From: Quisquiliibacterium transsilvanicum
GTDB taxonomy: Bacteria > Pseudomonadota > Gammaproteobacteria > Burkholderiales > Burkholderiaceae_E
Length of the DNA: 64,000 nucleotides
Reading direction: 5' to 3'
Assembly (NCBI RefSeq): GCF_014202215.1
Contig: NZ_JACHGB010000003.1
Location: 186,001-250,000, forward strand
Under the pieces are notes generated by a model that was given only the letters and a program-made list of their open reading frames with translations, had not been told where the DNA came from and searched no databases. The position numbers and the translations under genes were made by a program. This document shows positions 1 to 64,000 of this stretch, piece by piece; the stretch's first letter is position 1, and each line of letters starts with the position of its first letter.

Positions 1-181
1 CTGCCGAGCGCCCGAGCGTCCCGTACGCGGAGGCTGGCCCACTGTAGGCCATGGTCTGACCGATGCGAATCTCCGTGTCCGAAGCACCAGGCCCGTAGCG
101 CTTTTGCGAAATAGCAAGGCTAGGGAACAGGGTGGAAACAGCCAGCAGAGCCGATTGGCCCAGCAACGCGCGACGATTCAT
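1..181 (-). CDS. ABC transporter substrate-binding protein, branched-chain amino acid type (5' part)
   Basis: Only the first 60 codons are in the window; the gene runs off the left edge. The start ATG (complement of 179-181) has a strong GGAGG about 5 bases upstream. The product opens with an export signal (MNRRALLGQSALLAVS..., Arg-Arg then a hydrophobic run), followed by TEIRIGQTMAYSGPAS, the hallmark opening of periplasmic-binding fold type I proteins of the LivK/Leu-Ile-Val family (D/TEIxIGxxxxxSGP). Members bind amino acids or small carboxylic or aromatic acids in the periplasm and pass them to an ABC permease. The ligand cannot be told from this fragment. Confidence 0.8.
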   Translation of the reverse strand, partial: MNRRALLGQSALLAVSTLFPSLAISQKRYGPGASDTEIRIGQTMAYSGPASAYGTLGRSA

Positions 182-428
182 GGACACCTCCACTTTGCGG
201 ACGACGACCTGAGGGCACTGCGCAGACCCGCGGACCGCGGCTCTGCACCCATGCTCGTAACTCGCGCGATCATGCACAAGAGCGCATCCGAGGATTCCGG
301 AATTCTCAGGCTGCGCGAGCCACTGCGTCAGCAGGAGCACAAGTTGCGTCGGCGAGAGGACGCCACGCGCTGCTGGACCGACTGGAGTACCTTCGCCGCT
401 TCGTGCACGCGACTCGCTGGGAGGAGTG

Positions 429-1121
429 ATGTGCAACCGCTACGTCAGTCCCGGCCAGGCCGACATCGAGCGTTTCTTCGAGATCGGCCGGCGCAACCCG
501 GTCATGCCCTGGCCAGCCGAGCTCTACCCTCGGGCGCCGGGCCCCTTCGTCCGCCTGGACCGTGAAGGCCGGCGCGAGCTCGCCGTCGGACGCTGGGGCC
601 TCATCCCGCACTTCGCCAAGTCGCCGGACATCCGCTACTCGACGAACAACGCCCGCAGCGAGGAGCTCGCCGAGAAGCCCACCTACCGCACCGCCTGGGC
701 GCGCGGGCAGCGCTGCATCATCCCGGCCGTCAGCTTCGACGAGCCGAACTGGGAGACCGGCCGCAACGTCTGGTGGCGATTCCGGCGCGCTGATGGCGAG
801 CCCTGGGGCCTGGCCGGGCTGTGGAACGCGTGGATCGACCGCGCGACAGGCGAAATTCACGAGAGCTACACGATGCTGACCATCAACGCGGACGGGCACC
901 CGCTGATGGGCCGCATGCACAAGCTAGATCCTGCGCTCCCCCCGGACGCTCAGGACAAGCGCAGCGTGATTCCGATCGAGCGAGCTAACGTCGAAACGTG
1001 GCTGGCGGGATCAACCGAGGATGCGCGGGCGCTGATGCGGGTGCCGGCGGTGGAGATGTTCGAGGCGGGGCCGGTCGCCGCGGCGCCAAGGGGTGGAAAC
1101 GCTTCATCTCCCCTCGGCTAA
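429..1121 (+). CDS. SRAP domain protein (YedK/HMCES family abasic-site DNA-protein crosslinker)
   Basis: 230 aa, whole SRAP domain. The family covalently traps abasic sites in single-stranded DNA through the alpha-amino/thiol group of Cys2, after removal of Met1, and shields them from cleavage. Visible residues: Cys2 in MCNRYV, Asn74 in STNNARSEE, Glu105 in VSFDEPNW, and His164 in GRMHK, matching the E. coli YedK set C2/N75/E105/H160. I chose ATG 429 rather than the in-frame GTG at 426 because Cys must be residue 2; GGGAGGAG lies just upstream. No obvious operon partner; the neighbour on the right is convergent. Confidence 0.92.
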   Translation: MCNRYVSPGQADIERFFEIGRRNPVMPWPAELYPRAPGPFVRLDREGRRELAVGRWGLIPHFAKSPDIRYSTNNARSEELAEKPTYRTAWARGQRCIIPAVSFDEPNWETGRNVWWRFRRADGEPWGLAGLWNAWIDRATGEIHESYTMLTINADGHPLMGRMHKLDPALPPDAQDKRSVIPIERANVETWLAGSTEDARALMRVPAVEMFEAGPVAAAPRGGNASSPLG

Positions 1122-1147
1122 AATCTCGTCGCGCGGCTCCGGGAGCC

Positions 1148-3370
1148 TCAGCCAGCGCTGTCCAGCGTGAACCGCCCCTCCCGGAAGAGCTTCAGACAGG
1201 AATCCACGACGCGCGTCTCGTACGCCGTTCCGCGTCCTCGCTCTATCTCCGCCAGCGCTGCATCGACGCCCAGCGCAGGCCGATAGGGCCGGTGCGACGC
1301 CATTGCCTCGATCACGTCGGCCACCAGCATGATGCGCGCCTCGGGAAGAATGTCGTCGCCCCTGAGCCCGCGTGGGTAACCCGAGCCGTCGAACTTCTCG
1401 TGGTGCTGCAGCACGATCTCCGCGATCGGCCACGGAAAGTCGATGCCCTTGAGAATCTCGTAGCCAGCCTGGGGATGCTGCTTCACCAGCGCGTACTCCG
1501 CCTCGGTGAGCCGGCGGGGCATCGTCAGGATCTCGGACGGCACCTGGATCTTTCCCAGGTCGTGAAGGATTCCAGCGAGACGCAGCCCGTGGATCCGATC
1601 CTCGTCGAGGCCCAGGTCCCGGGCGATCGCCACGGCCAGGTCGGCAACCCGGCGCTGGTGCCCGGCGGTGTAGGGATCACGGGCCTCGAGCGTGGCCGCG
1701 ATCGCCTGGATCGACTGCTCGAGGCTCTCCTGCAGTACCTCGGCATGGTGCGCGTAGCGATGCGCGATGCTGTCGCGCTCGGCGCGGACGCGGATGGCGG
1801 CGATGCCGGTGGAAAGGTCGCCGGCGAGTTCCACGAGCAGGTCGACCTCTTCGCCCTGGAAGGCACCCGCCCGGTCCGCGTACACGCCGAGCATGCCGAT
1901 CACCTTTCCCGACACCCACAACGGATGCGCCAGGACCGATCCGTAGCCGCGCTGGATCGCCAGATCGCGCCAGGGCGCGAACTTCGGATCGGTCTTCACG
2001 TCGTCGGTGACCTGATAGGTCCCGATGCGGATCGCCCTGCCGATCGGGCCCTCGGCGCGCTCGGAGCTGTCCCATCGGACTAGAGCCTGCTCGAGGTAAC
2101 CCTCGTCGGCGCCCGCCCAGGCGCGCGGGCGTACCGACCGCTCGAAATCCTGCTCTGCATACCCCACCCAGGCCATCCGGTAGCCGCCAATCTCGACGAC
2201 GATCCGGCAGACGGCCTCGAGCAGCCGTTCCTCGTCCACCGCCTTGGCGACCTCTCGTTTGCAAGCGCCGAGCATCTTCAGCGAGCGATTGATCCGGGCA
2301 AGACGCACCTCGGCCGCAGAGGCGCTGTCTGCGGCCTCGTCCAGCGCCCGAGCCAGTACACCGATCTCGTCCTTGCCGTGCGGTAGACCGCTGCGCGCCG
2401 CGCGATCCCCGCCGCCGAATCGCTGCGCCGAATCGCTGAGCCGGGCCAACGGACGCAGCAGGAACCGATCGCTTCCCCAGTGCGCGGCGGCGACGACGAG
2501 CATGAGCACCGAGACCGCCAGCAGCAGGCCCAGGCGTAGCTCGTCAAGCAGCTTGCCCTGGAGGCTCTCGACCGGGGTGTTCACCCAGAGCGTCATGCGC
2601 CCAGAAACCGTCTCGATCAGTGGCGTGAATGCATGGATGCGCAGCCGCCCGTCGACGCCGCTCATCTCCCAGAGTCCCTCGGCTTCGGATCCGACGGCAG
2701 CGATCATGTCGGTGCTGGCCGCCCCGCCGACGAATCCTTCGGCGTCGGGGAACCGGCCGACGACCACCCCGTTGGAATCCAGCATCACGATGCGCGTGTC
2801 GCCCAGGGGCGCGCCTGAGGCCAGTCCGGAGCTCAGCCAGGACAGGTCGAGCGCCAGGAAGACGATGCCCGTCGCCTCGCCGTCGGAATTGCGCAGCGCC
2901 CGCGCGAACGAGATCAGCTGGACGTCCAAGATTCGGCCAAGCAGCACATCGCTGACGACCATGTCTTGGGAGGCGAGCGCGGCCTGGAACCACTTCCGAT
3001 CGGAGAAGTCGATCGACGTCGCCGAACCGGTGGCGCTGCAGAACGGCCGGCCGTCGGGCCTCACGAAGCCGGCGTTGACGTACCGCGCGTCGGACCGCGC
3101 AAGCCTGGTCATGGCTGACTCGCAATCGCTGACGGCACGTTCGAAGAGCTGCGCGCTCTGCGCCAGTCCAAGCAGCGTCGCATCGGCATGCGCCGCGATC
3201 TCGCGCTGCTGCGCGGCCAGCAGGCGGGCCGTGGCCAGCAGTTCAGCCTTGACGCGCGCTTCGCGCCCCCTGCCGTCGAGCACCAGGTGCCATGCCATCA
3301 GGCTCGACAACACGACGAGCACCAGCACGAGCAACAACTGAAGGCGAGCACGCAGACTGAAGCCGGCCAT
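1148..3370 (-). CDS. Membrane sensor with HAMP, GAF and HD-GYP domains (c-di-GMP phosphodiesterase)
   Basis: 740 aa from ATG 3370; an upstream TTG at 3433 would add 21 residues, but ATG 3370 has an AAGG-type ribosome site. Order: a membrane helix (about 8-28), a periplasmic Cache/CHASE-like sensor region with a FSDRKWFQAAL motif (about 115), a second helix (about 280-300), a HAMP linker, a GAF domain (about 380-530), and a C-terminal HD-GYP domain (about 560-735). The HD-GYP signature is complete: HDLGK, HH, and EKFDGSGYP. The family hydrolyses cyclic di-GMP, so an external signal probably lowers c-di-GMP and promotes motility or biofilm dispersal. The ligand is unknown. It stands alone and is convergent with the SRAP gene. 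Confidence 0.9.
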   Translation of the reverse strand: MAGFSLRARLQLLLVLVLVVLSSLMAWHLVLDGRGREARVKAELLATARLLAAQQREIAAHADATLLGLAQSAQLFERAVSDCESAMTRLARSDARYVNAGFVRPDGRPFCSATGSATSIDFSDRKWFQAALASQDMVVSDVLLGRILDVQLISFARALRNSDGEATGIVFLALDLSWLSSGLASGAPLGDTRIVMLDSNGVVVGRFPDAEGFVGGAASTDMIAAVGSEAEGLWEMSGVDGRLRIHAFTPLIETVSGRMTLWVNTPVESLQGKLLDELRLGLLLAVSVLMLVVAAAHWGSDRFLLRPLARLSDSAQRFGGGDRAARSGLPHGKDEIGVLARALDEAADSASAAEVRLARINRSLKMLGACKREVAKAVDEERLLEAVCRIVVEIGGYRMAWVGYAEQDFERSVRPRAWAGADEGYLEQALVRWDSSERAEGPIGRAIRIGTYQVTDDVKTDPKFAPWRDLAIQRGYGSVLAHPLWVSGKVIGMLGVYADRAGAFQGEEVDLLVELAGDLSTGIAAIRVRAERDSIAHRYAHHAEVLQESLEQSIQAIAATLEARDPYTAGHQRRVADLAVAIARDLGLDEDRIHGLRLAGILHDLGKIQVPSEILTMPRRLTEAEYALVKQHPQAGYEILKGIDFPWPIAEIVLQHHEKFDGSGYPRGLRGDDILPEARIMLVADVIEAMASHRPYRPALGVDAALAEIERGRGTAYETRVVDSCLKLFREGRFTLDSAG

Positions 3371-3905
3371 ACCTTCCCATGCCGAGCACCGCCATCGATG
3401 CAGTCGATGACACACGCTTCGGCCTTCAACCAAGTGGCGTCGTAGCCACCGGATCGCCCGTCTCGACCTTGTTCTACTTGTCCGAGTTCAGGCGCACCTA
3501 TCGATGACCCCAAGCGCAGCCACGCGCCGATCTTGCGTCAACGCTCCTCCTTGGCTGCATGTAGCGAGGCCCATCGAACGGGACGGAGTGTCCTCCCGCC
3601 CCCCAGGGGCGTCAACGCCGGAGTTGCCGACTGGACACACTGCGATTTCATTGGCGGCGTGCCCAGGCGCTGGTGGGCGCGTCACCAGGCACTGGCCGCC
3701 GGCGGGTGGCTGCACGTTCTGGGAGCGGGAGCGGGGCAGCGATGATGACTTGGAGCGGGTAGAGGGCCCCGCCATGGCGGAAGGCTCCCCAAAGCCCGGG
3801 AGCGGAGATCCGACACGGTTACCCCGCATTTGCCGGTCCTGGCGCAGCGACAACTACGGCAGGGCGCGCCAGATATTTGGGCTTGCCGGATCAAAGGAGG
3901 CCGGA
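3371..3905. other. Non-coding stretch, no gene recognised
   Basis: About 530 bases between the HD-GYP gene and a decayed restriction-type gene. Open frames exist on both strands, but their translations are Arg/Pro/Ala-rich with no recognisable motif, which is normal for random frames at this GC. It probably holds the leftward promoter of the sensor gene near 3371-3480. I see no RNA gene or clear terminator in it. The neighbouring truncated genes suggest this is an eroded region. Confidence 0.5.
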
Positions 3906-4196
3906 ATGGATTTCGTCGACCAGCTCCGCGTACTCGCCACCCACGTGGCGCAGCTCTTCCGCTACTTCCATGTCACCGAGGCTCGCTTCAGCGTTCTTAC
4001 GAACGGGATCCACTACAAGCTTTTCACGGACCTCCAGCAGCCCAACAAGATGGATTCGAAGCCTTTCTTCGAGTTCAACTTCGCGGACTTCCGGGAGCGA
4101 GATGTCGAGGAGCTGAAGAGAATCCCGAAGGCGGCATTCGATGTCGACACGGTCACCCTGCGCCCTACCCTTGTCGGTCACGACCGTGCCTCCTAG
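3906..4196 (+). pseudogene. Remnant of type I restriction R-subunit N-terminal-domain protein (nuclease core deleted)
   Basis: A perfect AAAGGAGG lies 6 bases before ATG 3906. The product starts MDFVDQLRVLATHV and then continues AQLFRYFHVTEARFSVLTNG and KMDSKPFFEFNFADF. Both blocks belong to a known family of stand-alone HsdR-N-like restriction proteins, but in intact members about 80 residues lie between them, including the 'TEEATKNALVMPFI' region and the D...ECK catalytic core. Here they are joined in frame. The C-terminus also ends early (TLRPTLVGHDRAS). The 96-aa product lacks the catalytic residues, so I read it as a deletion remnant that kept its start signals. The family comparison is from memory. 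Confidence 0.72.
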
Positions 4197-4205
4197 ACTC
4201 CCCGG

Positions 4206-4972
4206 ATGAGCGAATCGTCCCACCGCATCGCCGCCGGTGCTGCGCTCGTCATGTACCTCGTCTGGACCGCTGCCACCTGGTTCTTCGAGGGGCGCATCGA
4301 GACCCTGCTGCACCCGGCGACCGGCTCGTCTACGCGCTCGGCGTCAACCTTCTGCTCGGTATCGTCGGCACGCTCTGGCTGCTGCGGCGATCCGTTCGGC
4401 GCGACGGCATGCAGGTGGCGGCGCGTAGCGGGTTCGGGCCGCCCGCGCGAACCCTCGTCGCGGCCGTCGCGGGGTTCGCACTTGGGATCGCTTCGTACTT
4501 CGGCCAGGGCGCCCCATCGACAGATCCGGCCGTGGTGACCAATGCGTTCGCGCAGGTATTCGTCGTTTCGGCGGCTGAGGTGATGGTCTGCTGGGCGCTG
4601 GTCGGCGGCGCGGTCGAGGGCCTGCTGAGGAGACGGCTCGCGCGTCTGGCGACGCCGGCTGCTGCGATCGTTGCCGCGGTGCTGTTCGGCCTTTACCACT
4701 TCGCGCACAGCGCGCCGTTCGACACCTGGCCGATGGTCGCGCTGCTGTCGGTGATCGGGCTGGTGACCGGTGCGTTCTTCTTCGTGTCCCGCGACGTTCT
4801 GGGCACGGCCATCTTCCACAACTTCCTCGGCACCTTCGGCGTCACTCAGGCGCTCGCCGCCGCCGGACGCCTCTGCGCGATCGAGAACCTCCAGCCCGCC
4901 CTGCTCGGCACGGCCGCCATGACTGCGGTCGTGCTGCTGGCAGGCTATCGGTGGGTGCGGCTCGGGGCCTGA
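4206..4972 (+). pseudogene. CPBP-family intramembrane protease, frameshifted
   Basis: Starts at ATG 4206 (MSESSHRIAAGAALVMY) in one frame to about 4320, then the membrane protein continues in a second frame (LVYALGVNLLLGIVGT...) to the stop at 4972. The change falls in 4311-4328. Downstream there are several hydrophobic helices and degenerate CPBP (CAAX protease/bacteriocin-processing) motifs: a single Glu in VSAAEVMVCW instead of the usual EE pair, FGLYHFAHS, and TAIFHNFLG. The family cleaves or processes prenylated or membrane substrates. Either the gene is dead or one base is wrong in the assembly; restoring one base would give about 255 aa. Confidence 0.72.
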
Positions 4973-5031
4973 GCCGACGCGGGCTGGGGTGGCTTCCGCC
5001 GACGAAAGTGCGTCCGCGCCGGGCCAATGAC

Positions 5032-5055
5032 AGAAAAGCCCTTATGCGGGGCTTC
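5032..5055 (-). terminator. Rho-independent terminator of the tRNA-Leu transcript
   Basis: Read on the minus strand, just after the tRNA: an AGAAGCCCC / GGGCTTTTCT hairpin with a GCATAA loop, the 3' arm carrying a T-rich run. Position, about 25 bases past the tRNA CCA, and structure fit a terminator for the leftward tRNA transcript. Confidence 0.75.
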
Positions 5056-5078
5056 TCGGTGTTCTTCGGCGATGCAGA

Positions 5079-5163
5079 TGGTGCCCGAGGTCGGACTCGA
5101 ACCGACAAGCCTTGCGGCGGGGGATTTTGAGTCCCCTGCGTCTACCAATTCCACCACTCGGGC
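5079..5163 (-). tRNA. tRNA-Leu (anticodon CAA)
   Basis: 85 nt including an encoded CCA. Acceptor arms GCCCGAG / CTCGGGC pair perfectly, with discriminator A. The D-loop carries GGTAGACG. The anticodon stem GGGGA/TCCCC holds loop CTCAAAA, giving CAA (plus-strand 5127-5129). There is a long variable arm, CCGCCGCAAGGC, typical of class II tRNA-Leu. The T arm is GTCGGTTCGAGTCCGAC. Single gene with its own terminator. Confidence 0.97.
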
Positions 5164-5216
5164 ACGGGAGGGAGGGCGGATTATCGACCAATCGCCCCCC
5201 GCCGGCAAACCGACGC

Positions 5217-6047
5217 TCAGCGCCCCGTGAACTGCGGCGCCCGCTTCTCCAGGAAGTGCGCCACGCCCTCCTTGAAGTCGTCGCTGGCCAGGCTCAGGGC
5301 CATCTCGTGGTCGGCGGTCACGTTGGCCTCGGCCAGGCTCTGGAACATGCCGTCCCAGATCTGGCGCTTCATCACGGCCAGCGAGCGCGGTGAGACGGTG
5401 TCCGCCATGGCTTTCAGGTAGTCGCGCGCGGCGTCGATCAGCCGCGCGTCGGGCACCACGCGCTGCACGATGCCCAGCCGCAGCGCCTCGTCGGCGCGCA
5501 CCTTGCGGGCCGAGTACAGCAGGTCGGCGGCGTTGGGCAGTCCGACCAGTCGCGGCAGCGTCCAGCTGATGCCGTGCTCGGCGATCAGGCCGCGCTGGGC
5601 GAAGGCGGTGGTGAACACCGCGCTCTCGGCGGCGAAGCGGAAGTCGCAGAACAGCGACACCACGAAGCCCAGGCCGGCGCAGGGACCGTTGATCGCGCCC
5701 AGGATGGGCTTGGGGATGGCCGGGAAGTAGGTGTTGGGCAGCTGGAAGTCCGGGCGCTGGCTGCCGCCCGCGGGCACGCCGCGCGGTGCAGGTACCTCGT
5801 CGGCGTGGCTCGCGCCCTTGCTGGCCGACAGCCCCGACAGCAGGTTCATGTCGGCGCCCGCGCAGAAGCCGCGGCCGGCGCCGGTGAGCAGGATGGCGCG
5901 CACGCCGTCGTCTGCGGAAGCCTTGTGCATCGCGTCGCGCAGTTCGCCGGCCATCTGCCGGGTCCAGGCGTTGAGGCGGTCGGGACGGTTCAGGGTGATC
6001 GTGGCGATGCGGTCGCGCACGTCGTACAGGATCGCTTCATAGGCCAT
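5217..6047 (-). CDS. Enoyl-CoA hydratase/isomerase family protein
   Basis: 276 aa, full crotonase-fold length. The start MAYEAILYDVRDRIATITLNRP is typical and has AAGGAGGAG upstream. The oxyanion-hole segments are visible: GAGRGFCAGADMNLL (about 56-70) and INGPCAGLGFVVSLFCDFR (about 119-137). The glutamates usually used by hydratases sit around the second block, at TAFAQRGLIAEHGISWTLPRLVG. The family hydrates or isomerises 2-enoyl-CoA in fatty-acid or aromatic catabolism; the exact substrate is not evident. The insert around 75-98 (KGASHADEVPAPRG...) is longer than in FadB-type proteins. No catabolic operon surrounds it. Confidence 0.88.
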   Translation of the reverse strand: MAYEAILYDVRDRIATITLNRPDRLNAWTRQMAGELRDAMHKASADDGVRAILLTGAGRGFCAGADMNLLSGLSASKGASHADEVPAPRGVPAGGSQRPDFQLPNTYFPAIPKPILGAINGPCAGLGFVVSLFCDFRFAAESAVFTTAFAQRGLIAEHGISWTLPRLVGLPNAADLLYSARKVRADEALRLGIVQRVVPDARLIDAARDYLKAMADTVSPRSLAVMKRQIWDGMFQSLAEANVTADHEMALSLASDDFKEGVAHFLEKRAPQFTGR

Positions 6048-6205
6048 GGCGGGTCTCCTCCTTGTGGTGCGAGGGAGGTTACGCCAGGCATCGCCCGCCG
6101 GCAGTCGCCGGGGATTCCGCTTTCCGCCGGCGCGTGCAGCCTCGGATCGCCTCGCCGACAGGTCCTGGCGCGCCCTGCCGGGGTCGTCCTGCCAGGGGCG
6201 TGACG

Positions 6206-6796
6206 TCAGGCGGTCGCGTCAGTCCGCCTCGCCGGGCTTGCCGGGTCGGGCTCGCCGATCAGCATGCGCGCGAACTCCGGGTATGGCGGCACCACCAGGT
6301 GGGCATCCGCCTCGCCCGAATCGGAGCGGATGGCCATCCCGGCCGCGCGCGCGATCGACATGATCGCGCGGTTGGAGGTCAGGCAGTGCATGTAGAGCCG
6401 GTCCTTGCCCGCGCGGGCGGCGCGCACCACCGCATAGCGGAAGATCGCCGCGCCAAGGCCGCGGCCGCGGGCGGCCGGCAGCACCGAAAGCCCCAGTTCG
6501 GGCGCGTTGCCGTCGAGCACCAGGTGGCCGATGCCCACCCATTGCCCGGGCCCGGTGCGCGCGCCGAACACCACGTCGCGGCCGAAATCCATGCCATCGA
6601 CGTAGCGGGCGAGGAAGGCGTCGTCGACGACGATGCCGAAGCGCAGCCGACGGTCGTCCTGGCCCAGGGAGGTGAAGTGCGCCACGAGCGAGTCGCGATC
6701 GCCAGGAACCAAGCGCTCGAACAGCGCCACCCAATCGAGGATGCGCCTGGGCAGCGCCAGGGAAGAATTCGGCTTGGTATCGAGAATCGGTTGCAT
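6206..6796 (-). CDS. GNAT family N-acetyltransferase
   Basis: About 196 aa. It contains the GNAT acetyl-CoA loop LSVLPAARGRGLGAAIFRYA (Q/RxxGxG/A pattern), preceded by the strand WVGIGHLVLDG and followed by LYMHCLTSNRAIMSIARAAGM, the usual 'N...A...Y/AGF' segment. The N-terminal part (LVPGDRDSLVAHFTSLGQDDRRLRFG) resembles acetyltransferases found fused to or beside CoA ligases. I prefer the second ATG of the ATGATG pair near 6796, which has GGAG a few bases before it; an in-frame ATG at 6856 would add 20 residues but lacks a ribosome site. The acceptor is unknown. Confidence 0.85.
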   Translation of the reverse strand: MQPILDTKPNSSLALPRRILDWVALFERLVPGDRDSLVAHFTSLGQDDRRLRFGIVVDDAFLARYVDGMDFGRDVVFGARTGPGQWVGIGHLVLDGNAPELGLSVLPAARGRGLGAAIFRYAVVRAARAGKDRLYMHCLTSNRAIMSIARAAGMAIRSDSGEADAHLVVPPYPEFARMLIGEPDPASPARRTDATA

Positions 6797-7023
6797 CATG
6801 CGCTCCATGGGCGATGCGACGGGGCTCCGGCCTGCCGGCCAATCCCCTGCATCCATCAGCTATATGCGGCCAGACCGAAAATGGTGCAATACAGCAAACT
6901 AGTGCAAAGCCTCAATTTGAGAGGGGAGCACTTGGTTCGAAGCGATCGCCGCGAGTCGTTTTGTTGCACCACAACATAACACGCTTCCGCGACCCCTGCC
7001 GCCTCGCATAAGATGGCGCCCGA

Positions 7024-9259
<2,236 letters not shown>

Positions 9260-9274
9260 CGCAGCCCCCACCGC

Positions 9275-9280
9275 TATAAT
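9275..9280 (+). promoter_or_regulatory. Possible -10 box of the yajC-secDF operon
   Basis: A perfect TATAAT lies in the short gap after tgt, 24 bases before the yajC start. The matching -35 region (about 9252-9257) is poor, so this is only a candidate, but such an AT-rich hexamer is rare in this GC-rich stretch. Confidence 0.35.
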
Positions 9281-9303
9281 CCCCGGTTACCAAAGGAGAA
9301 AAC

Positions 9304-9663
9304 GTGCTGATTTCAACGGCTTACGCCCAGGTCATCTCGAACGCCCACGCGCAGGCCGCGGGCGGGAGCGGCACCGACCAGTTGTTTGGCTTCCTGCCGA
9401 TCATCCTGATGTTCGTGGTGCTGTACTTCCTGATGATCCGTCCGCAAATGAAGCGGGCCAAGGAACACAAGACCATGCTCGAGGCGATCAAGAAGGGCGA
9501 CGAGGTCGTCACCTCCGGCGGCATGGTCGGCAAGATCACCAAGGTTGGCGAGAGCTACGTCACGGTCGAGGTTGCCCGCGCCGGCGACAGCCCGGTCGAG
9601 ATGAACTTCCAGAAGGGCGCGATCCAGACGCTGCTGCCCAACGGCACCATCAAGGCACTCTGA
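9304..9663 (+). CDS. yajC: Preprotein translocase accessory subunit YajC
   Basis: 119 aa with a GTG start preceded by AAAGGAGAA. It has one membrane helix (about 28-46, FGFLPIILMFVVLYFLMI) followed by the family motif RPQMKRAKEHK and a cytoplasmic beta-rich domain (GDEVVTSGGMVGKITKV). It associates with SecD and SecF in the inner membrane and assists SecYEG. Position directly before secD is the conserved arrangement. Confidence 0.96.
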   Translation: MLISTAYAQVISNAHAQAAGGSGTDQLFGFLPIILMFVVLYFLMIRPQMKRAKEHKTMLEAIKKGDEVVTSGGMVGKITKVGESYVTVEVARAGDSPVEMNFQKGAIQTLLPNGTIKAL

Positions 9664-9770
9664 CGCGCCCCTGACGCGCCCCTGAAGCGGCGCGGCGGGG
9701 TCCCCGCCATGCCGCCGGCCGGGCGGTGCCGCCGCCCCCTTCAACGATCACGCCGAGCCCGCACCCCCCG

Positions 9771-11627
9771 ATGAACCGTTACCCGATCTGGAAGTACGCG
9801 ATCATCGCCGTCACGCTGGTGATCGGCATGATCTACACGCTGCCAAATTTCTTCGGCGAGTCACCTGCCGTCCAGGTCTCCAGCGCGAAAGCCACCGTCA
9901 AGGTGGACACCGGGATGCTCGTGCGCGTCGAGACGGCGCTCAGGTCGGCGGGAATCGAGCCCACCGGCACCTTCTTCGACGGCAACTCGGTCAAGGTGAG
10001 GCTGCGCGACACCGACACCCAGCTCAAGGCCAAGGACCTGATCGCCCGCGAGCTCAATCCGGACCCCAACGAGCCGGTCTACGTGGTCGCACTGAACCTG
10101 CTGTCGAGTTCGCCGCAGTGGCTCACGAAGCTGAACGCGCTGCCGATGTACCTCGGCCTCGACCTGCGCGGCGGTGTGCATTTCCTGCTCCAGCTCGACA
10201 CGAAGCAGGCGCTGACCAAGCGACTGGACAGCAGCACCAGCGACATCCGCTCACTGCTGCGCGACAAGGGCATCCGGCACGCCGGCATCACGCGCTCGGG
10301 AAGCGGCATCGAGATCCGTTTCCGCGATGACGAGACCCGCTCGCGCGCCCGCAACGTCATCGTGGACGGCCTGCCGTCGCTGGCGCTCGCCGACCGCGCC
10401 GACGGCAACGACTTCCTGCTGGTTGCCGCTTTTTCGCCGCAGACCGAGCGCGAAGTGATCGACACCGCGCTGCAGCAGAACATCACCACGCTGCACAATC
10501 GCGTCAACGAGCTCGGCGTGGCCGAGCCCGTCATCCAGCGCCAGGGCGCCGACCGCGTCGTGGTGCAGCTGCCTGGCGTGCAGGACACCGCCAAGGCCAA
10601 GGACATCCTCGGGCGCACCGCCACCCTGGAGGCCCGCCTGGTCGACCTGAGCGCCGAGGCGCAGGCGGCGCTGATGGAAACCGGTCCGGTGCCGTTCGGC
10701 AGCGAGCTGTTCAAGGTCGGCCGCGGCGCGCCCGTGGTGCTGCGCAAGCAGGTGATCTTCTCCGGCGAGCAGCTCACCGGGGCCCAGGCCACCTTCGACG
10801 AGAACCAGCGCGCCGCGGTGGGCATCCAGCTCAACGACGCGGCCGGCCGGGTGCTGCGCGACGTCTCCCGCGAGAACCTCAAGAAGCCCATGGCCGTGGT
10901 GCTCTTCGAGCGCGGCCGCGGCGAGGTGCTGACGGTGGCCACCATCCAGGCCGAGCTCGGCTCGCGCTTCCAGATCACCGGGATGGACAGCCCCCAGGGC
11001 GCCAACGACCTCGCGCTGCTGCTGCGCGCCGGCGCGCTGGCCGCCCCGATGGAGATCATCGAGGAGCGCACCATCGGCCCCAGCCTGGGCGCCGAGAACA
11101 TCGCCAAGGGTTTCAACAGCACGCTCTATGGCTTCATCGCGATCGCGGTGTTCATGATCGCGTACTACATGCTGTTCGGCGTCTTCTCCACGGTGGCGCT
11201 GGGCGTCAACGTGCTGCTGCTGGTCGCGCTGCTCTCCATGCTGCAGGCCACGCTCACGCTGCCGGGCATCGCCGCCATCGCGCTCACGCTAGGCATGGCC
11301 ATCGACGCCAACGTGCTCATCAACGAGCGCATCCGCGAGGAGCTGCGCCGCGGGGTCTCGCCGCAGGTCGCCATCTCCGAGGGCTATGAGCGCGCCTGGG
11401 CCACCATCCTCGACTCCAACATCACCACGCTGATCGCGGGCGTCGCCCTGCTGGTGTTCGGCTCGGGCGCGGTGCGCGGCTTCGCGGTGGTCCACTGCCT
11501 GGGCATCATGACCTCGATCTTCTCTTCGGTCGTCGTCTCGCGCGGCATGGTCAACCTCTGGTACGGCCGGCGCAAGAAGATCGCCAAGCTCGCCATCGGC
11601 CAGGTCTGGAAGCCCTCTTCGCGCTGA
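9771..11627 (+). CDS. secD: Protein translocase subunit SecD
   Basis: 618 aa. It uses the proton gradient to pull exported proteins out of SecYEG. Start at ATG 9771 (MNRYPIWKYAIIAVT), which begins the first membrane helix; the frame upstream is proline-rich non-coding. The periplasmic P1 domain holds LGLDLRGGVHFLLQ (about 131-144). The C-terminal membrane half carries LRAGALAAPMEIIEERTIGPSLG and the TM4 motif GMAIDANVLINERIREELRRG with the key Asp. It precedes secF by 52 bases. Confidence 0.97.
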   Translation: MNRYPIWKYAIIAVTLVIGMIYTLPNFFGESPAVQVSSAKATVKVDTGMLVRVETALRSAGIEPTGTFFDGNSVKVRLRDTDTQLKAKDLIARELNPDPNEPVYVVALNLLSSSPQWLTKLNALPMYLGLDLRGGVHFLLQLDTKQALTKRLDSSTSDIRSLLRDKGIRHAGITRSGSGIEIRFRDDETRSRARNVIVDGLPSLALADRADGNDFLLVAAFSPQTEREVIDTALQQNITTLHNRVNELGVAEPVIQRQGADRVVVQLPGVQDTAKAKDILGRTATLEARLVDLSAEAQAALMETGPVPFGSELFKVGRGAPVVLRKQVIFSGEQLTGAQATFDENQRAAVGIQLNDAAGRVLRDVSRENLKKPMAVVLFERGRGEVLTVATIQAELGSRFQITGMDSPQGANDLALLLRAGALAAPMEIIEERTIGPSLGAENIAKGFNSTLYGFIAIAVFMIAYYMLFGVFSTVALGVNVLLLVALLSMLQATLTLPGIAAIALTLGMAIDANVLINERIREELRRGVSPQVAISEGYERAWATILDSNITTLIAGVALLVFGSGAVRGFAVVHCLGIMTSIFSSVVVSRGMVNLWYGRRKKIAKLAIGQVWKPSSR

Positions 11628-11679
11628 GGCTTTCGCCACCGCATCCCGACAGCCCCCAGGACACCCGAGGCACAAGCAC

Positions 11680-12621
11680 ATGGAATTCTTCCGGATCAGG
11701 CGCGACATCCCGTTCATGCGGCATGCGCTGGTCTTCAACGCGATCTCGATCATCACCTTCGTGCTCGCCGTCTTCTTCCTCGCCACTCGCGGGCTGCACC
11801 TGTCGGTGGAGTTCACCGGCGGCACGGTGATGGAGGTGAGCTACGCGCAGGCGGCCGACCTGCCGAAGGTCCGCGGCACCATCGAAGGGCTCGGCTACGC
11901 CGACGCCCAGGTGCAGAACTTCGGCACCTCGCGCGACGTGCTGATCCGGCTGGCCATCCGCGGCACCGAAACCTCGGCGCAGCAGAGCGAGCAGGTGATG
12001 GCTGCCCTCACTGCAGCCGACTCCTCGGTGCAGCTGCGGCGGGTGGAGTTCGTCGGCCCCCAGGTGGGGTCGGAGCTCGCCACCGACGGCGCGATGGCGC
12101 TGCTCTTCGTGATTCTCGGCATCATGATCTACCTGGCGATCCGCTTCGAGTGGAAGTACGCGGTCGCCGCGATCGTCGCCAACATGCACGACGTGATCAT
12201 CATCCTGGGCTTCTTCGCGTTCTTCCAGTGGGAGTTCTCGCTGTCGGTGCTGGCGGCGGTGCTGGCGGTGCTCGGCTACTCGGTCAACGAATCGGTGGTG
12301 ATCTTCGACCGGGTGCGCGAGAAATTCCGCGAACGCCAGGCCAAGAACATGACCACGCCCCAGGTGCTCGACCACGCCATCACCAGCACCATCTCCCGCA
12401 CCATCATCACGCACGGATCCACGCAGCTGATGGTGGGGTCGATGCTGCTGTTCGGCGGCGCGGCGCTGCACTACTTCGCGCTGGCGCTGACCATCGGCAT
12501 CCTGTTCGGCATCTACTCGTCGGTGTTCGTGGCGGCCGCCATCGCGATGTGGCTCGGCGTCAAGCGCGAGGATCTGCTCAAGACGCCGAAGAAGGACGAC
12601 GGGCAGCCCGAAGCGCCCTGA
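11680..12621 (+). CDS. secF: Protein translocase subunit SecF
   Basis: 313 aa with six predicted membrane helices. Family blocks: LHLSVEFTGGTVMEV (about 37-51), FVGPQVGSEL (about 125-134), the helix VLGYSVNESVVIFDRVREKFR with the conserved Asp, and TSTISRTIITHGSTQL. It works with SecD in proton-driven export. The stop at 12621 is one base before the next gene, so translation of the cytochrome b gene may be coupled. Confidence 0.97.
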   Translation: MEFFRIRRDIPFMRHALVFNAISIITFVLAVFFLATRGLHLSVEFTGGTVMEVSYAQAADLPKVRGTIEGLGYADAQVQNFGTSRDVLIRLAIRGTETSAQQSEQVMAALTAADSSVQLRRVEFVGPQVGSELATDGAMALLFVILGIMIYLAIRFEWKYAVAAIVANMHDVIIILGFFAFFQWEFSLSVLAAVLAVLGYSVNESVVIFDRVREKFRERQAKNMTTPQVLDHAITSTISRTIITHGSTQLMVGSMLLFGGAALHYFALALTIGILFGIYSSVFVAAAIAMWLGVKREDLLKTPKKDDGQPEAP

Positions 12622-12622
12622 C

Positions 12623-13366
12623 ATGCAGGAGAAGATCCGCGTCTGGGACCTCCCCACGCGCCTGTTCCACTGGGCGCTGGCGATCTGCCTGGCGGGTTCG
12701 CTGGTCTCGGTGAACCTGGGCGGCAACGCGGTGGGCTGGCACTTCCGCTTCGGCTACGCCATGCTTGCCCTGCTGCTGTTCCGCGTCGCCTGGGGGTTCG
12801 TCGGGCCGCGCTACTCCCGCTTCGCGAGCTTCCCGCCGAGCCCGGCCGCGGCGCTGCGCCACCTGCGCGGCGAAGGAGTCGACCGCCCCGGCCACAGTCC
12901 GCTTGCCGCCCTCTCGGTCTACGCGCTGCTGCTGGCGCTGGCGATCCAGGCGGGCACCGGCCTGTTCGCGAACGACGCGATCATGTGGGACGGGCCGCTG
13001 AAAAACCTGGTGACGAACGCCACCAGCGACACCCTCACCCGGCTCCACAAGCTCAACCGCTTCGTCGTGATCGGGCTGGTGCTGCTGCACCTGGCGGCGA
13101 TCGCCTTCTACACCTTCGTGAAACGCCGCAGGCTGGTCGCGGCCATGATCACGGGCGACGCTGCGGTACGCCCGCCGCCGGGCGCGGCTGCCGCGCGCGA
13201 CTCCGGCGATGTGCGCGCCTCCGGGAAGCCGCGCGGCCACCGGGCCGACCACACCGCGGAACCAGCTCGAGACGACGCCCGGGTGCGTCTGAAGGCGCTC
13301 TCCCTGCTGGCTGCCAGCGCGGCGGCCGTCTGGTCCCTGGTGGAATTCTCCGCCGCCGCCCTCTGA
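12623..13366 (+). CDS. Cytochrome b561-like membrane cytochrome b
   Basis: 247 aa. N-terminal IRVWDLPTRLFHWALA is the opening of the Ni/Fe-hydrogenase b-type/cytochrome b561 family, with His in FHW as a heme ligand. About four membrane helices follow, with further candidate heme histidines in GWHFRFGYA, RLHKLNRF and LLHLAAIAFY. Members pass electrons between quinones and periplasmic cytochromes. The C-terminal 60 residues (about 175-235) are Arg/Ala/Pro-rich with a last hydrophobic segment. A gene for a cytochrome c', a plausible redox partner, lies just beyond in the opposite direction. Confidence 0.88.
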   Translation: MQEKIRVWDLPTRLFHWALAICLAGSLVSVNLGGNAVGWHFRFGYAMLALLLFRVAWGFVGPRYSRFASFPPSPAAALRHLRGEGVDRPGHSPLAALSVYALLLALAIQAGTGLFANDAIMWDGPLKNLVTNATSDTLTRLHKLNRFVVIGLVLLHLAAIAFYTFVKRRRLVAAMITGDAAVRPPPGAAAARDSGDVRASGKPRGHRADHTAEPARDDARVRLKALSLLAASAAAVWSLVEFSAAAL

Positions 13367-13370
13367 CCAG

Positions 13371-13400
13371 CCGGTCAGCCGTCGAACGACGGCTGACCGG
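13371..13400. terminator. Perfect 13-bp hairpin between convergent cytochrome genes
   Basis: CCGGTCAGCCGTC and GACGGCTGACCGG pair without mismatch around a GAAC tetraloop. It lies 5 bases after the cytochrome b stop and 14 bases before the end of the cytochrome c' gene. There is no T-run on either side, so if it ends transcription it works as a bidirectional GC hairpin or mRNA stabiliser. Confidence 0.6.
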
Positions 13401-13413
13401 CCCGCCGACCGCG

Positions 13414-13860
13414 TCAGATGTTGCGGTACTTGTCGTGACAGTTCTTGCAGGAGGCGCCGGTGGCGCCGACCTGCTTGCGCAGCGACTCCAGGCTGGCAGC
13501 CGCCTCGGGCAGCTTCGCAGCCTCGCCCTTGAAGCGATCCGCGCGCTCCTTGAAATCGGCGGCGTCAGCCCAGGGCTCCGCTTTCAGCCCCTTCGAAGTC
13601 GATCCCTGCGGGAAGGCCTCCCACGGCAGGTGGCCGAGACTCTCGATCAGCCGGGCCGAGGCCTGCGCGGCGCCCGCATCGAAGGGGCGCTCACCCTTGG
13701 CCATCGCCGCAAGCCGGCCCATGTGGTTGGCCATCAGCGTGTACGCCGACTGCCGGTACTTGACCGCATCCTCGGCTTTCGCGAACTGCGCCTGCGCGGG
13801 GACTGAAACCGCTGCGGCCGTGGCTGCCGCGGCGCAGATCAACAGGATCTTCTTCTTCAT
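13414..13860 (-). CDS. Cytochrome c' (periplasmic class II c-type cytochrome)
   Basis: 148 aa from ATG 13860 (AGGAGG upstream). It has a clear Sec signal peptide (MKKKILLICAAAATAAAVSVPAQAQ) and a four-helix domain with the heme motif CKNCH at the extreme C-terminus, the class II layout. The N-terminal heme-side segment reads AVKYRQSAYTLMANHMGRLA, where Met replaces or neighbours the usual axial ligand position. Family members bind NO or shuttle electrons. Convergent with the b-type cytochrome gene. Confidence 0.93.
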   Translation of the reverse strand: MKKKILLICAAAATAAAVSVPAQAQFAKAEDAVKYRQSAYTLMANHMGRLAAMAKGERPFDAGAAQASARLIESLGHLPWEAFPQGSTSKGLKAEPWADAADFKERADRFKGEAAKLPEAAASLESLRKQVGATGASCKNCHDKYRNI

Positions 13861-13919
13861 CCGACTGCCTCCTGGGGGTTGGAACGCAAGCCGTGTTCGC
13901 AGGAACACGGCCCTTCGAT

Positions 13920-15317
<1,398 letters not shown>

Positions 15318-15400
15318 CTAGCATCACCGGCCCTGCCCGCCACCGGTCCGACAGGCTTCGCGCCCAGTGCCGGGCGGTTCCCCGCCGCGTGGCCATTGCT

Positions 15401-15406
15401 TATACT
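15401..15406 (+). promoter_or_regulatory. Possible -10 box of the GST gene
   Basis: TATACT lies 51 bases before the GST start in the gap divergent from purB. No good -35 is visible at 17 bases. Listed as a weak candidate only. Confidence 0.3.
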
Positions 15407-15457
15407 GGCAGACCCGCCCCGTCGCCCGGGCCGCAACGCCCCCTCCCCCGGAACACC

Positions 15458-16069
15458 ATGAAGCTGATCGGCTCGGACACCAGCCCCTACGTGCGCAAGG
15501 TGCGCATCGTGATGGCCGAGAAGAGGATCGACTACAGGTACGAACTCGAGGACGTCTGGTCCCCGCAGAGCCGGATCCGCGAGTCGAACCCCCTCGGCAA
15601 GGTCCCCTGCCTGATCATGGAAGACGGCGGTGCCGTGTTCGACTCCCGCGTCATCGTCGAGTACCTCGACAACCTCACCCCGGTGCACCGGCTGATTCCG
15701 CCCTCCGGGCGCGAGCGCATCGAGGTGAAGTGCTGGGAGGCGCTCGCCGACGGCCTGCTGGACGCCGCCCTGCTGATGCGGCTGGAGCAGACCCAGCGCG
15801 AGGAAGGCCAGCGCAGTCCGAAGTGGATGGCGCGGCAGATGGGCAAGATCGAAGCGGCTCTCGAAGCGATGGCGACCGGTCTCGGCGACAACCCCTGGGC
15901 CTGCGACGCGAAGTACTCGCTGGCCGACGTCGCGATGGGCTGCGCCCTGGGCTACCTCGACTTCCGCTTCCCCCAGTTCGGCTGGCGCAGCCAGCACCTG
16001 AGCCTGGCGCGCCACGCGGACAAGCTCTTCGAGCGGCAGCCCTTCCTCGACACCCGTCCGCCCGCCTGA
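15458..16069 (+). CDS. Glutathione S-transferase family protein
   Basis: 203 aa. The N-terminal thioredoxin-fold half begins MKLIGSDTSPYVRKVRIVMAE, where Ser in TSPYVRKVR is the likely glutathione-activating residue, and NPLGKVPCLIMEDG carries the cis-Pro. The C-terminal helical half has the N-capping segment YSLADVAMGCALGYLDFR. It probably conjugates glutathione to electrophiles or reduces disulphides in the cytosol. Located between purB and mnmA, an order often seen in Burkholderiales. Start chosen where similarity begins. Confidence 0.93.
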   Translation: MKLIGSDTSPYVRKVRIVMAEKRIDYRYELEDVWSPQSRIRESNPLGKVPCLIMEDGGAVFDSRVIVEYLDNLTPVHRLIPPSGRERIEVKCWEALADGLLDAALLMRLEQTQREEGQRSPKWMARQMGKIEAALEAMATGLGDNPWACDAKYSLADVAMGCALGYLDFRFPQFGWRSQHLSLARHADKLFERQPFLDTRPPA

Positions 16070-16093
16070 GGCCGGGCCGGAGCAGGAGCCGGC

Positions 16094-17302
16094 TCAGCGG
16101 GCCGCAGCGATCAGCCCGCCCCCGAGGCACACCTCGCCGCGATAGAGCACCGCGGACTGTCCGGGCGTGGCCGCCCACTGCGGCTGCGGGAATTCCAGCA
16201 CGAAGCGCTCCCCCTCCACCTGCGCCAGCCGGCAGGCGCTGTCGGCCTGGCGGTAGCGGGTGCGCGCAGTGAGCGCGCCGTCGTCGGCCGGCGGCTCGCC
16301 GGCGATCCAGTGCGCATGGTCGGACTCGATGCGGGTGCTCATCAGCCACGGGTGGTCATGCCCCTGCACGACATGCAGGGTGTCGGACTCCAGGTCCTTG
16401 CGGGCGACGTACCAGGGATCGCCGCTGCCCTGCTTCGTGCCGCCGATGCCGATCCCCTTGCGCTGACCCAGCGTGTAGAAGGCCAGGCCGACGTGCTCGC
16501 CCACCTTCTTTCCGTCTTCGGTGAGGATGGGCCCGGGGCGCGTGGGCAGGTAGCGGTTGAGGAACTCCCGGAAGGGCCGTTCACCGATGAAGCAGATGCC
16601 GGTCGAGTCCTTCTTCTTCGCGTTGGGCAGTCCCAGCCGGTCGGCAATCTCGCGCACCTGCCGCTTGTGCAGGCCGCCGAGCGGGAACATCGCCCGCGCC
16701 AGCTGCGCCTGCGACAGGCGGTGCAGAAAGTAGCTCTGGTCCTTGCCGGGATCCACGCCGCGCAGCAGCTCGTGCCGGACCGCAGCGCCTTCGCCCACGG
16801 TGCGCACCCGCGCGTAGTGCCCGGTCGCGATCCTCGCGGCGCCCATGCGCACCGCATGGTCGAGAAAGGCCTTGAACTTGATCTCGGCGTTGCACAGAAC
16901 GTCCGGGTTGGGCGTGCGTCCGGCTGAATACTCGCGCAGGAACTCGGCGAACACCCGATCGCGGTACTCGGCGGCAAAATTCACCGCCTCGATGTCGATG
17001 CCGATGACGTCGGCCACGCTGGCCGCGTCCAGCCAGTCCTGCCGGGTGGAGCAGTACTCGCCGTCGTCGTCGTCCTCCCAGTTCTTCATGAACAGGCCGA
17101 CGACCTCGTAGCCCTGTGCCTTGAGCAGCCAGGCGGTGACCGCGGAATCGACCCCGCCCGACAGTCCCACCACCACGCGCGTACCCTGACCGGGCAGTTC
17201 GCCCGGGCGCAGCCCCGCTGCCTCGAGCAGTGAGCGCTCCACACTGGCCGTCGCGCCGCGGACACGGGGCGTCGATGCCTCGCTTAGATTGGTCACGTCC
17301 AT
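16094..17302 (-). CDS. mnmA: tRNA-specific 2-thiouridylase
   Basis: 402 aa. It thiolates U34 of tRNAs for Lys, Glu and Gln using ATP and a sulfur relay. The PP-loop [10 protein letters not shown] is at about 49-58. The catalytic cysteines are in [12 protein letters not shown] and [11 protein letters not shown], and [14 protein letters not shown] is the family block after the loop. There is a roughly 35-residue N-terminal extension before the PP-loop ([16 protein letters not shown]...), longer than in E. coli (368 aa). The true start could be an internal codon. Confidence 0.96.
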
Positions 17303-17403
17303 GTGTCCATGATACCCAAGCTCACTGGAATGAGCGGCTGAAGCCGGTTGGCGTGATATAAACGTGGGTTTTGCAGCTTTTACAGATTTCCAGGGGATAT
17401 CCC

Positions 17404-18525
17404 ATGCTGATCGGCATTCCGGCCGAAACCCGAGCGGGTGAAGCGCGCGTCGCGGCAACCGCCGAGACGGTCAAGAAACTGGCCGCATCCGGCCACCGAG
17501 TGGTCGTGGAGGCAGGCGCAGGGCTGCGCGCCGCGCAGACCGACGACGCCTTCCGCGCCGCCGGCGCCGAGATCGTCGACCGCGCCGCCGCACTGGGCGC
17601 GGAGCTCGTGCTCAAGGTGCGGCTGCCGCAGGACGATGAGCTCGCGGCGATGCGCCGCGGCGCGGCGCTGATCGGCATGCTCGAACCCTTCAACGACGCG
17701 GGCATCGCTGCCATGAACGCCGCCGGCCTGACCGCCTTCGCGCTCGAGGCCGCGCCGCGCACCACGCGCGCCCAGAGCATGGACGTGCTGTCGTCGCAGG
17801 CCAACATCGCCGGCTACAAGGCAGTGCTGCTCGCGGCCACCACCTACGGCCGCATGATGCCGATGATGATGACCGCCGCCGGCACGGTGAAAGCTGCCCG
17901 CGTGCTGATCCTCGGCGCCGGTGTGGCGGGCCTGCAGGCGATCGCCACGGCCAAGCGGCTGGGTGCGGTGATCGAGGCCTCCGACGTGCGCCCCGCAGTG
18001 AAGGAGCAGATCGAGTCGCTGGGCGCCAAGTTCGTCGACGTGCCCTTCGAGACCGAAGAGGAACGCGAGATCGCCCAGGGCGTCGGCGGCTACGCGCGGC
18101 CGATGCCGGCCGCGTGGATGCAGCGCCAGGCCGCCGCGGTGGCCGAGCGCATGAAGCAGGCAGACATCGTCATCACCACCGCGCTGATCCCCGGCCGCAA
18201 GGCGCCGGTGCTGGTCACCGAGGAAATGGTGAAGTCGATGAAACCCGGCTCGGTGATCCTCGACATGGCCGTCGAGCAGGGCGGCAACTGCGCGCTCAGC
18301 GAGGCCGGTGCCACAGTCGTGAAATACGGCGTGAGCATCATCGGCCAGCCCAACCTGCCGGCCACCGTGCCGGCGGACGCCTCCGCGCTCTACGCGCGCA
18401 ACGTGCTCGACTTCCTCAAGCTGGTCGTCGACAAGGACGGCGCGCTCGCCGTGAACCGGGAAGACGACATCGTCGCGGCCTGCCTGTTGTGCGCTGGCGG
18501 CGAACTCGTCCGCCGCAACGGCTGA
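17404..18525 (+). CDS. pntAA: NAD(P) transhydrogenase subunit alpha part 1
   Basis: 373 aa, the NAD(H)-binding dI domain encoded separately, as in Rhodospirillum. N-terminal [17 protein letters not shown] and the NAD fold [22 protein letters not shown] are intact; [24 protein letters not shown] is the family block. With the two following genes it forms the membrane complex that reduces NADP+ with NADH at the expense of the proton gradient. ATG 17404 is preceded by AGGGG. Followed after 20 bases by pntAB. Confidence 0.96.
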
Positions 18526-18545
18526 CCGGCACTGGAGAAGAACAC

Positions 18546-18860
18546 ATGGAACTCATCAACCCCACGGTGATCAACCTGATCATCTTCGTGCTGGCGATCT
18601 ACGTCGGCTACCACGTGGTCTGGAACGTCACCCCGGCCCTGCACACGCCGCTGATGGCGGTCACCAACGCGGTCTCCGCGATCATCATCGTCGGCGCGAT
18701 GCTCGCTGCCGCGCTGACCGAGACCGGACTGGGCAAGACGATGGGCGTGCTAGCAGTGGCGCTGGCGGCGGTCAACGTCTTCGGCGGCTTCCTGGTCACG
18801 CGACGGATGCTCGAGATGTTCAAGAAAAAGGAGCCGAAGGCCGGCTCCGCGAAGAAGTGA
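18546..18860 (+). CDS. pntAB: NAD(P) transhydrogenase subunit alpha part 2
   Basis: 104 aa with three to four membrane helices (about 8-28, 40-60, 62-86), a small part of the proton channel. The block VTPALHTPLMAVTNAVSAIIIVGA is characteristic. It has a short charged C-terminus (KKKEPKAGSAKK). Second gene of pntAA-pntAB-pntB. Confidence 0.95.
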   Translation: MELINPTVINLIIFVLAIYVGYHVVWNVTPALHTPLMAVTNAVSAIIIVGAMLAAALTETGLGKTMGVLAVALAAVNVFGGFLVTRRMLEMFKKKEPKAGSAKK

Positions 18861-18876
18861 CCCGGAGCCCGACGCC

Positions 18877-20316
18877 ATGAGCATGAACCTCGTCGTACTG
18901 CTGTACCTGGTCGCATCGATCTTCTTCATCCAGGCCCTCAAGGGCCTGTCGCACCCGTCCACCTCGCGGATCGGCAACGGCTTCGGCATGGCGGGAATGG
19001 CCATCGCCGTGCTCACCACGGTGGCGCTGATCTACAAGCTGCGCCCCGAGATCGCCACGGTCGGCATGGCCTGGGTGCTGCTGGGCCTGCTGGTCGGCGG
19101 CACCGCCGGCACGCTGATGGCCAAGCGCGTCGAGATGACCAAGATGCCCGAGCTGGTCGCCTTCATGCACAGCATGATCGGCCTGGCCGCGGTGTTCATC
19201 GCGATCGCCTGCGTCGCCGAGCCCTGGGCCTTCAACATCGTCGAGAAGGGCCAGCCGATCCCGCTGGGCAACAAGGTGGAGCTGTTCATTGGCGCCTTCG
19301 TCGGCGCGATCACCTTCTCCGGATCGGTGATCGCCTTCGGCAAGCTGTCCGGCAAGTACAAGTTCCGGCTGTTCCAGGGCGCGCCGGTGGTGTTCAAGGG
19401 CCAGCACATGCTGAACCTGGTGCTCGCCCTCCTGATGGTGGCGCTGGGCCTGGTGTTCGTCGCCTCCTCCACGCAGGCCGAGGGCTGGCCGGCGTTCTGG
19501 GGCATGCTCGCGCTGGCCTTCGTGCTGGGCGTGCTGATCATCATCCCGATCGGCGGCGCCGACATGCCGGTGGTGGTGTCGATGCTGAACAGCTACTCCG
19601 GCTGGGCCGCCGCGGGCATCGGCTTCTCGCTGAACAACAGCATGCTGATCATCGCCGGCTCGCTGGTCGGCTCTTCGGGCGCCATCCTCTCGTACATCAT
19701 GTGCAAGGCGATGAATCGCTCGTTCTTCAACGTCATCCTCGGCGGCTTCGGCGGCGAGGCGGTGGCGGCCGCCACCGGCGGCGGCGAGCAGCGCCCGGTG
19801 AAGACCGGCTCCGCCGACGACGCGGCCTTCCTGCTGGGCAACGCCGACACCGTGATCATCGTTCCCGGCTACGGTCTGGCGGTGGCCCGCGCGCAGCATC
19901 CGCTCAAGGAACTCACCGAGAAGCTGATCGCCAAGGGTGTGCAGGTGAAGTACGCGATCCACCCGGTGGCCGGCCGGATGCCCGGGCACATGAACGTGCT
20001 GCTGGCCGAGGCCGAGGTGCCCTACGACCAGGTCTTCGAGATGGAGGACATCAACTCCGAGTTCGGCGACACCGACGTGGTGCTGGTGCTGGGCGCCAAC
20101 GACGTGGTCAACCCGGCAGCCAAGGACCCGAAGTCGCCGATCGCAGGCATGCCCATCCTCGAGGCCTACAAGGCCCGCCAGGTCATCGTGAACAAGCGTT
20201 CGATGGCCTCGGGCTACGCGGGCCTGGACAACGAGCTGTTCTACATGGAACGCACGATGATGGTGTTCGGCGACGCGAAGAAGGTCGTCGAGGACATGGT
20301 CAAGGCGATCGAGTAG
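18877..20316 (+). CDS. pntB: NAD(P) transhydrogenase subunit beta
   Basis: 479 aa. The N-terminal two thirds are membrane helices of the proton channel (GADMPVVVSMLNSYSGWAAA, the conserved His in MHSMIGLAAV). The C-terminal dIII domain binds NADP(H) through VPGYGLAVARAQHPL and IHPVAGRMPGHMNVLLAEA; LGANDVVNPAA and KRSMASGYAG follow as expected. Last gene of the transhydrogenase operon. MSMNLVV could start at 18877 or 18883. Confidence 0.96.
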   Translation: MSMNLVVLLYLVASIFFIQALKGLSHPSTSRIGNGFGMAGMAIAVLTTVALIYKLRPEIATVGMAWVLLGLLVGGTAGTLMAKRVEMTKMPELVAFMHSMIGLAAVFIAIACVAEPWAFNIVEKGQPIPLGNKVELFIGAFVGAITFSGSVIAFGKLSGKYKFRLFQGAPVVFKGQHMLNLVLALLMVALGLVFVASSTQAEGWPAFWGMLALAFVLGVLIIIPIGGADMPVVVSMLNSYSGWAAAGIGFSLNNSMLIIAGSLVGSSGAILSYIMCKAMNRSFFNVILGGFGGEAVAAATGGGEQRPVKTGSADDAAFLLGNADTVIIVPGYGLAVARAQHPLKELTEKLIAKGVQVKYAIHPVAGRMPGHMNVLLAEAEVPYDQVFEMEDINSEFGDTDVVLVLGANDVVNPAAKDPKSPIAGMPILEAYKARQVIVNKRSMASGYAGLDNELFYMERTMMVFGDAKKVVEDMVKAIE

Positions 20317-20385
20317 GGCCGCGGCGGGCCGCGGCCTGCGGCCCGGGCTTGTCCTGCGGAGAATCGCCCGCAGATAATCGGGAAC

Positions 20386-20411
20386 GGCCGCCTGCCCGGG
20401 CGGCCTTCCTC
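20386..20411 (+). terminator. Terminator-like hairpin after pntB
   Basis: GGCCGCC / GGCGGCC pair around a short GC loop and are followed by TTCCTCC. This is a plausible end of the pnt transcript, though the T-run is weak and the next gene starts only 15 bases later. Confidence 0.35.
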
Positions 20412-20425
20412 CATTGGAGACCCCG

Positions 20426-20803
20426 ATGCCAGACGACCTGGTGCAGATGCCCGGCAGCCGCGAATCCCAGGAGACGCTGCGCCGGGTCGCGCTGTTCGAC
20501 TACGTGCTGCACATCGCCGGCCTGCTGCTGTCGATGGGGCTGCTCTCCGTGGTTGCGCTGATCGTCAACTACGTCAAGCGCGACGACGCGCGCGGCACGA
20601 TCTACGAGAGCCACATGAACTGGATGATCTCCACGTTCTGGTGGACCCTGTTCTGGCTGGTGGTGTCCTTCATCCCCAGCCTGGTGCTCTCGGTGGTGTC
20701 CTTCGGACTGCTGTCCTTCCTGTTCATCGTGCCGGGGCTCTGGTACCTGTACCGGATGATCAAGGGGCTGCTGCGGCTGCTCGACGGCCGCCCGGCGCCC
20801 TGA
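20426..20803 (+). CDS. Small inner-membrane protein, DUF4870-like
   Basis: 125 aa from ATG 20426 (TTGGAGA upstream). It has three hydrophobic helices (about 23-46, 68-88, 90-108). The segment NYVKRDDARGTIYESHMNW between helices 1 and 2 is typical of a widespread family of small membrane proteins with the pattern 'YVKR..ARGT...SH..W', close to DUF4870. No enzymatic residues are visible. The function is unknown. Confidence 0.75.
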   Translation: MPDDLVQMPGSRESQETLRRVALFDYVLHIAGLLLSMGLLSVVALIVNYVKRDDARGTIYESHMNWMISTFWWTLFWLVVSFIPSLVLSVVSFGLLSFLFIVPGLWYLYRMIKGLLRLLDGRPAP

Positions 20804-20882
20804 GCGGCAATGAACGCCCATGAACGGCTAGCGCCGCGGGCCCTGAGTCCCTGAGCCGCTTTCCACCGTGCGGAGGATCGCA

Positions 20883-21635
20883 ATGAACTCCAGTCATCCT
20901 TCCGGCGCGCGGCGCCCCGAACCGGCGCCCGTGCGCCTTGCGCGCCGGCAGGTCCTGGCCGCGATCGGCGGGCTGTCCGTCGCCGGACTCGCCGGCTGCG
21001 CTGCCCCGGCCGCGATCGTTCGCCCGCCGGCCTCCGCGCCGCAGGTGCGGGCGGGGGATGCGTGGCGCTACCGCCAGGTCAACCGCTACAACGGCCTTGG
21101 TCTGGGCGAGACCACGATGCGGGTGCTCTCGGTGGCGCCGCAGCTGCGGGTCGCGGTCTCCGGCTGGGGCGCGCCCCCCGAAGGCGTCGAGGAGATCCAC
21201 GACGGCCCCTGGAACGTGCTCCAGGAACCCGCCTACGACATGCTCCAGCGCTTCGAGACGCCGCAGCCGCTGCTGCCTGCAGACCTGCAGGCGGGCGCCA
21301 CGGTGCGCTACTCGGGCCGCTACCGGGTGCCCGGCCTCGACGAATCCTTCGAGTGGCATGCCTGGGCCGACGCGCTGCGCTGGGAGGAGACGACGGTGCC
21401 GGCCGGCCGCTTCGAGACGCTGCGCATCCAGCGCCGGATCGCCTTCCGCCACTCGGACCTCTGGCGCGTCCGTTCCGAGCGCCACGAGACGATCTGGTAC
21501 GCGCCCGCCGTGAACCGATGGGTGCGCAGGGAGTGGACCGGCACCTATCGCCGCTACTCGCTGGAGCGCAACATCCTGCTGCGCGAGGACTGGATCGCCT
21601 CGGAGCTGGTCGACTACGCGCCGGCGCGCGGCTGA
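20883..21635 (+). CDS. Putative lipoprotein, unknown function
   Basis: 250 aa from ATG 20883, with GGAGGA upstream; an earlier ATG at 20868 lacks one. It has an N-terminal Arg-rich stretch, then a hydrophobic run ending in the lipobox LAGC (about residue 42), so it is probably exported and lipid-anchored. The RLARRQVL motif before the hydrophobic core resembles a weak twin-arginine signal. The mature part looks beta-rich (GDAWRYRQVNRYNG, SGRYRVPGL, RFETLRIQRRIAFR). I recognise no family beyond similarity to putative outer-membrane-associated lipoproteins. Confidence 0.75.
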   Translation: MNSSHPSGARRPEPAPVRLARRQVLAAIGGLSVAGLAGCAAPAAIVRPPASAPQVRAGDAWRYRQVNRYNGLGLGETTMRVLSVAPQLRVAVSGWGAPPEGVEEIHDGPWNVLQEPAYDMLQRFETPQPLLPADLQAGATVRYSGRYRVPGLDESFEWHAWADALRWEETTVPAGRFETLRIQRRIAFRHSDLWRVRSERHETIWYAPAVNRWVRREWTGTYRRYSLERNILLREDWIASELVDYAPARG

Positions 21636-21645
21636 CCGGCGCCGC

Positions 21646-22899
21646 TCATCCCGGCGAAATCGCCTCGTCCAGCCACTCCACCCAGTGTCGCACCGGCGTG
21701 CCGGTGCCCGCCTGCAAATGGGCGATGCAGCCGACGTTGGCCGACAGCAGCATCTGGGGCCGCCCCGCCTCCAGCGCCACCAGCTTGCGCGCGCGCAACT
21801 GCTGCGAGAGCTGCGGCTGCAGCACCGAGTAGGTGCCCGCCGAACCACAGCACAGATGGGACTCCGCCACCGGCTGCAGCTCGACCCCAAGGCCGGCGAG
21901 CAGTCGCTCCACCCTGCCGCGCACCTGCTGGCCATGCTGCAGCGTGCAGGGCGGATGGAAGGCCACCCGCGCGGCCGGCGCGCGCCGCAACGACACGTCG
22001 CCGCGCGCGATGGCCGCCTCGATCTCGGCCGGCAGCCATTCCGCCAGGTCATGCACCAGCGCGCTCACCCTGCGCGCCTTCTCCGCATAGGCGGGGTCGT
22101 CGCGCAGCAGGTGCGCATAGTCCTTGAGCATCACGCCGCAGCCCGAGGCATTCGACAGGATCGCCTCCACCACCGGGCCGTCCGGCGAATCGACATGCCG
22201 CCACCAGGCGTCGATGTTGCGCCGCGCATCCGCGAGCGCCCCGGCCCCATCGTCCAGGTGCTGGCGGATCGCCCCGCAGCAGCCCGAGTCGGCCCCCGCC
22301 ACGGCCTGGACTCCGATCGCATCCAGCACGCGGACCGTGGCGGCGTCGATCGAGGGCATCATCGAAGGTTGCACGCAGCCCGCCGGCACCAGCACCCTGC
22401 GCGGATGGCTGCGGCCGGGCACGGGCCCCGGGGCGCGGCGCGCGGGCACCTTGTCGCGCAGCCCCGCGGGCAGCAGGCGGCGCACCGCCTGCCCGGCACG
22501 CATCGCGGGCCCGAACAGACCGCGGCGCGTGAGCCCCTCGCGCAGCGCAGCGCGCAGCAGGCGCTCCTTCAGCGGCCTACGGACCTTCGCGTCGACCAGC
22601 CGGCGGCCGATGTCGACGAGGTGCCCGTAACGCACCCCCGACGGGCAGGTGGTCTCGCAGTTGCGGCAGGTCAGGCAGCGGTCCAGGTGAACCTGGGTGG
22701 CGGCGGTGGGTTCAACCCCCTCGACCACCCGCTTGATCAGGTAGATGCGCCCGCGCGGGCCGTCGAGCTCGTCGCCGAGCAGCTGGTAGGTGGGGCAGGT
22801 CGCGGTGCAGAAGCCGCAGTGCACGCAGCTGCGCAGGATCGATTCGGCCTCGATCCCGTCGGGCGTGCCTTTGAGCCAGTCGGCCAGGTGGGTTTCCAT
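21646..22899 (-). CDS. glcF: Glycolate oxidase iron-sulfur subunit
   Basis: 417 aa. It has two 4Fe-4S ferredoxin motifs near the N-terminus, CVHCGFCTATCP (about 25-36) and CLTCRNCETTCP (about 75-86), then two CCG domains of the heterodisulfide-reductase type (SGCCGAIRQHL, HLCCGSAGTY). It takes electrons from the GlcD/GlcE flavoproteins that oxidise glycolate to glyoxylate and hands them to the quinone pool. Last gene of the leftward glcDEF operon, 3 bases after glcE. Confidence 0.95.
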   Translation of the reverse strand: METHLADWLKGTPDGIEAESILRSCVHCGFCTATCPTYQLLGDELDGPRGRIYLIKRVVEGVEPTAATQVHLDRCLTCRNCETTCPSGVRYGHLVDIGRRLVDAKVRRPLKERLLRAALREGLTRRGLFGPAMRAGQAVRRLLPAGLRDKVPARRAPGPVPGRSHPRRVLVPAGCVQPSMMPSIDAATVRVLDAIGVQAVAGADSGCCGAIRQHLDDGAGALADARRNIDAWWRHVDSPDGPVVEAILSNASGCGVMLKDYAHLLRDDPAYAEKARRVSALVHDLAEWLPAEIEAAIARGDVSLRRAPAARVAFHPPCTLQHGQQVRGRVERLLAGLGVELQPVAESHLCCGSAGTYSVLQPQLSQQLRARKLVALEAGRPQMLLSANVGCIAHLQAGTGTPVRHWVEWLDEAISPG

Positions 22900-22902
22900 C
22901 GT

Positions 22903-23976
22903 TCAGAGGTCCGGGTACATGCGGCCGGGATTGAAGATGCCGGCGGGATCGAACTCGCGCTTGAGGCGGGCGTGCAGCCCGGCGACCGCGGGGGCGAGCG
23001 GCTGGAACACCCCCGCCGAGCGGTCGCCGCCGCGGAACAGGGTGGCGTGGCCGCCCAGGTTGCGCGCCGCCTGGCGCAGCAGCGCCGGATCATGCCCGCC
23101 GCGCAGCCAGCGCTGCCCGCCGCCCCACTCGATCAGCTGCGGCCCCGCAAAGGCCAGCGCCGGCGCGATGGACGGCAACGACAGTCGCCACAGCGGTTGG
23201 TCGCCATCGAAGAACTCCGCGGCGTGGTCGCGCAGGCTGCGCCAGTAGCCGGCAGCGACGCCGGGATCCAGCTCGACTGCGCCGTGATCGTGACGCAGCC
23301 GGAGCAGGGCCGCATCGACCGCGGCGCGCGCGCCGGACAGACGCAGCCGCAGCCCCCCGCTCTGCCAGGCGCTCGCGGAGATCGGCAGCGGGCGCCCCGC
23401 CAAGGCATTGAGCAGCCGCAGCGCGTCCTCCTGGCCGATCGTCATCGACAGCGTCGCCTCGGCGGCAGGCCTCGGCAGCACCTTCAGCGACACCTCGGCG
23501 ATCAGCCCGAGGATGCCCATCGAGCCGCACAGCAGCCGCGAGACGTCGTATCCGGCGACGTTCTTCATCACCTGCCCGCCGAAGTTCTTGAGGGTTCCGG
23601 CGCCGTCGAGCAGGGCAGCGCCGAGGACGAAGTCGCGGGCCGCACCCGCCGAGGCCCGGCGCGGCCCGGACAGTCCGGCAGCGACCACGCCGCCGATCGT
23701 CGAGCCCGGACCGAAGGCCGGCGGCTCGAAGGCCAGCATCTGCCCCTTCTCTGCGAGCGCTGCCTCCACCTCTTCCAGCGGGGTGCCCGCCCGGGCGGTG
23801 ATCACGAGCTCGGTCGGCTCGTAGCTGGTGATGCCGCGCCAGCGCCGCGTGTCGAGCACCTCGCCTTCGAGGGACTGCCCGAGGAAGTCCTTGGTGCCGC
23901 CGCCGCGCAGCCGCAGCGGACGGCGCGCAGCCGCCGCCGCGACGATGCGCTCCCTGATCTCGTTGAGTTCCTGCAT
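22903..23976 (-). CDS. glcE: Glycolate oxidase FAD-binding subunit
   Basis: 357 aa. N-terminal PCMH-type FAD-binding domain: PLRLRGGGTKDFLGQ, YEPTELVITARAGTPLEEVE and the segment GPGSTIGGVVAAGLSGPRR, with KNVAGYDVSRLLCGSMG further on, which is characteristic of GlcE. It forms a complex with GlcD and GlcF in glycolate oxidation. It sits between glcD (33-base gap) and glcF. Confidence 0.95.
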   Translation of the reverse strand: MQELNEIRERIVAAAAARRPLRLRGGGTKDFLGQSLEGEVLDTRRWRGITSYEPTELVITARAGTPLEEVEAALAEKGQMLAFEPPAFGPGSTIGGVVAAGLSGPRRASAGAARDFVLGAALLDGAGTLKNFGGQVMKNVAGYDVSRLLCGSMGILGLIAEVSLKVLPRPAAEATLSMTIGQEDALRLLNALAGRPLPISASAWQSGGLRLRLSGARAAVDAALLRLRHDHGAVELDPGVAAGYWRSLRDHAAEFFDGDQPLWRLSLPSIAPALAFAGPQLIEWGGGQRWLRGGHDPALLRQAARNLGGHATLFRGGDRSAGVFQPLAPAVAGLHARLKREFDPAGIFNPGRMYPDL

Positions 23977-24009
23977 GGCGCTCCAGCCGCTCCGTGTGGC
24001 GCGTGCCGC

Positions 24010-25521
24010 TCAGAAGCGCGGCAGCTCGGGAAAGCGCAGGCGGCCGGCGTGCACGTGCATCCTGCCGTACTCCGCGCAGCGCGCCAGCGTGGGGATGGCC
24101 TTGCCCGGGTTGAGCAGCCCGTGCGGATCGAAGGCGCGCTTGACCGCGAAGAAGGTTTCGCGCTCCTCGGGCGAGAACTGCACGCACATCGAGTCGATCT
24201 TCTCCACGCCCACCCCGTGCTCGCCGGTGATCGTGCCGCCGTACTCGACGCACAGCTCGAGGATCTCCGCGCCGAAGCGCTCGGCCCTCGCCCATTGCCC
24301 GGGATCGTTCGCGTCGAACAGGATCAGCGGGTGCAGGTTGCCGTCGCCGGCATGGAAGACGTTCATGCAGCCCAGCCCGTGGCGCTCCTCCATCTGCGCG
24401 ATCGCCGCCAGCATGCGCCCGAGGTTGCGGCGCGGAATGGTGCCGTCCATGCAGTAGTAGTCGGGCGAGATGCGCCCCGCGGCGGGGAAGGCGTTCTTGC
24501 GCCCCGACCAGAAGCGCAGCCGCTCCTCCTCCGAGGCCGAGACCCGGATCGCGGTCGCGCCGGCATCGCGCAGCACCTGCTCCATCCGCGCGATCTCCTC
24601 CTCGACCTCCTCCGGAGCGCCGTCGGACTCCGCAAGCAGGATGGCCTGCGCGTCGAGGTCGTAGCCGGCGCGCACGAAGGGCTCCACGGCGCGGGTGGTC
24701 TTGCGGTCCATCATCTCCAGCCCCGCCGGAATGATTCCCGCGGCGATGATGCCCGCCACTGCGTCGCCGGCCTTCACCACGTCGTCGAAGGAGGCCATCA
24801 CCACGCGCGCCAGCGGCGGCGTGGGCACCAGCTTCACCGATACTTCGGTGACCACCAGCAGCATCCCCTCGGAGCCGATGACCGCAGACAGAAGGTCCAG
24901 CCCCGGTGCGTCCGGCGCCTCGGCGCCCAGCTCCACCTCCTCGCCGTCGATGGTCAGGCCGCGCACCCGCAGCACGTTGTGGACGGTGAGGCCGTACTTC
25001 AGGCAATGCACGCCGCCGGAGTTCTCGGCCACGTTGCCGCCGATGGTGCAGGCGATCTGCGAGGACGGATCCGGCGCGTAGTACAGGCCGTAGGGCGCGG
25101 CGGCCTCGGAGATCGCGAGGTTGCGCACCCCGGGCTCGACGCGGGCCACGCGCGCGCCAGGATCCACCGCGAGGATGCGGTTGAGCTTCGCCAGCCCGAG
25201 CACCACGCCGCAGGCGTGCGGCATCGCGCCGCCCGACAGGCTGGTGCCGGCGCCGCGCGCCACGACGGGCACGTCGAGCTCGCGGCAGGCCCGCAGCACC
25301 GCGCGGACCTGGGCCTCGGATTCGGGCAGCGCCACGACCATCGGCAGCTGCCGGAAGGCCGACAGCCCGTCGCACTCGTAGGGCCGCACCTCCTCCTCGC
25401 GATGCATCACGCAGTGCGCGGGCAGCTCCGCGCGCAGGCGGGCGACCACCTCGGCCTGGCGTTGCGCCGGGGGAGCAGCGCTCGGGCTGGCATGGCGGAA
25501 TTCGGCGTGGGCGGTCGTCAT
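24010..25521 (-). CDS. glcD: Glycolate oxidase subunit GlcD (FAD-linked)
   Basis: 503 aa, full length. FAD-binding blocks: VPVVARGAGTSLSGGAMPHACGVV, ASEAAAPYGLYYAPDPSSQ region, CTIGGNVAENSGGVHCLKYG. The C-terminal FAD-oxidase domain has NVFHAGDGNLHP and TITGEHGVGVEKI, a signature of the GlcD/D-lactate dehydrogenase family. First gene of glcDEF; its promoter lies in the 80-base gap to the divergent EamA gene. D-lactate or 2-hydroxyglutarate are possible alternative substrates, but the glcEF context favours glycolate. Confidence 0.95.
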   Translation of the reverse strand: MTTAHAEFRHASPSAAPPAQRQAEVVARLRAELPAHCVMHREEEVRPYECDGLSAFRQLPMVVALPESEAQVRAVLRACRELDVPVVARGAGTSLSGGAMPHACGVVLGLAKLNRILAVDPGARVARVEPGVRNLAISEAAAPYGLYYAPDPSSQIACTIGGNVAENSGGVHCLKYGLTVHNVLRVRGLTIDGEEVELGAEAPDAPGLDLLSAVIGSEGMLLVVTEVSVKLVPTPPLARVVMASFDDVVKAGDAVAGIIAAGIIPAGLEMMDRKTTRAVEPFVRAGYDLDAQAILLAESDGAPEEVEEEIARMEQVLRDAGATAIRVSASEEERLRFWSGRKNAFPAAGRISPDYYCMDGTIPRRNLGRMLAAIAQMEERHGLGCMNVFHAGDGNLHPLILFDANDPGQWARAERFGAEILELCVEYGGTITGEHGVGVEKIDSMCVQFSPEERETFFAVKRAFDPHGLLNPGKAIPTLARCAEYGRMHVHAGRLRFPELPRF

Positions 25522-25601
25522 CTTGGCGGTCTCCAGCGCCGAAGGTTAACCCGGCGATATGCTCTCCGCTCGATGCTCGCACCGAGGGCCCGCACGCCAC
25601 G

Positions 25602-26577
25602 ATGGACGGATCACGCCTGAAGGGCTACCTGCTGCTGTTCGCCGGAATGTCGCTGGTGGGGGTCTACGTGGCGCTGTCCCGGCCGCTGACCGCCGCGTTC
25701 CCGGTGTTCCTGCTGGCCTGGCTGCGCTTCGGGATTGCCGCGCTGGCGCTGCTGCCGTGCACCCTGCCCTGGCTGCGCGCCGCGCCGGCCCCGCTTCGCG
25801 CACTGGCGCACGCTGCTGCCGATGTCGCTGTTCGGCAACTTCCTGTTCTCGATCTTCATGCTGCAGGGCGTGGCCATGAGCTCGGCCGCGACCGCCGGCG
25901 TCATCCTGGCGACACTGCCCGCACTGGTGGCGCTGCTGGGCGCAGCGGTGCTGCGCGAGCGCCTGGACGGCCCGCAGCGCGCCGCGGTGGGCCTCGCAGT
26001 GGCCGGGGTCGCGGTGCTCGCCGCCGCAGGGCCGGACGGCGGCAGCGCCGCCGCGGGTGCCGCCGCGGGCGCCACAGCGGCTCCGTCCTCGGGCGCCGGC
26101 TCCGTTGCCGGCGCACTGCTGGTCTTCGCCTGCGTCTGCTGCGAGGCGGTCTACGTGGTGCTCGGCCGGCGGCTGGCCGGCCGCATGACGCCGATGCGCA
26201 TTTCCGCTGCGATCAACCTGGTCGGCCTGTCGCTGATGACGCCCTTCGGCCTCGCGCAGGCGCTGCGCTTCGACTTCGGCGCGGTGGCCGCCCCGACCTG
26301 GGCGCTGCTGGCCTTCTACGCGCTGGCCGCCAGCGTGGCTTCCACCTGGCTCTGGCTGTCGGGGCTGCGGCAGGTGCCGGCCAGTCAGGCCGGCGTGTTC
26401 ACGATCGCGATGCCGCTGGCGGCGAGCCTGGTGGGCACGGCCTGGCTGGGCGAGGCCTTCGGCGGTGCGCAGGCGCTGGCGCTGGCCTTCGCCGTGGCCG
26501 GCATCGCGCTGATCGCGCGCAGCGATTCCGGAACGCCCCGGGTCGCCGAGGCGCGGCCGCCGACGGGACAATCCTGA
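25602..26577 (+). pseudogene. EamA/DMT-family transporter, frameshifted
   Basis: The first 65 or so residues (MDGSRLKGYLLLFAGMSLVG ... LPCTLPWLRA) read in one frame from 25602. From about 25805 the rest (HWRTLLPMSLFGNFLFSIFM ... ALAFAVAGIALIAR) continues in another frame to 26577. Together they make a normal ten-helix DMT transporter of about 320 aa with two EamA repeats (VPASQAGVFTIAMPLAASLVG in the second). The shift lies in about 25780-25806, in a GC-rich stretch where a one-base error is easy. Family members export or import metabolites; the substrate is unknown. Confidence 0.8.
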
Positions 26578-26689
26578 CCAGGGCGCGACGCCTTTCGCTG
26601 CGCGCCGCAGAATCCTTTCCGGGCCGCCGGCGCCGCCGCGCGCCGCAGGCCCGTCCAGCAAGCCATCCGACGCGAGCCCTCTCCCGCCC

Positions 26690-28246
26690 ATGCCCAGCAA
26701 AGCCATCGACCCCAGAACTCCCGTCCTCGTCGGCTGCGGCCAGATCACCGACACGCAGAGCGCTCCGTCCTCCGCGCGCTCGCCGTCGGCCTTCGTCGCC
26801 GAAGCCGCGCGGCTCGCGCTGGCCGACGCCAGGCCCTCCGCCGGCGCCCAGGCGCTCGCATCCCGGCTGGAATCGGTGTCGGTGATGCGCTACTTCAGCG
26901 ATTCCAGCCCGCGCTTCGTCCAGCCGCATGGCCGTTCGTCGAACCCGCCCAAGACCGTGGCCCGGCTGCTCGGCGCCGCCGCTGCCCGGGAGTTCGTCTA
27001 CACCGAGGTCGGCGGCAACATGCCCCAGTACCTGGTCAACGAGAACGCCGAGCGGATCGCGCGCGGCGAGCTCGACGCTGCGCTGATTGCAGGCGGCGAA
27101 CTGCTGCGCTCCGCGCAGCTCGCCCAGCGCCAGGGGCTGACCCTGGACTGGCGCGACGACCCCGGCGGCGAACCCATGTCGAAGGGCGACACCCGGCTCG
27201 GCTGGAGCGAAGAGGAAGCACGCCACAACCTGCGCGCCGCGATCTGGATGTACCCGCTGCTGGAGAACGCCGTCCGCGGCGACCGCGGCGCCACGCCGGA
27301 GGAGCATCTGCGGTCGATGGCGCGGCTGTTCGCGCGCTTCGCCGCAGTGGCGCGCGACAACCCGCTGGCCACCCGGCGCGAGGGCTACGACGCGCAGACG
27401 CTGGCCCGCATCGATGCGAAGAACCGCTACATCGCCTGGCCCTACCCCCGGCTGATGAATTCGAATGCCTTCGTCGACCAGTCGTCCGCGCTGATCATGA
27501 CCTCCTCGGCGCTGGCCGACGAGCTCGGCATCCCGCAGGACCGGCGCGTCTACCTGCACGGCTGCGCCGACGCGGCCGACATCTGGACGGTGACCGAGCG
27601 CGCCGAACTGCACCGCTCGCCGGCGATCCGCGGCTGCTCGAAGCTGGCGCTGTCGATGGCCGGCATCGGCCTGGCCGACGTCGCCGCCTTCGACATCTAC
27701 AGCTGCTTCCCCTCGGCGGTCGAGGTGGCCTGCCGGGAGACCGGGCTGGCCGAGGACGATCCTCGCGGCCTGACCGTGACCGGCGGCCTGCCCTACTTCG
27801 GCGGGCCGGGAAACAACTACGTGACGCACTCGATCGCACAGATGATGGACACGGTGCGCGCCCGGCCCGGCAGCTACGGCATGGTCACCGCCAACGGCAG
27901 CTACCTGACCAAGCACTCGGCCGGCATCTACTCCACCCTGCCCAACCAGGGCCGCTGGGAGCGCGAAGACCCGGACCGCCTGCAGGCGGAAATCGACGCC
28001 GGCCCCAGCGTGCGCGTGGAGACCGCGCCGCAGGGCCCGGCGGTGATCGAGACCTACACGATCACCTACACCGGCGAGACCCCGTCCGGCGGCTTCGTGT
28101 TCGGGCGCCTGCCGGACGGCGCACGCTTCGTCGCAACCGTGCCGGCCGAACCCGGGCTGCTCGCGCGGATGGTGTCGCAGGACCAGCTCGGCCGGCCCGG
28201 CACGGTGAGCGCGACGGCGAAGGGAAACGTGTTCACGCCAGCCTGA
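26690..28246 (+). CDS. SCP2-thiolase-like protein (acetyl-CoA acetyltransferase family, catalytic Cys absent)
   Basis: 518 aa. The thiolase fold is recognisable: TPVLVGCGQITD at the N-terminus, NENAERIARGELDAALIAGGELL, FDIYSCFPSAVEVAC and GLPYFGGPGNNYVTHSI. A C-terminal domain (about 425-518, TYTITYTGETPSGGFVFGRL) resembles the extra OB-like domain of mycobacterial thiolase-like proteins. The position of the nucleophilic Cys (normally in CASG) reads GGNM, and the second Cys (CxG) reads ANG. It may therefore bind CoA esters without thiolase chemistry. It lies beside fadD (convergent), suggesting a fatty-acid or CoA-related role. Confidence 0.82.
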   Translation: MPSKAIDPRTPVLVGCGQITDTQSAPSSARSPSAFVAEAARLALADARPSAGAQALASRLESVSVMRYFSDSSPRFVQPHGRSSNPPKTVARLLGAAAAREFVYTEVGGNMPQYLVNENAERIARGELDAALIAGGELLRSAQLAQRQGLTLDWRDDPGGEPMSKGDTRLGWSEEEARHNLRAAIWMYPLLENAVRGDRGATPEEHLRSMARLFARFAAVARDNPLATRREGYDAQTLARIDAKNRYIAWPYPRLMNSNAFVDQSSALIMTSSALADELGIPQDRRVYLHGCADAADIWTVTERAELHRSPAIRGCSKLALSMAGIGLADVAAFDIYSCFPSAVEVACRETGLAEDDPRGLTVTGGLPYFGGPGNNYVTHSIAQMMDTVRARPGSYGMVTANGSYLTKHSAGIYSTLPNQGRWEREDPDRLQAEIDAGPSVRVETAPQGPAVIETYTITYTGETPSGGFVFGRLPDGARFVATVPAEPGLLARMVSQDQLGRPGTVSATAKGNVFTPA

Positions 28247-28306
28247 GGATGCCGAACTGAGCACGCTGGCCGGCGCGAAAGCGGCGGCGCGGCGCGCGCC
28301 CGGCGC

Positions 28307-29983
<1,677 letters not shown>

Positions 29984-30052
29984 GCGGCCCTCCATCTGCG
30001 TGTGGCATTGACAAGTATGAACCGGGTGGCATGCCGGGCGCACGCCGGGCCG

Positions 30053-30793
30053 TCAGCGGGGGGATGCGCTGCCAGGATGGAGGAAGGCGTCCAGCGCCTC
30101 CAGGCTGTCGAACGCGTCCGGCGCCTCTTGCCCCGGCGCCTCTTGCCCTCGCGCGGTCTGTGCGGCCGGCCGAGGCAGGTCCGGCCGGCGCACCCATGCG
30201 GCCCGCAGGCCCGCGTCGCGCGCAGCGTGGACGTCCAGATGCAGGTCGTCGCCGACGTGCAGCACCTCGGCGGGCTGCGCCCCGGCACGGCGGCAGGCCT
30301 CGAGGTAGATGCGGGGGTCGGGCTTGCCGAAGCCGAGCTCGTGGGCGCTGACGCTGGCCGCGAAGTAGCTGCCGAGCCCGATCCGCCCGACGTCGGCATT
30401 GCCGTTGCTCACCGCCACCAGCCGATAGCGCCGCGCCCAGGCCGCGAGCACCGGTTCGACGTCCTCGTAGAGAGTGACGCATTGCCGGGCTTCGAGGAAC
30501 ACCTCGAAAGCCGGTCCGGCCAGCGCCTGGTCGTCGCCTGCGGCCGCCAGCGCGCGGCGCAGCGACTCGCGGCGCATGAAGCTCACGTCGTGCGCCCGCT
30601 CCGGGTGCCCGGCCAGCAGCGCTTCGCGCACCAGCCGGCGGTTGTCGGGGGTCAACCAGGCGGCGGTCGCGGGCGCGCGCTCGGCGAGCCAGGCGGACAG
30701 CGTCCGCTCCGCGTGGATCAGCGCGGGCTTCACCGGCCAGAGCGTGTCGTCGAGGTCGAGCGTGATGGCCAGCAGGGGTCGGTCGGTTCGCAT
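30053..30793 (-). CDS. HAD-superfamily hydrolase
   Basis: 246 aa. All four HAD motifs are visible: DLDDTLW (I, catalytic Asp pair), VSNGN (II), GFGKPDPRIY (III, Lys) and HVGDDLHLDV (IV). The alpha-helical cap between motifs I and II (about 20-105) is a C1-type cap. The family dephosphorylates small metabolites such as phosphoglycolate or nucleotides; it is a YjjG/YigB-like member and the substrate is unassigned. The C-terminus is low-complexity (TARGQEAPGQEAPDAF). Confidence 0.9.
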   Translation of the reverse strand: MRTDRPLLAITLDLDDTLWPVKPALIHAERTLSAWLAERAPATAAWLTPDNRRLVREALLAGHPERAHDVSFMRRESLRRALAAAGDDQALAGPAFEVFLEARQCVTLYEDVEPVLAAWARRYRLVAVSNGNADVGRIGLGSYFAASVSAHELGFGKPDPRIYLEACRRAGAQPAEVLHVGDDLHLDVHAARDAGLRAAWVRRPDLPRPAAQTARGQEAPGQEAPDAFDSLEALDAFLHPGSASPR

Positions 30794-30802
30794 CGCCCGA
30801 TT

Positions 30803-33133
30803 CTAGTCCGGCGAGACCGCGCGCCCGGCGTGCCGCATTCCGTTGGCCTTCAGCAGGCGCAGTCCGTTGAAGACCACCAGCAGGCTCGCGCCCATGTCGG
30901 CGAACACGGCCATCCACATGGTTGCCGTCCCCGCCGCGGCCAGCCCGAGGAACACCGCCTTGATCGCCAGCGCGATCCCGATGTTCTGGCGCAGCACCGC
31001 CCGGGTGCTGCGCGAAAGCCGGATCGCGTCCGGCACCCGGCGCAGGTCGTCGTTCATGATGACCACGTCCGCCGCCTCCATCGCAATGTCGGTGCCGGCA
31101 GCGCCCATCGCGATGCCGAGATCCGCGCGGGCCAGCGCGGGCGCGTCGTTGATCCCGTCGCCCACCATCGCCACCGGGCCGTGGCTGCGCTGCAGATCCT
31201 CGATGGCGGCCAGCTTGTCCTCGGGAAGCAGGCTGCCGCGCGCATCGTCGATGCCGGCCTGGCGGGCGATCTCGGCCACGGTGGCCGCGTTGTCGCCGCT
31301 GAGCATCGCGGTGCGCACGCCCAGCGCATGGAGTTCGGCCAGCGCCTCACGGGCGCCTGGCCGGATGGCGTCGGCCACCGCGAACAGCGCCAGCACCTCG
31401 TGCGGCGTGGCCAGCAGGGTCACGGTTCGCCCCTGCGCTTCGTGAGCGGCCAGGCGCGTCTCCAGCGCGGGCGAGCACAGGCCGCGCTCCTCCACCAGCC
31501 GATGATTGCCGAGCACCAGCGCCTCGCCGTCGACCCTGCCCTCCACTCCGCGCCCCGGCAGCGCCCTGAACGCCTCGGGGATTGCGCCCTCGCCGAGCCC
31601 CCGGGCGATCGCGGCTGACACAGGGTGGTCGGAATGGCCGGCCAGGCTCGCCGCCCAGCGCCGCACCCGCGCCTCGTCCTGCGCGCTGGGGAGGATATCG
31701 GTGGCCACGAGCGCGGGCCGGCCCTCGGTGATCGTCCCGGTCTTGTCGAAAGCGATCGTGCGCAGCGCGCCCGCGCTCTCGAGGTGGGCGCCGCCCTTGA
31801 CCAGGATGCCGTGCCGGGCGGCCGCGGCAAGGCCGCTCACCACCGTCACCGGCGTCGCGATCACCAGCGCACAGGGGCAGGCGATCACCAGCAACACCAG
31901 CGCCCGGTACAGCGACTCGGCGACGCCCCAGCCGCCCAGCCAGGGTCCGAGCACCGCGACCGCCAGCGCGAGCCCGAAGACCGCCGGGGTGTAGACGGAC
32001 GCGAAGCGATCGACGAACTGCTGGGTGGGCGCGCGCGACCCCTGCGCCTGCTCGACCGCGTGGACGATCCTGGCGAGCACGGTGCCGTCGGCGACCGCGT
32101 CCACCCGGAACTCGAAGCTCCCGGTCTGGTTGATGGTGCCGGCGAACACCTGATCGCCGGTCGCCTTGTCGACCGGGATGCTCTCCCCGGTCACCGGCGC
32201 CTGGTCGACCGCGCTCTCGCCGGCGGTGACCGTGCCGTCGAGCGGCACGCGCTCCCCGGGCCGCACCCGCACCACCGCGCCCAGCGCAACCGTCGCAACG
32301 CCAGCCCTCTGCCAGCTGCCGTCCTCGCGCCGCACCTCCGCGGTCTCGGGTGCGAGGTCCAGCAGCCGGCCGATCGCGTTCCTCGCCCGGTCGACCGCGC
32401 GGGCCTCGATCAGTTCCGCGATCGCATACAGCGACATCACCATCGCCGCCTCGGGCCATTCGCCGATCATGAAGGCGCCGCTGACCGCCACCGTCATCAG
32501 CGCATTGATGTTCAGCCGGCCGCGCGACAGTGCAACGATGCCCTTGCGATAGGTGCCGAAGCCCGCGAGCCAGATCGCGACTGCCGCGATCGACATTCCT
32601 GCGAGCTGGAAGGGCAGGATCGCTGGCGCAAGGAAGGCCAGCAGTTCGGCGGACAGCGCCAGCAGCAACGCGAACAACGGCCGGCGCGGAAAGGCCGGCG
32701 CGCCGCGGCCATGCGCGGAATCGTGCGCGGGATCGTGCGCGGGATCGTGCGCGGAATCGTGCGCGGAATCGTGCGCGGAGCCGTGTGCATGGCCGTGGCA
32801 GCCGTGCCCGCACGCGTCCGCGTCCGCCCCCGCTCGGCCGTCGGCGCGCCCGCCGGGGCCCGCGGCAGCCGCCGGCCGCGCCTCGAAGCCCGCGCGCCGG
32901 ATTGCCTCCAGCGCCTGCGGGATGACCTCCTCGGGCGCGTCGATGCCCAGCGTGCGCGCCGCAAGCCGGAAGCTGAGCGCACGCACGCCCGGCACCGAGT
33001 CGAGCGCGGCGCGGATCTCGCTCTCCTCCGCCGCGCAGTCCATCAACGGAATGCTGAACAGCCGCATCGCCGGCACCGCGCCTGCCTGGTTCAACCGGTC
33101 CGTCTCGACCCTGTCCGCCTCGACCTTGCCCAT
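30803..33133 (-). CDS. Heavy-metal P-type ATPase (Zn/Cd/Pb efflux, ZntA/CadA type)
   Basis: 776 aa. N-terminal HMA-like domain (about 22-85) whose metal loop is MDCAAEES instead of GMxCxxC, a form usual in Zn/Cd pumps of betaproteobacteria. Then a His/Asp-rich linker at 108-143, TGES in the actuator domain, the membrane motif ACPCALVIATP, phosphorylation site FDKTGTITEG, HP in the nucleotide domain (SDHPVSAA) and MVGDGINDAPAL. It exports Zn2+, Cd2+ or Pb2+ from the cytoplasm. A MerR-type promoter and a divergent CadR/PbrR-like regulator control it. Some N-terminal residues before MRLFSIPL may not be translated. Confidence 0.95.
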   Translation of the reverse strand: MGKVEADRVETDRLNQAGAVPAMRLFSIPLMDCAAEESEIRAALDSVPGVRALSFRLAARTLGIDAPEEVIPQALEAIRRAGFEARPAAAAGPGGRADGRAGADADACGHGCHGHAHGSAHDSAHDSAHDPAHDPAHDSAHGRGAPAFPRRPLFALLLALSAELLAFLAPAILPFQLAGMSIAAVAIWLAGFGTYRKGIVALSRGRLNINALMTVAVSGAFMIGEWPEAAMVMSLYAIAELIEARAVDRARNAIGRLLDLAPETAEVRREDGSWQRAGVATVALGAVVRVRPGERVPLDGTVTAGESAVDQAPVTGESIPVDKATGDQVFAGTINQTGSFEFRVDAVADGTVLARIVHAVEQAQGSRAPTQQFVDRFASVYTPAVFGLALAVAVLGPWLGGWGVAESLYRALVLLVIACPCALVIATPVTVVSGLAAAARHGILVKGGAHLESAGALRTIAFDKTGTITEGRPALVATDILPSAQDEARVRRWAASLAGHSDHPVSAAIARGLGEGAIPEAFRALPGRGVEGRVDGEALVLGNHRLVEERGLCSPALETRLAAHEAQGRTVTLLATPHEVLALFAVADAIRPGAREALAELHALGVRTAMLSGDNAATVAEIARQAGIDDARGSLLPEDKLAAIEDLQRSHGPVAMVGDGINDAPALARADLGIAMGAAGTDIAMEAADVVIMNDDLRRVPDAIRLSRSTRAVLRQNIGIALAIKAVFLGLAAAGTATMWMAVFADMGASLLVVFNGLRLLKANGMRHAGRAVSPD
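32713..32784. repeat. 12-bp tandem repeat in the ATPase gene (six units)
   Basis: Six near-identical copies of GCGCGGAATCGT (variants GCGCGGGATCGT and GCGCGGAGCCGT). On the coding strand each unit gives a four-residue repeat of the type A-H-D-S/P, placing a His and Asp every fourth residue in the linker after the N-terminal metal domain. Confidence 0.95.
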
Positions 33134-33154
33134 CTCGATCTCCTGTCCACCGCC

Positions 33155-33185
33155 ATTGGAAACCCTGTAGCGGGTTCAGGGTCAA
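33155..33185 (-). promoter_or_regulatory. MerR-type promoter and operator of the metal ATPase gene
   Basis: On the minus strand: -35 TTGACC (33180-33185), -10 TCCAAT (33155-33160), spacer 19 bp. The overlong spacer is the hallmark of MerR-family targets. A perfect inverted repeat ACCCTG-N9-CAGGGT (33162-33182) sits inside the spacer, where a CadR/PbrR/ZntR dimer would bind and untwist the promoter when metal is bound. Confidence 0.88.
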
Positions 33186-33266
33186 GCGTCCTGTTCGATG
33201 ACGGACGGATTACGATCGAAGTTCCTCGACCGCCATCGCCGCGCCCTCCGGTGCGACCTCCCCACC

Positions 33267-33701
33267 ATGAAGATCGGCGAACTCGCCGGCGCCACCGCCA
33301 CCCGCGCCGAAACCATCCGCTTCTACGAACGCGAAGGGCTGCTGCCGCCCGCTGCCCGCACCGACGGCAACTACCGCGTCTACGGGCAGGCCCACGCCGA
33401 ACGCCTGTCCTTCATCCGGCATTGCCGCGGCCTGGACATGTCGCTCGACGAGATCCGCCTGCTGCTGCGCTTTCGCGACGCCCCCGAGGAGGACTGCGGC
33501 GACGTGAACACGCTGCTCGACGAGCAGATCGAGCGCGTCGCCCGGCGGGTGCGCGAGCTGCGCCAGCTCGAGCGCCAGCTGAAGGCGCTGCGCGAGCGCT
33601 GCCGCGCGGTGCACGACGCCGGGCACTGCGGCATCCTGGTCGAGCTCGACAAGGCGGCCCGCGCCGAGTTGACATCTCCCCTGCCGTCCGTGGCACCCTA
33701 G
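33267..33701 (+). CDS. MerR-family metal-responsive regulator (CadR/PbrR-like)
   Basis: 144 aa from ATG 33267 (MKIGELAGATATRAETIRFYE), where family similarity begins. The N-terminal winged helix is followed by the dimerisation helix (about 80-115). Metal cysteines fit the CadR/PbrR pattern: DCGDVN (about 78) and the C-terminal ERCRAVHDAGHC (about 112 and 119). It represses and, with Cd, Pb or Zn, activates the divergent ATPase promoter. Its stop is only 28 bases before the preferred gcvH start, so the two may share a transcript. Confidence 0.93.
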   Translation: MKIGELAGATATRAETIRFYEREGLLPPAARTDGNYRVYGQAHAERLSFIRHCRGLDMSLDEIRLLLRFRDAPEEDCGDVNTLLDEQIERVARRVRELRQLERQLKALRERCRAVHDAGHCGILVELDKAARAELTSPLPSVAP

Positions 33702-33729
33702 CTCAATGAAGCCACGGGAGGAGCCGTCC

Positions 33730-34116
33730 TTGGAACACCCCGCAGACCTCCGCTACACGGCCAGCCACGAATGGCTGCGAGACAACGGCGACGGCACCGT
33801 CACCGTCGGCATCACCGCCCACGCCCAGGAGGCGCTGGGTGAGCTGGTCTACGTCGAGCTGCCCGAGCCGGGGCGCCGAGTGGTCGCCGGCGAACCCTGC
33901 GTGGTGGTGGAGTCCACCAAGGCCGCCTCCGACGTGTACGCGCCAGCCGGCGGCGAGATCCTGGCGGTCAACGCCGCGCTGACCGATGCGCCGCAGCTGG
34001 TCAACGAGGCACCCTACGCGGATGGATGGCTGTTCCGCATGACCCTCGACGACCCCGCGCAGCGCGACGCGCTGCTGTCGGCGGCCGACTACGCCGACGG
34101 CCCCGGCGCCAGCTGA
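33730..34116 (+). CDS. gcvH: Glycine cleavage system H protein
   Basis: 128 aa from the TTG at 33730; GGGAGGAG lies 6 bases upstream and the product then begins (M)EHPADLRYTASHEW, the usual H-protein start and length. An ATG at 33706 would add eight unusual residues. The lipoylated lysine is in VVESTKAASDVYAP. It shuttles the aminomethyl group between GcvP, GcvT and Lpd in the cytosol. First gene of a gcvH-gcvP-gcvT order, with 10 bases to gcvP. Confidence 0.95.
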   Translation: MEHPADLRYTASHEWLRDNGDGTVTVGITAHAQEALGELVYVELPEPGRRVVAGEPCVVVESTKAASDVYAPAGGEILAVNAALTDAPQLVNEAPYADGWLFRMTLDDPAQRDALLSAADYADGPGAS

Positions 34117-34126
34117 GGCCCACGCC

Positions 34127-37071
<2,945 letters not shown>

Positions 37072-37075
<4 letters not shown>

Positions 37076-38199
37076 ACCAGGACCTCAGGCGCGTTCCCCT
37101 CGACGCCCTGCACCGGGAGCTTGGTGCCAGGATGGGCGGGTTCGCCGGCTTCGACATGCCGATCCAGTACGCGACCGGACTCAGGACCGAGCATCTGCAC
37201 ACCCGCGAGCGCGCGGGCCTGTTCGACGTCTCCCACATGGGCCAGCTGCGCGCGCAGCTCCGCGACGGACGGCCGTCGACCCTGCACCGGGAGCTGGAAG
37301 CGGCGCTGCCGGTGGACTTCGACGACTGGCCCGCGGGGCTGCAGCGCTACACCTGTCTGCTCAACGAGGACGGCGGCATCGAGGACGACCTGATGCTGGT
37401 GCACCTGGACCGCGAGGTTCGCATCGTGGCGAACGCCGGGAACAGGGAACGGGACCTGGCGCTGCTCGCCGCGCGCTGCCCGGGGCTCGTCTTCGAGTGG
37501 ATCGACGCGGCGCTGCTGGCGCTGCAGGGGCCGGCCGCCGAGGCGGTGCTCGCACGGCTGGATCCACGCGCGGCGCCGCTGCTGTTCATGGAGAGCGCCG
37601 AGCTCGAACTTGCCGGCGCTCACTGCTTCGTCACGCGCTCCGGCTACACCGGCGAGGACGGCTTCGAGATCTCGGTGCCAGCTCCGGCTGCCGAAGCGGT
37701 GGCCCGCCGCCTGCTGGCGGACCCCGACGTTGCGCCGGCCGGCCTTGGCGCTCGCGACACGCTGCGGCTGGAGGCCGGGCTGCCGCTGCACGGCGCCGAC
37801 ATCACCGCGTCGAGCACTCCGGTCGAGGCCGGCCTGCCCTTCGCGATCGCACGCACGCGACGCGCAGGCGCGCCGAAGGCGGGCGGCTTCCCCGGCGCCG
37901 ACCGGGTGCTGCGCCAGTTCGCCGAGGGCGTGCGGCGCAGGCTGGTCGGGCTGGTGTCCTACGAGCCGGTGCCGGTGCGCGCGCGCACACAGATCGTCGA
38001 CGAGCATGGGCGCGAGGTCGGCGAGGTCAGCAGCGGCACGGTCTCGCCGACGCTCGGCCGGCCGGTGATGCTGGCCTGGATGGACGCCGGGGCGCTGCGC
38101 GCCTCGGCCGATGGCGCCTTCCATGCAGTGGTGCGCGACCGGCGCCCGACGGTGCACCTCACACCGCTGCCCTTCGTCCCGAAACGCTACAAGCGCTGA
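37072..38199 (+). CDS. gcvT: Aminomethyltransferase (glycine cleavage T protein)
   Basis: 375 aa. It releases ammonia and transfers the methylene group to tetrahydrofolate. Motifs: PLDALHRELGARMGGFAGFDMP, LFDVSHMGQLR, the conserved Asp in CLLNEDGGIEDDLM, and TRSGYTGEDGFEISVP. The C-terminal GcvT barrel shows GEVSSGTVSPTLGRPV. Last gene of gcvHPT; its end overlaps the convergent ada gene by 13 bases. Confidence 0.97.
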
Positions 38200-39404
38200 G
38201 CGGCGGCCTGCGCCGCCGTCTGCACGGCGTCGCGCCGCTCGCGCTCGAGCAGTTCCCGCTTGCGCTCGATGCCCCACCGGTAGCCGGCGAGACCGCCATC
38301 GCTGCGCACCACGCGATGACAGGGGATCGCCACCGCCAGGGGGTTGGCGGCGCAGGCCTGCGCCACTGCACGCACGGCGGCCGGCCGCCCCAGGCGCCGC
38401 GCCAGCCCGGCATAGGTCTCGGTCTGCCCCGGCGGGATCTGCTGCAGCGCCTGCCAGACGCGCTGCTGGAAGGCGGTGCCGCGGACGTCCAGCGGGAGCC
38501 CGAATCCGAGCCGAGGCGCTTCGACGAAGCCGACCACGGCGGCGACCTCGCGCTCGAAGGCCGCGTCGGCGCCGACCAGTTCGGCGCGCGGGAAGCGGTC
38601 CTGGAGATCCTCGAGCAGCGCCTGGGGGTCGTCGCCCAGCAGGATCGCGCAGACGCCGCGCTCGCTGCGGGCGACCAGGATGGCGCCCAGCGAGCACTCG
38701 CCCACCGCGAAGCGGATCACTGCGTTGGCGCCGCCGGCGCGGTAGTCGCTGGGACGCATCCCCAGCATCCGGTCGCTGGCCTCGTAGAAGCGGCCGTTCG
38801 AGCCGAAACCGGCGTCGTAGATGGCATCGGTGATCGATGCCGCAGCGCCGGACAGCCGCTCGCGCACCCGCTGCGCGCGGGTCGCCGCCGCATACTCATG
38901 CGGAGTCAGCCCGGCGAGCGCGCGGAACACCCGGTGGAAATGGTGCGGGCTCATGCCCGCTTCGGCCGCAAGCCCGGCCAGCGCCGGCGGCGCCTCGGCG
39001 GCCTCGATCCGCCGGCAGGCCCGGGCCACAAGTTCGGCATGCCGTGCCGCGACGGCGTTCCGATCGGCGCTGCCTCGGCGGCTGGGGCGATAGCCCGCCG
39101 CTTCGGCAGCCTCGGGGCTTTCGAAGAATTCGACATTCTCGGGCCGCGGCAGGCGGGAGGCGCTGCCGGGCCGGCAATAGACCCCGGTGGTCCTGACCGC
39201 GTAGACGAAAACGCCGCCCTGCGCCGCCGGGTCGCGCGCGAGTACCGCGGCCCAGCGAGGATCGCCAGCGGCGTCCACTGCACCGGACGGCTCGCGAGCC
39301 CGAGCTGGCCGGCCGGACGACGCGGACGACGCGGACGAGGCGGACGACGCGGACGACGCGGACGACGCGGACGAGGCGGGTGCGCTGCGTTCAGGTGCGT
39401 TCAT
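38187..39404 (-). CDS. ada: Ada-type methylated-DNA-protein cysteine methyltransferase with AraC domain (degenerate N-Ada zinc site)
   Basis: 405 aa. Order: a Ser/Ala-repeat tail (10-30), N-Ada domain (about 50-115), AraC helix-turn-helix (about 120-210) and O6-alkylguanine transferase domain with active Cys in PCHRVV (Cys362). In E. coli Ada, four cysteines (38, 42, 69, 72) hold zinc and Cys38 takes the methyl from phosphotriesters. Here Cys77 matches Cys38, but the other three are Ser81, Ser108 and Gly111 (RPSRRG for RPCKRC). Guanine repair should work; methylphosphotriester sensing and self-activation probably do not. Confidence 0.9.
   Translation of the reverse strand: MNAPERSAPASSASSASSASSASSASSASSGRPARAREPSGAVDAAGDPRWAAVLARDPAAQGGVFVYAVRTTGVYCRPGSASRLPRPENVEFFESPEAAEAAGYRPSRRGSADRNAVAARHAELVARACRRIEAAEAPPALAGLAAEAGMSPHHFHRVFRALAGLTPHEYAAATRAQRVRERLSGAAASITDAIYDAGFGSNGRFYEASDRMLGMRPSDYRAGGANAVIRFAVGECSLGAILVARSERGVCAILLGDDPQALLEDLQDRFPRAELVGADAAFEREVAAVVGFVEAPRLGFGLPLDVRGTAFQQRVWQALQQIPPGQTETYAGLARRLGRPAAVRAVAQACAANPLAVAIPCHRVVRSDGGLAGYRWGIERKRELLERERRDAVQTAAQAAAQRL
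39316..39378. repeat. 9-bp tandem repeat at the 5' end of ada (seven units)
   Basis: Seven copies of GACGACGCG (two as GACGAGGCG) encode on the minus strand the Ser/Ala-Ser-Ser tail of Ada. The units stay in frame, so copy-number change would lengthen or shorten the tail without breaking the gene. Confidence 0.95.
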
Positions 39405-39560
39405 CGGATCCCTCGCTGCGAAAAACTTCGACAGGACGGAGTCTGGAATCGATCGGCCGGCTGCGCACTCCGATGCTTGCGCTGGAATTCGGATGCAACG
39501 CGCGCTGCGTTGCCCGGACAGCGGGCCGGCGGTCGGCGCCCTTGGACCGGAGCGGCGCGC

Positions 39561-39602
39561 TCAGGCCGCCTTGCGCTCGATGAGCTCCACCTTGTAACCG
39601 TC
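39561..39602 (-). pseudogene. gloA: 3' tail of gloA (lactoylglutathione lyase) at the prophage junction (attL side)
   Basis: On the minus strand 13 codons plus stop read DGYKVELIERKAA, the usual C-terminus of glyoxalase I (...EDPDGYKVELIE). Upstream of this point similarity stops abruptly and a stop codon follows 14 codons on. The phage integrase gene begins just to the right. The likely reading is integration into the 3' end of gloA, with the phage supplying a replacement end for the gene body, which should lie at the far prophage end outside the window. The crossover core is within or next to these bases. Confidence 0.65.
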
Positions 39603-39773
39603 AATAGAAGAACGGGCAATTCCCCGGAAATTAAATAAATCAACGGCTTAGAGTGCTTTCCCGGTTTCGTGTCCGGTGAAAATGCCTTGATAATCGCCTC
39701 AAGCCGCCACAAAATGGCGGCTGATCCACCGTCGGATGGATCGAATATCCGTCTGATTGAGAACGAGGCAAGC

Positions 39774-40982
39774 ATGGCATTGGCACGACAGAAGCCGTCC
39801 GGCAAATGGGAGATTGGGCTGCGGCACCCATCCCTGCCCGGGGGGCGCAAGTATTTCACCTTCGACACCGAGGCCGAGGCCAACGCCTACGCCGAACAGT
39901 GGCGCCTGATGAAGCTGGCCGGCATTGACCCGCCGGCCGAATTGCTCAAGCCCAAGGCGCAGACCGACGCCACGCTGGCGCAGGTGGTGCGGGCCTGGGC
40001 GAACAGTGGGCACGCGGCCCCCACGCAGCAGTCGGCCCTGGGCTCGCTGGTGATGGAGGTGGGCGCCGTGAAGCTGCAGGACGCCACCTACGCCTGGCTG
40101 ACCACCTACCTGCAGCGCCTGAAGGTGGAAAAGAACCTGTCGCCGGGCTCGATCCGGCACCGCATCCAAGCGCTGGGCCGGTGCATTGACGAGTGGATGC
40201 GCCACCACCCCGAGGTGGTGATGCAGAACCCGACCCGGCTGCTGCCCAAGGGGTACAGCGGCTACAACGAGCGCGACAAGACGCTGGTGGAGGCGGCGGG
40301 GAAGGCGCCCAAGGCGGACGTGTCGCGCGACCGGCGCCTGCTGCCGGGCGAAGAGGACAAGATCGTGTTCGTGCTGTCGGGCGGGCAGATGCCGGGCAAG
40401 CCCCGGGGCCTGCAGCTGCTGGGGGGCAATGCCCTGCTGACGATGTTCCTGGTGATCGTGAACACCGGCATGCGACTGAAAGAGGCCTACACCCTGCGGC
40501 GCGGCCAGGTGGACCTGGACGCCAAGGTGATCCGGGTGCAGTCCAGCAAGCAATGGCGGGGGAAGGTGGCCTATCGGGATGTGCCGATGCGGCCCGAGGT
40601 GCACGCGGCGCTGGTGAAGTACCTGTCCACGCGGACCATGCTGCCCAGCGCGTGGCTGTTCCCTTTCATGGAGGAAGAGCCTGGCATCACCATGAAGAAA
40701 GTCAGCCAGCGCCTGTCGTTCCGCTTCAAGCTGGCGTTCGAGTACGCCGGCATCAAGGGCCTGCGGGAGCACGACCTGCGGCACGAGGCCACGTGCCGGT
40801 GGCTGGAAATGCGGGACGCCACGGGCAACTGGATGTTCCGCCTGGAAGAGGTGAACCGCGTCATGGGTTGGGCGGCCAACTCCACGATGGCGCAGCGGTA
40901 TGCGTCCTTCCGTGGCGTGGACTTGGCGGCGCGCATGTGGGCTACACCGGCAGGCGAGGGGGCACGCGGCGCCGCGGCTTGA
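39774..40982 (+). CDS. int: Phage tyrosine-recombinase integrase
   Basis: 402 aa from ATG 39774 (MALARQKPSGKWEIGL, GAGG upstream). Arm-binding N-terminus, SAM-like core-binding domain (about 65-165), catalytic domain with Arg in NTGMRLKEA, H-x-x-R in HDLRHEATCRW, and the nucleophile Tyr in AQRYASF. It inserts and, with an excisionase, excises the prophage. Its place beside the gloA tail marks the left end of the element. Its 3' end overlaps the convergent excisionase-like gene by 41 bases. Confidence 0.95.
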   Translation: MALARQKPSGKWEIGLRHPSLPGGRKYFTFDTEAEANAYAEQWRLMKLAGIDPPAELLKPKAQTDATLAQVVRAWANSGHAAPTQQSALGSLVMEVGAVKLQDATYAWLTTYLQRLKVEKNLSPGSIRHRIQALGRCIDEWMRHHPEVVMQNPTRLLPKGYSGYNERDKTLVEAAGKAPKADVSRDRRLLPGEEDKIVFVLSGGQMPGKPRGLQLLGGNALLTMFLVIVNTGMRLKEAYTLRRGQVDLDAKVIRVQSSKQWRGKVAYRDVPMRPEVHAALVKYLSTRTMLPSAWLFPFMEEEPGITMKKVSQRLSFRFKLAFEYAGIKGLREHDLRHEATCRWLEMRDATGNWMFRLEEVNRVMGWAANSTMAQRYASFRGVDLAARMWATPAGEGARGAAA

Positions 40983-41208
40983 CCTGGTGCGCGATGGGGG
41001 TGATGCCGGGCTGGCGCTTCGCTCGGCGCTGCTCTGCTTCCTGGCGGGCTTTCTCGGCCAGGTAGGCCAGCAGGTCCAAACGAACGAACAGCCACGAGCG
41101 GCCCAGCTTCAGGCCCGGGATCTCGCCGGCGCGCGCCAGCTCTTCGACTTGCTCGGGCGTGCAGCGCAGCAGCTCGGCGCATTGGGTGGAGTCGATGGTG
41201 TCGGTCAT
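40942..41208 (-). CDS. Excisionase/AlpA-like small DNA-binding protein
   Basis: 88 aa. The segment TQCAELLRCTPEQVEELARAG followed by EIPGLKLGRSWLFVRLDLLAYL is the MerR-like winged-helix layout of phage excisionases and AlpA proteins. The tail is basic (KPRRRVPPRLPV). Next to int and in the leftward early transcript, so an Xis role is likely but not proven. Confidence 0.75.
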   Translation of the reverse strand: MTDTIDSTQCAELLRCTPEQVEELARAGEIPGLKLGRSWLFVRLDLLAYLAEKARQEAEQRRAKRQPGITPIAHQVKPRRRVPPRLPV

Positions 41209-41211
41209 GCT

Positions 41212-41313
41212 TCAGGGCTTGTCGGCCTCGCGGGCCATGAACATCAGAGCCATGATGACGACGCCCAGGAAGGCGCCGATCATCAGGCCGGCAATGAAGA
41301 TCGCCAGGCTCAT
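41212..41313 (-). CDS. 33-aa single-helix membrane peptide (DUF3789-like)
   Basis: MSLAIFIAGLMIGAFLGVVI then MALMFMAREADKP: one hydrophobic helix with a GxxxGxxxG-like face and a short charged tail. It resembles the tiny DUF3789 phage proteins. It is packed between two leftward genes (3 bases after, 8 bases before), which supports translation, though the ribosome site is weak. Confidence 0.6.
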   Translation of the reverse strand: MSLAIFIAGLMIGAFLGVVIMALMFMAREADKP

Positions 41314-41321
41314 GCAGTCGA

Positions 41322-42149
41322 TCAGTTCGTCTTGGCGTAGGCGCCCAGCAGAACGGGCATCGTGCCGTTGAGGGAATCGCGCACCAGGTCGGCCAGCTCA
41401 TTGGCCATTTCCTCGGCGTGCAGCTCGGCCTTCACGATGCGCAGCACGATCGAGGTCTTGTCGCTACCGGTCTGCACGCCCAGGCGCAGCACGAACAGGC
41501 GTTCGGCCAGGTCCTTGTAGGGCACGCACTTGAAGTAGATGGTGGTCGGGATCGGGTCTGCACTGGTGGCCTGCACCGACTCGAATGCGCTCTTGCTGGC
41601 GCTCAGCGACTGCTCGCTGGATTCCAGCTTGCGCATGGCCTCAATGGTCAGCTTGCGGATGGCGGCGATTGCCTTGGGCGGCTTGATCAGGCCCTGCTCG
41701 TTGAAGCACTCGATCAGGTCGGGCCAGTCCTCCAGGAACTCGGCGGCGACGGTCTGGGTCAGCCCGCGGCCACAGGCGTGCTGCAGCAGGGCTCGGTATG
41801 CGGCCGTCTGTTGCGCCTGAAGCTTGGCGCGGTTGTCGGTGTGGCCCGGCTTCTCGGGGGTGCCCAGGTTCAGCACGGCGGTGGCGGACATTTCGCCGGC
41901 GTCCACGAAGACGCTGGCGCCGGCCTCGGCGTGGGCCGTGGCGTAGGCGGCAAAGTCCTTCAGCGCGCTGGTGGTCATCACGCCACGGGCGCGGCGACGG
42001 CTGGGGAGGTACTTTTCCAAATCGCGCTCGGTGAAGTGCTCCGGCAGCGCGACGACGGAGGTTTCCGCAAATGCGGCTCGCACTGCGTTGCCAGCTTCGT
42101 AAATGCCGCCGCCGTGCTGCAGGGCTTCGATAGCTTCTTTGTCGAACAT
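41322..42149 (-). CDS. DUF2303 family phage protein
   Basis: 275 aa. N-terminal EAIEALQHGGGIYEAGNAV, central VFVDAGEMSATAVLNLGTPEKPGH and C-terminal FKCVPYKDLAERLFVLRLGV are typical of DUF2303 (YfdQ-like), a frequent early gene in lambdoid and related phages. No catalytic motif is evident. It lies in the leftward early operon with ssb and recombination genes, so a role in DNA metabolism is possible. Confidence 0.82.
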   Translation of the reverse strand: MFDKEAIEALQHGGGIYEAGNAVRAAFAETSVVALPEHFTERDLEKYLPSRRRARGVMTTSALKDFAAYATAHAEAGASVFVDAGEMSATAVLNLGTPEKPGHTDNRAKLQAQQTAAYRALLQHACGRGLTQTVAAEFLEDWPDLIECFNEQGLIKPPKAIAAIRKLTIEAMRKLESSEQSLSASKSAFESVQATSADPIPTTIYFKCVPYKDLAERLFVLRLGVQTGSDKTSIVLRIVKAELHAEEMANELADLVRDSLNGTMPVLLGAYAKTN

Positions 42150-42183
42150 GGTGTTGCTTTCTGCTTGGTGTTGCGGGTGGTGC

Positions 42184-42531
42184 TTAGACGATTTCGCCCT
42201 GCTTGTTCATGAGGGAAGGCTGGGCCAGAGACAGCGCGCCGAACCGGCCGACGTGCAGCACGGTGGATCGCTTTTCTTCTTCGCCGGCCTTGCCGTCCAT
42301 GGTCGGCTTGACGTACTTCAGGGTGTGCTCGCAGCGCACCTGGCTGGTGCCGGGGATGCGCTGGAACACCAGCTTCACGGTCACTTCGCCGGCCTTGTCG
42401 TTGTCCACGGTGGCGGCGGCCACTTGGGACAATGCGATGGACAGCTTGCGGTCGAACACGCCGCCGTCCAGGTCGGTGATGAATTCGCCCACGTCAGTGG
42501 CTGCTGCCGTGGTGTCGGGTGTCGCGGTCAT
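42184..42531 (-). CDS. Hypothetical phage early protein
   Basis: 115 aa from ATG 42531 (AAAGGAAA upstream). An acidic, beta-rich protein: VGEFITDLDGGVFDRKLSIALS, VTVKLVFQRIPGTSQV, HTLKYVKPTMDGK. I recognise no domain. It sits directly after ssb; the start lies inside the extended, frameshifted ssb frame but 27 bases past the repaired ssb stop. Its position suggests a replication or recombination accessory. Confidence 0.75.
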   Translation of the reverse strand: MTATPDTTAAATDVGEFITDLDGGVFDRKLSIALSQVAAATVDNDKAGEVTVKLVFQRIPGTSQVRCEHTLKYVKPTMDGKAGEEEKRSTVLHVGRFGALSLAQPSLMNKQGEIV

Positions 42532-43045
42532 GGTTTCCTTTCGGTTGGTGAGGGGGATCAAAACGGGAGTCGTCGTCCATGTCATCGAAGCCAGTGGACC
42601 CGCCGCCCTGCACTGGGGGGCGATCCGGGCGGGCTGCTGGCGCGGTGCGCGGGCCGCTGTTGCGGTAGCCGCCCTGCTGCTGCGCCGGCGCGTGGCCGCC
42701 GCCTTGGTCGTCACGGCCGCCCAGCAGCTGCAGCTCGGTGGCCACGATGTCCACGGTGTTCTTTTCCACGCCCGACTGGTCGGTGTACTTGCCGTACTTC
42801 AGCCGGCCTTCGACGTAGATCGGCTTGCCCTTCTTCACGTAATCGCCCGCGATCTCGGCCAGGCGCTCGTAGAACGTGACGCGGTGCCACTGGGTTTCCT
42901 CGGTCACCTCGCCGGTGTTGCGGTTCTTGCGCCGGCTGGTGGTGGCGATGCTGACGTTGGCCACGGCCTGGCCGCTGGGCAGGTAACGGATCTCGGGGTC
43001 GCGGCCGCAGTTGCCGACCAGGATCACTTTGTTGACGGATGCCAT
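42494..43045 (-). CDS. ssb: Single-stranded DNA-binding protein (C-terminal tip frameshifted)
   Basis: 183 aa. The OB fold is intact: MASVNKVILVGNCGRDPEIRY, ANVSIATTSRRKNRNTGE, WHRVTFYERLAEIAGDYVKKG, EGRLKYGKY. A Gln/Gly/Pro linker (about 115-148) leads to FDDMDDDSRF and a 17-residue unrelated tail. Normal SSB ends in DDDIPF. One base (A in ATC) seems missing at about 42566: restoring it gives DDDIPF and a stop at 42558, cleanly before the next gene. As written, the partner-binding tip is lost. It protects phage ssDNA during replication and recombination. Confidence 0.93.
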   Translation of the reverse strand: MASVNKVILVGNCGRDPEIRYLPSGQAVANVSIATTSRRKNRNTGEVTEETQWHRVTFYERLAEIAGDYVKKGKPIYVEGRLKYGKYTDQSGVEKNTVDIVATELQLLGGRDDQGGGHAPAQQQGGYRNSGPRTAPAARPDRPPVQGGGSTGFDDMDDDSRFDPPHQPKGNHDRDTRHHGSSH

Positions 43046-43055
43046 GGTCGTGCTC

Positions 43056-43841
43056 TCAGGCGGCGCGGGCCGCGATGCTGCGCTCGGCCACGGCCATGAC
43101 GCCGGGGAACAGCTCGCCGGCCTTCTTGAAGGCGCGGGCCTGGGCGCCCAAGAACTTGGTGTCGGCCTGCAGGCACTCGATGGGGGCCAGGCCCTGCGCC
43201 ACGGCCTTGACCAGCAGCTCCAGGTTGGTGACCTCGGCGCTGTAGGTGACGCGGCCGGTGATGCCGGTGACTTTGGCCGGGGCTTCGACGGCAGGCGCCA
43301 CGGTCACCACCTGGGCGGTCATGGCGGCCACGGCGGCCTGTTCCTCGGCGGCTTGCGCGGCGGCCATGGCAGCGGCGGCGGCTTCCTGATCGCCAGCGGC
43401 TGCAGCGGCCTGGGCCTCTTCCTGGGCACGGCGCGCGGCCTCGGCCTGCTCGCGCTCGATGGCGGCCAGGCGCTCGCGCTCGGCGCGGGCTTCGGCTTCA
43501 GCCTTGCGGCGGGCCTCGGCCGCGATGCGTTCCTGCTCGGTGGTCCAGCCCACTATGGCGCGCTTCAGGGTGACCTCGGCCCGGTCCAGGTAGTCCTTGG
43601 GGGGGCGGAACAGATCGTTCACCGCCTTCACCGCCTGGTTGAGCGGGCCGGTGATGCTGGTGCGCTTCTCTTCGACCTCTTTCTGGAGGGCCTTCACCTG
43701 CTTGAGGTCGTCGCTGGCCAGCTCGAACATGGTCGGGCTGTCGATCACGAAGTCGCTGGCGCCGGCCAGGGCGGCCTGGGCCTTGTTGGCCAGCACGATC
43801 GCGGCGCTGGCGTCGTAGGTCACGGTGTCGGTGGTTTTCAT
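43056..43841 (-). CDS. Coiled-coil phage protein of the recombination module
   Basis: 261 aa from ATG 43841. The N-terminal third (about 1-80: VLANKAQAALAGASDFVIDSP, QVKALQKEVEEKRTSITGPLNQ) is helical, followed by a long Glu/Ala/Arg-rich coiled coil (about 100-175) and a compact C-terminal domain (VTGITGRVTYSAEVTNLELLVKA). The last segment resembles the DNA-related proteins found between ERF/RecT genes and ssb in many temperate phages. The exact role is unknown. Confidence 0.78.
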   Translation of the reverse strand: MKTTDTVTYDASAAIVLANKAQAALAGASDFVIDSPTMFELASDDLKQVKALQKEVEEKRTSITGPLNQAVKAVNDLFRPPKDYLDRAEVTLKRAIVGWTTEQERIAAEARRKAEAEARAERERLAAIEREQAEAARRAQEEAQAAAAAGDQEAAAAAMAAAQAAEEQAAVAAMTAQVVTVAPAVEAPAKVTGITGRVTYSAEVTNLELLVKAVAQGLAPIECLQADTKFLGAQARAFKKAGELFPGVMAVAERSIAARAA

Positions 43842-43849
43842 GGGGCTCC

Positions 43850-44431
43850 TTAGAACTTGGGGGTGATGGAGTGCCGCGCGCACCAGTTGCGCAGCGTCAG
43901 CAGGGAACAGAACAGCGGCCAGTCGGCCGGGTCGGTGTAGGGCTTGGCCACGTAGGTGCCGTCGCCCTTGAGCTGCACGGCCAGGCGATCGGCATACGGC
44001 TGCTGGAGTGCATTGGCGTAGGCGGCCAGCTGCGGGCCCACGGCCGGGTACAGCTGGGCGGTGCTCTTGATGTCCACCACGGTGGGGCGGCCGTTGACCT
44101 TGCCGAAGCGGTCGGGTGTGCCGGCGTAGCGCATCGTTGCGTTGTAGGCGGGCTGCTCGATCTGCTCCCACTCAACCGAATGGTCGGCGCTGAACGCGAT
44201 CCATGCGTCTAGGTATGACCACAGCGCCGGGTCGAGGGTGTTGTGATCTAGCTCGCCAAGGTCGTGCAGCTCGCAGGCGCGGTGCACTGCCTTGCCGAAG
44301 TCCGAAGCGGCCTGCAGAACATGCGGCGGCACGCGGCTGAAGTCGGTCAGCGGGGACAGCACGCTGGTGACGCCGGGCACCTTCTGGCCGTTGAGGTAGT
44401 AGGTATGCGTCTGCTCATCGAAGGTCAGCAT
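43850..44431 (-). CDS. PD-(D/E)XK phage exonuclease
   Basis: 193 aa (ATG 44431; a GTG three bases earlier overlaps the ERF stop). Late motifs of the RecB/lambda-exonuclease fold: YAGTPDRFGKVNGRPTVVDIKS gives G-x-x-D then D-x-K, followed by QLAAYANAL (QxxxY). N-terminal DFGKAVHRACELHDLG holds the helix-1 His/Glu. Next to an ERF annealing protein it should make the 3' single strands on which ERF acts. Confidence 0.85.
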   Translation of the reverse strand: MLTFDEQTHTYYLNGQKVPGVTSVLSPLTDFSRVPPHVLQAASDFGKAVHRACELHDLGELDHNTLDPALWSYLDAWIAFSADHSVEWEQIEQPAYNATMRYAGTPDRFGKVNGRPTVVDIKSTAQLYPAVGPQLAAYANALQQPYADRLAVQLKGDGTYVAKPYTDPADWPLFCSLLTLRNWCARHSITPKF

Positions 44432-45126
44432 CACAGCACCGCCTTCAGTGCAACGAAGTCCGCCTTGGTCATCTGCAGGGCTTCGTCAAACGCGAGCCCG
44501 GCCGCCTGGTAGGCCTCGGCCTTGGTCCAGCCCTTCGCCTCGATCTTCTTGCTGATGTAGGCGATCTCGCCCTGGGTGGCGGGCGCGCTGTCGCCGGCGG
44601 CGGCGGTCGGCGCGGGGGCGGCCGGCGCGTCGGCAGGTGCGCGGCGCTGGGGCTTCGCCACAGGCGGCTTGCTGGCGGTGCGCGCTGCGGGCTCGCCCAT
44701 TTCCTGGCCGTCCTCGTCCAGGTCGTCGTCGGCGGCCACGCCCAGCATGGCGGTGACCAGGTAGCGGCGCAGGTAGGTGATCGCGGCGCCGAAGCTCTTG
44801 GGGTCGCCTAGGTCGCGGGCGCTGGGCATGGCCACTTCGCTGGTCAGCATGCCGCCGTCGGCGTGCACCAGGCAGCACACCAGCAGCGGGCCGCCTTGGT
44901 TGCTCTCCACGCGCTGGATGAGCGCCAGGCCATTGGCCGCCAGGGCGGGGCGGGTCTTGCTCAGGATTTCTTCCAGGTCGGCGTAGCGGAACCGGTACCG
45001 GCCGCCCGACTTCATCGTGATCTCAACATCGCGGTTCTTCACGATGGCCTGGAATGCGCCTTGGGCCTTGGCCAGTGCGGCGTACAGCGCGGGCATGGCG
45101 CCGGCTTGGTGGGGGGTGTTGCTCAT
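44431..45126 (-). CDS. ERF-family ssDNA annealing (recombination) protein
   Basis: 231 aa. N-terminal ALAKAQGAFQAIVKNRDVEI, the core FRYADLEEILSKTRPALAANGLAL and FGAAITYLRRYLVTAMLGVA are diagnostic of the ERF superfamily (P22 Erf). A Pro/Ala linker (about 150-185) joins a small C-terminal helix-rich segment. It anneals complementary single strands in phage recombination. It overlaps both neighbours by 4 bases (ATGA), so translation is coupled in the PL operon. Confidence 0.92.
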   Translation of the reverse strand: MSNTPHQAGAMPALYAALAKAQGAFQAIVKNRDVEITMKSGGRYRFRYADLEEILSKTRPALAANGLALIQRVESNQGGPLLVCCLVHADGGMLTSEVAMPSARDLGDPKSFGAAITYLRRYLVTAMLGVAADDDLDEDGQEMGEPAARTASKPPVAKPQRRAPADAPAAPAPTAAAGDSAPATQGEIAYISKKIEAKGWTKAEAYQAAGLAFDEALQMTKADFVALKAVL

Positions 45127-45323
45127 TGGGTGTACAGCGACAAGATGGCGAAACTGAGGGCGCAGCCAACGGCCAGGCCAACGAAGAACCAGCCGACGGC
45201 CGGCAGGCGCTCATCGGGCTCGCGCCCGGTGAACTGGATGGGCTGCGGGTTGTCCAGCTCGTAGAGGCCGCAGGTGTAGGGGGTGGGGCACTTGGCGTGC
45301 TTGCAGTGGCCGGCGCAGCTCAT
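45123..45323 (-). CDS. Small Cys-rich, C-terminally membrane-anchored phage protein
   Basis: 66 aa. The N-terminus MSCAGHCKHAKCPTPYTCG has four Cys and two His, suggesting a metal-binding knuckle; then a soluble stretch and one membrane helix (about 43-62). It overlaps the genes on both sides by 4 bases. I recognise no family. Confidence 0.7.
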   Translation of the reverse strand: MSCAGHCKHAKCPTPYTCGLYELDNPQPIQFTGREPDERLPAVGWFFVGLAVGCALSFAILSLYTQ

Positions 45324-45448
45324 GCGACCTCCGGGGCCACGCCGCCGGCGATGCCCAGCAGCAGGGCCAGGACCACGGCCACGGCAGGCCAGAACCAGCG
45401 GGGGCGCCCCAGGCGCTCGTACAGCTCTTCGAGCAGGTAGGGATTCAC
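45320..45448 (-). CDS. 42-aa membrane peptide
   Basis: GTG start at 45448 overlapping the stop of the upstream gene (GTGA). MNPYLLEELYERLGRPRWFW precedes a membrane helix (about 21-37). The stop overlaps the next start (ATGA). The overlaps on both sides are the main evidence that it is translated. Function unknown. Confidence 0.65.
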   Translation of the reverse strand: MNPYLLEELYERLGRPRWFWPAVAVVLALLLGIAGGVAPEVA

Positions 45449-45765
45449 AGCGCGGCCTCCTGTGCTGCCAGCTCGGCCTGGCGCCGGATGTCGTGGCTGT
45501 GGCGCTCGTAGTGGCTGGCGATGTCGTCCAGCGCGGGCACGTCCAGGGCCGGCAGGATGTTCAGGCCTTCGTAGATGACGGATTCGACCTTGGCCAGCTC
45601 GTCGTCGCACACGTCGGCGGTGACGGTGACGCGGGCCCCTTCCAGGCCGATGGTCATGAGCCACGTCAAGGTGGCGCTCAGGCCCACGTAGCGCGGGTCC
45701 TGCTTGCTGGTGACTGGGCCCCAGGTGGCGGCATCGCCCGGGCCGACGCGGATGTCTTGGTTCAT
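45445..45765 (-). CDS. Hypothetical protein, first gene of the PL operon
   Basis: 106 aa. No recognised domain: DIRVGPGDAATWGPVTSKQD, a central VTVTADVCDDELAKVESVIYEG, and a helical acidic tail ending ELAAQEAAL. It begins 23 bases after the predicted PL start site and has GGGGTGAG as a ribosome site. As the first early gene it could be an anti-repressor-, Kil- or antitermination-type function, but nothing in the sequence shows this. Confidence 0.7.
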   Translation of the reverse strand: MNQDIRVGPGDAATWGPVTSKQDPRYVGLSATLTWLMTIGLEGARVTVTADVCDDELAKVESVIYEGLNILPALDVPALDDIASHYERHSHDIRRQAELAAQEAAL

Positions 45766-45794
45766 GTCTCACCCCGTTGGTTGTTGATGGGGTG

Positions 45795-45823
45795 ATTACA
45801 CAGCATGTTTACACAAATGTCAA
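45795..45823 (-). promoter_or_regulatory. PL promoter with overlapping repressor operator OL
   Basis: Minus strand: -35 TTGACA (45818-45823), 17-bp spacer, -10 TGTAAT (45795-45800). The operator TTGACATTTGTGTAAACA (45806-45823 read on the minus strand) covers the -35 and spacer. It differs from the PR operator at only two or three of 18 positions, and both promoters share exact -35 and -10 hexamers. Confidence 0.88.
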
Positions 45824-45875
45824 ACGCGACGTTTAGTTTTTGTTGAGCCCAGGGTAAACACCAAATCGTCAGGCG

Positions 45876-45899
45876 AAAAAAAACCCGCCGAAGCGGGTT
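45876..45899 (-). terminator. Rho-independent terminator of the leftward repressor/R-M operon
   Basis: Minus strand: AACCCGC-TTCG-GCGGGTT followed by an eight-base T run. A perfect 7-bp stem with a UUCG loop and U-tract. It lies 18 bases beyond the 74-aa membrane protein gene and just before PL, so it insulates PL from the lysogenic transcript. Confidence 0.95.
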
Positions 45900-45917
45900 G
45901 GATGGGCGGGCGGTGGG

Positions 45918-46142
45918 CTACTCGCAGACTAGGTGCGGCCCAGCCTTGTCGTGTTCCCATCGGCAGTTCTCGTCTGACGACTCTCCCCAGTGAAGCACTG
46001 GGAACGTCAGCAATAGGCCAACCACCAAGACGGCCAGCACCAGGAGCGCGGCATACTCTTTCCAGGGGGCGTCAAGATTGATCTTGGCGTTCAGTAGGAC
46101 GATCAGAGCCCCAAGGCAGGCGAGCCATAGAGCGAGGTGCAT
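45918..46142 (-). CDS. 74-aa two-helix membrane protein at the end of the repressor operon
   Basis: ATG 46142 with GGAGG upstream. Two membrane helices (about 3-19 and 29-50) with a short loop, then a Trp/Glu/His-containing tail (HWGESSDENCRWEHDK). I recognise no family. It follows the methyltransferase after 73 bases and is the last gene before the terminator of the repressor-R-M transcript, so it is probably made in the lysogen. Small membrane proteins in such spots often block DNA entry by other phages; that role is inference. Confidence 0.72.
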   Translation of the reverse strand: MHLALWLACLGALIVLLNAKINLDAPWKEYAALLVLAVLVVGLLLTFPVLHWGESSDENCRWEHDKAGPHLVCE

Positions 46143-46215
46143 GTAACGGCCTCCGGTTGTTTTTACTTCCCCCGATTGTGGCCGCAATCCTGACGCACGG
46201 GACATGCTGGCGCCG

Positions 46216-47802
46216 TCAGGTCGCCAGCGCTTCCTCCAGCAGCGCGAGCTGGGCGTCCTGGTCCTTCTTGCGCAGGCCGGCGATTTCGGCAATGTCGTCG
46301 GCCGGCACGCTGGCCAGCTCCTTCGGTTCCAGCTTGTGCAGGCCCCCGCCATAGACCCGGCCGCTGCCCAGCAGCGACTCGGCCTTGATCGCGTTGAGCG
46401 CACGCCAGACGGCGCGCAGCATTTCCGGGTGGCCCGCCAGGCGCTCGGCCAGCCGGGGCTTCGGGTACAGCATCAGGAAGACGTTGGTGGCGGTGGCCTT
46501 GGACTCGTTGAGGATGAACCGGAACGGCCGCCCGGCGTGGTCGCTGCGGCCCAGGTAGGTGCAGACGATCGGCGCGGCGGGGCGGTCTTCCTGGCCGTAC
46601 CAGACCTTTCTTGACCGGCACAGGTAGCGCGGTGCGACGTGCTCGATGCCGGTCTTCAGGTAGGACCAGAGCGCCGGGTAGTCGCGCTGCACGACCTCTT
46701 CTGGGAGGTTGCAGTTGATCAGGAACAGGCGCTTGTCCAGCAGCGGGACGCCTTGGGCATCGCCCTTGATCTCTTCCGCCTTGACGTGGCGGGTGCTGGG
46801 CAGAACGGGTTGCAGGAACTGCGGAGGCAGCTGCAGCTCCTTGGCCTTGGCCTCGTCGATGATGAAAAAGCCGTTGTCGCCGGTGGCCAGGCCGCGCTTG
46901 ATGGCGAACAGGTCGCCCAGGCGGTAGCCCTCGTGGTCGACCTCAACCTCTGACCGGGGGAAGCGGGTCCATTTCTCGGTTTTCTCCAGGTCCTGCAGGC
47001 CGACGTGCTTCACGGTGGTGGGTGCCTGCAGCGTGCCGCCGTAGCTGAACATCACCTGGTGGTCGGGCGCCGGCTTGCCCTGGCGGAACCACACGACGGC
47101 GGACGACACCAGGGCGTCGTTGAACTGGACATCGTTCGGGTCGAAGCGGTGGATGTGCAGCAGCGTCACCTCGCGCAACAGGTACTGCTTGAGCTTGCGG
47201 CCGTAGTTGACATCCATGAACTCGCTGGGGATGAGCCAGCCGGCGACGCCGTTGGGGGCCATCCAGGTGTGCGACAGGGCCATGAAGTGGCAGTACAGCC
47301 CGGCCAGGCCGCTGAGGCGGATGTGCGCCCTCTCTTGCCCGAGCGCCTGCAGCCGCAGCTTGTCCTCGCCCGCCAGGTGGTGGTGGCGGACATACGGGGG
47401 GTTGCAGATCAGCAGGTTGGGCTTTTCCGCGTCCTGGGCCGGCGGGTCTTGCCGGGTAAAGTCGCCCATGGTGATCTGCAGCGGCGTGCCTTCCCAGAGC
47501 TTGCGCGCGGGCTCGCCGTAGTGCGGGTCGATCTCGAACCCCCGGGCGGCGGCGACCTTGTGGCCGTTGGCGCAGGCCAGCAGCGCCGAATAGAACGAGC
47601 CGGTGCCGATGGCCGGGTCCATGAAGCGGACGGGCTCATGCTTCGGCAGCAGGGACAGGCCATAGGCCAGGATGTCGCGGGCGAGCAGGGTGGGGGTGGC
47701 GAACTGCCCGAGCCGGTTTCTTTCCGGCTGGGTCTTCAGGCCGTCCAGCTCGGCCTGCAGGGCAAGCCGGTCTTCTTCGAGCCTGTCGGCGTTGGCGGTC
47801 AT
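46216..47802 (-). CDS. N6-adenine DNA methyltransferase of a XamI-type type II R-M system
   Basis: 528 aa from ATG 47802. SAM motif I is DPAIGTGSFYSALLA (about 63-77) and catalytic motif IV is NPPY (ICNPPYVRHH, about 135), i.e. gamma-type amino-methyltransferase order. RNRLGQFATP just before motif I is typical. The C-terminal half (about 260-520) is a target-recognition region of the Eco57I/TaqI kind. It modifies adenine, presumably in the same site cut by the adjacent nuclease. It starts one base after the nuclease stop, so expression depends on the nuclease gene being translated first. Confidence 0.9.
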   Translation of the reverse strand: MTANADRLEEDRLALQAELDGLKTQPERNRLGQFATPTLLARDILAYGLSLLPKHEPVRFMDPAIGTGSFYSALLACANGHKVAAARGFEIDPHYGEPARKLWEGTPLQITMGDFTRQDPPAQDAEKPNLLICNPPYVRHHHLAGEDKLRLQALGQERAHIRLSGLAGLYCHFMALSHTWMAPNGVAGWLIPSEFMDVNYGRKLKQYLLREVTLLHIHRFDPNDVQFNDALVSSAVVWFRQGKPAPDHQVMFSYGGTLQAPTTVKHVGLQDLEKTEKWTRFPRSEVEVDHEGYRLGDLFAIKRGLATGDNGFFIIDEAKAKELQLPPQFLQPVLPSTRHVKAEEIKGDAQGVPLLDKRLFLINCNLPEEVVQRDYPALWSYLKTGIEHVAPRYLCRSRKVWYGQEDRPAAPIVCTYLGRSDHAGRPFRFILNESKATATNVFLMLYPKPRLAERLAGHPEMLRAVWRALNAIKAESLLGSGRVYGGGLHKLEPKELASVPADDIAEIAGLRKKDQDAQLALLEEALAT

Positions 47803-47803
47803 T

Positions 47804-48766
47804 TCAGATCCCGAAGTGGGTGAAGTCGTCGATCCGGTGTTCCCAAACCCAGTCAATGCCCTCGGCGGCCTCGTAACCGAGATAGCCGCTGTCGAAGTAG
47901 CCGCAGAGGAACAGGTTGAAGCGGACATTCGCCCCGTAGTTGCTGCGAAGTTGGGCCATTTTCACGGCCTCTTCCTTCCTGCGCTTGTTGGTGTTGGTGA
48001 AGTCGCCGGCCGATTTGGCCTCGAAGAAGATGGGCAGCTCGCCGGCCTTGGCCTTCTTGGGCTTGATGACCGCATCGACCGGGATGTTGACCTCCTGCAC
48101 GCCACCTTCGAGCTTCACCGGGACGTTCATGCGGAAGCTGAAGGTGCCGGGCTTCATCGCGTCGAACTTCACCCCATCGCCACCCGGTTGCTGCGTGTAG
48201 CCCCGGGCTTCAAGCCAGGCCTTGATTGCCGCGAGCTGGCGCTTTTCCTGGGCGTTGCGAATGATCGGATTGGCCACGGCGCCACAGAGCCGGTCGGCGA
48301 CGATGGTGGCCGCGCGGTGGATCTCGGCCTGGTTGGCCGGCTGCTGGCGGCCGATCCAGACGAAGATGTCGGGGTCGGCCATTTTCTCGATGATCTCGCC
48401 AATCTTGACCAGGTGCGTGTCGGCTTCGCAGGCCGACATGCGGACCGGCAATCTTTTGTCCTGCTCCATGCTCTTGACGAGAGTGGCGGACACGCCGGCC
48501 AGCCCTATCAGCCGGTCCACCGCGATCGGCGGGCAGGTGGACATGCGCAGCGTCGGCAAAATCTCGGGGTGCTCTCGCAGCAGGGCCGGCTTGATGTTCG
48601 TCAGGTTGCCGGTGGCCTTCAGCGCGGCTTCGACATCTTTGGTCGTCTGCACCCTGGTTTCCCGAAAGGCCTTGGGTGCGAACTTCATGAACCAGTCGTT
48701 GTACATGTCCACGGACTGGGCGATGTCAGCCTTCCAGAGCTGAGGCTTGTCGAGATTGACGGGCAT
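47804..48766 (-). CDS. XamI-family type II restriction endonuclease
   Basis: 320 aa. The opening NLDKPQLWKADIAQSVDMYN and WFMKFAPKAFRETR are, as I recall, characteristic of the XamI endonuclease family (Pfam 'XamI', site GTCGAC). The PD-(D/E)XK-like site is visible as VDAVIKPKK...ELPIFFEAKSAGDF (about 237-262), i.e. D then E-x-K. It cuts unmethylated DNA at its site. It lies between the repressor gene (49-base gap) and the methyltransferase (1-base gap) in the same direction. The family name is from memory; the nuclease motif and the partner support it. Confidence 0.8.
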   Translation of the reverse strand: MPVNLDKPQLWKADIAQSVDMYNDWFMKFAPKAFRETRVQTTKDVEAALKATGNLTNIKPALLREHPEILPTLRMSTCPPIAVDRLIGLAGVSATLVKSMEQDKRLPVRMSACEADTHLVKIGEIIEKMADPDIFVWIGRQQPANQAEIHRAATIVADRLCGAVANPIIRNAQEKRQLAAIKAWLEARGYTQQPGGDGVKFDAMKPGTFSFRMNVPVKLEGGVQEVNIPVDAVIKPKKAKAGELPIFFEAKSAGDFTNTNKRRKEEAVKMAQLRSNYGANVRFNLFLCGYFDSGYLGYEAAEGIDWVWEHRIDDFTHFGI

Positions 48767-48815
48767 TGTTCTCCTTCCTGCGGCCGGGTCCGGCCTTTCT
48801 TTGTGTGGCGGCGCG

Positions 48816-49475
48816 TTACCTGCGTCGGTATTTCCGGTGTTCGACCATGGTGCCCACGATCCTGATGGGCGTCACGTCTGACCGCATCGAAGGGTAGTCC
48901 TCATTCAGCGGGATCAGCTCGAACACCATGTCGCCGCGATCGTTCACCCCGCGCGGCCGGTACTTTTTGAAGGTGGCCTCTTCCTCGCCGTTCTTGGCCA
49001 CCACAAAGTCGCCGGGCTGGGGGGCGATGGTCGGGTCGATGATGACGCGATCGCCCGGCTTGAACTCGGGCAGCATCGAGTCGCCCTTGATCTCCAGCGC
49101 GAAGGCGCTGCTGGACAAATCCAGGTCGGTCATCAGCCAGTCGTCGGCGTCGCCGACCACGTAGGGGTCTGAGGCCTCGGTCCAGATCCCGGCCTGCACG
49201 TAGCTGATGAGCGGGACGCGGCTGGTGCCAAGCTCTGCCGGGGCCACGTTCGCCCCGTCGGCAAGGGCCATGGGTCCTTTCCCGGTGTCAAGCCAGGATG
49301 CAGAGCAGCCGATGGTTCGCTGAGCTAGCAACAGCCCCTGCTTGGACACGCCCCTGGTTTCCCAGTTGTGCACGGTCTGCGAGGAAGTGTTCAGCGCCCG
49401 CGCGAGTGCGGCCTGTCCCTGGATCTTCTTGAGTTCTTTGGCCGCGTGGTACAGCCGTTCCATTTGCGGGTGCAT
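48816..49475 (-). CDS. cI: Phage repressor, CI/LexA-type with S24 peptidase domain
   Basis: 219 aa. N-terminal helix-turn-helix (about 20-43, QAALARALNTSSQTVHNWET), linker, then an S24 self-cleavage domain: Ala95-Gly96 cleavage site (YVQAGIW), Ser133 in KGDSMLPEF, Lys170 in ATFKKY. RecA filaments should trigger cleavage and prophage induction. It represses PL and PR through the operators at 45.8 and 49.5 kb. It is the first gene of a leftward transcript that reads on into the R-M genes. MERLYH (residue 5) is an alternative start. Confidence 0.93.
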   Translation of the reverse strand: MHPQMERLYHAAKELKKIQGQAALARALNTSSQTVHNWETRGVSKQGLLLAQRTIGCSASWLDTGKGPMALADGANVAPAELGTSRVPLISYVQAGIWTEASDPYVVGDADDWLMTDLDLSSSAFALEIKGDSMLPEFKPGDRVIIDPTIAPQPGDFVVAKNGEEEATFKKYRPRGVNDRGDMVFELIPLNEDYPSMRSDVTPIRIVGTMVEHRKYRRR

Positions 49476-49507
49476 GACCGCATTCTCGTTGAAGTAAACA
49501 TTCTGTT

Positions 49508-49536
49508 GTTATACAGAGTGTTGACATCTTTGTAAA
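49508..49536 (-). promoter_or_regulatory. Repressor-gene promoter (PRM-like)
   Basis: Minus strand: -35 TTTACA (49531-49536), 17-bp spacer, -10 TATAAC (49508-49513). The -35 lies inside the 22-bp operator shared with PR, so the repressor can tune its own synthesis as in lambda. A further operator-like half site GTAAACA is at 49494-49500, near the repressor start. Confidence 0.8.
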
Positions 49537-49539
49537 CAC
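49518..49539. promoter_or_regulatory. Repressor operator OR (imperfect 22-bp palindrome)
   Basis: GTGTTGACATC / TTTGTAAACAC: the outer arms GTGTT and AACAC and inner ACA and TGT match on the opposite strand. It overlaps the -35 boxes of both the rightward and leftward promoters, and its core recurs at PL (45806-45823). Confidence 0.82.
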
Positions 49540-49549
49540 CGTGTGTAAT
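49521..49549 (+). promoter_or_regulatory. PR promoter
   Basis: -35 TTGACA (49521-49526), 17-bp spacer, -10 TGTAAT (49544-49549). The expected start site is near 49556, two bases before the Cro-like ATG at 49558. Confidence 0.88.
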
Positions 49550-49557
49550 TCGTGCCC

Positions 49558-49770
49558 ATGAGCACACCCCACACACCCCAGATTGAAGAAGATCGAAAGC
49601 TGATTCGCCGCCTGGGCGGCCCGTCCAAGCTGGCCAAAACGCTGGGCTACAGCAAACCAGGCAGCGTCCAGCGCATTCAGAACTGGACAGTCCGCGGCAT
49701 TCCAGCAGCAGTCAAGGTTGCTCACCCCGACATCTTTCTGGGGAGCAAGCCGGTGGCAGAAAGCGTCTGA
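49558..49770 (+). CDS. Cro-like helix-turn-helix regulator
   Basis: 70 aa. IRRLGGPSKLAKTLGYSKPG followed by SVQRIQNWTVRGIPAAVKV is a Cro/YdaS-type helix-turn-helix. It is the first gene of the PR transcript, divergent from cI, the classical Cro position. No ribosome site can exist if transcription starts at 49556, so the mRNA may be leaderless. An in-frame GTG at 49552 also lies within the promoter spacer side and is unlikely. Confidence 0.85.
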   Translation: MSTPHTPQIEEDRKLIRRLGGPSKLAKTLGYSKPGSVQRIQNWTVRGIPAAVKVAHPDIFLGSKPVAESV

Positions 49771-49772
49771 TC

Positions 49773-50681
49773 ATGGACGCGATCGACCTTTTCGCCGGCG
49801 CCGGCGGATTCAGTACCGGCGCGCGCATGGCTGGCGCGAATGTCGTCTGGGCCGCCAACCACTGGCCGGCCGCTGTCGAGGTTCATGCCAACAACCACCC
49901 CGACACGCTGCACATCTGCCAAGACCTGCAGCAAGCCGACTGGACACAGGTCCCCGCGCACGACCTGCTGATGGCGTCACCGGCTTGCCAGGGGCACAGC
50001 CGAGCCCGTGGCAAGGAGCGCCCGCACCACGACGCACAGCGCTCGACCGCGTGGGCGGTTGTGTCAGCCGCCGAACACCACCGCCCGGCGTTCTTCCTGG
50101 TCGAGAACGTGCCCGAGTTCGCAAAGTGGGAGCTGTACCCGGCGTGGTGCGCCGCCATGACCGCCCTGGGCTACGCAATGACGCCGATGGTGCTGGACGC
50201 AGCCGATCACGGTGTAGCGCAGCACAGGCGCCGCCTGTTCATTGTCGGCACCCGGTCAAGGCATCCGATTGCGCTGAAGCTGCCCAGGCTGAGCCACGTG
50301 GGCGCCGGCACGCTGATCGACTTCGAGGGCGGCAAGTGGTCGCCGATTGAACGACCGGGGCGATCAGCCGCCACGCTGGCGCGCATCGCCGAGGGCCGGC
50401 GCGTGTGTGGTCCGCGGTTCCTGACGGCCTATTACGGCAACGAGCGGGGCGGCCGCAGCCTTGAGCGCCCGGTCGGCACCATCACCACGCGCGACCGATG
50501 GGCAGTGATCGACGGCGACCGCATGCGCATGCTCAACGTGCAGGAATGTCGGCGCGCGATGGGCTTCCCTGACGACTACCAGCTGCCGCACCGCGCGAAG
50601 GACGCCATGCACATGCTCGGCAACGCTGTGGTGCCGCCGGTGGCGCGCGATGTCATCAACGCCCTGAAGGTGGCGGCGTAA
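49773..50681 (+). CDS. C5-cytosine DNA methyltransferase (orphan)
   Basis: 302 aa. Motif I DLFAGAGGFSTGARMAG (5-21), motif IV ASPACQGHS with the catalytic Cys (SPACQ instead of the common PPCQ), motif VI FFLVENVPEF, motif VIII QHRRRLFIVG, motif X HMLGNAVVPPVA. The target-recognition region (about 185-245) is short. No cognate nuclease is adjacent. It is an early gene 2 bases after the Cro-like gene; it may protect phage DNA from host restriction or alter regulation. The target sequence is unknown. Confidence 0.93.
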   Translation: MDAIDLFAGAGGFSTGARMAGANVVWAANHWPAAVEVHANNHPDTLHICQDLQQADWTQVPAHDLLMASPACQGHSRARGKERPHHDAQRSTAWAVVSAAEHHRPAFFLVENVPEFAKWELYPAWCAAMTALGYAMTPMVLDAADHGVAQHRRRLFIVGTRSRHPIALKLPRLSHVGAGTLIDFEGGKWSPIERPGRSAATLARIAEGRRVCGPRFLTAYYGNERGGRSLERPVGTITTRDRWAVIDGDRMRMLNVQECRRAMGFPDDYQLPHRAKDAMHMLGNAVVPPVARDVINALKVAA

Positions 50682-51499
50682 TGGCTGGCGACTGGATCAA
50701 GATGCGCGTGGACTTGGCCACAAGTCCGAAGGTTGTCCGCATCGCGTCCGCATTGCGTGCGGACAGGTTGCGCGTGATTGGCGGACTTCATGCGGTCTGG
50801 TGTCTGTTCGATGTCCACTCAACCGATGGACACCTGGACGGATACACGCTTGATGCGCTGGATGAGCTGATCGGGTTTCCTGGCTTCGGCGCAGCGATGG
50901 TGGCGGTCGGGTGGCTCGAAGACGGCGGCGATTACCTATGCACGCCACGCTTTGACGAGCACAACGGCCAGTCTGCCAAGCGCCGCGCGATGGAGACAGA
51001 GCGCAAGCGGGAAGCCCGAAAACTGTCCGCATCGGATGCGGACAAATTGCGGTCCAGAGAAGAGAAGAGAAGAGATACCTCTTCACTACGTTCAGAGGTA
51101 GAGCCGCCGCGCAAGCGCAGCGCGCCCCCCCAGCTCGCCCGACCTGCCGACGTTGCCGAGCAGACCTGGGCCGACTGGCTGGCACTGCGCAAGGCCAAGA
51201 AGGCCCCAGTCACCGAGACCGTGATCCAGCAGGCCATGGCCGAGGCCGACAAGGCCGGCATGCCGCTGGACGCCTTCCTGCAGGTGTGGTGCATGCGGGG
51301 GTCGCAAGGCCTGCAGGCCGACTGGCTGAAGCCGGCAGAGCGCCAGGTGGCCAGCCGCCAGCCCATGAGCTACGCCCAGCAGGACGAGCTGGCGCGCCGC
51401 GCCCGGTGGGAGGAAATGACCGGCCGCAAGTGGCCCGAGGCCGTCCAGCCTGTCGAGGCCGGCGACTTCATCGACGTTGACATGCAGAGGATCGCATGA
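50681..51499 (+). CDS. Phage replication-type DNA-binding protein (lambda O-position)
   Basis: 272 aa. N-terminal DWIKMRVDLATSPKVVRIASAL and DALDELIGFPGFGAAMVAVGWLEDGGDYL form a winged-helix-like domain seen in phage replication initiators; FDEHNGQSAKRR then a basic, low-complexity linker (about 100-160) and a C-terminal helical part. It starts on the stop of the methyltransferase gene (TAATG). Position after cro/mtase and before a second replication-type gene suggests an O-type initiator. The origin could lie in its linker region, but I see no clear iterons. Confidence 0.68.
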   Translation: MAGDWIKMRVDLATSPKVVRIASALRADRLRVIGGLHAVWCLFDVHSTDGHLDGYTLDALDELIGFPGFGAAMVAVGWLEDGGDYLCTPRFDEHNGQSAKRRAMETERKREARKLSASDADKLRSREEKRRDTSSLRSEVEPPRKRSAPPQLARPADVAEQTWADWLALRKAKKAPVTETVIQQAMAEADKAGMPLDAFLQVWCMRGSQGLQADWLKPAERQVASRQPMSYAQQDELARRARWEEMTGRKWPEAVQPVEAGDFIDVDMQRIA

Positions 51500-51966
51500 G
51501 CCTGTCCATCAAAGCCATTGACCGCCTGTTCGAGCGCCTGGCCGCCACCTACGGCGCCGGGTGGACGCGCCAGTGGGCCGATGTGCCCATGGCTGACGTG
51601 AAGACCGCGTGGGCGCATGAGCTGGCCACATTCGCCAACAGCTTGCACCGCATTGCCTGGGCGCTGGAGAACCTGCCGCCCAAATGCCCGAACGTGATCG
51701 AGTTCAAGGCTCTGTGCCGCCTGGCGCCCGCGCCGGATGTCCCCATGCTGCCGATGCCCAAGGCGGACCCTGAGCGGGTCAAGGCAGAGCTGGCCAAGCT
51801 GGGGCATGTACCGGGGGTGAAGCGCCAGGCGCCGTCCGGCATCGACCACAAGGCGTGGGCGCGGCGGATCGTGGCGCGGCATGACGCCGGCGAGAAGTTG
51901 AGCCCGACGACCGTGCGCTTTGCCCGCGAGGCGCTGCGTTCGCACCTGGTGCCGGAGGCCGTTTGA
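51496..51966 (+). CDS. Phage replication-associated protein (lambda P-position)
   Basis: 156 aa, mostly helical: IKAIDRLFERLAATYGAGWTR, VKTAWAHELATFANSLHRIA, and CPNVIEFKALCRLAP. This pattern ('W...L..f....i..aL......P...P....F..lC') occurs in replication proteins that recruit or load the host helicase in Burkholderiales phages. It overlaps the previous gene by 4 bases. The exact role is inferred from position. Confidence 0.65.
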   Translation: MSLSIKAIDRLFERLAATYGAGWTRQWADVPMADVKTAWAHELATFANSLHRIAWALENLPPKCPNVIEFKALCRLAPAPDVPMLPMPKADPERVKAELAKLGHVPGVKRQAPSGIDHKAWARRIVARHDAGEKLSPTTVRFAREALRSHLVPEAV

Positions 51967-52205
51967 CATGCCCCGCCTGCATCCAATCGAGCGAACGGCC
52001 GCACTGTGGGGCCTACCGTTTTCAGTGCCTGGAGTGCTGCGCGCGCCTGGTGCTGAGTGCCTACCCGAGCAAGCCGCATGCCGCGGGGATGCTGGCTGCT
52101 ATCGAGCGGTTCCCGGGGAACCCTGGCCGGGCGCGCGTGCTGGAGTCCGTGCGCCTTGGCCTGGAGAAACGCCGCTCAGCTACGCCGAGGTCGAACAAGG
52201 CGTGA
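51963..52205 (+). CDS. Small zinc-ribbon phage protein (TTG start)
   Basis: 80 aa. Begins at TTG 51963, overlapping the previous stop, with GGAGG upstream. TCPAC then HCGAYRFQCLECCARLV gives a likely C-x2-C...C-x2-C metal knuckle, followed by a helical tail (AGMLAAIERFPGNPGRARV). An overlapping ATG frame from 51968 is Pro/Arg-rich without motifs, and I regard it as a shadow. Function unknown. Confidence 0.6.
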   Translation: MTCPACIQSSERPHCGAYRFQCLECCARLVLSAYPSKPHAAGMLAAIERFPGNPGRARVLESVRLGLEKRRSATPRSNKA

Positions 52206-52224
52206 TGGAAGGCGTGCTGTGACG

Positions 52225-52431
52225 ATGTACTGCGCCCTGTGTGGCCGCCCGATGGAGCAGGCGGCCGTCCTGATCGGCACGATGCCCGTGGGCCCGAAGT
52301 GCGCCCAGCGCGCCGGCCTGATGCCGCTGGCCCAGCGCAAGAGCGGGCTGGTGTTCCCGGTGCTGCGCCGGAAGGTCGTCAAGCCGCAGCAGCCCCAGAC
52401 CCTGGACATGTTCCCGGAGGCCGCGGCATGA
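52225..52431 (+). CDS. 68-aa Cys-containing phage protein
   Basis: MYCALCGRPMEQAAVLIGTM then GPKCAQRAGLMPLA: C-x2-C plus a further Cys suggest a small zinc fold. The tail QQPQTLDMFPEAAA resembles a clamp-binding-like peptide (QxLDMF), close to the beta-clamp motif QLxLF. An alternative GTG start at 52219 adds two residues. It overlaps the next gene (ATGA). Confidence 0.65.
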   Translation: MYCALCGRPMEQAAVLIGTMPVGPKCAQRAGLMPLAQRKSGLVFPVLRRKVVKPQQPQTLDMFPEAAA

Positions 52432-52880
52432 AGGCGATGCTGCTGAAGACCGACAAGGGCCTGCGCGGCGCCACGCCGGCCGACCAGGAGGCCTGGGCCA
52501 AGTTCCGCCGCCGGCTGGAGACCATGAAGCCGGGCACGTGGCTGCGCATGGAGTGGGCACGGCCGCGGCACGGCAAGCACCACCGCAAGCTCTTCGCCCT
52601 GCTGAACCTGGTGGCCGAGAACAGCGAGACCTACGACACGACCGAGAAGGCGCTGGTCGCGGTGAAGCTGGTGACCGGCTACGCCGACCCGATCATCGAC
52701 CCGACCACGGGCGAGCTGATCCAGGTGCCGCGCTCGATCGCCTACGACGCCATGGACCAGGACGAGTTCGAGGGGTTCTACAGCGCCGCGATCGACGGCG
52801 TGCTGCGCCACATCCTCACCGGCATGGACCGCGACACGGCGGACCGGCTGCTGGAAATGATCATCGAGGGCTGGGGCTGA
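52428..52880 (+). CDS. DUF1367-like phage protein
   Basis: 150 aa. MKAMLLKTDKGLRGATPADQ, then KPGTWLRMEWARPRHGKHHRKLFALLNLVAEN: the 'R(N/H)xxxHRKxFALLNL' block is typical of DUF1367 proteins found in the nin-like regions of temperate phages, beside HNH and RusA genes as here. Biochemical role unknown. Confidence 0.78.
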   Translation: MKAMLLKTDKGLRGATPADQEAWAKFRRRLETMKPGTWLRMEWARPRHGKHHRKLFALLNLVAENSETYDTTEKALVAVKLVTGYADPIIDPTTGELIQVPRSIAYDAMDQDEFEGFYSAAIDGVLRHILTGMDRDTADRLLEMIIEGWG

Positions 52881-52882
52881 CC

Positions 52883-53152
52883 GTGCAGAGCAAGAACAAG
52901 AAGGCCCCGACCGCCGCCGAGAAGCGCCACATCGAGCGGGTGAAGGCGCTGCCGTGCTCGGTCTGCGACGAGGCAGGCCCCAGCGACTGCCACGAGATCA
53001 AGCAGGGCCAGTGGTTCACGTCAGTGGCCCTGTGCAAGAGCTGCCACCAGGGCGAGCTGATGGGCCTGCACGGCCAGCGCCGCGCTTGGGCAATCCGCAA
53101 GATGGACGAGCTGGACGCGCTGGCCGTGACCGTGCGGAGGCTGGTGGCGTGA
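52883..53152 (+). CDS. HNH/Ref-like small nuclease-fold protein
   Basis: 89 aa with a GTG start 2 bases after the previous stop. ALPCSVCDEAGPSDCHEIKQG, then VALCKSCHQGELMGLHGQRR: two C-x2-C pairs and the His/His-Gly pattern fit the Ref/DUF968-type HNH proteins (RecA-dependent or recombination nucleases). The usual HH of the catalytic strand reads CHE here, so activity is not certain. Confidence 0.75.
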   Translation: MQSKNKKAPTAAEKRHIERVKALPCSVCDEAGPSDCHEIKQGQWFTSVALCKSCHQGELMGLHGQRRAWAIRKMDELDALAVTVRRLVA

Positions 53153-53388
53153 GGCGGATGCTGGACATGGAAGACCTGCCCATTGGCGCCCGGGTGCGCA
53201 CCCCCACCGGCCGCGTGGGCACCGTCGTGAAGCACCGCGGCGCCGAGAGCAAGCGCGACCACTTTCAGCGGGTGGTGGTGTTCGTCGGCCCACGGCCGCG
53301 CGACACGGTGGCCCTGCAGCCGCACCTGCTGGAGCGCGTGGACAAATGTCCGCCCGAGCCGGGTGGAGAAAGAAGAATCGACCGATGA
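53149..53388 (+). CDS. Hypothetical phage protein with small beta domain
   Basis: 79 aa from GTG 53149 (GGAGG 8 bases upstream, overlapping the previous stop); ATG 53158 is an alternative. MEDLPIGARVRTPTGRVGTVVKH looks like an SH3-like barrel, then a basic region and a Pro-rich tail. It overlaps the rusA start by 4 bases. Function unknown. Confidence 0.6.
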   Translation: MRRMLDMEDLPIGARVRTPTGRVGTVVKHRGAESKRDHFQRVVVFVGPRPRDTVALQPHLLERVDKCPPEPGGERRIDR

Positions 53389-53735
53389 CCCTGATGCTGA
53401 CCTTGCCCTGGCCGCCCGCCGGCCTGAGCCCGAACGCCCGCACCCACTGGGCCAAGCTCGCCAAGCTCAAGCGCCAGTACCGCGAGGCCTGCGCCTGGAC
53501 GGCCACAAGCCAGGGCGCCCGCCCGGTGAAGGCCGACACGCTGCACCTGACGCTGACGTTCGTGCCGCCCACGCGGCGCCAGTACGACCTGGACAACGCG
53601 CTGGCCCGCATGAAGGCCGGACTCGATGGCCTGGCCGATGTGCTGCGTGTGGACGACTCGCGCTGGTCGCTGACGATCCGCAAGGCCCCCGAGGGCGAGG
53701 TGGGCGGCATGGTGCGGGTGGAGGTGACGCCATGA
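53385..53735 (+). CDS. rusA: RusA-family Holliday-junction resolvase
   Basis: 116 aa from ATG 53385. N-terminal LPWPPAGLSPNARTHWA and the acidic site RQYDLDNALARMKAGLDGLADVLRVDDSRW match RusA (D-x-D-N...K...D-D). It resolves branched phage DNA before packaging. It lies in the late-early region before the terminase genes. Confidence 0.9.
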   Translation: MTLMLTLPWPPAGLSPNARTHWAKLAKLKRQYREACAWTATSQGARPVKADTLHLTLTFVPPTRRQYDLDNALARMKAGLDGLADVLRVDDSRWSLTIRKAPEGEVGGMVRVEVTP

Positions 53736-54187
53736 GGAAGCAATGCAGGCGCAAGGTCTGGGCGCTGGTGAATCCGATCCAGCACGCCATCGAGGGGGCG
53801 GCCATCACTCCGGACGAAAAGCTGAACCAGCTAAAGCTGCGCGAGCTGGCCGCCATTGAAGCATTCGCCAAGGGCAAGGCCACTGTGCGCGAGTGGCAGG
53901 ACATCGTGCACATGGCCAACCTGTGCGAGCTGATGGCAGCCAATGGCGTGGGCCCCGAGGCGGCCAGGGATTGCGCAGCCCTTCAGGCCCACATGGTGGA
54001 GGCCGCAAAGCGTTACGAGCGCACCAAGAAGATGGGCGCCACTGGCGAGGGGCTGCAGGCCATGCGCAGCGTGTTCGAGTACCACCACCTGCAGCGAACC
54101 AGCATCAGCCGGGGAGAGTACGAGCGCTTCATCGGTGAGCTGAAGAATCGGGTCAAGTCCAAGGCGCCCGAAGTGGTGGTGATCTGA
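53732..54187 (+). CDS. Hypothetical helical phage protein
   Basis: 151 aa, overlapping rusA and the small terminase gene by 1-4 bases. Mostly helical: ITPDEKLNQLKLRELAAIEA, TVREWQDIVHMANLCELMA, and a C-terminal basic part. Its place just before the terminase genes is where late regulators are sometimes found, but I recognise no such motif. Confidence 0.65.
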   Translation: MRKQCRRKVWALVNPIQHAIEGAAITPDEKLNQLKLRELAAIEAFAKGKATVREWQDIVHMANLCELMAANGVGPEAARDCAALQAHMVEAAKRYERTKKMGATGEGLQAMRSVFEYHHLQRTSISRGEYERFIGELKNRVKSKAPEVVVI

Positions 54188-54780
54188 TGGCCAGACCCAG
54201 CAAGTTGAGCCCGGAGCAGTGGGCAGAGATTGAGCGCAGGCTGGCTGCAGGGGAGGGTGCGTCAGCGCTGGCCCGAGAGTTCGGCATCAGCCCGGCTTCC
54301 GTCTCCGTCAGGGTTTCCAAAATTTCTAAAAAGGTTTCAGAAACGGCCCACAAGCTGGCCGAGGCGCAGACGGCGCTGGCCGAGTTGCCGGTACCGCAGC
54401 AGTACGCCGCGGTGAGCCTGGCCGAGAAGCTGCGGGCGATCAGCACCAGCTTGGCCAACGCGGCAGAGCTGGGGGCCAAGACCGCCCACCGGCTGCATGC
54501 CCTGGCCAACAGCGAGGTGGAGAAGGTGGACGATGCCGACCCGCTGCGGCCCGAGTCGATGGCCGCGCTCAAGGGCGTGAGCGTGCTGACCAAGCTGGCC
54601 AACGATTCCAGCCAGATCGCGGTGAACCTGCTGGCCGCCAACCGCGACACGGTGAAGCGGGTGAACGAGGCGCAGATGGAAGATCCTGAGGCGCCGAAGG
54701 GCGTGCTGGTCGTTCCTGGCGTTCTGGATGAGAAGAGCTGGGAGCAGATGATGGCCAAGCACCAGGGGGGCAGCGCGTGA
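54187..54780 (+). CDS. Terminase small subunit
   Basis: 197 aa. N-terminal helix-turn-helix SKLSPEQWAEIERRLAAGEGASALAREFG followed by SPASVSVRVSKISKK, then an oligomerisation region (about 60-130) and a C-terminal segment that would contact the large subunit. It recognises the phage packaging site. Overlaps the large terminase start (GTGA). Confidence 0.82.
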   Translation: MARPSKLSPEQWAEIERRLAAGEGASALAREFGISPASVSVRVSKISKKVSETAHKLAEAQTALAELPVPQQYAAVSLAEKLRAISTSLANAAELGAKTAHRLHALANSEVEKVDDADPLRPESMAALKGVSVLTKLANDSSQIAVNLLAANRDTVKRVNEAQMEDPEAPKGVLVVPGVLDEKSWEQMMAKHQGGSA

Positions 54781-56162
54781 CGGTGCGCTGGGCCCCGCTG
54801 CCTGGTGCGCAGTTCCAGTTCCTCACGTGCCCGATCTTCGAGGCGCTGATGCACGGCACGCGCGGCGGCGGCAAGACCGACACGCTGCTGATGAGCTTCG
54901 CGCAGCACACCGGCAAGGGCTGGGGGCAGCACTGGCGTGGCGTGCTGTTCCGCCTGACCTACCCGCAACTGGCCGACGTGGTGGCCAAGAGCCGCCGGTG
55001 GTTCAGCCAGTTCTTCCCCGAGGCCAAGTTCAACAAGTCCGACTACACCTGGGAGTGGCCGACGGGGGAAATGCTGTTCTTCCGCTACGGCGCCACCGAG
55101 GACGACTACTGGAATTACCACGGGCACGAATACCCGTGGCTGGGCTTTGAAGAGCTGACCAACTGGCGTGACCTGTCGTTCTACGAGGCGATGCACTCGA
55201 CGTGCCGCAGCTCATTCCCGGGCATGCCGCGCATGGTGCGGGCCACCTGCAACCCGTTCGGCAAGGGCCACGGCGCGGTGAAGGAGCGGTTCCGCCTGGG
55301 CCAGGGCGGCGCGCCATCTGGCCAGGTGATCCGCGAGGACGGCGCCAAGCCGCGGGTGGCCATCCGCTCCACGATCTACGAGAACCGGGTGCTGCTGGCC
55401 AATGACCCGGAATACCTGGCCACGCTGCAGGCGCTGAAGGACCCGAACCGGCGCAAGGCCTGGCTGGAGGGGGACTGGGACATCCACGTGGGCAGCTTCC
55501 TTGAAGGCGTGTGGGACGCCAAGCGCCACGTGGTGGAGCCGTTCGCCATTCCGCCGCACTGGAAGGTGTGGAAGGCGATGGACTGGGGCTATGCCCGGCC
55601 CTTTGCCGTGTACTGGTTCGCGGTGGACCCGGATGGGGTGCACTACATCTGGCGCGAGCTGTACGGCGCCGGCGAGAAGCCGAACGAGGGCAGCCGGGAG
55701 GATGCGGCCAAGGTGGCGCGCAAGGTCCGGGCGATCGAGGAGCACGACGAGCGCCTGGGCTACGACTACCGCCTGAACCTGGCGGACCCGGCCATCTTCG
55801 GCAAGATCGGCGCGGACCGCTCCATCGGCCAGATTTTCCGCGAGGGCGGGGTGAAGTGGCAGGAGGCCTGGAACGCCAAGGGCAGCCGGGTCAACGGCGC
55901 GCAGGAGGTGATTCGCCTGCTGGCCGAGAGTCGGCTGAAGGTGTTTTCCAGCTGCAAGCACTGGCTGCGCACGGTGCCGGCCCTGCCGCCCAGCGACGAC
56001 AACCCCGAGGACGTGGACACCGACGCCGAAGACCACGCCTGGGACGCCACCCGCTACGGCGTGATGCGCCGGCGCCGCAACCCGGACGCGGAACAAAAGT
56101 CCGACGACCCCGAGGAACCGACCTACAAACACGACGACGACACCTACCGGCTGAAAGTGTGA
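54777..56162 (+). CDS. Terminase large subunit
   Basis: 461 aa, GTG start. Walker A GTRGGGKTD (27-35), Walker B-like YPWLGFEELTNW (about 119-130), coupling motif RATCNPFG. The nuclease domain shows MDWGYARPFAVYWF (first Asp) and YDYRLNLADPAIF (further Asp), with DAEDHAWDATRYG at the end. It pumps DNA into the procapsid and cuts it. Confidence 0.95.
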   Translation: MTVRWAPLPGAQFQFLTCPIFEALMHGTRGGGKTDTLLMSFAQHTGKGWGQHWRGVLFRLTYPQLADVVAKSRRWFSQFFPEAKFNKSDYTWEWPTGEMLFFRYGATEDDYWNYHGHEYPWLGFEELTNWRDLSFYEAMHSTCRSSFPGMPRMVRATCNPFGKGHGAVKERFRLGQGGAPSGQVIREDGAKPRVAIRSTIYENRVLLANDPEYLATLQALKDPNRRKAWLEGDWDIHVGSFLEGVWDAKRHVVEPFAIPPHWKVWKAMDWGYARPFAVYWFAVDPDGVHYIWRELYGAGEKPNEGSREDAAKVARKVRAIEEHDERLGYDYRLNLADPAIFGKIGADRSIGQIFREGGVKWQEAWNAKGSRVNGAQEVIRLLAESRLKVFSSCKHWLRTVPALPPSDDNPEDVDTDAEDHAWDATRYGVMRRRRNPDAEQKSDDPEEPTYKHDDDTYRLKV

Positions 56163-56164
56163 CC

Positions 56165-58054
56165 ATGGACCCGACCCAGACTGCGCCCGCCGAGGGCTAC
56201 CGCGAAGAACCACAGGCCGACGAGCTGGCCCGCAAATGGAACAAGCGCATCGCGCACGCCCGGACCCACTGGGAGAAGTTCCACAAGCGGGTGCGCCACA
56301 ACCGCCGCACGGTGACCGGCTTCGACTGGAACGCCGATCCGGCGTCCAAGGACTTTTACAAGCTGCGGGCCAACCTGATCCACGGCACGATCACCGCGAT
56401 CCTGCCCAACATCTACGCCCGCAACCCGGAGATCAGCGCCCAGCCGCTCTACAAGGCGGACAACCTCAAGCTGCTGTGCCAGACGCTGGAGACCGTCACC
56501 AACCGCCACCTGGACAAAGCCGACCTGAAGGGCCGCGCCAAGATGACGGTGCGCAGCGCGCTCACGTCGAGCTTTGGCGTGGTGAAGGTCATGTACCAGC
56601 GCGACATCCGGCGCGACCCGATCATCCAGAGCCGCATCAACGACACGCAGGACAACATCCTGGAGATCGAGCGCTTGCTGGCCGACATCGAGGACCCGAA
56701 CCAGCGCGGCGACCTGGAGGCCAAGCGGGCCGAGCTGGACCAGCTCATGGGCGCGCTCAACGAGCAGGTGGAGATCACGGCGGCCGAGGGCCTGGTGATC
56801 GACCGGGTGCTGACCGAGAACCTGCTGATCGACCCCAGCGTGTGCGAGTTCTGGGACTACCGGGACGCCGACTGGCTGTGCCAGATCATCCCCATGAAGA
56901 AGTCGCAGGCCGAGGCGACCTACAAGATCAAGCTGGACAAGGCCAAGGCCTACCAGGACACCCAGCAGACCGGCAAGCGGGACGGCCGCATCGCGTCGGG
57001 CTCCACAAGCCTGGACGAGGACCGGCAGATCGCCATTCTGGAAATCTGGGACAAGACCACCCAGCGGGTCTACACCATGGCCGAGGGCTGCGACTACTGG
57101 CTGCGCGAGCCCTACAGCCCGCCCAAGGCCGGCGAGCGCTGGTACCCGTTCTTCCTGCTGCCCTTCCAGATCGTGGACGGCCAGTTCGTGGGGCCTTCGC
57201 TGGTGGACCTGACCGAGCGGCTGCAGGACGAGCACAACGAGGCGCGCGACGGCTTCAACAAGCACCGGGAGCTGTGCAAGCCGGGCTGGGTGGCCAGCGC
57301 GGACATCAACGAGAAGTCCATCAAGCGCTACGCCGACAGTGAGCTGGGCGAGATCACCCTGATCGACACCGAGGGCAAGCCGCTGCAGCAGGTGATCCAG
57401 CCGCGCCAGCACCCGCCCATCGACCCGGCCGTGTACGACACCGCCGCGGTGCGCTACGACTGGGAGCAGGTGACGGGCATGCAGGACGCGGCCCGTTCGA
57501 CCGTGGTGAACCCGAAGACTGCCACCGAGGCCAGCATCATGCAGCAGGCCTTGTCGGGCCGCGTGAGCGAGTTCCGCGACCAGGTGGAGGACTGGCTGCA
57601 GGAGATTGCCCAGTACGGCGCCCAGGTCCTGCTGATGGAGCTGACGCCGGCCCAGGTCGAGCGGATCATGGGGCCGACCGAAACGCAGGTGGTGGATGTC
57701 GGGGGCATGCAGATGCAGGTGCCCGTCAAGCACTACGACTGGCCCGAGCTGTCGCGCGAACAGGTCTTCGACATGATCGAGATGAAGATCCGTGCGGGCA
57801 CCACCGGGGCGCCGGACAAGGCCGAGCAGCAGGAGAACTGGGGCAAGGTGCTGCCGGTGATCCAGAGCCTGGTGGGTTCGATCCTGCAGGCGCGCGCCAC
57901 CGGCCAGGACGCCGAGCCGTTCATCAACCTGCTGCGCGAAACCCTAAAGCGCTTTGACGAGCGCCTCGATGTCGAGCAGTTCATCCCCAAGGCGCCGGCC
58001 ATGCCGCCCGGCATGCCTGCCGCGATGCCCGCACCCATGCCGGCCGCGGCGTGA
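56165..58054 (+). CDS. Phage portal protein
   Basis: 629 aa from ATG 56165, two bases after the terminase stop. Features of P22-like long portals: KLRANLIHGTITAILPNIYARNPEI near the N-terminus, ALTSSFGVVKVMY, YPFFLLPFQIVDGQFVGPSLVDL (clip/wing) and PKTATEASIMQQALSGRVSEFRD near the channel. The tail is Met/Pro/Ala-rich (about 608-629). It forms the ring where DNA enters and leaves the head. Confidence 0.9.
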   Translation: MDPTQTAPAEGYREEPQADELARKWNKRIAHARTHWEKFHKRVRHNRRTVTGFDWNADPASKDFYKLRANLIHGTITAILPNIYARNPEISAQPLYKADNLKLLCQTLETVTNRHLDKADLKGRAKMTVRSALTSSFGVVKVMYQRDIRRDPIIQSRINDTQDNILEIERLLADIEDPNQRGDLEAKRAELDQLMGALNEQVEITAAEGLVIDRVLTENLLIDPSVCEFWDYRDADWLCQIIPMKKSQAEATYKIKLDKAKAYQDTQQTGKRDGRIASGSTSLDEDRQIAILEIWDKTTQRVYTMAEGCDYWLREPYSPPKAGERWYPFFLLPFQIVDGQFVGPSLVDLTERLQDEHNEARDGFNKHRELCKPGWVASADINEKSIKRYADSELGEITLIDTEGKPLQQVIQPRQHPPIDPAVYDTAAVRYDWEQVTGMQDAARSTVVNPKTATEASIMQQALSGRVSEFRDQVEDWLQEIAQYGAQVLLMELTPAQVERIMGPTETQVVDVGGMQMQVPVKHYDWPELSREQVFDMIEMKIRAGTTGAPDKAEQQENWGKVLPVIQSLVGSILQARATGQDAEPFINLLRETLKRFDERLDVEQFIPKAPAMPPGMPAAMPAPMPAAA

Positions 58055-58084
58055 CGAATCCCCAACCACGACGAAGGAACCACC

Positions 58085-59194
58085 ATGCCAATCTGGAAAC
58101 AGCGCCTGTTCTCGCGCCTGATGAAGCCCGCCGACGGCGAGGGCGGCGATCTGGGGGGCGGCGCGACCGAGGCCGCCATCGAGGCGATCGGCACCGAGCC
58201 GGCCGATCCGACGCCCACTGATCCGCCGGCCGCAGACGAGCCGCACCAGGACGCGCATCAAAACGATGCGGGTGCCGCATCAGAAGGCGGCAAGTCCAAG
58301 CTGGCCGCGATGCTGGACGACCTGACCGACGACCCGAACGCAGCCAAGCCGACGGACAAACCCGCTGCCGGCGCTGAGGCCAAGCCGGCCGACACGCCTG
58401 CAGCCAAGGCCGAGGACCAGCCCAAGGCGCCCGAGCAGGAAGAGGCCGAGCTGCTGGAGGGCGTGAAGTCCGAGCGCGGCAAGGAGCGCATCAAGCAGGT
58501 GTTCGCCGAGAAGAAGGCGATGGAGAAGGACCTGGCCGACTTCCGGCAGATGGTGCAGTCCACGGGAATGACGCCGCAGGACTTTGCCCAGACGCTGGAG
58601 TTCGGCCGCCTGGTCAACAGCGGCGACGAGAAGAGCCTGCGCCTGGCGCTGGAGATGGTGGAGGGCCAGCGCGCCATGCTCTACCAGAAGCTGGGCGTCG
58701 AGGCGCCCGGGGTGGACCTGCTGACGGGGCACGATGACCTGAAGGCGGCCGTCGAGAACATGGAGATCACGCGCGAGCGCGCGGTGGAGCTGGCCAAGTA
58801 CCGCAAGCAGCAGCAGGAGGTGCAGCAGCGCCAGCAGGTGGAGCAGCAGACGGTGCAGGAGCGCCAGCAGTTCCAGCAGCAGGTGCAGCAGGCAGCCGGC
58901 TCGATGGAGGCCTACCTGCAGACCCGGGCGCAGGAGGTGGACCACCCGGCGCGCATGAAGGTGATCACCGATCACTTCAAGAACCCAGACAACCTGCAGC
59001 GCTTCGTTTCCACGTTCAAGCCCGACCAGTGGCCGGCGGCGATCCAGATGATGTACGACAACATCCAGGTGCAGCGCCCGGCCAGCGCGCCGCAGCCCAT
59101 CCGCTCGCGCCCGGCCACGCTGGGCACGCCCGCGGCCAGCGCGGCATCGCCCATCGACCGGGTGGCGCAGCGCCTGGAGAGCATGGGCCTGTGA
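58085..59194 (+). CDS. Capsid scaffolding protein
   Basis: 369 aa. Acidic Ala/Pro/Asp-rich N-terminus (about 15-125), then a long helical part with a Gln-rich coiled coil (about 235-275, QQQEVQQRQQVEQQ). The C-terminus ends with a helix (IDRVAQRLESMGL). Composition, size and position between portal and major capsid genes are those of scaffolds. No protease motif is visible. Confidence 0.78.
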   Translation: MPIWKQRLFSRLMKPADGEGGDLGGGATEAAIEAIGTEPADPTPTDPPAADEPHQDAHQNDAGAASEGGKSKLAAMLDDLTDDPNAAKPTDKPAAGAEAKPADTPAAKAEDQPKAPEQEEAELLEGVKSERGKERIKQVFAEKKAMEKDLADFRQMVQSTGMTPQDFAQTLEFGRLVNSGDEKSLRLALEMVEGQRAMLYQKLGVEAPGVDLLTGHDDLKAAVENMEITRERAVELAKYRKQQQEVQQRQQVEQQTVQERQQFQQQVQQAAGSMEAYLQTRAQEVDHPARMKVITDHFKNPDNLQRFVSTFKPDQWPAAIQMMYDNIQVQRPASAPQPIRSRPATLGTPAASAASPIDRVAQRLESMGL

Positions 59195-59495
59195 ACAAAA
59201 GTCCGGCGGGGGCTTGACGCCCGCCAATAATCGGCTCGCCAGTTCCGCATTGCTGTGCTGACTGGCCTGCAACGAGCGTAAGCGGGGATCGCCTCCCGCA
59301 GCAGGCCCGCCGGTACCGCGATGCGGTACACGCCGAATTTGTCGCTGCATCGGTGGGGTCGCGTCCACCAGGGCCAGACGGGCCAGATCAAAGCCGTACC
59401 CGAGTCGCGCCGGGAATCTGACCTGTCAACGCTGCGGGATGGCCTGCGCAGACGGTGTGGAAGGTGCTTTTCAACCTTTCATTCGGAGCAGCGAC
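59195..59495 (+). other. 301-base non-coding leader before the major capsid gene, hairpin-rich
   Basis: No convincing gene. Several GC hairpins can be drawn: GGCGGG/CCCGCC at about 59204-59225, GCGGG/CCCGC at about 59282-59299, and a perfect 7-bp GTACCGC-GAT-GCGGTAC (59313-59329), plus a direct repeat GGGCCAGA near 59369-59385. A long untranslated gap is unusual in this tightly packed late operon, so it may be a structured leader of the capsid mRNA. Confidence 0.5.
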
Positions 59496-60542
59496 ATGCC
59501 CATTTCAGCCGGTGATTTGCAGGAGTTGGCCAAGGTTTCCTTGGACGAGTACCTGCGCAACATGCCCGTGGACCAGATTGCCACGGAGCGCCCCTTGCTC
59601 AAGAAGCTCATGGCCGGTCGCAAGACCTTCCTGGGCGCCAAGCAGAACATCGTGGAGAACATCCGCAAGACCTACGGCAGCAACTTCAGCTGGGCGTATG
59701 GCGAGGATGCCGTGGTGTTCAACAAGCGCAACACCACCGAGCAGGCCGCCTTCCCGTGGCGCCGCGCCGTGGATGGCCTTTACCTCGATTACGACCGCCT
59801 GTTCGGCAACGGCATCAAGGTGCGCGAGGGCGAGCGCGGCGCGTTCAAGCTGGAGCAGAACGAGAAGGTGCAGCTGCTGAACCTGCTGGACGAGCAGATG
59901 GAAGCGCTCAAGGAAGGCTTCATGCAGAAGCTGGACCTGGAGCTGCACCGCGACGGCACCGCTGACACGGACGCCATCGTCGGCCTGGACACCCTGGTGA
60001 GCGTGGCCCCGACCACCGGCACCGTGGGCGGCCTGGACCGTGGCACCGCCACCTACTGGCGCAACCACGCCGAGACCGGCATTTCCGTGGCCTCGGTGGG
60101 TACCCTGGCCCAGAAGATGGAGCTGGCCTGGCGCAAGTGCATCAAGAACGGCGGCTCGCCTGACTTCATCCTGGCCGGCGGCGACTTCATAGACGCCTAC
60201 CGCAAGGAAATCACCGTCACCCAGAACGCGAACGCCGGCAGCGTGAAGACGCTGGACGCGGGCGTGGGCAGCGGTGTGAACACCGGCCTGTACTTCAAGG
60301 GCGTGGAAATCATCTGGGACCCGCAGTTTGAAGAGCTGCAGACCCTGGAGAGCCCGCTGGTGTCCTGGAACAAGCGCTGCTACTTCATCAACACCAAGTT
60401 CATGAAGTACCGCGACGACGACATGGACATCGTGACCCCGGTGCGCCCGCACGACACGCTGGCCATGTACGCCATGGTGAACCTGCGCTGCGCGCTGTCC
60501 ATCAGCCGCGCCAACGCGCACAGCGTCCTGGCCATCGCCTGA
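59496..60542 (+). CDS. Major capsid protein
   Basis: 348 aa from ATG 59496. HK97-fold type: N-terminal helix DLQELAKVSLDEYLRNMPVD, IVENIRKTYGSNFSWAYGED (E-loop region), LLDEQMEALKEGFMQKLDLELHRDG (spine helix), and a C-terminal P/A domain SPLVSWNKRCYFINTKFMKYR. It follows the scaffold gene and the long leader. It builds the phage head. Confidence 0.88.
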   Translation: MPISAGDLQELAKVSLDEYLRNMPVDQIATERPLLKKLMAGRKTFLGAKQNIVENIRKTYGSNFSWAYGEDAVVFNKRNTTEQAAFPWRRAVDGLYLDYDRLFGNGIKVREGERGAFKLEQNEKVQLLNLLDEQMEALKEGFMQKLDLELHRDGTADTDAIVGLDTLVSVAPTTGTVGGLDRGTATYWRNHAETGISVASVGTLAQKMELAWRKCIKNGGSPDFILAGGDFIDAYRKEITVTQNANAGSVKTLDAGVGSGVNTGLYFKGVEIIWDPQFEELQTLESPLVSWNKRCYFINTKFMKYRDDDMDIVTPVRPHDTLAMYAMVNLRCALSISRANAHSVLAIA

Positions 60543-60555
60543 TAGCCAGCCCCGA

Positions 60556-60580
60556 GCCCCGGCCCAGCGCCGGGGTTCTT
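60556..60580 (+). terminator. Terminator-like hairpin after the major capsid gene
   Basis: CCCCGG / CCGGGG with a seven-base loop followed by TTCTT, 14 bases past the capsid stop. It may partially end transcription, raising capsid mRNA over the downstream genes. Confidence 0.5.
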
Positions 60581-60601
60581 CAATCCCCTGGAGTAACCGC
60601 A

Positions 60602-60979
60602 ATGAGCAAGATCACAGTCCCCATGGTGGAAGTCACGGTGCGCCGCGATGCCAACACCATCACCCCGGTGGCGGTGCCGCCCTACGAGCTGACCATGCTG
60701 CGCCAGATGTTCGGCAAGGAGAACGTCAACGGCGACAAGGTGGTGGGCCACATTGAGGTGGACCCGGCCGGCGAGCACGAGCGCCTGAGCGCCAAGTACG
60801 GCGCCCAGAAGGTGGTGAAGGTCTACGGCGATGACGGCGGCGAGCGCCTGCAGGAAATGGTGGAGAAGGCCGCCGTGAAGGCCAAGGAGCCGACCAAGGC
60901 CGAAAAAGCCGCCGCCGAGAAGGCCGCCAAGGAAGCCGAAGAGGCCGCACGCAAGGCCGCCGAAGCAGCCGCGCAGTAA
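60602..60979 (+). CDS. Hypothetical phage protein with Lys/Ala/Glu-rich tail
   Basis: 125 aa. A beta-rich N-terminal half (VPMVEVTVRRDANTITPVAVPPYEL, GHIEVDPAGEHERL) and a C-terminal charged helix (about 95-125) of Lys/Glu/Ala repeats. Position after the capsid gene suggests a head decoration or head completion protein; this is a guess from location. Confidence 0.65.
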   Translation: MSKITVPMVEVTVRRDANTITPVAVPPYELTMLRQMFGKENVNGDKVVGHIEVDPAGEHERLSAKYGAQKVVKVYGDDGGERLQEMVEKAAVKAKEPTKAEKAAAEKAAKEAEEAARKAAEAAAQ

Positions 60980-60991
60980 GGAAGCCCGACG

Positions 60992-62584
60992 ATGGCGCAG
61001 CCGCAAGCCTACAACCGCGCGACCGACTTCACTCAGCGCGACGGTGACGACACCGATCACGCCGCGATCAACGCGGAGCTGGATGCGGCTGCGCTGTCCA
61101 TCAACCAGGTGCGCGCCAACATGGCGCTGCTGCAGAAGGACGATGGCGGCCTGAAGAACGAGGTGGTGGGCCTCGATCAGCTCAAGCCCGAGCTGCGCAA
61201 CGGCATTCCGGGTCCGCAAGGTCCGCAAGGTCTGCAGGGTCAGCAGGGCGCCATCGGTGCAGAGGGCCAGCAGGGGCCGCAAGGTCCTCAAGGCCTGCCC
61301 GGAGAGCGCGGACCTGAAGGCCCTCAGGGACCCCAAGGCCCCCAAGGCCCGCAAGGTCCACAAGGCGTGAAGGGCGACACGGGCAACACCGGCCCCATGG
61401 GCCCGTCTGGGCCACAGGGGACGCAGGGCATCCAGGGCGCAACCGGTGCGCAAGGCCCGGTGGGGCCTCAAGGCCCCCAGGGCACTCAGGGCCCGGCCGG
61501 CATGTCATTTGATGTGGATGCCGTGGGCGTCTATGCCGACCGCGCGCTGTACGACGCAGAGCCGCACGGCTTTGCATTCCTGTCCACCGACAACGGCTTT
61601 CTCTACCTGCGACTGGGTGCGACGGCCGGCGTTTGGTCGGGCGGCGTGCCGTTCGGCAAGGGGGAGAAGGGCGACCAAGGGCCCCAAGGGCCAGTCGGGC
61701 CGCTGGGTCCGCAGGGCCCGGTTGGTCCCCAGGGACCGCAGGGTATCCAGGGCGAGACGGGCGCGACAGGCGCTACGGGTGCCACCGGCCCGCAAGGCCC
61801 CCAGGGCGTTCAAGGCCCGCAGGGCATTCAGGGGCCGAAGGGCGACAAGGGCCTGGTCTGGCGCGGCGAGTGGAGCGCGGCCACCGCCTACATTGCGGAC
61901 GACGCGGTGTTCTACGCGGGTTCGGCCTGGCATGCGCTGCAGGGCTCCACGAACGTCGAGCCGACGGTGCTGGCCACCACCACCTGGTCCATGCTGGCGC
62001 GCAAGGGAGACACGGGTGCGCAAGGCCCTACGGGTGCCGCCGGTGCCACCGGCCCGCAAGGCCCCGAGGGTCCACAAGGCCCGGTTGGCCCCCAGGGTCC
62101 GCAAGGCCCGACGGGCGCCACGGGCCCAGCTGGCCCGCAAGGTCTCACTGGCCCGCAGGGTCCGCAGGGCCCGGCGGGTGCAGGCCTCGATGCCAACACG
62201 GACGGGCAGGCGCGGTCGCTGGGCATTGGCACGACGCCTTCGGGCGTGGCGGGCGAGATTCGTGCGACCAACAACATCACCGCCTACTACTCGGACGATC
62301 GCCTGAAGACCCGGCTGGGAGGCATTGAGCACGCGCTGGCCAAAGTCTGCACCCTCAGCGGCTTTTACTACGAGGCGAACGAGGCCGCGCAGGTGCTGGG
62401 CTACGAGGTGAAGCGCGAGGTCGGCGTGTCGGCCCAGGCGGTGCAGGCGGTGCTGCCCGAGGTGGTGGCGCCGGCGCCGATTGATGACCGGTATCTGACG
62501 GTGCGCTACGAGCGCCTGGTGGCACTGCTCATCGAGGCCATAAAGGAGCTGAAGGCCGAGGTCGATGCGCTGAAGGGGGTGTGA
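60992..62584 (+). CDS. Collagen-like tail fibre with C-terminal S74 chaperone domain
   Basis: 530 aa. A head-attachment N-terminus (1-70), then three Gly-X-Y collagen blocks (71-170, 222-288, 338-397, rich in GPQ) separated by two globular inserts. The first insert (171-221) is unassigned; the second (289-337, [22 protein letters not shown]) resembles a carbohydrate-binding module of the chitin-binding type. The C-terminus (430-530) is a peptidase S74 intramolecular chaperone, with the cleavage Ser-Asp at 434-435 in YYSDDRLKT. It forms a trimeric fibre for receptor contact. Confidence 0.9.
61202..62182 (+). repeat. Collagen-coding 9-base repeats in the tail fibre gene
   Basis: Dense runs of GGC/GGT-CCX-CAR triplets (Gly-Pro-Gln) at 61202-61501, 61655-61855 and 62003-62182. 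Near-identical units could recombine to change fibre length in frame. Confidence 0.9.
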
Positions 62585-62585
62585 C

Positions 62586-63580
<995 letters not shown>

Positions 63581-63584
<4 letters not shown>

Positions 63585-64000
63585 GTGACATCGAGTACAC
63601 CTACGAAGTTGTCAACGTCGACGCGTATGCGAAGGCGATGGAGATCGCCTACACATCCCCGGGGCGCCAGACCATGCTCATTGGGACACGATTGCCATAT
63701 GCCGGCGAATCGGTGGACGTCATCGCAAAGATGTATGCGCCAGTCGCATACTGGCGCGAGCAGGAGGCAGAAGTCGTCATCCCGGAGCTTGGCGCTTTCG
63801 GGTCATCTGTTAACGGGTCTCAATCAGTTCCAGTAACGCTTGACGAAGCCAAGGCCGCGAAGCTCGCCGAGATCGCTGCCGCCCGTTACGAGCGCGAGGT
63901 GAGCGGCACCGTGCTGAACGGCAATCCGGTGGACACCGACCGCGAGATGCAGTCGAAGATCGCCGGGGCCATGGCCGCTTTTCAAGCCGGGTTCATCACG
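63581..64000 (+). CDS. DUF4376-type tail protein (5' part)
   Basis: The first 140 codons; the gene runs off the right edge. It starts on the adhesin stop (ATGA). MSDIEYTYEVVNVDAYAKAM and MYAPVAYWREQEAEVV open a tail-assembly-like domain; DEAKAAKLAEIAAARYEREV and NGNPVDTDREMQSKIAGAMA match the DUF4376 domain common at the ends of phage tail and fibre-assembly proteins. It probably helps assemble or attach the fibre/adhesin pair. Confidence 0.78.

Follow-up and report, generated by a model that had tools for sequence, protein, structure and literature searches.

A XamI-family restriction-modification system between the repressor gene and a small-protein gene of a lambda-like prophage

Results and discussion

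A restriction-modification system in the rexAB position

In the window (the whole 64-kb stretch of DNA analyzed here), a lambda-like prophage has four consecutive leftward genes, cI, R, M and S, with intergenic gaps of 49, 1 and 73 bases (Table 1). R and M make up a type II restriction-modification (R-M) system of the XamI family. In lambda, defence genes lie downstream of cI in the cI-rexA-rexB operon and, as judged from sequence, R, M and S occupy the rexAB position. We consider it likely that these genes form a defence cassette expressed in the lysogen, in which an R-M system driven by the repressor promoter was inserted into a cI-S unit. Because the defence system is apparently on the repressor message, the prophage probably guards its host from other viruses while it is dormant.

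Table 1. Genes and predicted control elements of the repressor region (window positions)
Feature	Position	Strand	Basis
cI repressor gene, 219 aa	48816..49475	-	Peptidase_S24 match
R, XamI-family restriction endonuclease, 320 aa	47804..48766	-	Pfam and PADLOC matches
M, Eco57I-type adenine DNA methyltransferase, 528 aa	46216..47802	-	Pfam and PADLOC matches
S, 74-aa protein	45918..46142	-	ORF call; GGAGG upstream of ATG by eye
cro-like DNA-binding protein, 72 aa	49552..49770	+	phrog_8008, 6e-19; divergent from cI
PRM-like promoter of cI-R-M-S, TTTACA-17-TATAAC	49508..49536	-	10/12 consensus positions; sequence only
PR-like promoter toward cro, TTGACA-17-TGTAAT	49521..49549	+	overlaps PRM; sequence only
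PL-like promoter, TTGACA-17-TGTAAT	45795..45823	-	24/29 bases same as PR
Operator words GTAAACA (two), cI-cro control region	49494-49500 and 49532-49538		putative, word match
Operator words GTAAACA (two), PL region	45806-45812 and 45854-45860	- and +	putative, word match
Intrinsic terminator, operon end	45882..45899	-	terminator scan; predicted

Promoters and terminator of the operon

An earlier note on this DNA had described cI, a XamI-type nuclease, an adenine methyltransferase and a 74-aa protein as leftward genes with short gaps, forming a single operon that starts at one promoter and closes at a terminator just ahead of PL. The ORFs and gaps were confirmed, with the start of M taken one base past R instead of at the upstream ATG (47928) of the ORF listing. 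The anatomy of promoter and terminator supports the single operon well. The predicted terminator ends the unit 58 bases before PL, none was detected on the minus strand from cI to S by the terminator scan, and the cargo genes sit in the cI-PL interval on the cI strand.

Separate promoters for R and M, named in the earlier note as what would speak against its reading, did not emerge from a consensus scan of positions 45760-49560. The minus-strand sites matching sigma-70 in at least 9 of 12 positions were PRM and PL alone, and none was inside cI, R, M or S; the scan used the sigma-70 consensus in a host of 70% GC (0.702 in the left 39 kb of the window), so a non-consensus promoter within cI or ahead of R could be missed. 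A stricter scan detected none of PRM, PR and PL, because it accepts a second hexamer only with A2 and T6.

The word GTAAACA occurs five times in the 64 kb, compared to 0.42 expected, and four of the five are within the two control regions. The pattern common to PR and PL, which was derived from these two sites, has two occurrences (0.00 expected). Pfam matches of the cro-like protein stay below the cut-off. Regulatory RNAs in the cI-R and M-S gaps were considered and rejected, as folds around these gaps were no better than those of shuffled sequences (z of 0.37 and 0.14, respectively).

The repressor and an intact endonuclease and methyltransferase

The product of cI has a Peptidase_S24 domain (Pfam, 1.2e-20), and its Ala95-Gly96 together with Ser133 and Lys161 is as expected for LexA-type self-cleavage, which it would presumably undergo. 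R matches Pfam RE_XamI (PF09572) over its full length (2.1e-131), and all 40 sequences aligned share its residues D231 and E249-A-K251 without change. M matches Pfam Eco57I (7.1e-11) and a PADLOC type II methyltransferase model (1.5e-141), with an NPPY motif (134-137) that is invariant in all 17 aligned sequences. Both proteins are intact, with their catalytic motifs kept, and the pair has the features of a XamI-type system: a RE_XamI domain with acidic and lysine residues, and an adjacent NPPY adenine methyltransferase. Among solved structures, R had no relatives by sequence (best E 0.11, unrelated), and comparison of folds gave no significant ones (a type IIB R-M protein came first, with E 0.61, followed by TnsA); BseCI methylase was the sole match of M at the limit used.

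We take the XamI-type recognition site to be GTCGAC. In the 41-kb prophage, with ends defined by viral contig coordinates, this word occurs twice, compared to 12.2 expected, and ranks eighth of 35 palindromes in avoidance. We rejected this scarcity as a sign of self-restriction, since seven palindromes (ATCGAT, GAGCTC, TCGCGA, CTCGAG and three others) were avoided more, which indicates general palindrome avoidance. No direct repeat of at least 14 bases linked the prophage ends in the two end regions searched.

Origin of the arrangement

A related phage, L122, has a cI 60% identical and an S 61% identical to those of the window, with S beginning one base past the cI stop; its erf is 76% identical. 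No R or M was present in the L122 DNA examined, and by eye its S is followed by a stem-loop like the terminator of the window, with the same core AACCCGCTTCGGCGGGTT. From this cI-S unit with a like terminator and no R-M, we infer the direction of the change: R-M was probably inserted between cI and S of an older cI-S operon. Because S directly follows cI in L122, where R-M is absent, it probably did not arrive together with R and M. In another relative, L119 (cI 66% identical), an Eco57I-type methyltransferase begins 4 bases past cI and is accompanied by a BsuBI/PstI restriction enzyme (1.4e-62 and 1.1e-55); downstream are, by eye, a stem-loop with a T-run and a PL-like site. The slot between cI and PL thus appears to hold two different R-M families in related phages.

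The XamI-family R-M system was found at 93 other loci, none of which has this cI. M is directly 3' of R in 90 of them, and the remaining three are cut by a contig end. At 22 of 93-94 loci, a small ribbon-helix-helix-like ORF is upstream of R. Since the module must be expressible elsewhere, it could be independent cargo with its own promoter that is tolerated in the cI-PL interval, with co-expression with cI incidental; by eye, the system also occupies other positions in viral loci. We regard this as rather unlikely, because the regulator-like ORF is absent from the window locus and because the consensus scan gave no promoter-like site within the four genes.

The small protein S

The predicted fold of S, of low confidence (pLDDT 69), has hydrophobic helices at residues 2-20 and 28-54, and toward the C terminus a short beta hairpin that contains two cysteines, suggesting a small membrane protein. 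At the limits applied, neither Pfam nor PADLOC nor PHROGs gave a match to S, and its only NCBIfam model was below the cut-off (0.024). It was found in one of 74 genomes of the family and one of 399 of the order, in both cases the genome of the window itself, and in none of 50,697 phage records. Among viral contigs, with S alone or alignment A1 as the query, only the phage of the window and L122 had it, and L122 is the only other phage with a firm S-like neighbor of cI. L121 probably carries a homologue: the two proteins have a common C-terminal stretch with pairwise E values of 7e-5 and 6e-6, each from a single comparison. By profile the L121 match is weak (E 0.57) and ranks below one in L124 (0.015) that we took for chance.

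S lies in the lysogeny module and has hydrophobic helices and a predicted membrane location; the possible role in superinfection exclusion that the earlier note gives it is a guess. A role in the lysis-lysogeny decision has been suggested for RexA of lambda, and S may instead be a companion of cI, such as a membrane partner that tunes this decision. The location of S directly 3' of cI in L122, and of its probable homologue in L121, both without R-M, would fit such a role. We hold it to be possible but doubtful, as the S position is taken in several other related phages by another small protein, hydrophobic or lipoprotein-like, which fits variable exclusion factors better than a regulatory partner.

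Proposed expression and control of the cassette

We propose that cI-R-M-S would be transcribed leftward from PRM, halting at the terminator ahead of PL. The ancestral unit would have been cI-S, and placement of a complete XamI-family type II system between the two genes would have put R and M under control of PRM. All four proteins would be produced together in the lysogen. M would modify the DNA of host and prophage, R would presumably restrict by cleaving unmodified incoming phage DNA, and S might bar entry of related phages. Upon induction, cI would be cleaved and Cro would take over and presumably shut the cassette off. By the logic of lambda, expression should be confined to the lysogen and reduced on induction.

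The order of R ahead of M is awkward where host DNA must be modified before cutting, and raises the question of how a new lysogen survives if R is read before M from a message first made on entry into lysogeny. Tentatively, the small dedicated ribbon-helix-helix-like regulator that many relatives of this R-M system carry may have been lost, with autoregulation of cI at PRM, together with Cro, now timing R and M. If so, the prophage repressor replaces the R-M control protein and the lysis-lysogeny switch serves as the R-M control circuit; R and M would be absent until the phage has committed itself to lysogeny and would vanish on induction.

Comparison with known systems

The arrangement is probably a further example of the known lysogenic defence cassettes in the rex position, and it would carry this idea over from genes for abortive infection to classical restriction-modification systems. 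Defence genes are 3' of cI here as in lambda cI-rexA-rexB, RexABpp and the cI-bstA region of BTP1. Unlike in RexAB, the cargo is a type II R-M system plus an unrelated small hydrophobic protein, and RexA and RexB were not among the families listed for R, M and S in Pfam, PADLOC and PHROGs (for M, the best 25 of 28 PADLOC families). The R-M system itself is like others of the XamI family, with a full-length R followed by an Eco57I-type M; unlike at the 93 other loci, it adjoins this cI.

The operon of RexABpp, from a Pseudomonas putida prophage, is reported to be headed by a CI-like repressor gene, with two genes between (PMC12894663). In lysogens of Salmonella prophage BTP1, bstA is reported to be expressed from the promoter of cI, and the interval between cI and n has been described as an accessory site (PMC7067206, PMC8585504). 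BstA acts by abortive infection and has an aba self-immunity element, whereas here self-protection would be through M. Complete R-M systems are phage-borne also in KL3, which is reported to have an EcoRII module (PMC3091744), and, from the title of its report, in phi42 (Sau42I). K139-like prophages of Vibrionaceae are reported to have a hotspot between cI and the integrase gene with variable defence cargo (PMC9122126); this cargo also adjoins cI, but these prophages are P2-related and the interval is a different one. Among the literature matches listed, mostly outside subscription journals and judged by title and beginning of the abstract, no paper described R-M on a cI transcript.

Survey of the slot in related phages

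We compared ORFs in the cI-PL slot to those on the cro side at 54 related cI loci, kept from 80 cI loci plus L199 after leaving out the prophage of the window (L118), near-duplicates and loci that had fewer than 900 bases after cI or lacked a strong cI match that could be used. Slot ORFs came from 47 loci and control ORFs from 45 (median length 146 and 147 aa, respectively). ORFs were chosen mechanically (at least 60 aa, longest first), which brings spurious ORFs into both sets and leaves real genes out; neither the L119 endonuclease nor the S of L122 is in the slot set, and a choice of this kind overlooks R and S in the prophage of the window.

PADLOC matches were found for 7 of 91 slot ORFs and for none of the 95 ORFs on the cro side (Fisher p 0.006). 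For three of the seven, the model matched is that of a candidate system (PDC-S42 twice, PDC-S55). Some chosen large slot ORFs had been scanned ahead of the full survey. For ORFs of at least 180 aa, the counts were 7 of 33 and 0 of 39 (p 0.003). One match, a Dam-like methyltransferase in L179, is 1196 bases past cI and may be an orphan beyond the slot; without L179 the counts were 6 of 91 and 0 of 95 (p 0.013). Another 10 slot ORFs, when scanned, gave no match.

The models matched by slot genes of related phages (PDC-S42, PD-Lambda-1, PDC-S55 and PD-Lambda-5_A) point to defence as a common theme. This bears on the view that R-M is chiefly an addiction module of the prophage. Type II R-M modules can act in this way: M would be diluted in cured cells and residual R would cut the chromosome, so that lysogens stay uncured. 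Occurrence of the module on plasmids (12 of 72,556 records) and the lack of a separate promoter or regulator ORF for R or M found at the window locus would fit. Given the defence-type genes in the slot of relatives, and since an integrated prophage is stable already, we consider addiction very unlikely as the chief role. The earlier proposal of a defence cassette is well supported by the promoter and terminator anatomy, as predicted, together with these relatives, and in this group of phages the cI-PL slot is a place to seek unknown defence genes. On the cro side, the prophage of the window encodes a C5 methyltransferase with matches to PADLOC models, which would count as a control match if included.

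The repressor operon and its restriction-modification genes

The leftward genes are the prophage repressor (cI), a XamI-type endonuclease (R), an adenine methyltransferase (M) and a 74-aa two-helix protein (S). The ORF coordinates agree with the placing of all four on the minus strand in the earlier note, and recomputing the intergenic gaps gave the same values (49, 1 and 73 bases). The strong terminator it put just before the lytic promoter PL is also present; it starts 18 bases beyond the end of S and ends 58 bases ahead of the PL -35 box. A terminator-like stem-loop inside the cI-R gap (48782-48795, plus strand) would stop rightward transcripts only.

R is full-length for a XamI-type endonuclease: its residues 54-308 align with positions 2-256 of the 256-position Pfam profile RE_XamI (2.1e-131). 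Selected homologues, when aligned, show no variation at D231 and E249-A-K251 of R (40/40, excluding L077, a locus with a stop codon in its R gene) or at NPPY 134-137 of M (17/17); R and M both look intact because these residues are conserved. The nuclease fold class of R was assigned from its motif; an AlphaFold2 model of R (pLDDT 80) had no significant match in the PDB. Among solved structures, M has a distant likeness to the BseCI methylase (6.6e-7). The cI protein has Ala95-Gly96, Ser133 and Lys161, the arrangement typical of LexA-type self-cleavage.

Features of the window and of one related locus
Feature	Position	Strand	Description
Prophage, 41 kb	39774-80757 (window scale)		extends beyond window end
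Promoter-like site	45808-45837	plus	9/12 consensus match
Terminator	45899-45882	minus	
S	45918-46142	minus	
M	46216-47802	minus	Eco57I-type adenine methyltransferase
R	47804-48766	minus	Pfam RE_XamI
cI	48816-49475	minus	Peptidase_S24 domain (Pfam)
C5-cytosine methyltransferase	49773-50681	plus	orphan-looking; Pfam 2.6e-50
PRM (putative repressor promoter)		minus	TTTACA-17-TATAAC, consensus match
PL (putative lytic promoter)		minus	TTGACA-17-TGTAAT, consensus match
PR (putative promoter towards cro)		plus	TTGACA-17-TGTAAT, consensus match
Second R-M system	L119:3701-6141		Eco57I-type methyltransferase and BsuBI/PstI endonuclease

Promoters and a shared operator word

The built-in promoter scan found no promoters because it demands an A at position 2 and a T at position 6 of the second hexamer. 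With this rule dropped, exactly two sites matching at least 9/12 consensus positions were predicted on the minus strand of 45760-49560, PRM and PL, which supports the proposal of a single promoter for the leftward genes. PR and PL are identical at 24 of 29 bases. A pattern that fits both has two occurrences in the window, and 100 shuffles produced none. Across the 64 kb there are five copies of the word GTAAACA (0.42 expected): two in each control region and a stray one at 62873. The shared pattern and word point to a cassette bounded by two putative lytic promoters with a common operator word and served from the repressor's own promoter.

Relatives of the cI operon

Scanning viral contigs with cI yielded 87 relatives, and 80 of the 87 loci were used. 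One of them is L122 (60% identity to the window in cI, 59% in the replication gene, 76% in erf and 61% in S). There, S begins one base past the end of cI, and the stem-loop behind S has the same core as the one in the window; neither R nor M was found in the L122 DNA examined. Either the R-M genes were inserted between cI and S or they were lost from L122. Insertion is favoured, because no other cI locus among those examined shows these R-M genes. Just behind PL, the window (about 45320-45448, minus strand) and L122 (about L122:5217-5342) also have in common a small ORF starting MNPYLLEELYERLGRPRW, with a hydrophobic C-terminal half (ORF and its features read by eye). At L121, the cI stop is overlapped by a 77-aa ORF; it has two hydrophobic segments and, with weak statistics, a C-terminal motif in common with S (C..E.DK.G...VC).

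In L119 (cI 66%), the genes behind cI encode an Eco57I-type methyltransferase of 496 aa and a BsuBI/PstI endonuclease (1.4e-62 and 1.1e-55), so that in this relative a different R-M system fills the same slot, the interval behind cI. A stem-loop with a T-run and then a TTGACT-17-TATACT site follow (both by eye).

Defence-type genes behind cI

We surveyed 54 distinct cI loci with PADLOC models (E 1e-8), comparing 91 ORFs behind cI with 95 control ORFs on the cro side. There were matches for 7/91 slot ORFs, in seven loci, vs 0/95 control ORFs (Fisher p 0.006 per ORF, 0.013 per locus). For ORFs of at least 180 aa the counts were 7/33 and 0/39 (p 0.003); with L179 left out of the full ORF set, p was 0.013. 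The matches, with distance from the cI stop, were a methyltransferase (L119, 5), PDC-S42 (L135, -3; L161, 101), PDC-S55 (L188, 0), PD-Lambda-1 (L178, 711), PD-Lambda-5_A (L194, 701) and a Dam-like methyltransferase (L179, 1196); PDC models describe candidate, not validated, defence systems.

Hydrophobic segments, between one and three per protein, mark the small slot proteins of L117, L123, L124 and L131; those of L116, L143, L185 and L199 have lipoprotein-like starts (a hydrophobic stretch, then cysteine; by eye). The latter four proteins abut or overlap the cI stop. A Pfam search of the slot proteins of L116, L117, L124, L131, L143 and L199 gave none above the cut-off. A 663-aa ORF (L138:7554-9545), 119 bases behind a cI whose C-terminal part is 67% identical, had no Pfam or PADLOC match at the limits used and is a candidate for uncharacterized slot cargo.

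Defence cargo behind a repressor is already a known kind of arrangement, given the following precedents. The lambdoid interval between the repressor and n genes is described as a mosaic site with genes such as rexAB, and bstA is located behind cI (PMC7067206, PMC8585504) and transcribed from the cI promoter (PMC7067206). RexABpp lies behind a CI-like gene (PMC12894663), K139-like prophages have a defence hotspot between cI and the integrase (PMC9122126), superinfection-exclusion lipoproteins are encoded in the lysogeny module (PMC3952083), and phage KL3 carries an R-M system (PMC3091744). Among the literature matches listed, we found no report of an R-M system as cargo on a cI transcript.

The R-M module and a candidate control protein

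R relatives were encoded in 419 stretches of genome_contigs, of which the best 80 were used, and at 14 loci of viral_contigs, one of which, L082, is the same prophage (99-100% in all genes compared). They were found in 12 of 72,556 plasmid records and in none of 50,697 phage records. With the same prophage excluded and the genomic share being the best 80 of 419, M directly follows R in 90/93 loci; the remaining three (L030, L056, L058) are cut off by the contig end at or within R. The window's cI was found at none of these 93 loci, so the R-M genes form a module that moves independently of cI. The R-M genes of seven viral contigs (L085, L086, L088-L091, L094) lie behind a large ORF that by eye resembles the large subunit of terminase, so entry of the module into phages is not confined to the lysogeny region.

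A small ribbon-helix-helix-like ORF directly precedes R in 22/94 loci (genomic share, best 80 of 419; the same prophage is included and scored as without it): L002, L018, L029, L033, L041, L050, L051, L061, L064-L067, L083-L091 and L094. It is absent from the window. The fold is a reading from sequence, because the match to Antitox_RHH (0.17) is under threshold; the ORF is a candidate control protein of the XamI-type family. In an M tree of 88 taxa, the window falls inside a clade of 21 (support 0.909), with the small ORF in 14 of the 20 others, and its closest group of eight (support 1.0) has it in 3 of the 7 others. Loss of a native R-M regulator in the window's lineage is plausible, not proven.

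A probable lysogen defence cassette

cI-R-M-S is best read as the lysogen defence cassette that the earlier note proposed, and its place corresponds to the rex position. The sequence shows the gene order, gene integrity, promoter and terminator layout, R-M-free cI-S relative and recurring defence-type cargo of the slot. In this reading PRM would drive transcription of the four genes, the R-M genes would have been inserted, S would sit in the membrane, and the cassette would protect the lysogen and be shut off upon induction. R and M may be kept in step by translational coupling, as suggested by R coming before M with one-base spacing. An addiction role, to be considered for any type II R-M system, is a real rival, and it is compatible with the defence role.

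Composition of the prophage and its lytic side

The 41-kb prophage is without ATCGAT, GAGCTC, TCGCGA, CTCGAG, TTCGAA and AGATCT, each expected 5-16 times, and the host flank differs from it in these six palindromes. The C5-cytosine methyltransferase gene lies directly behind cro on the putative lytic transcript, and its DNA is 69% alike to one in Acidovorax phage Acica. The prophage has an adenine R-M system on its lysogenic side and a cytosine methylase on its lytic side.
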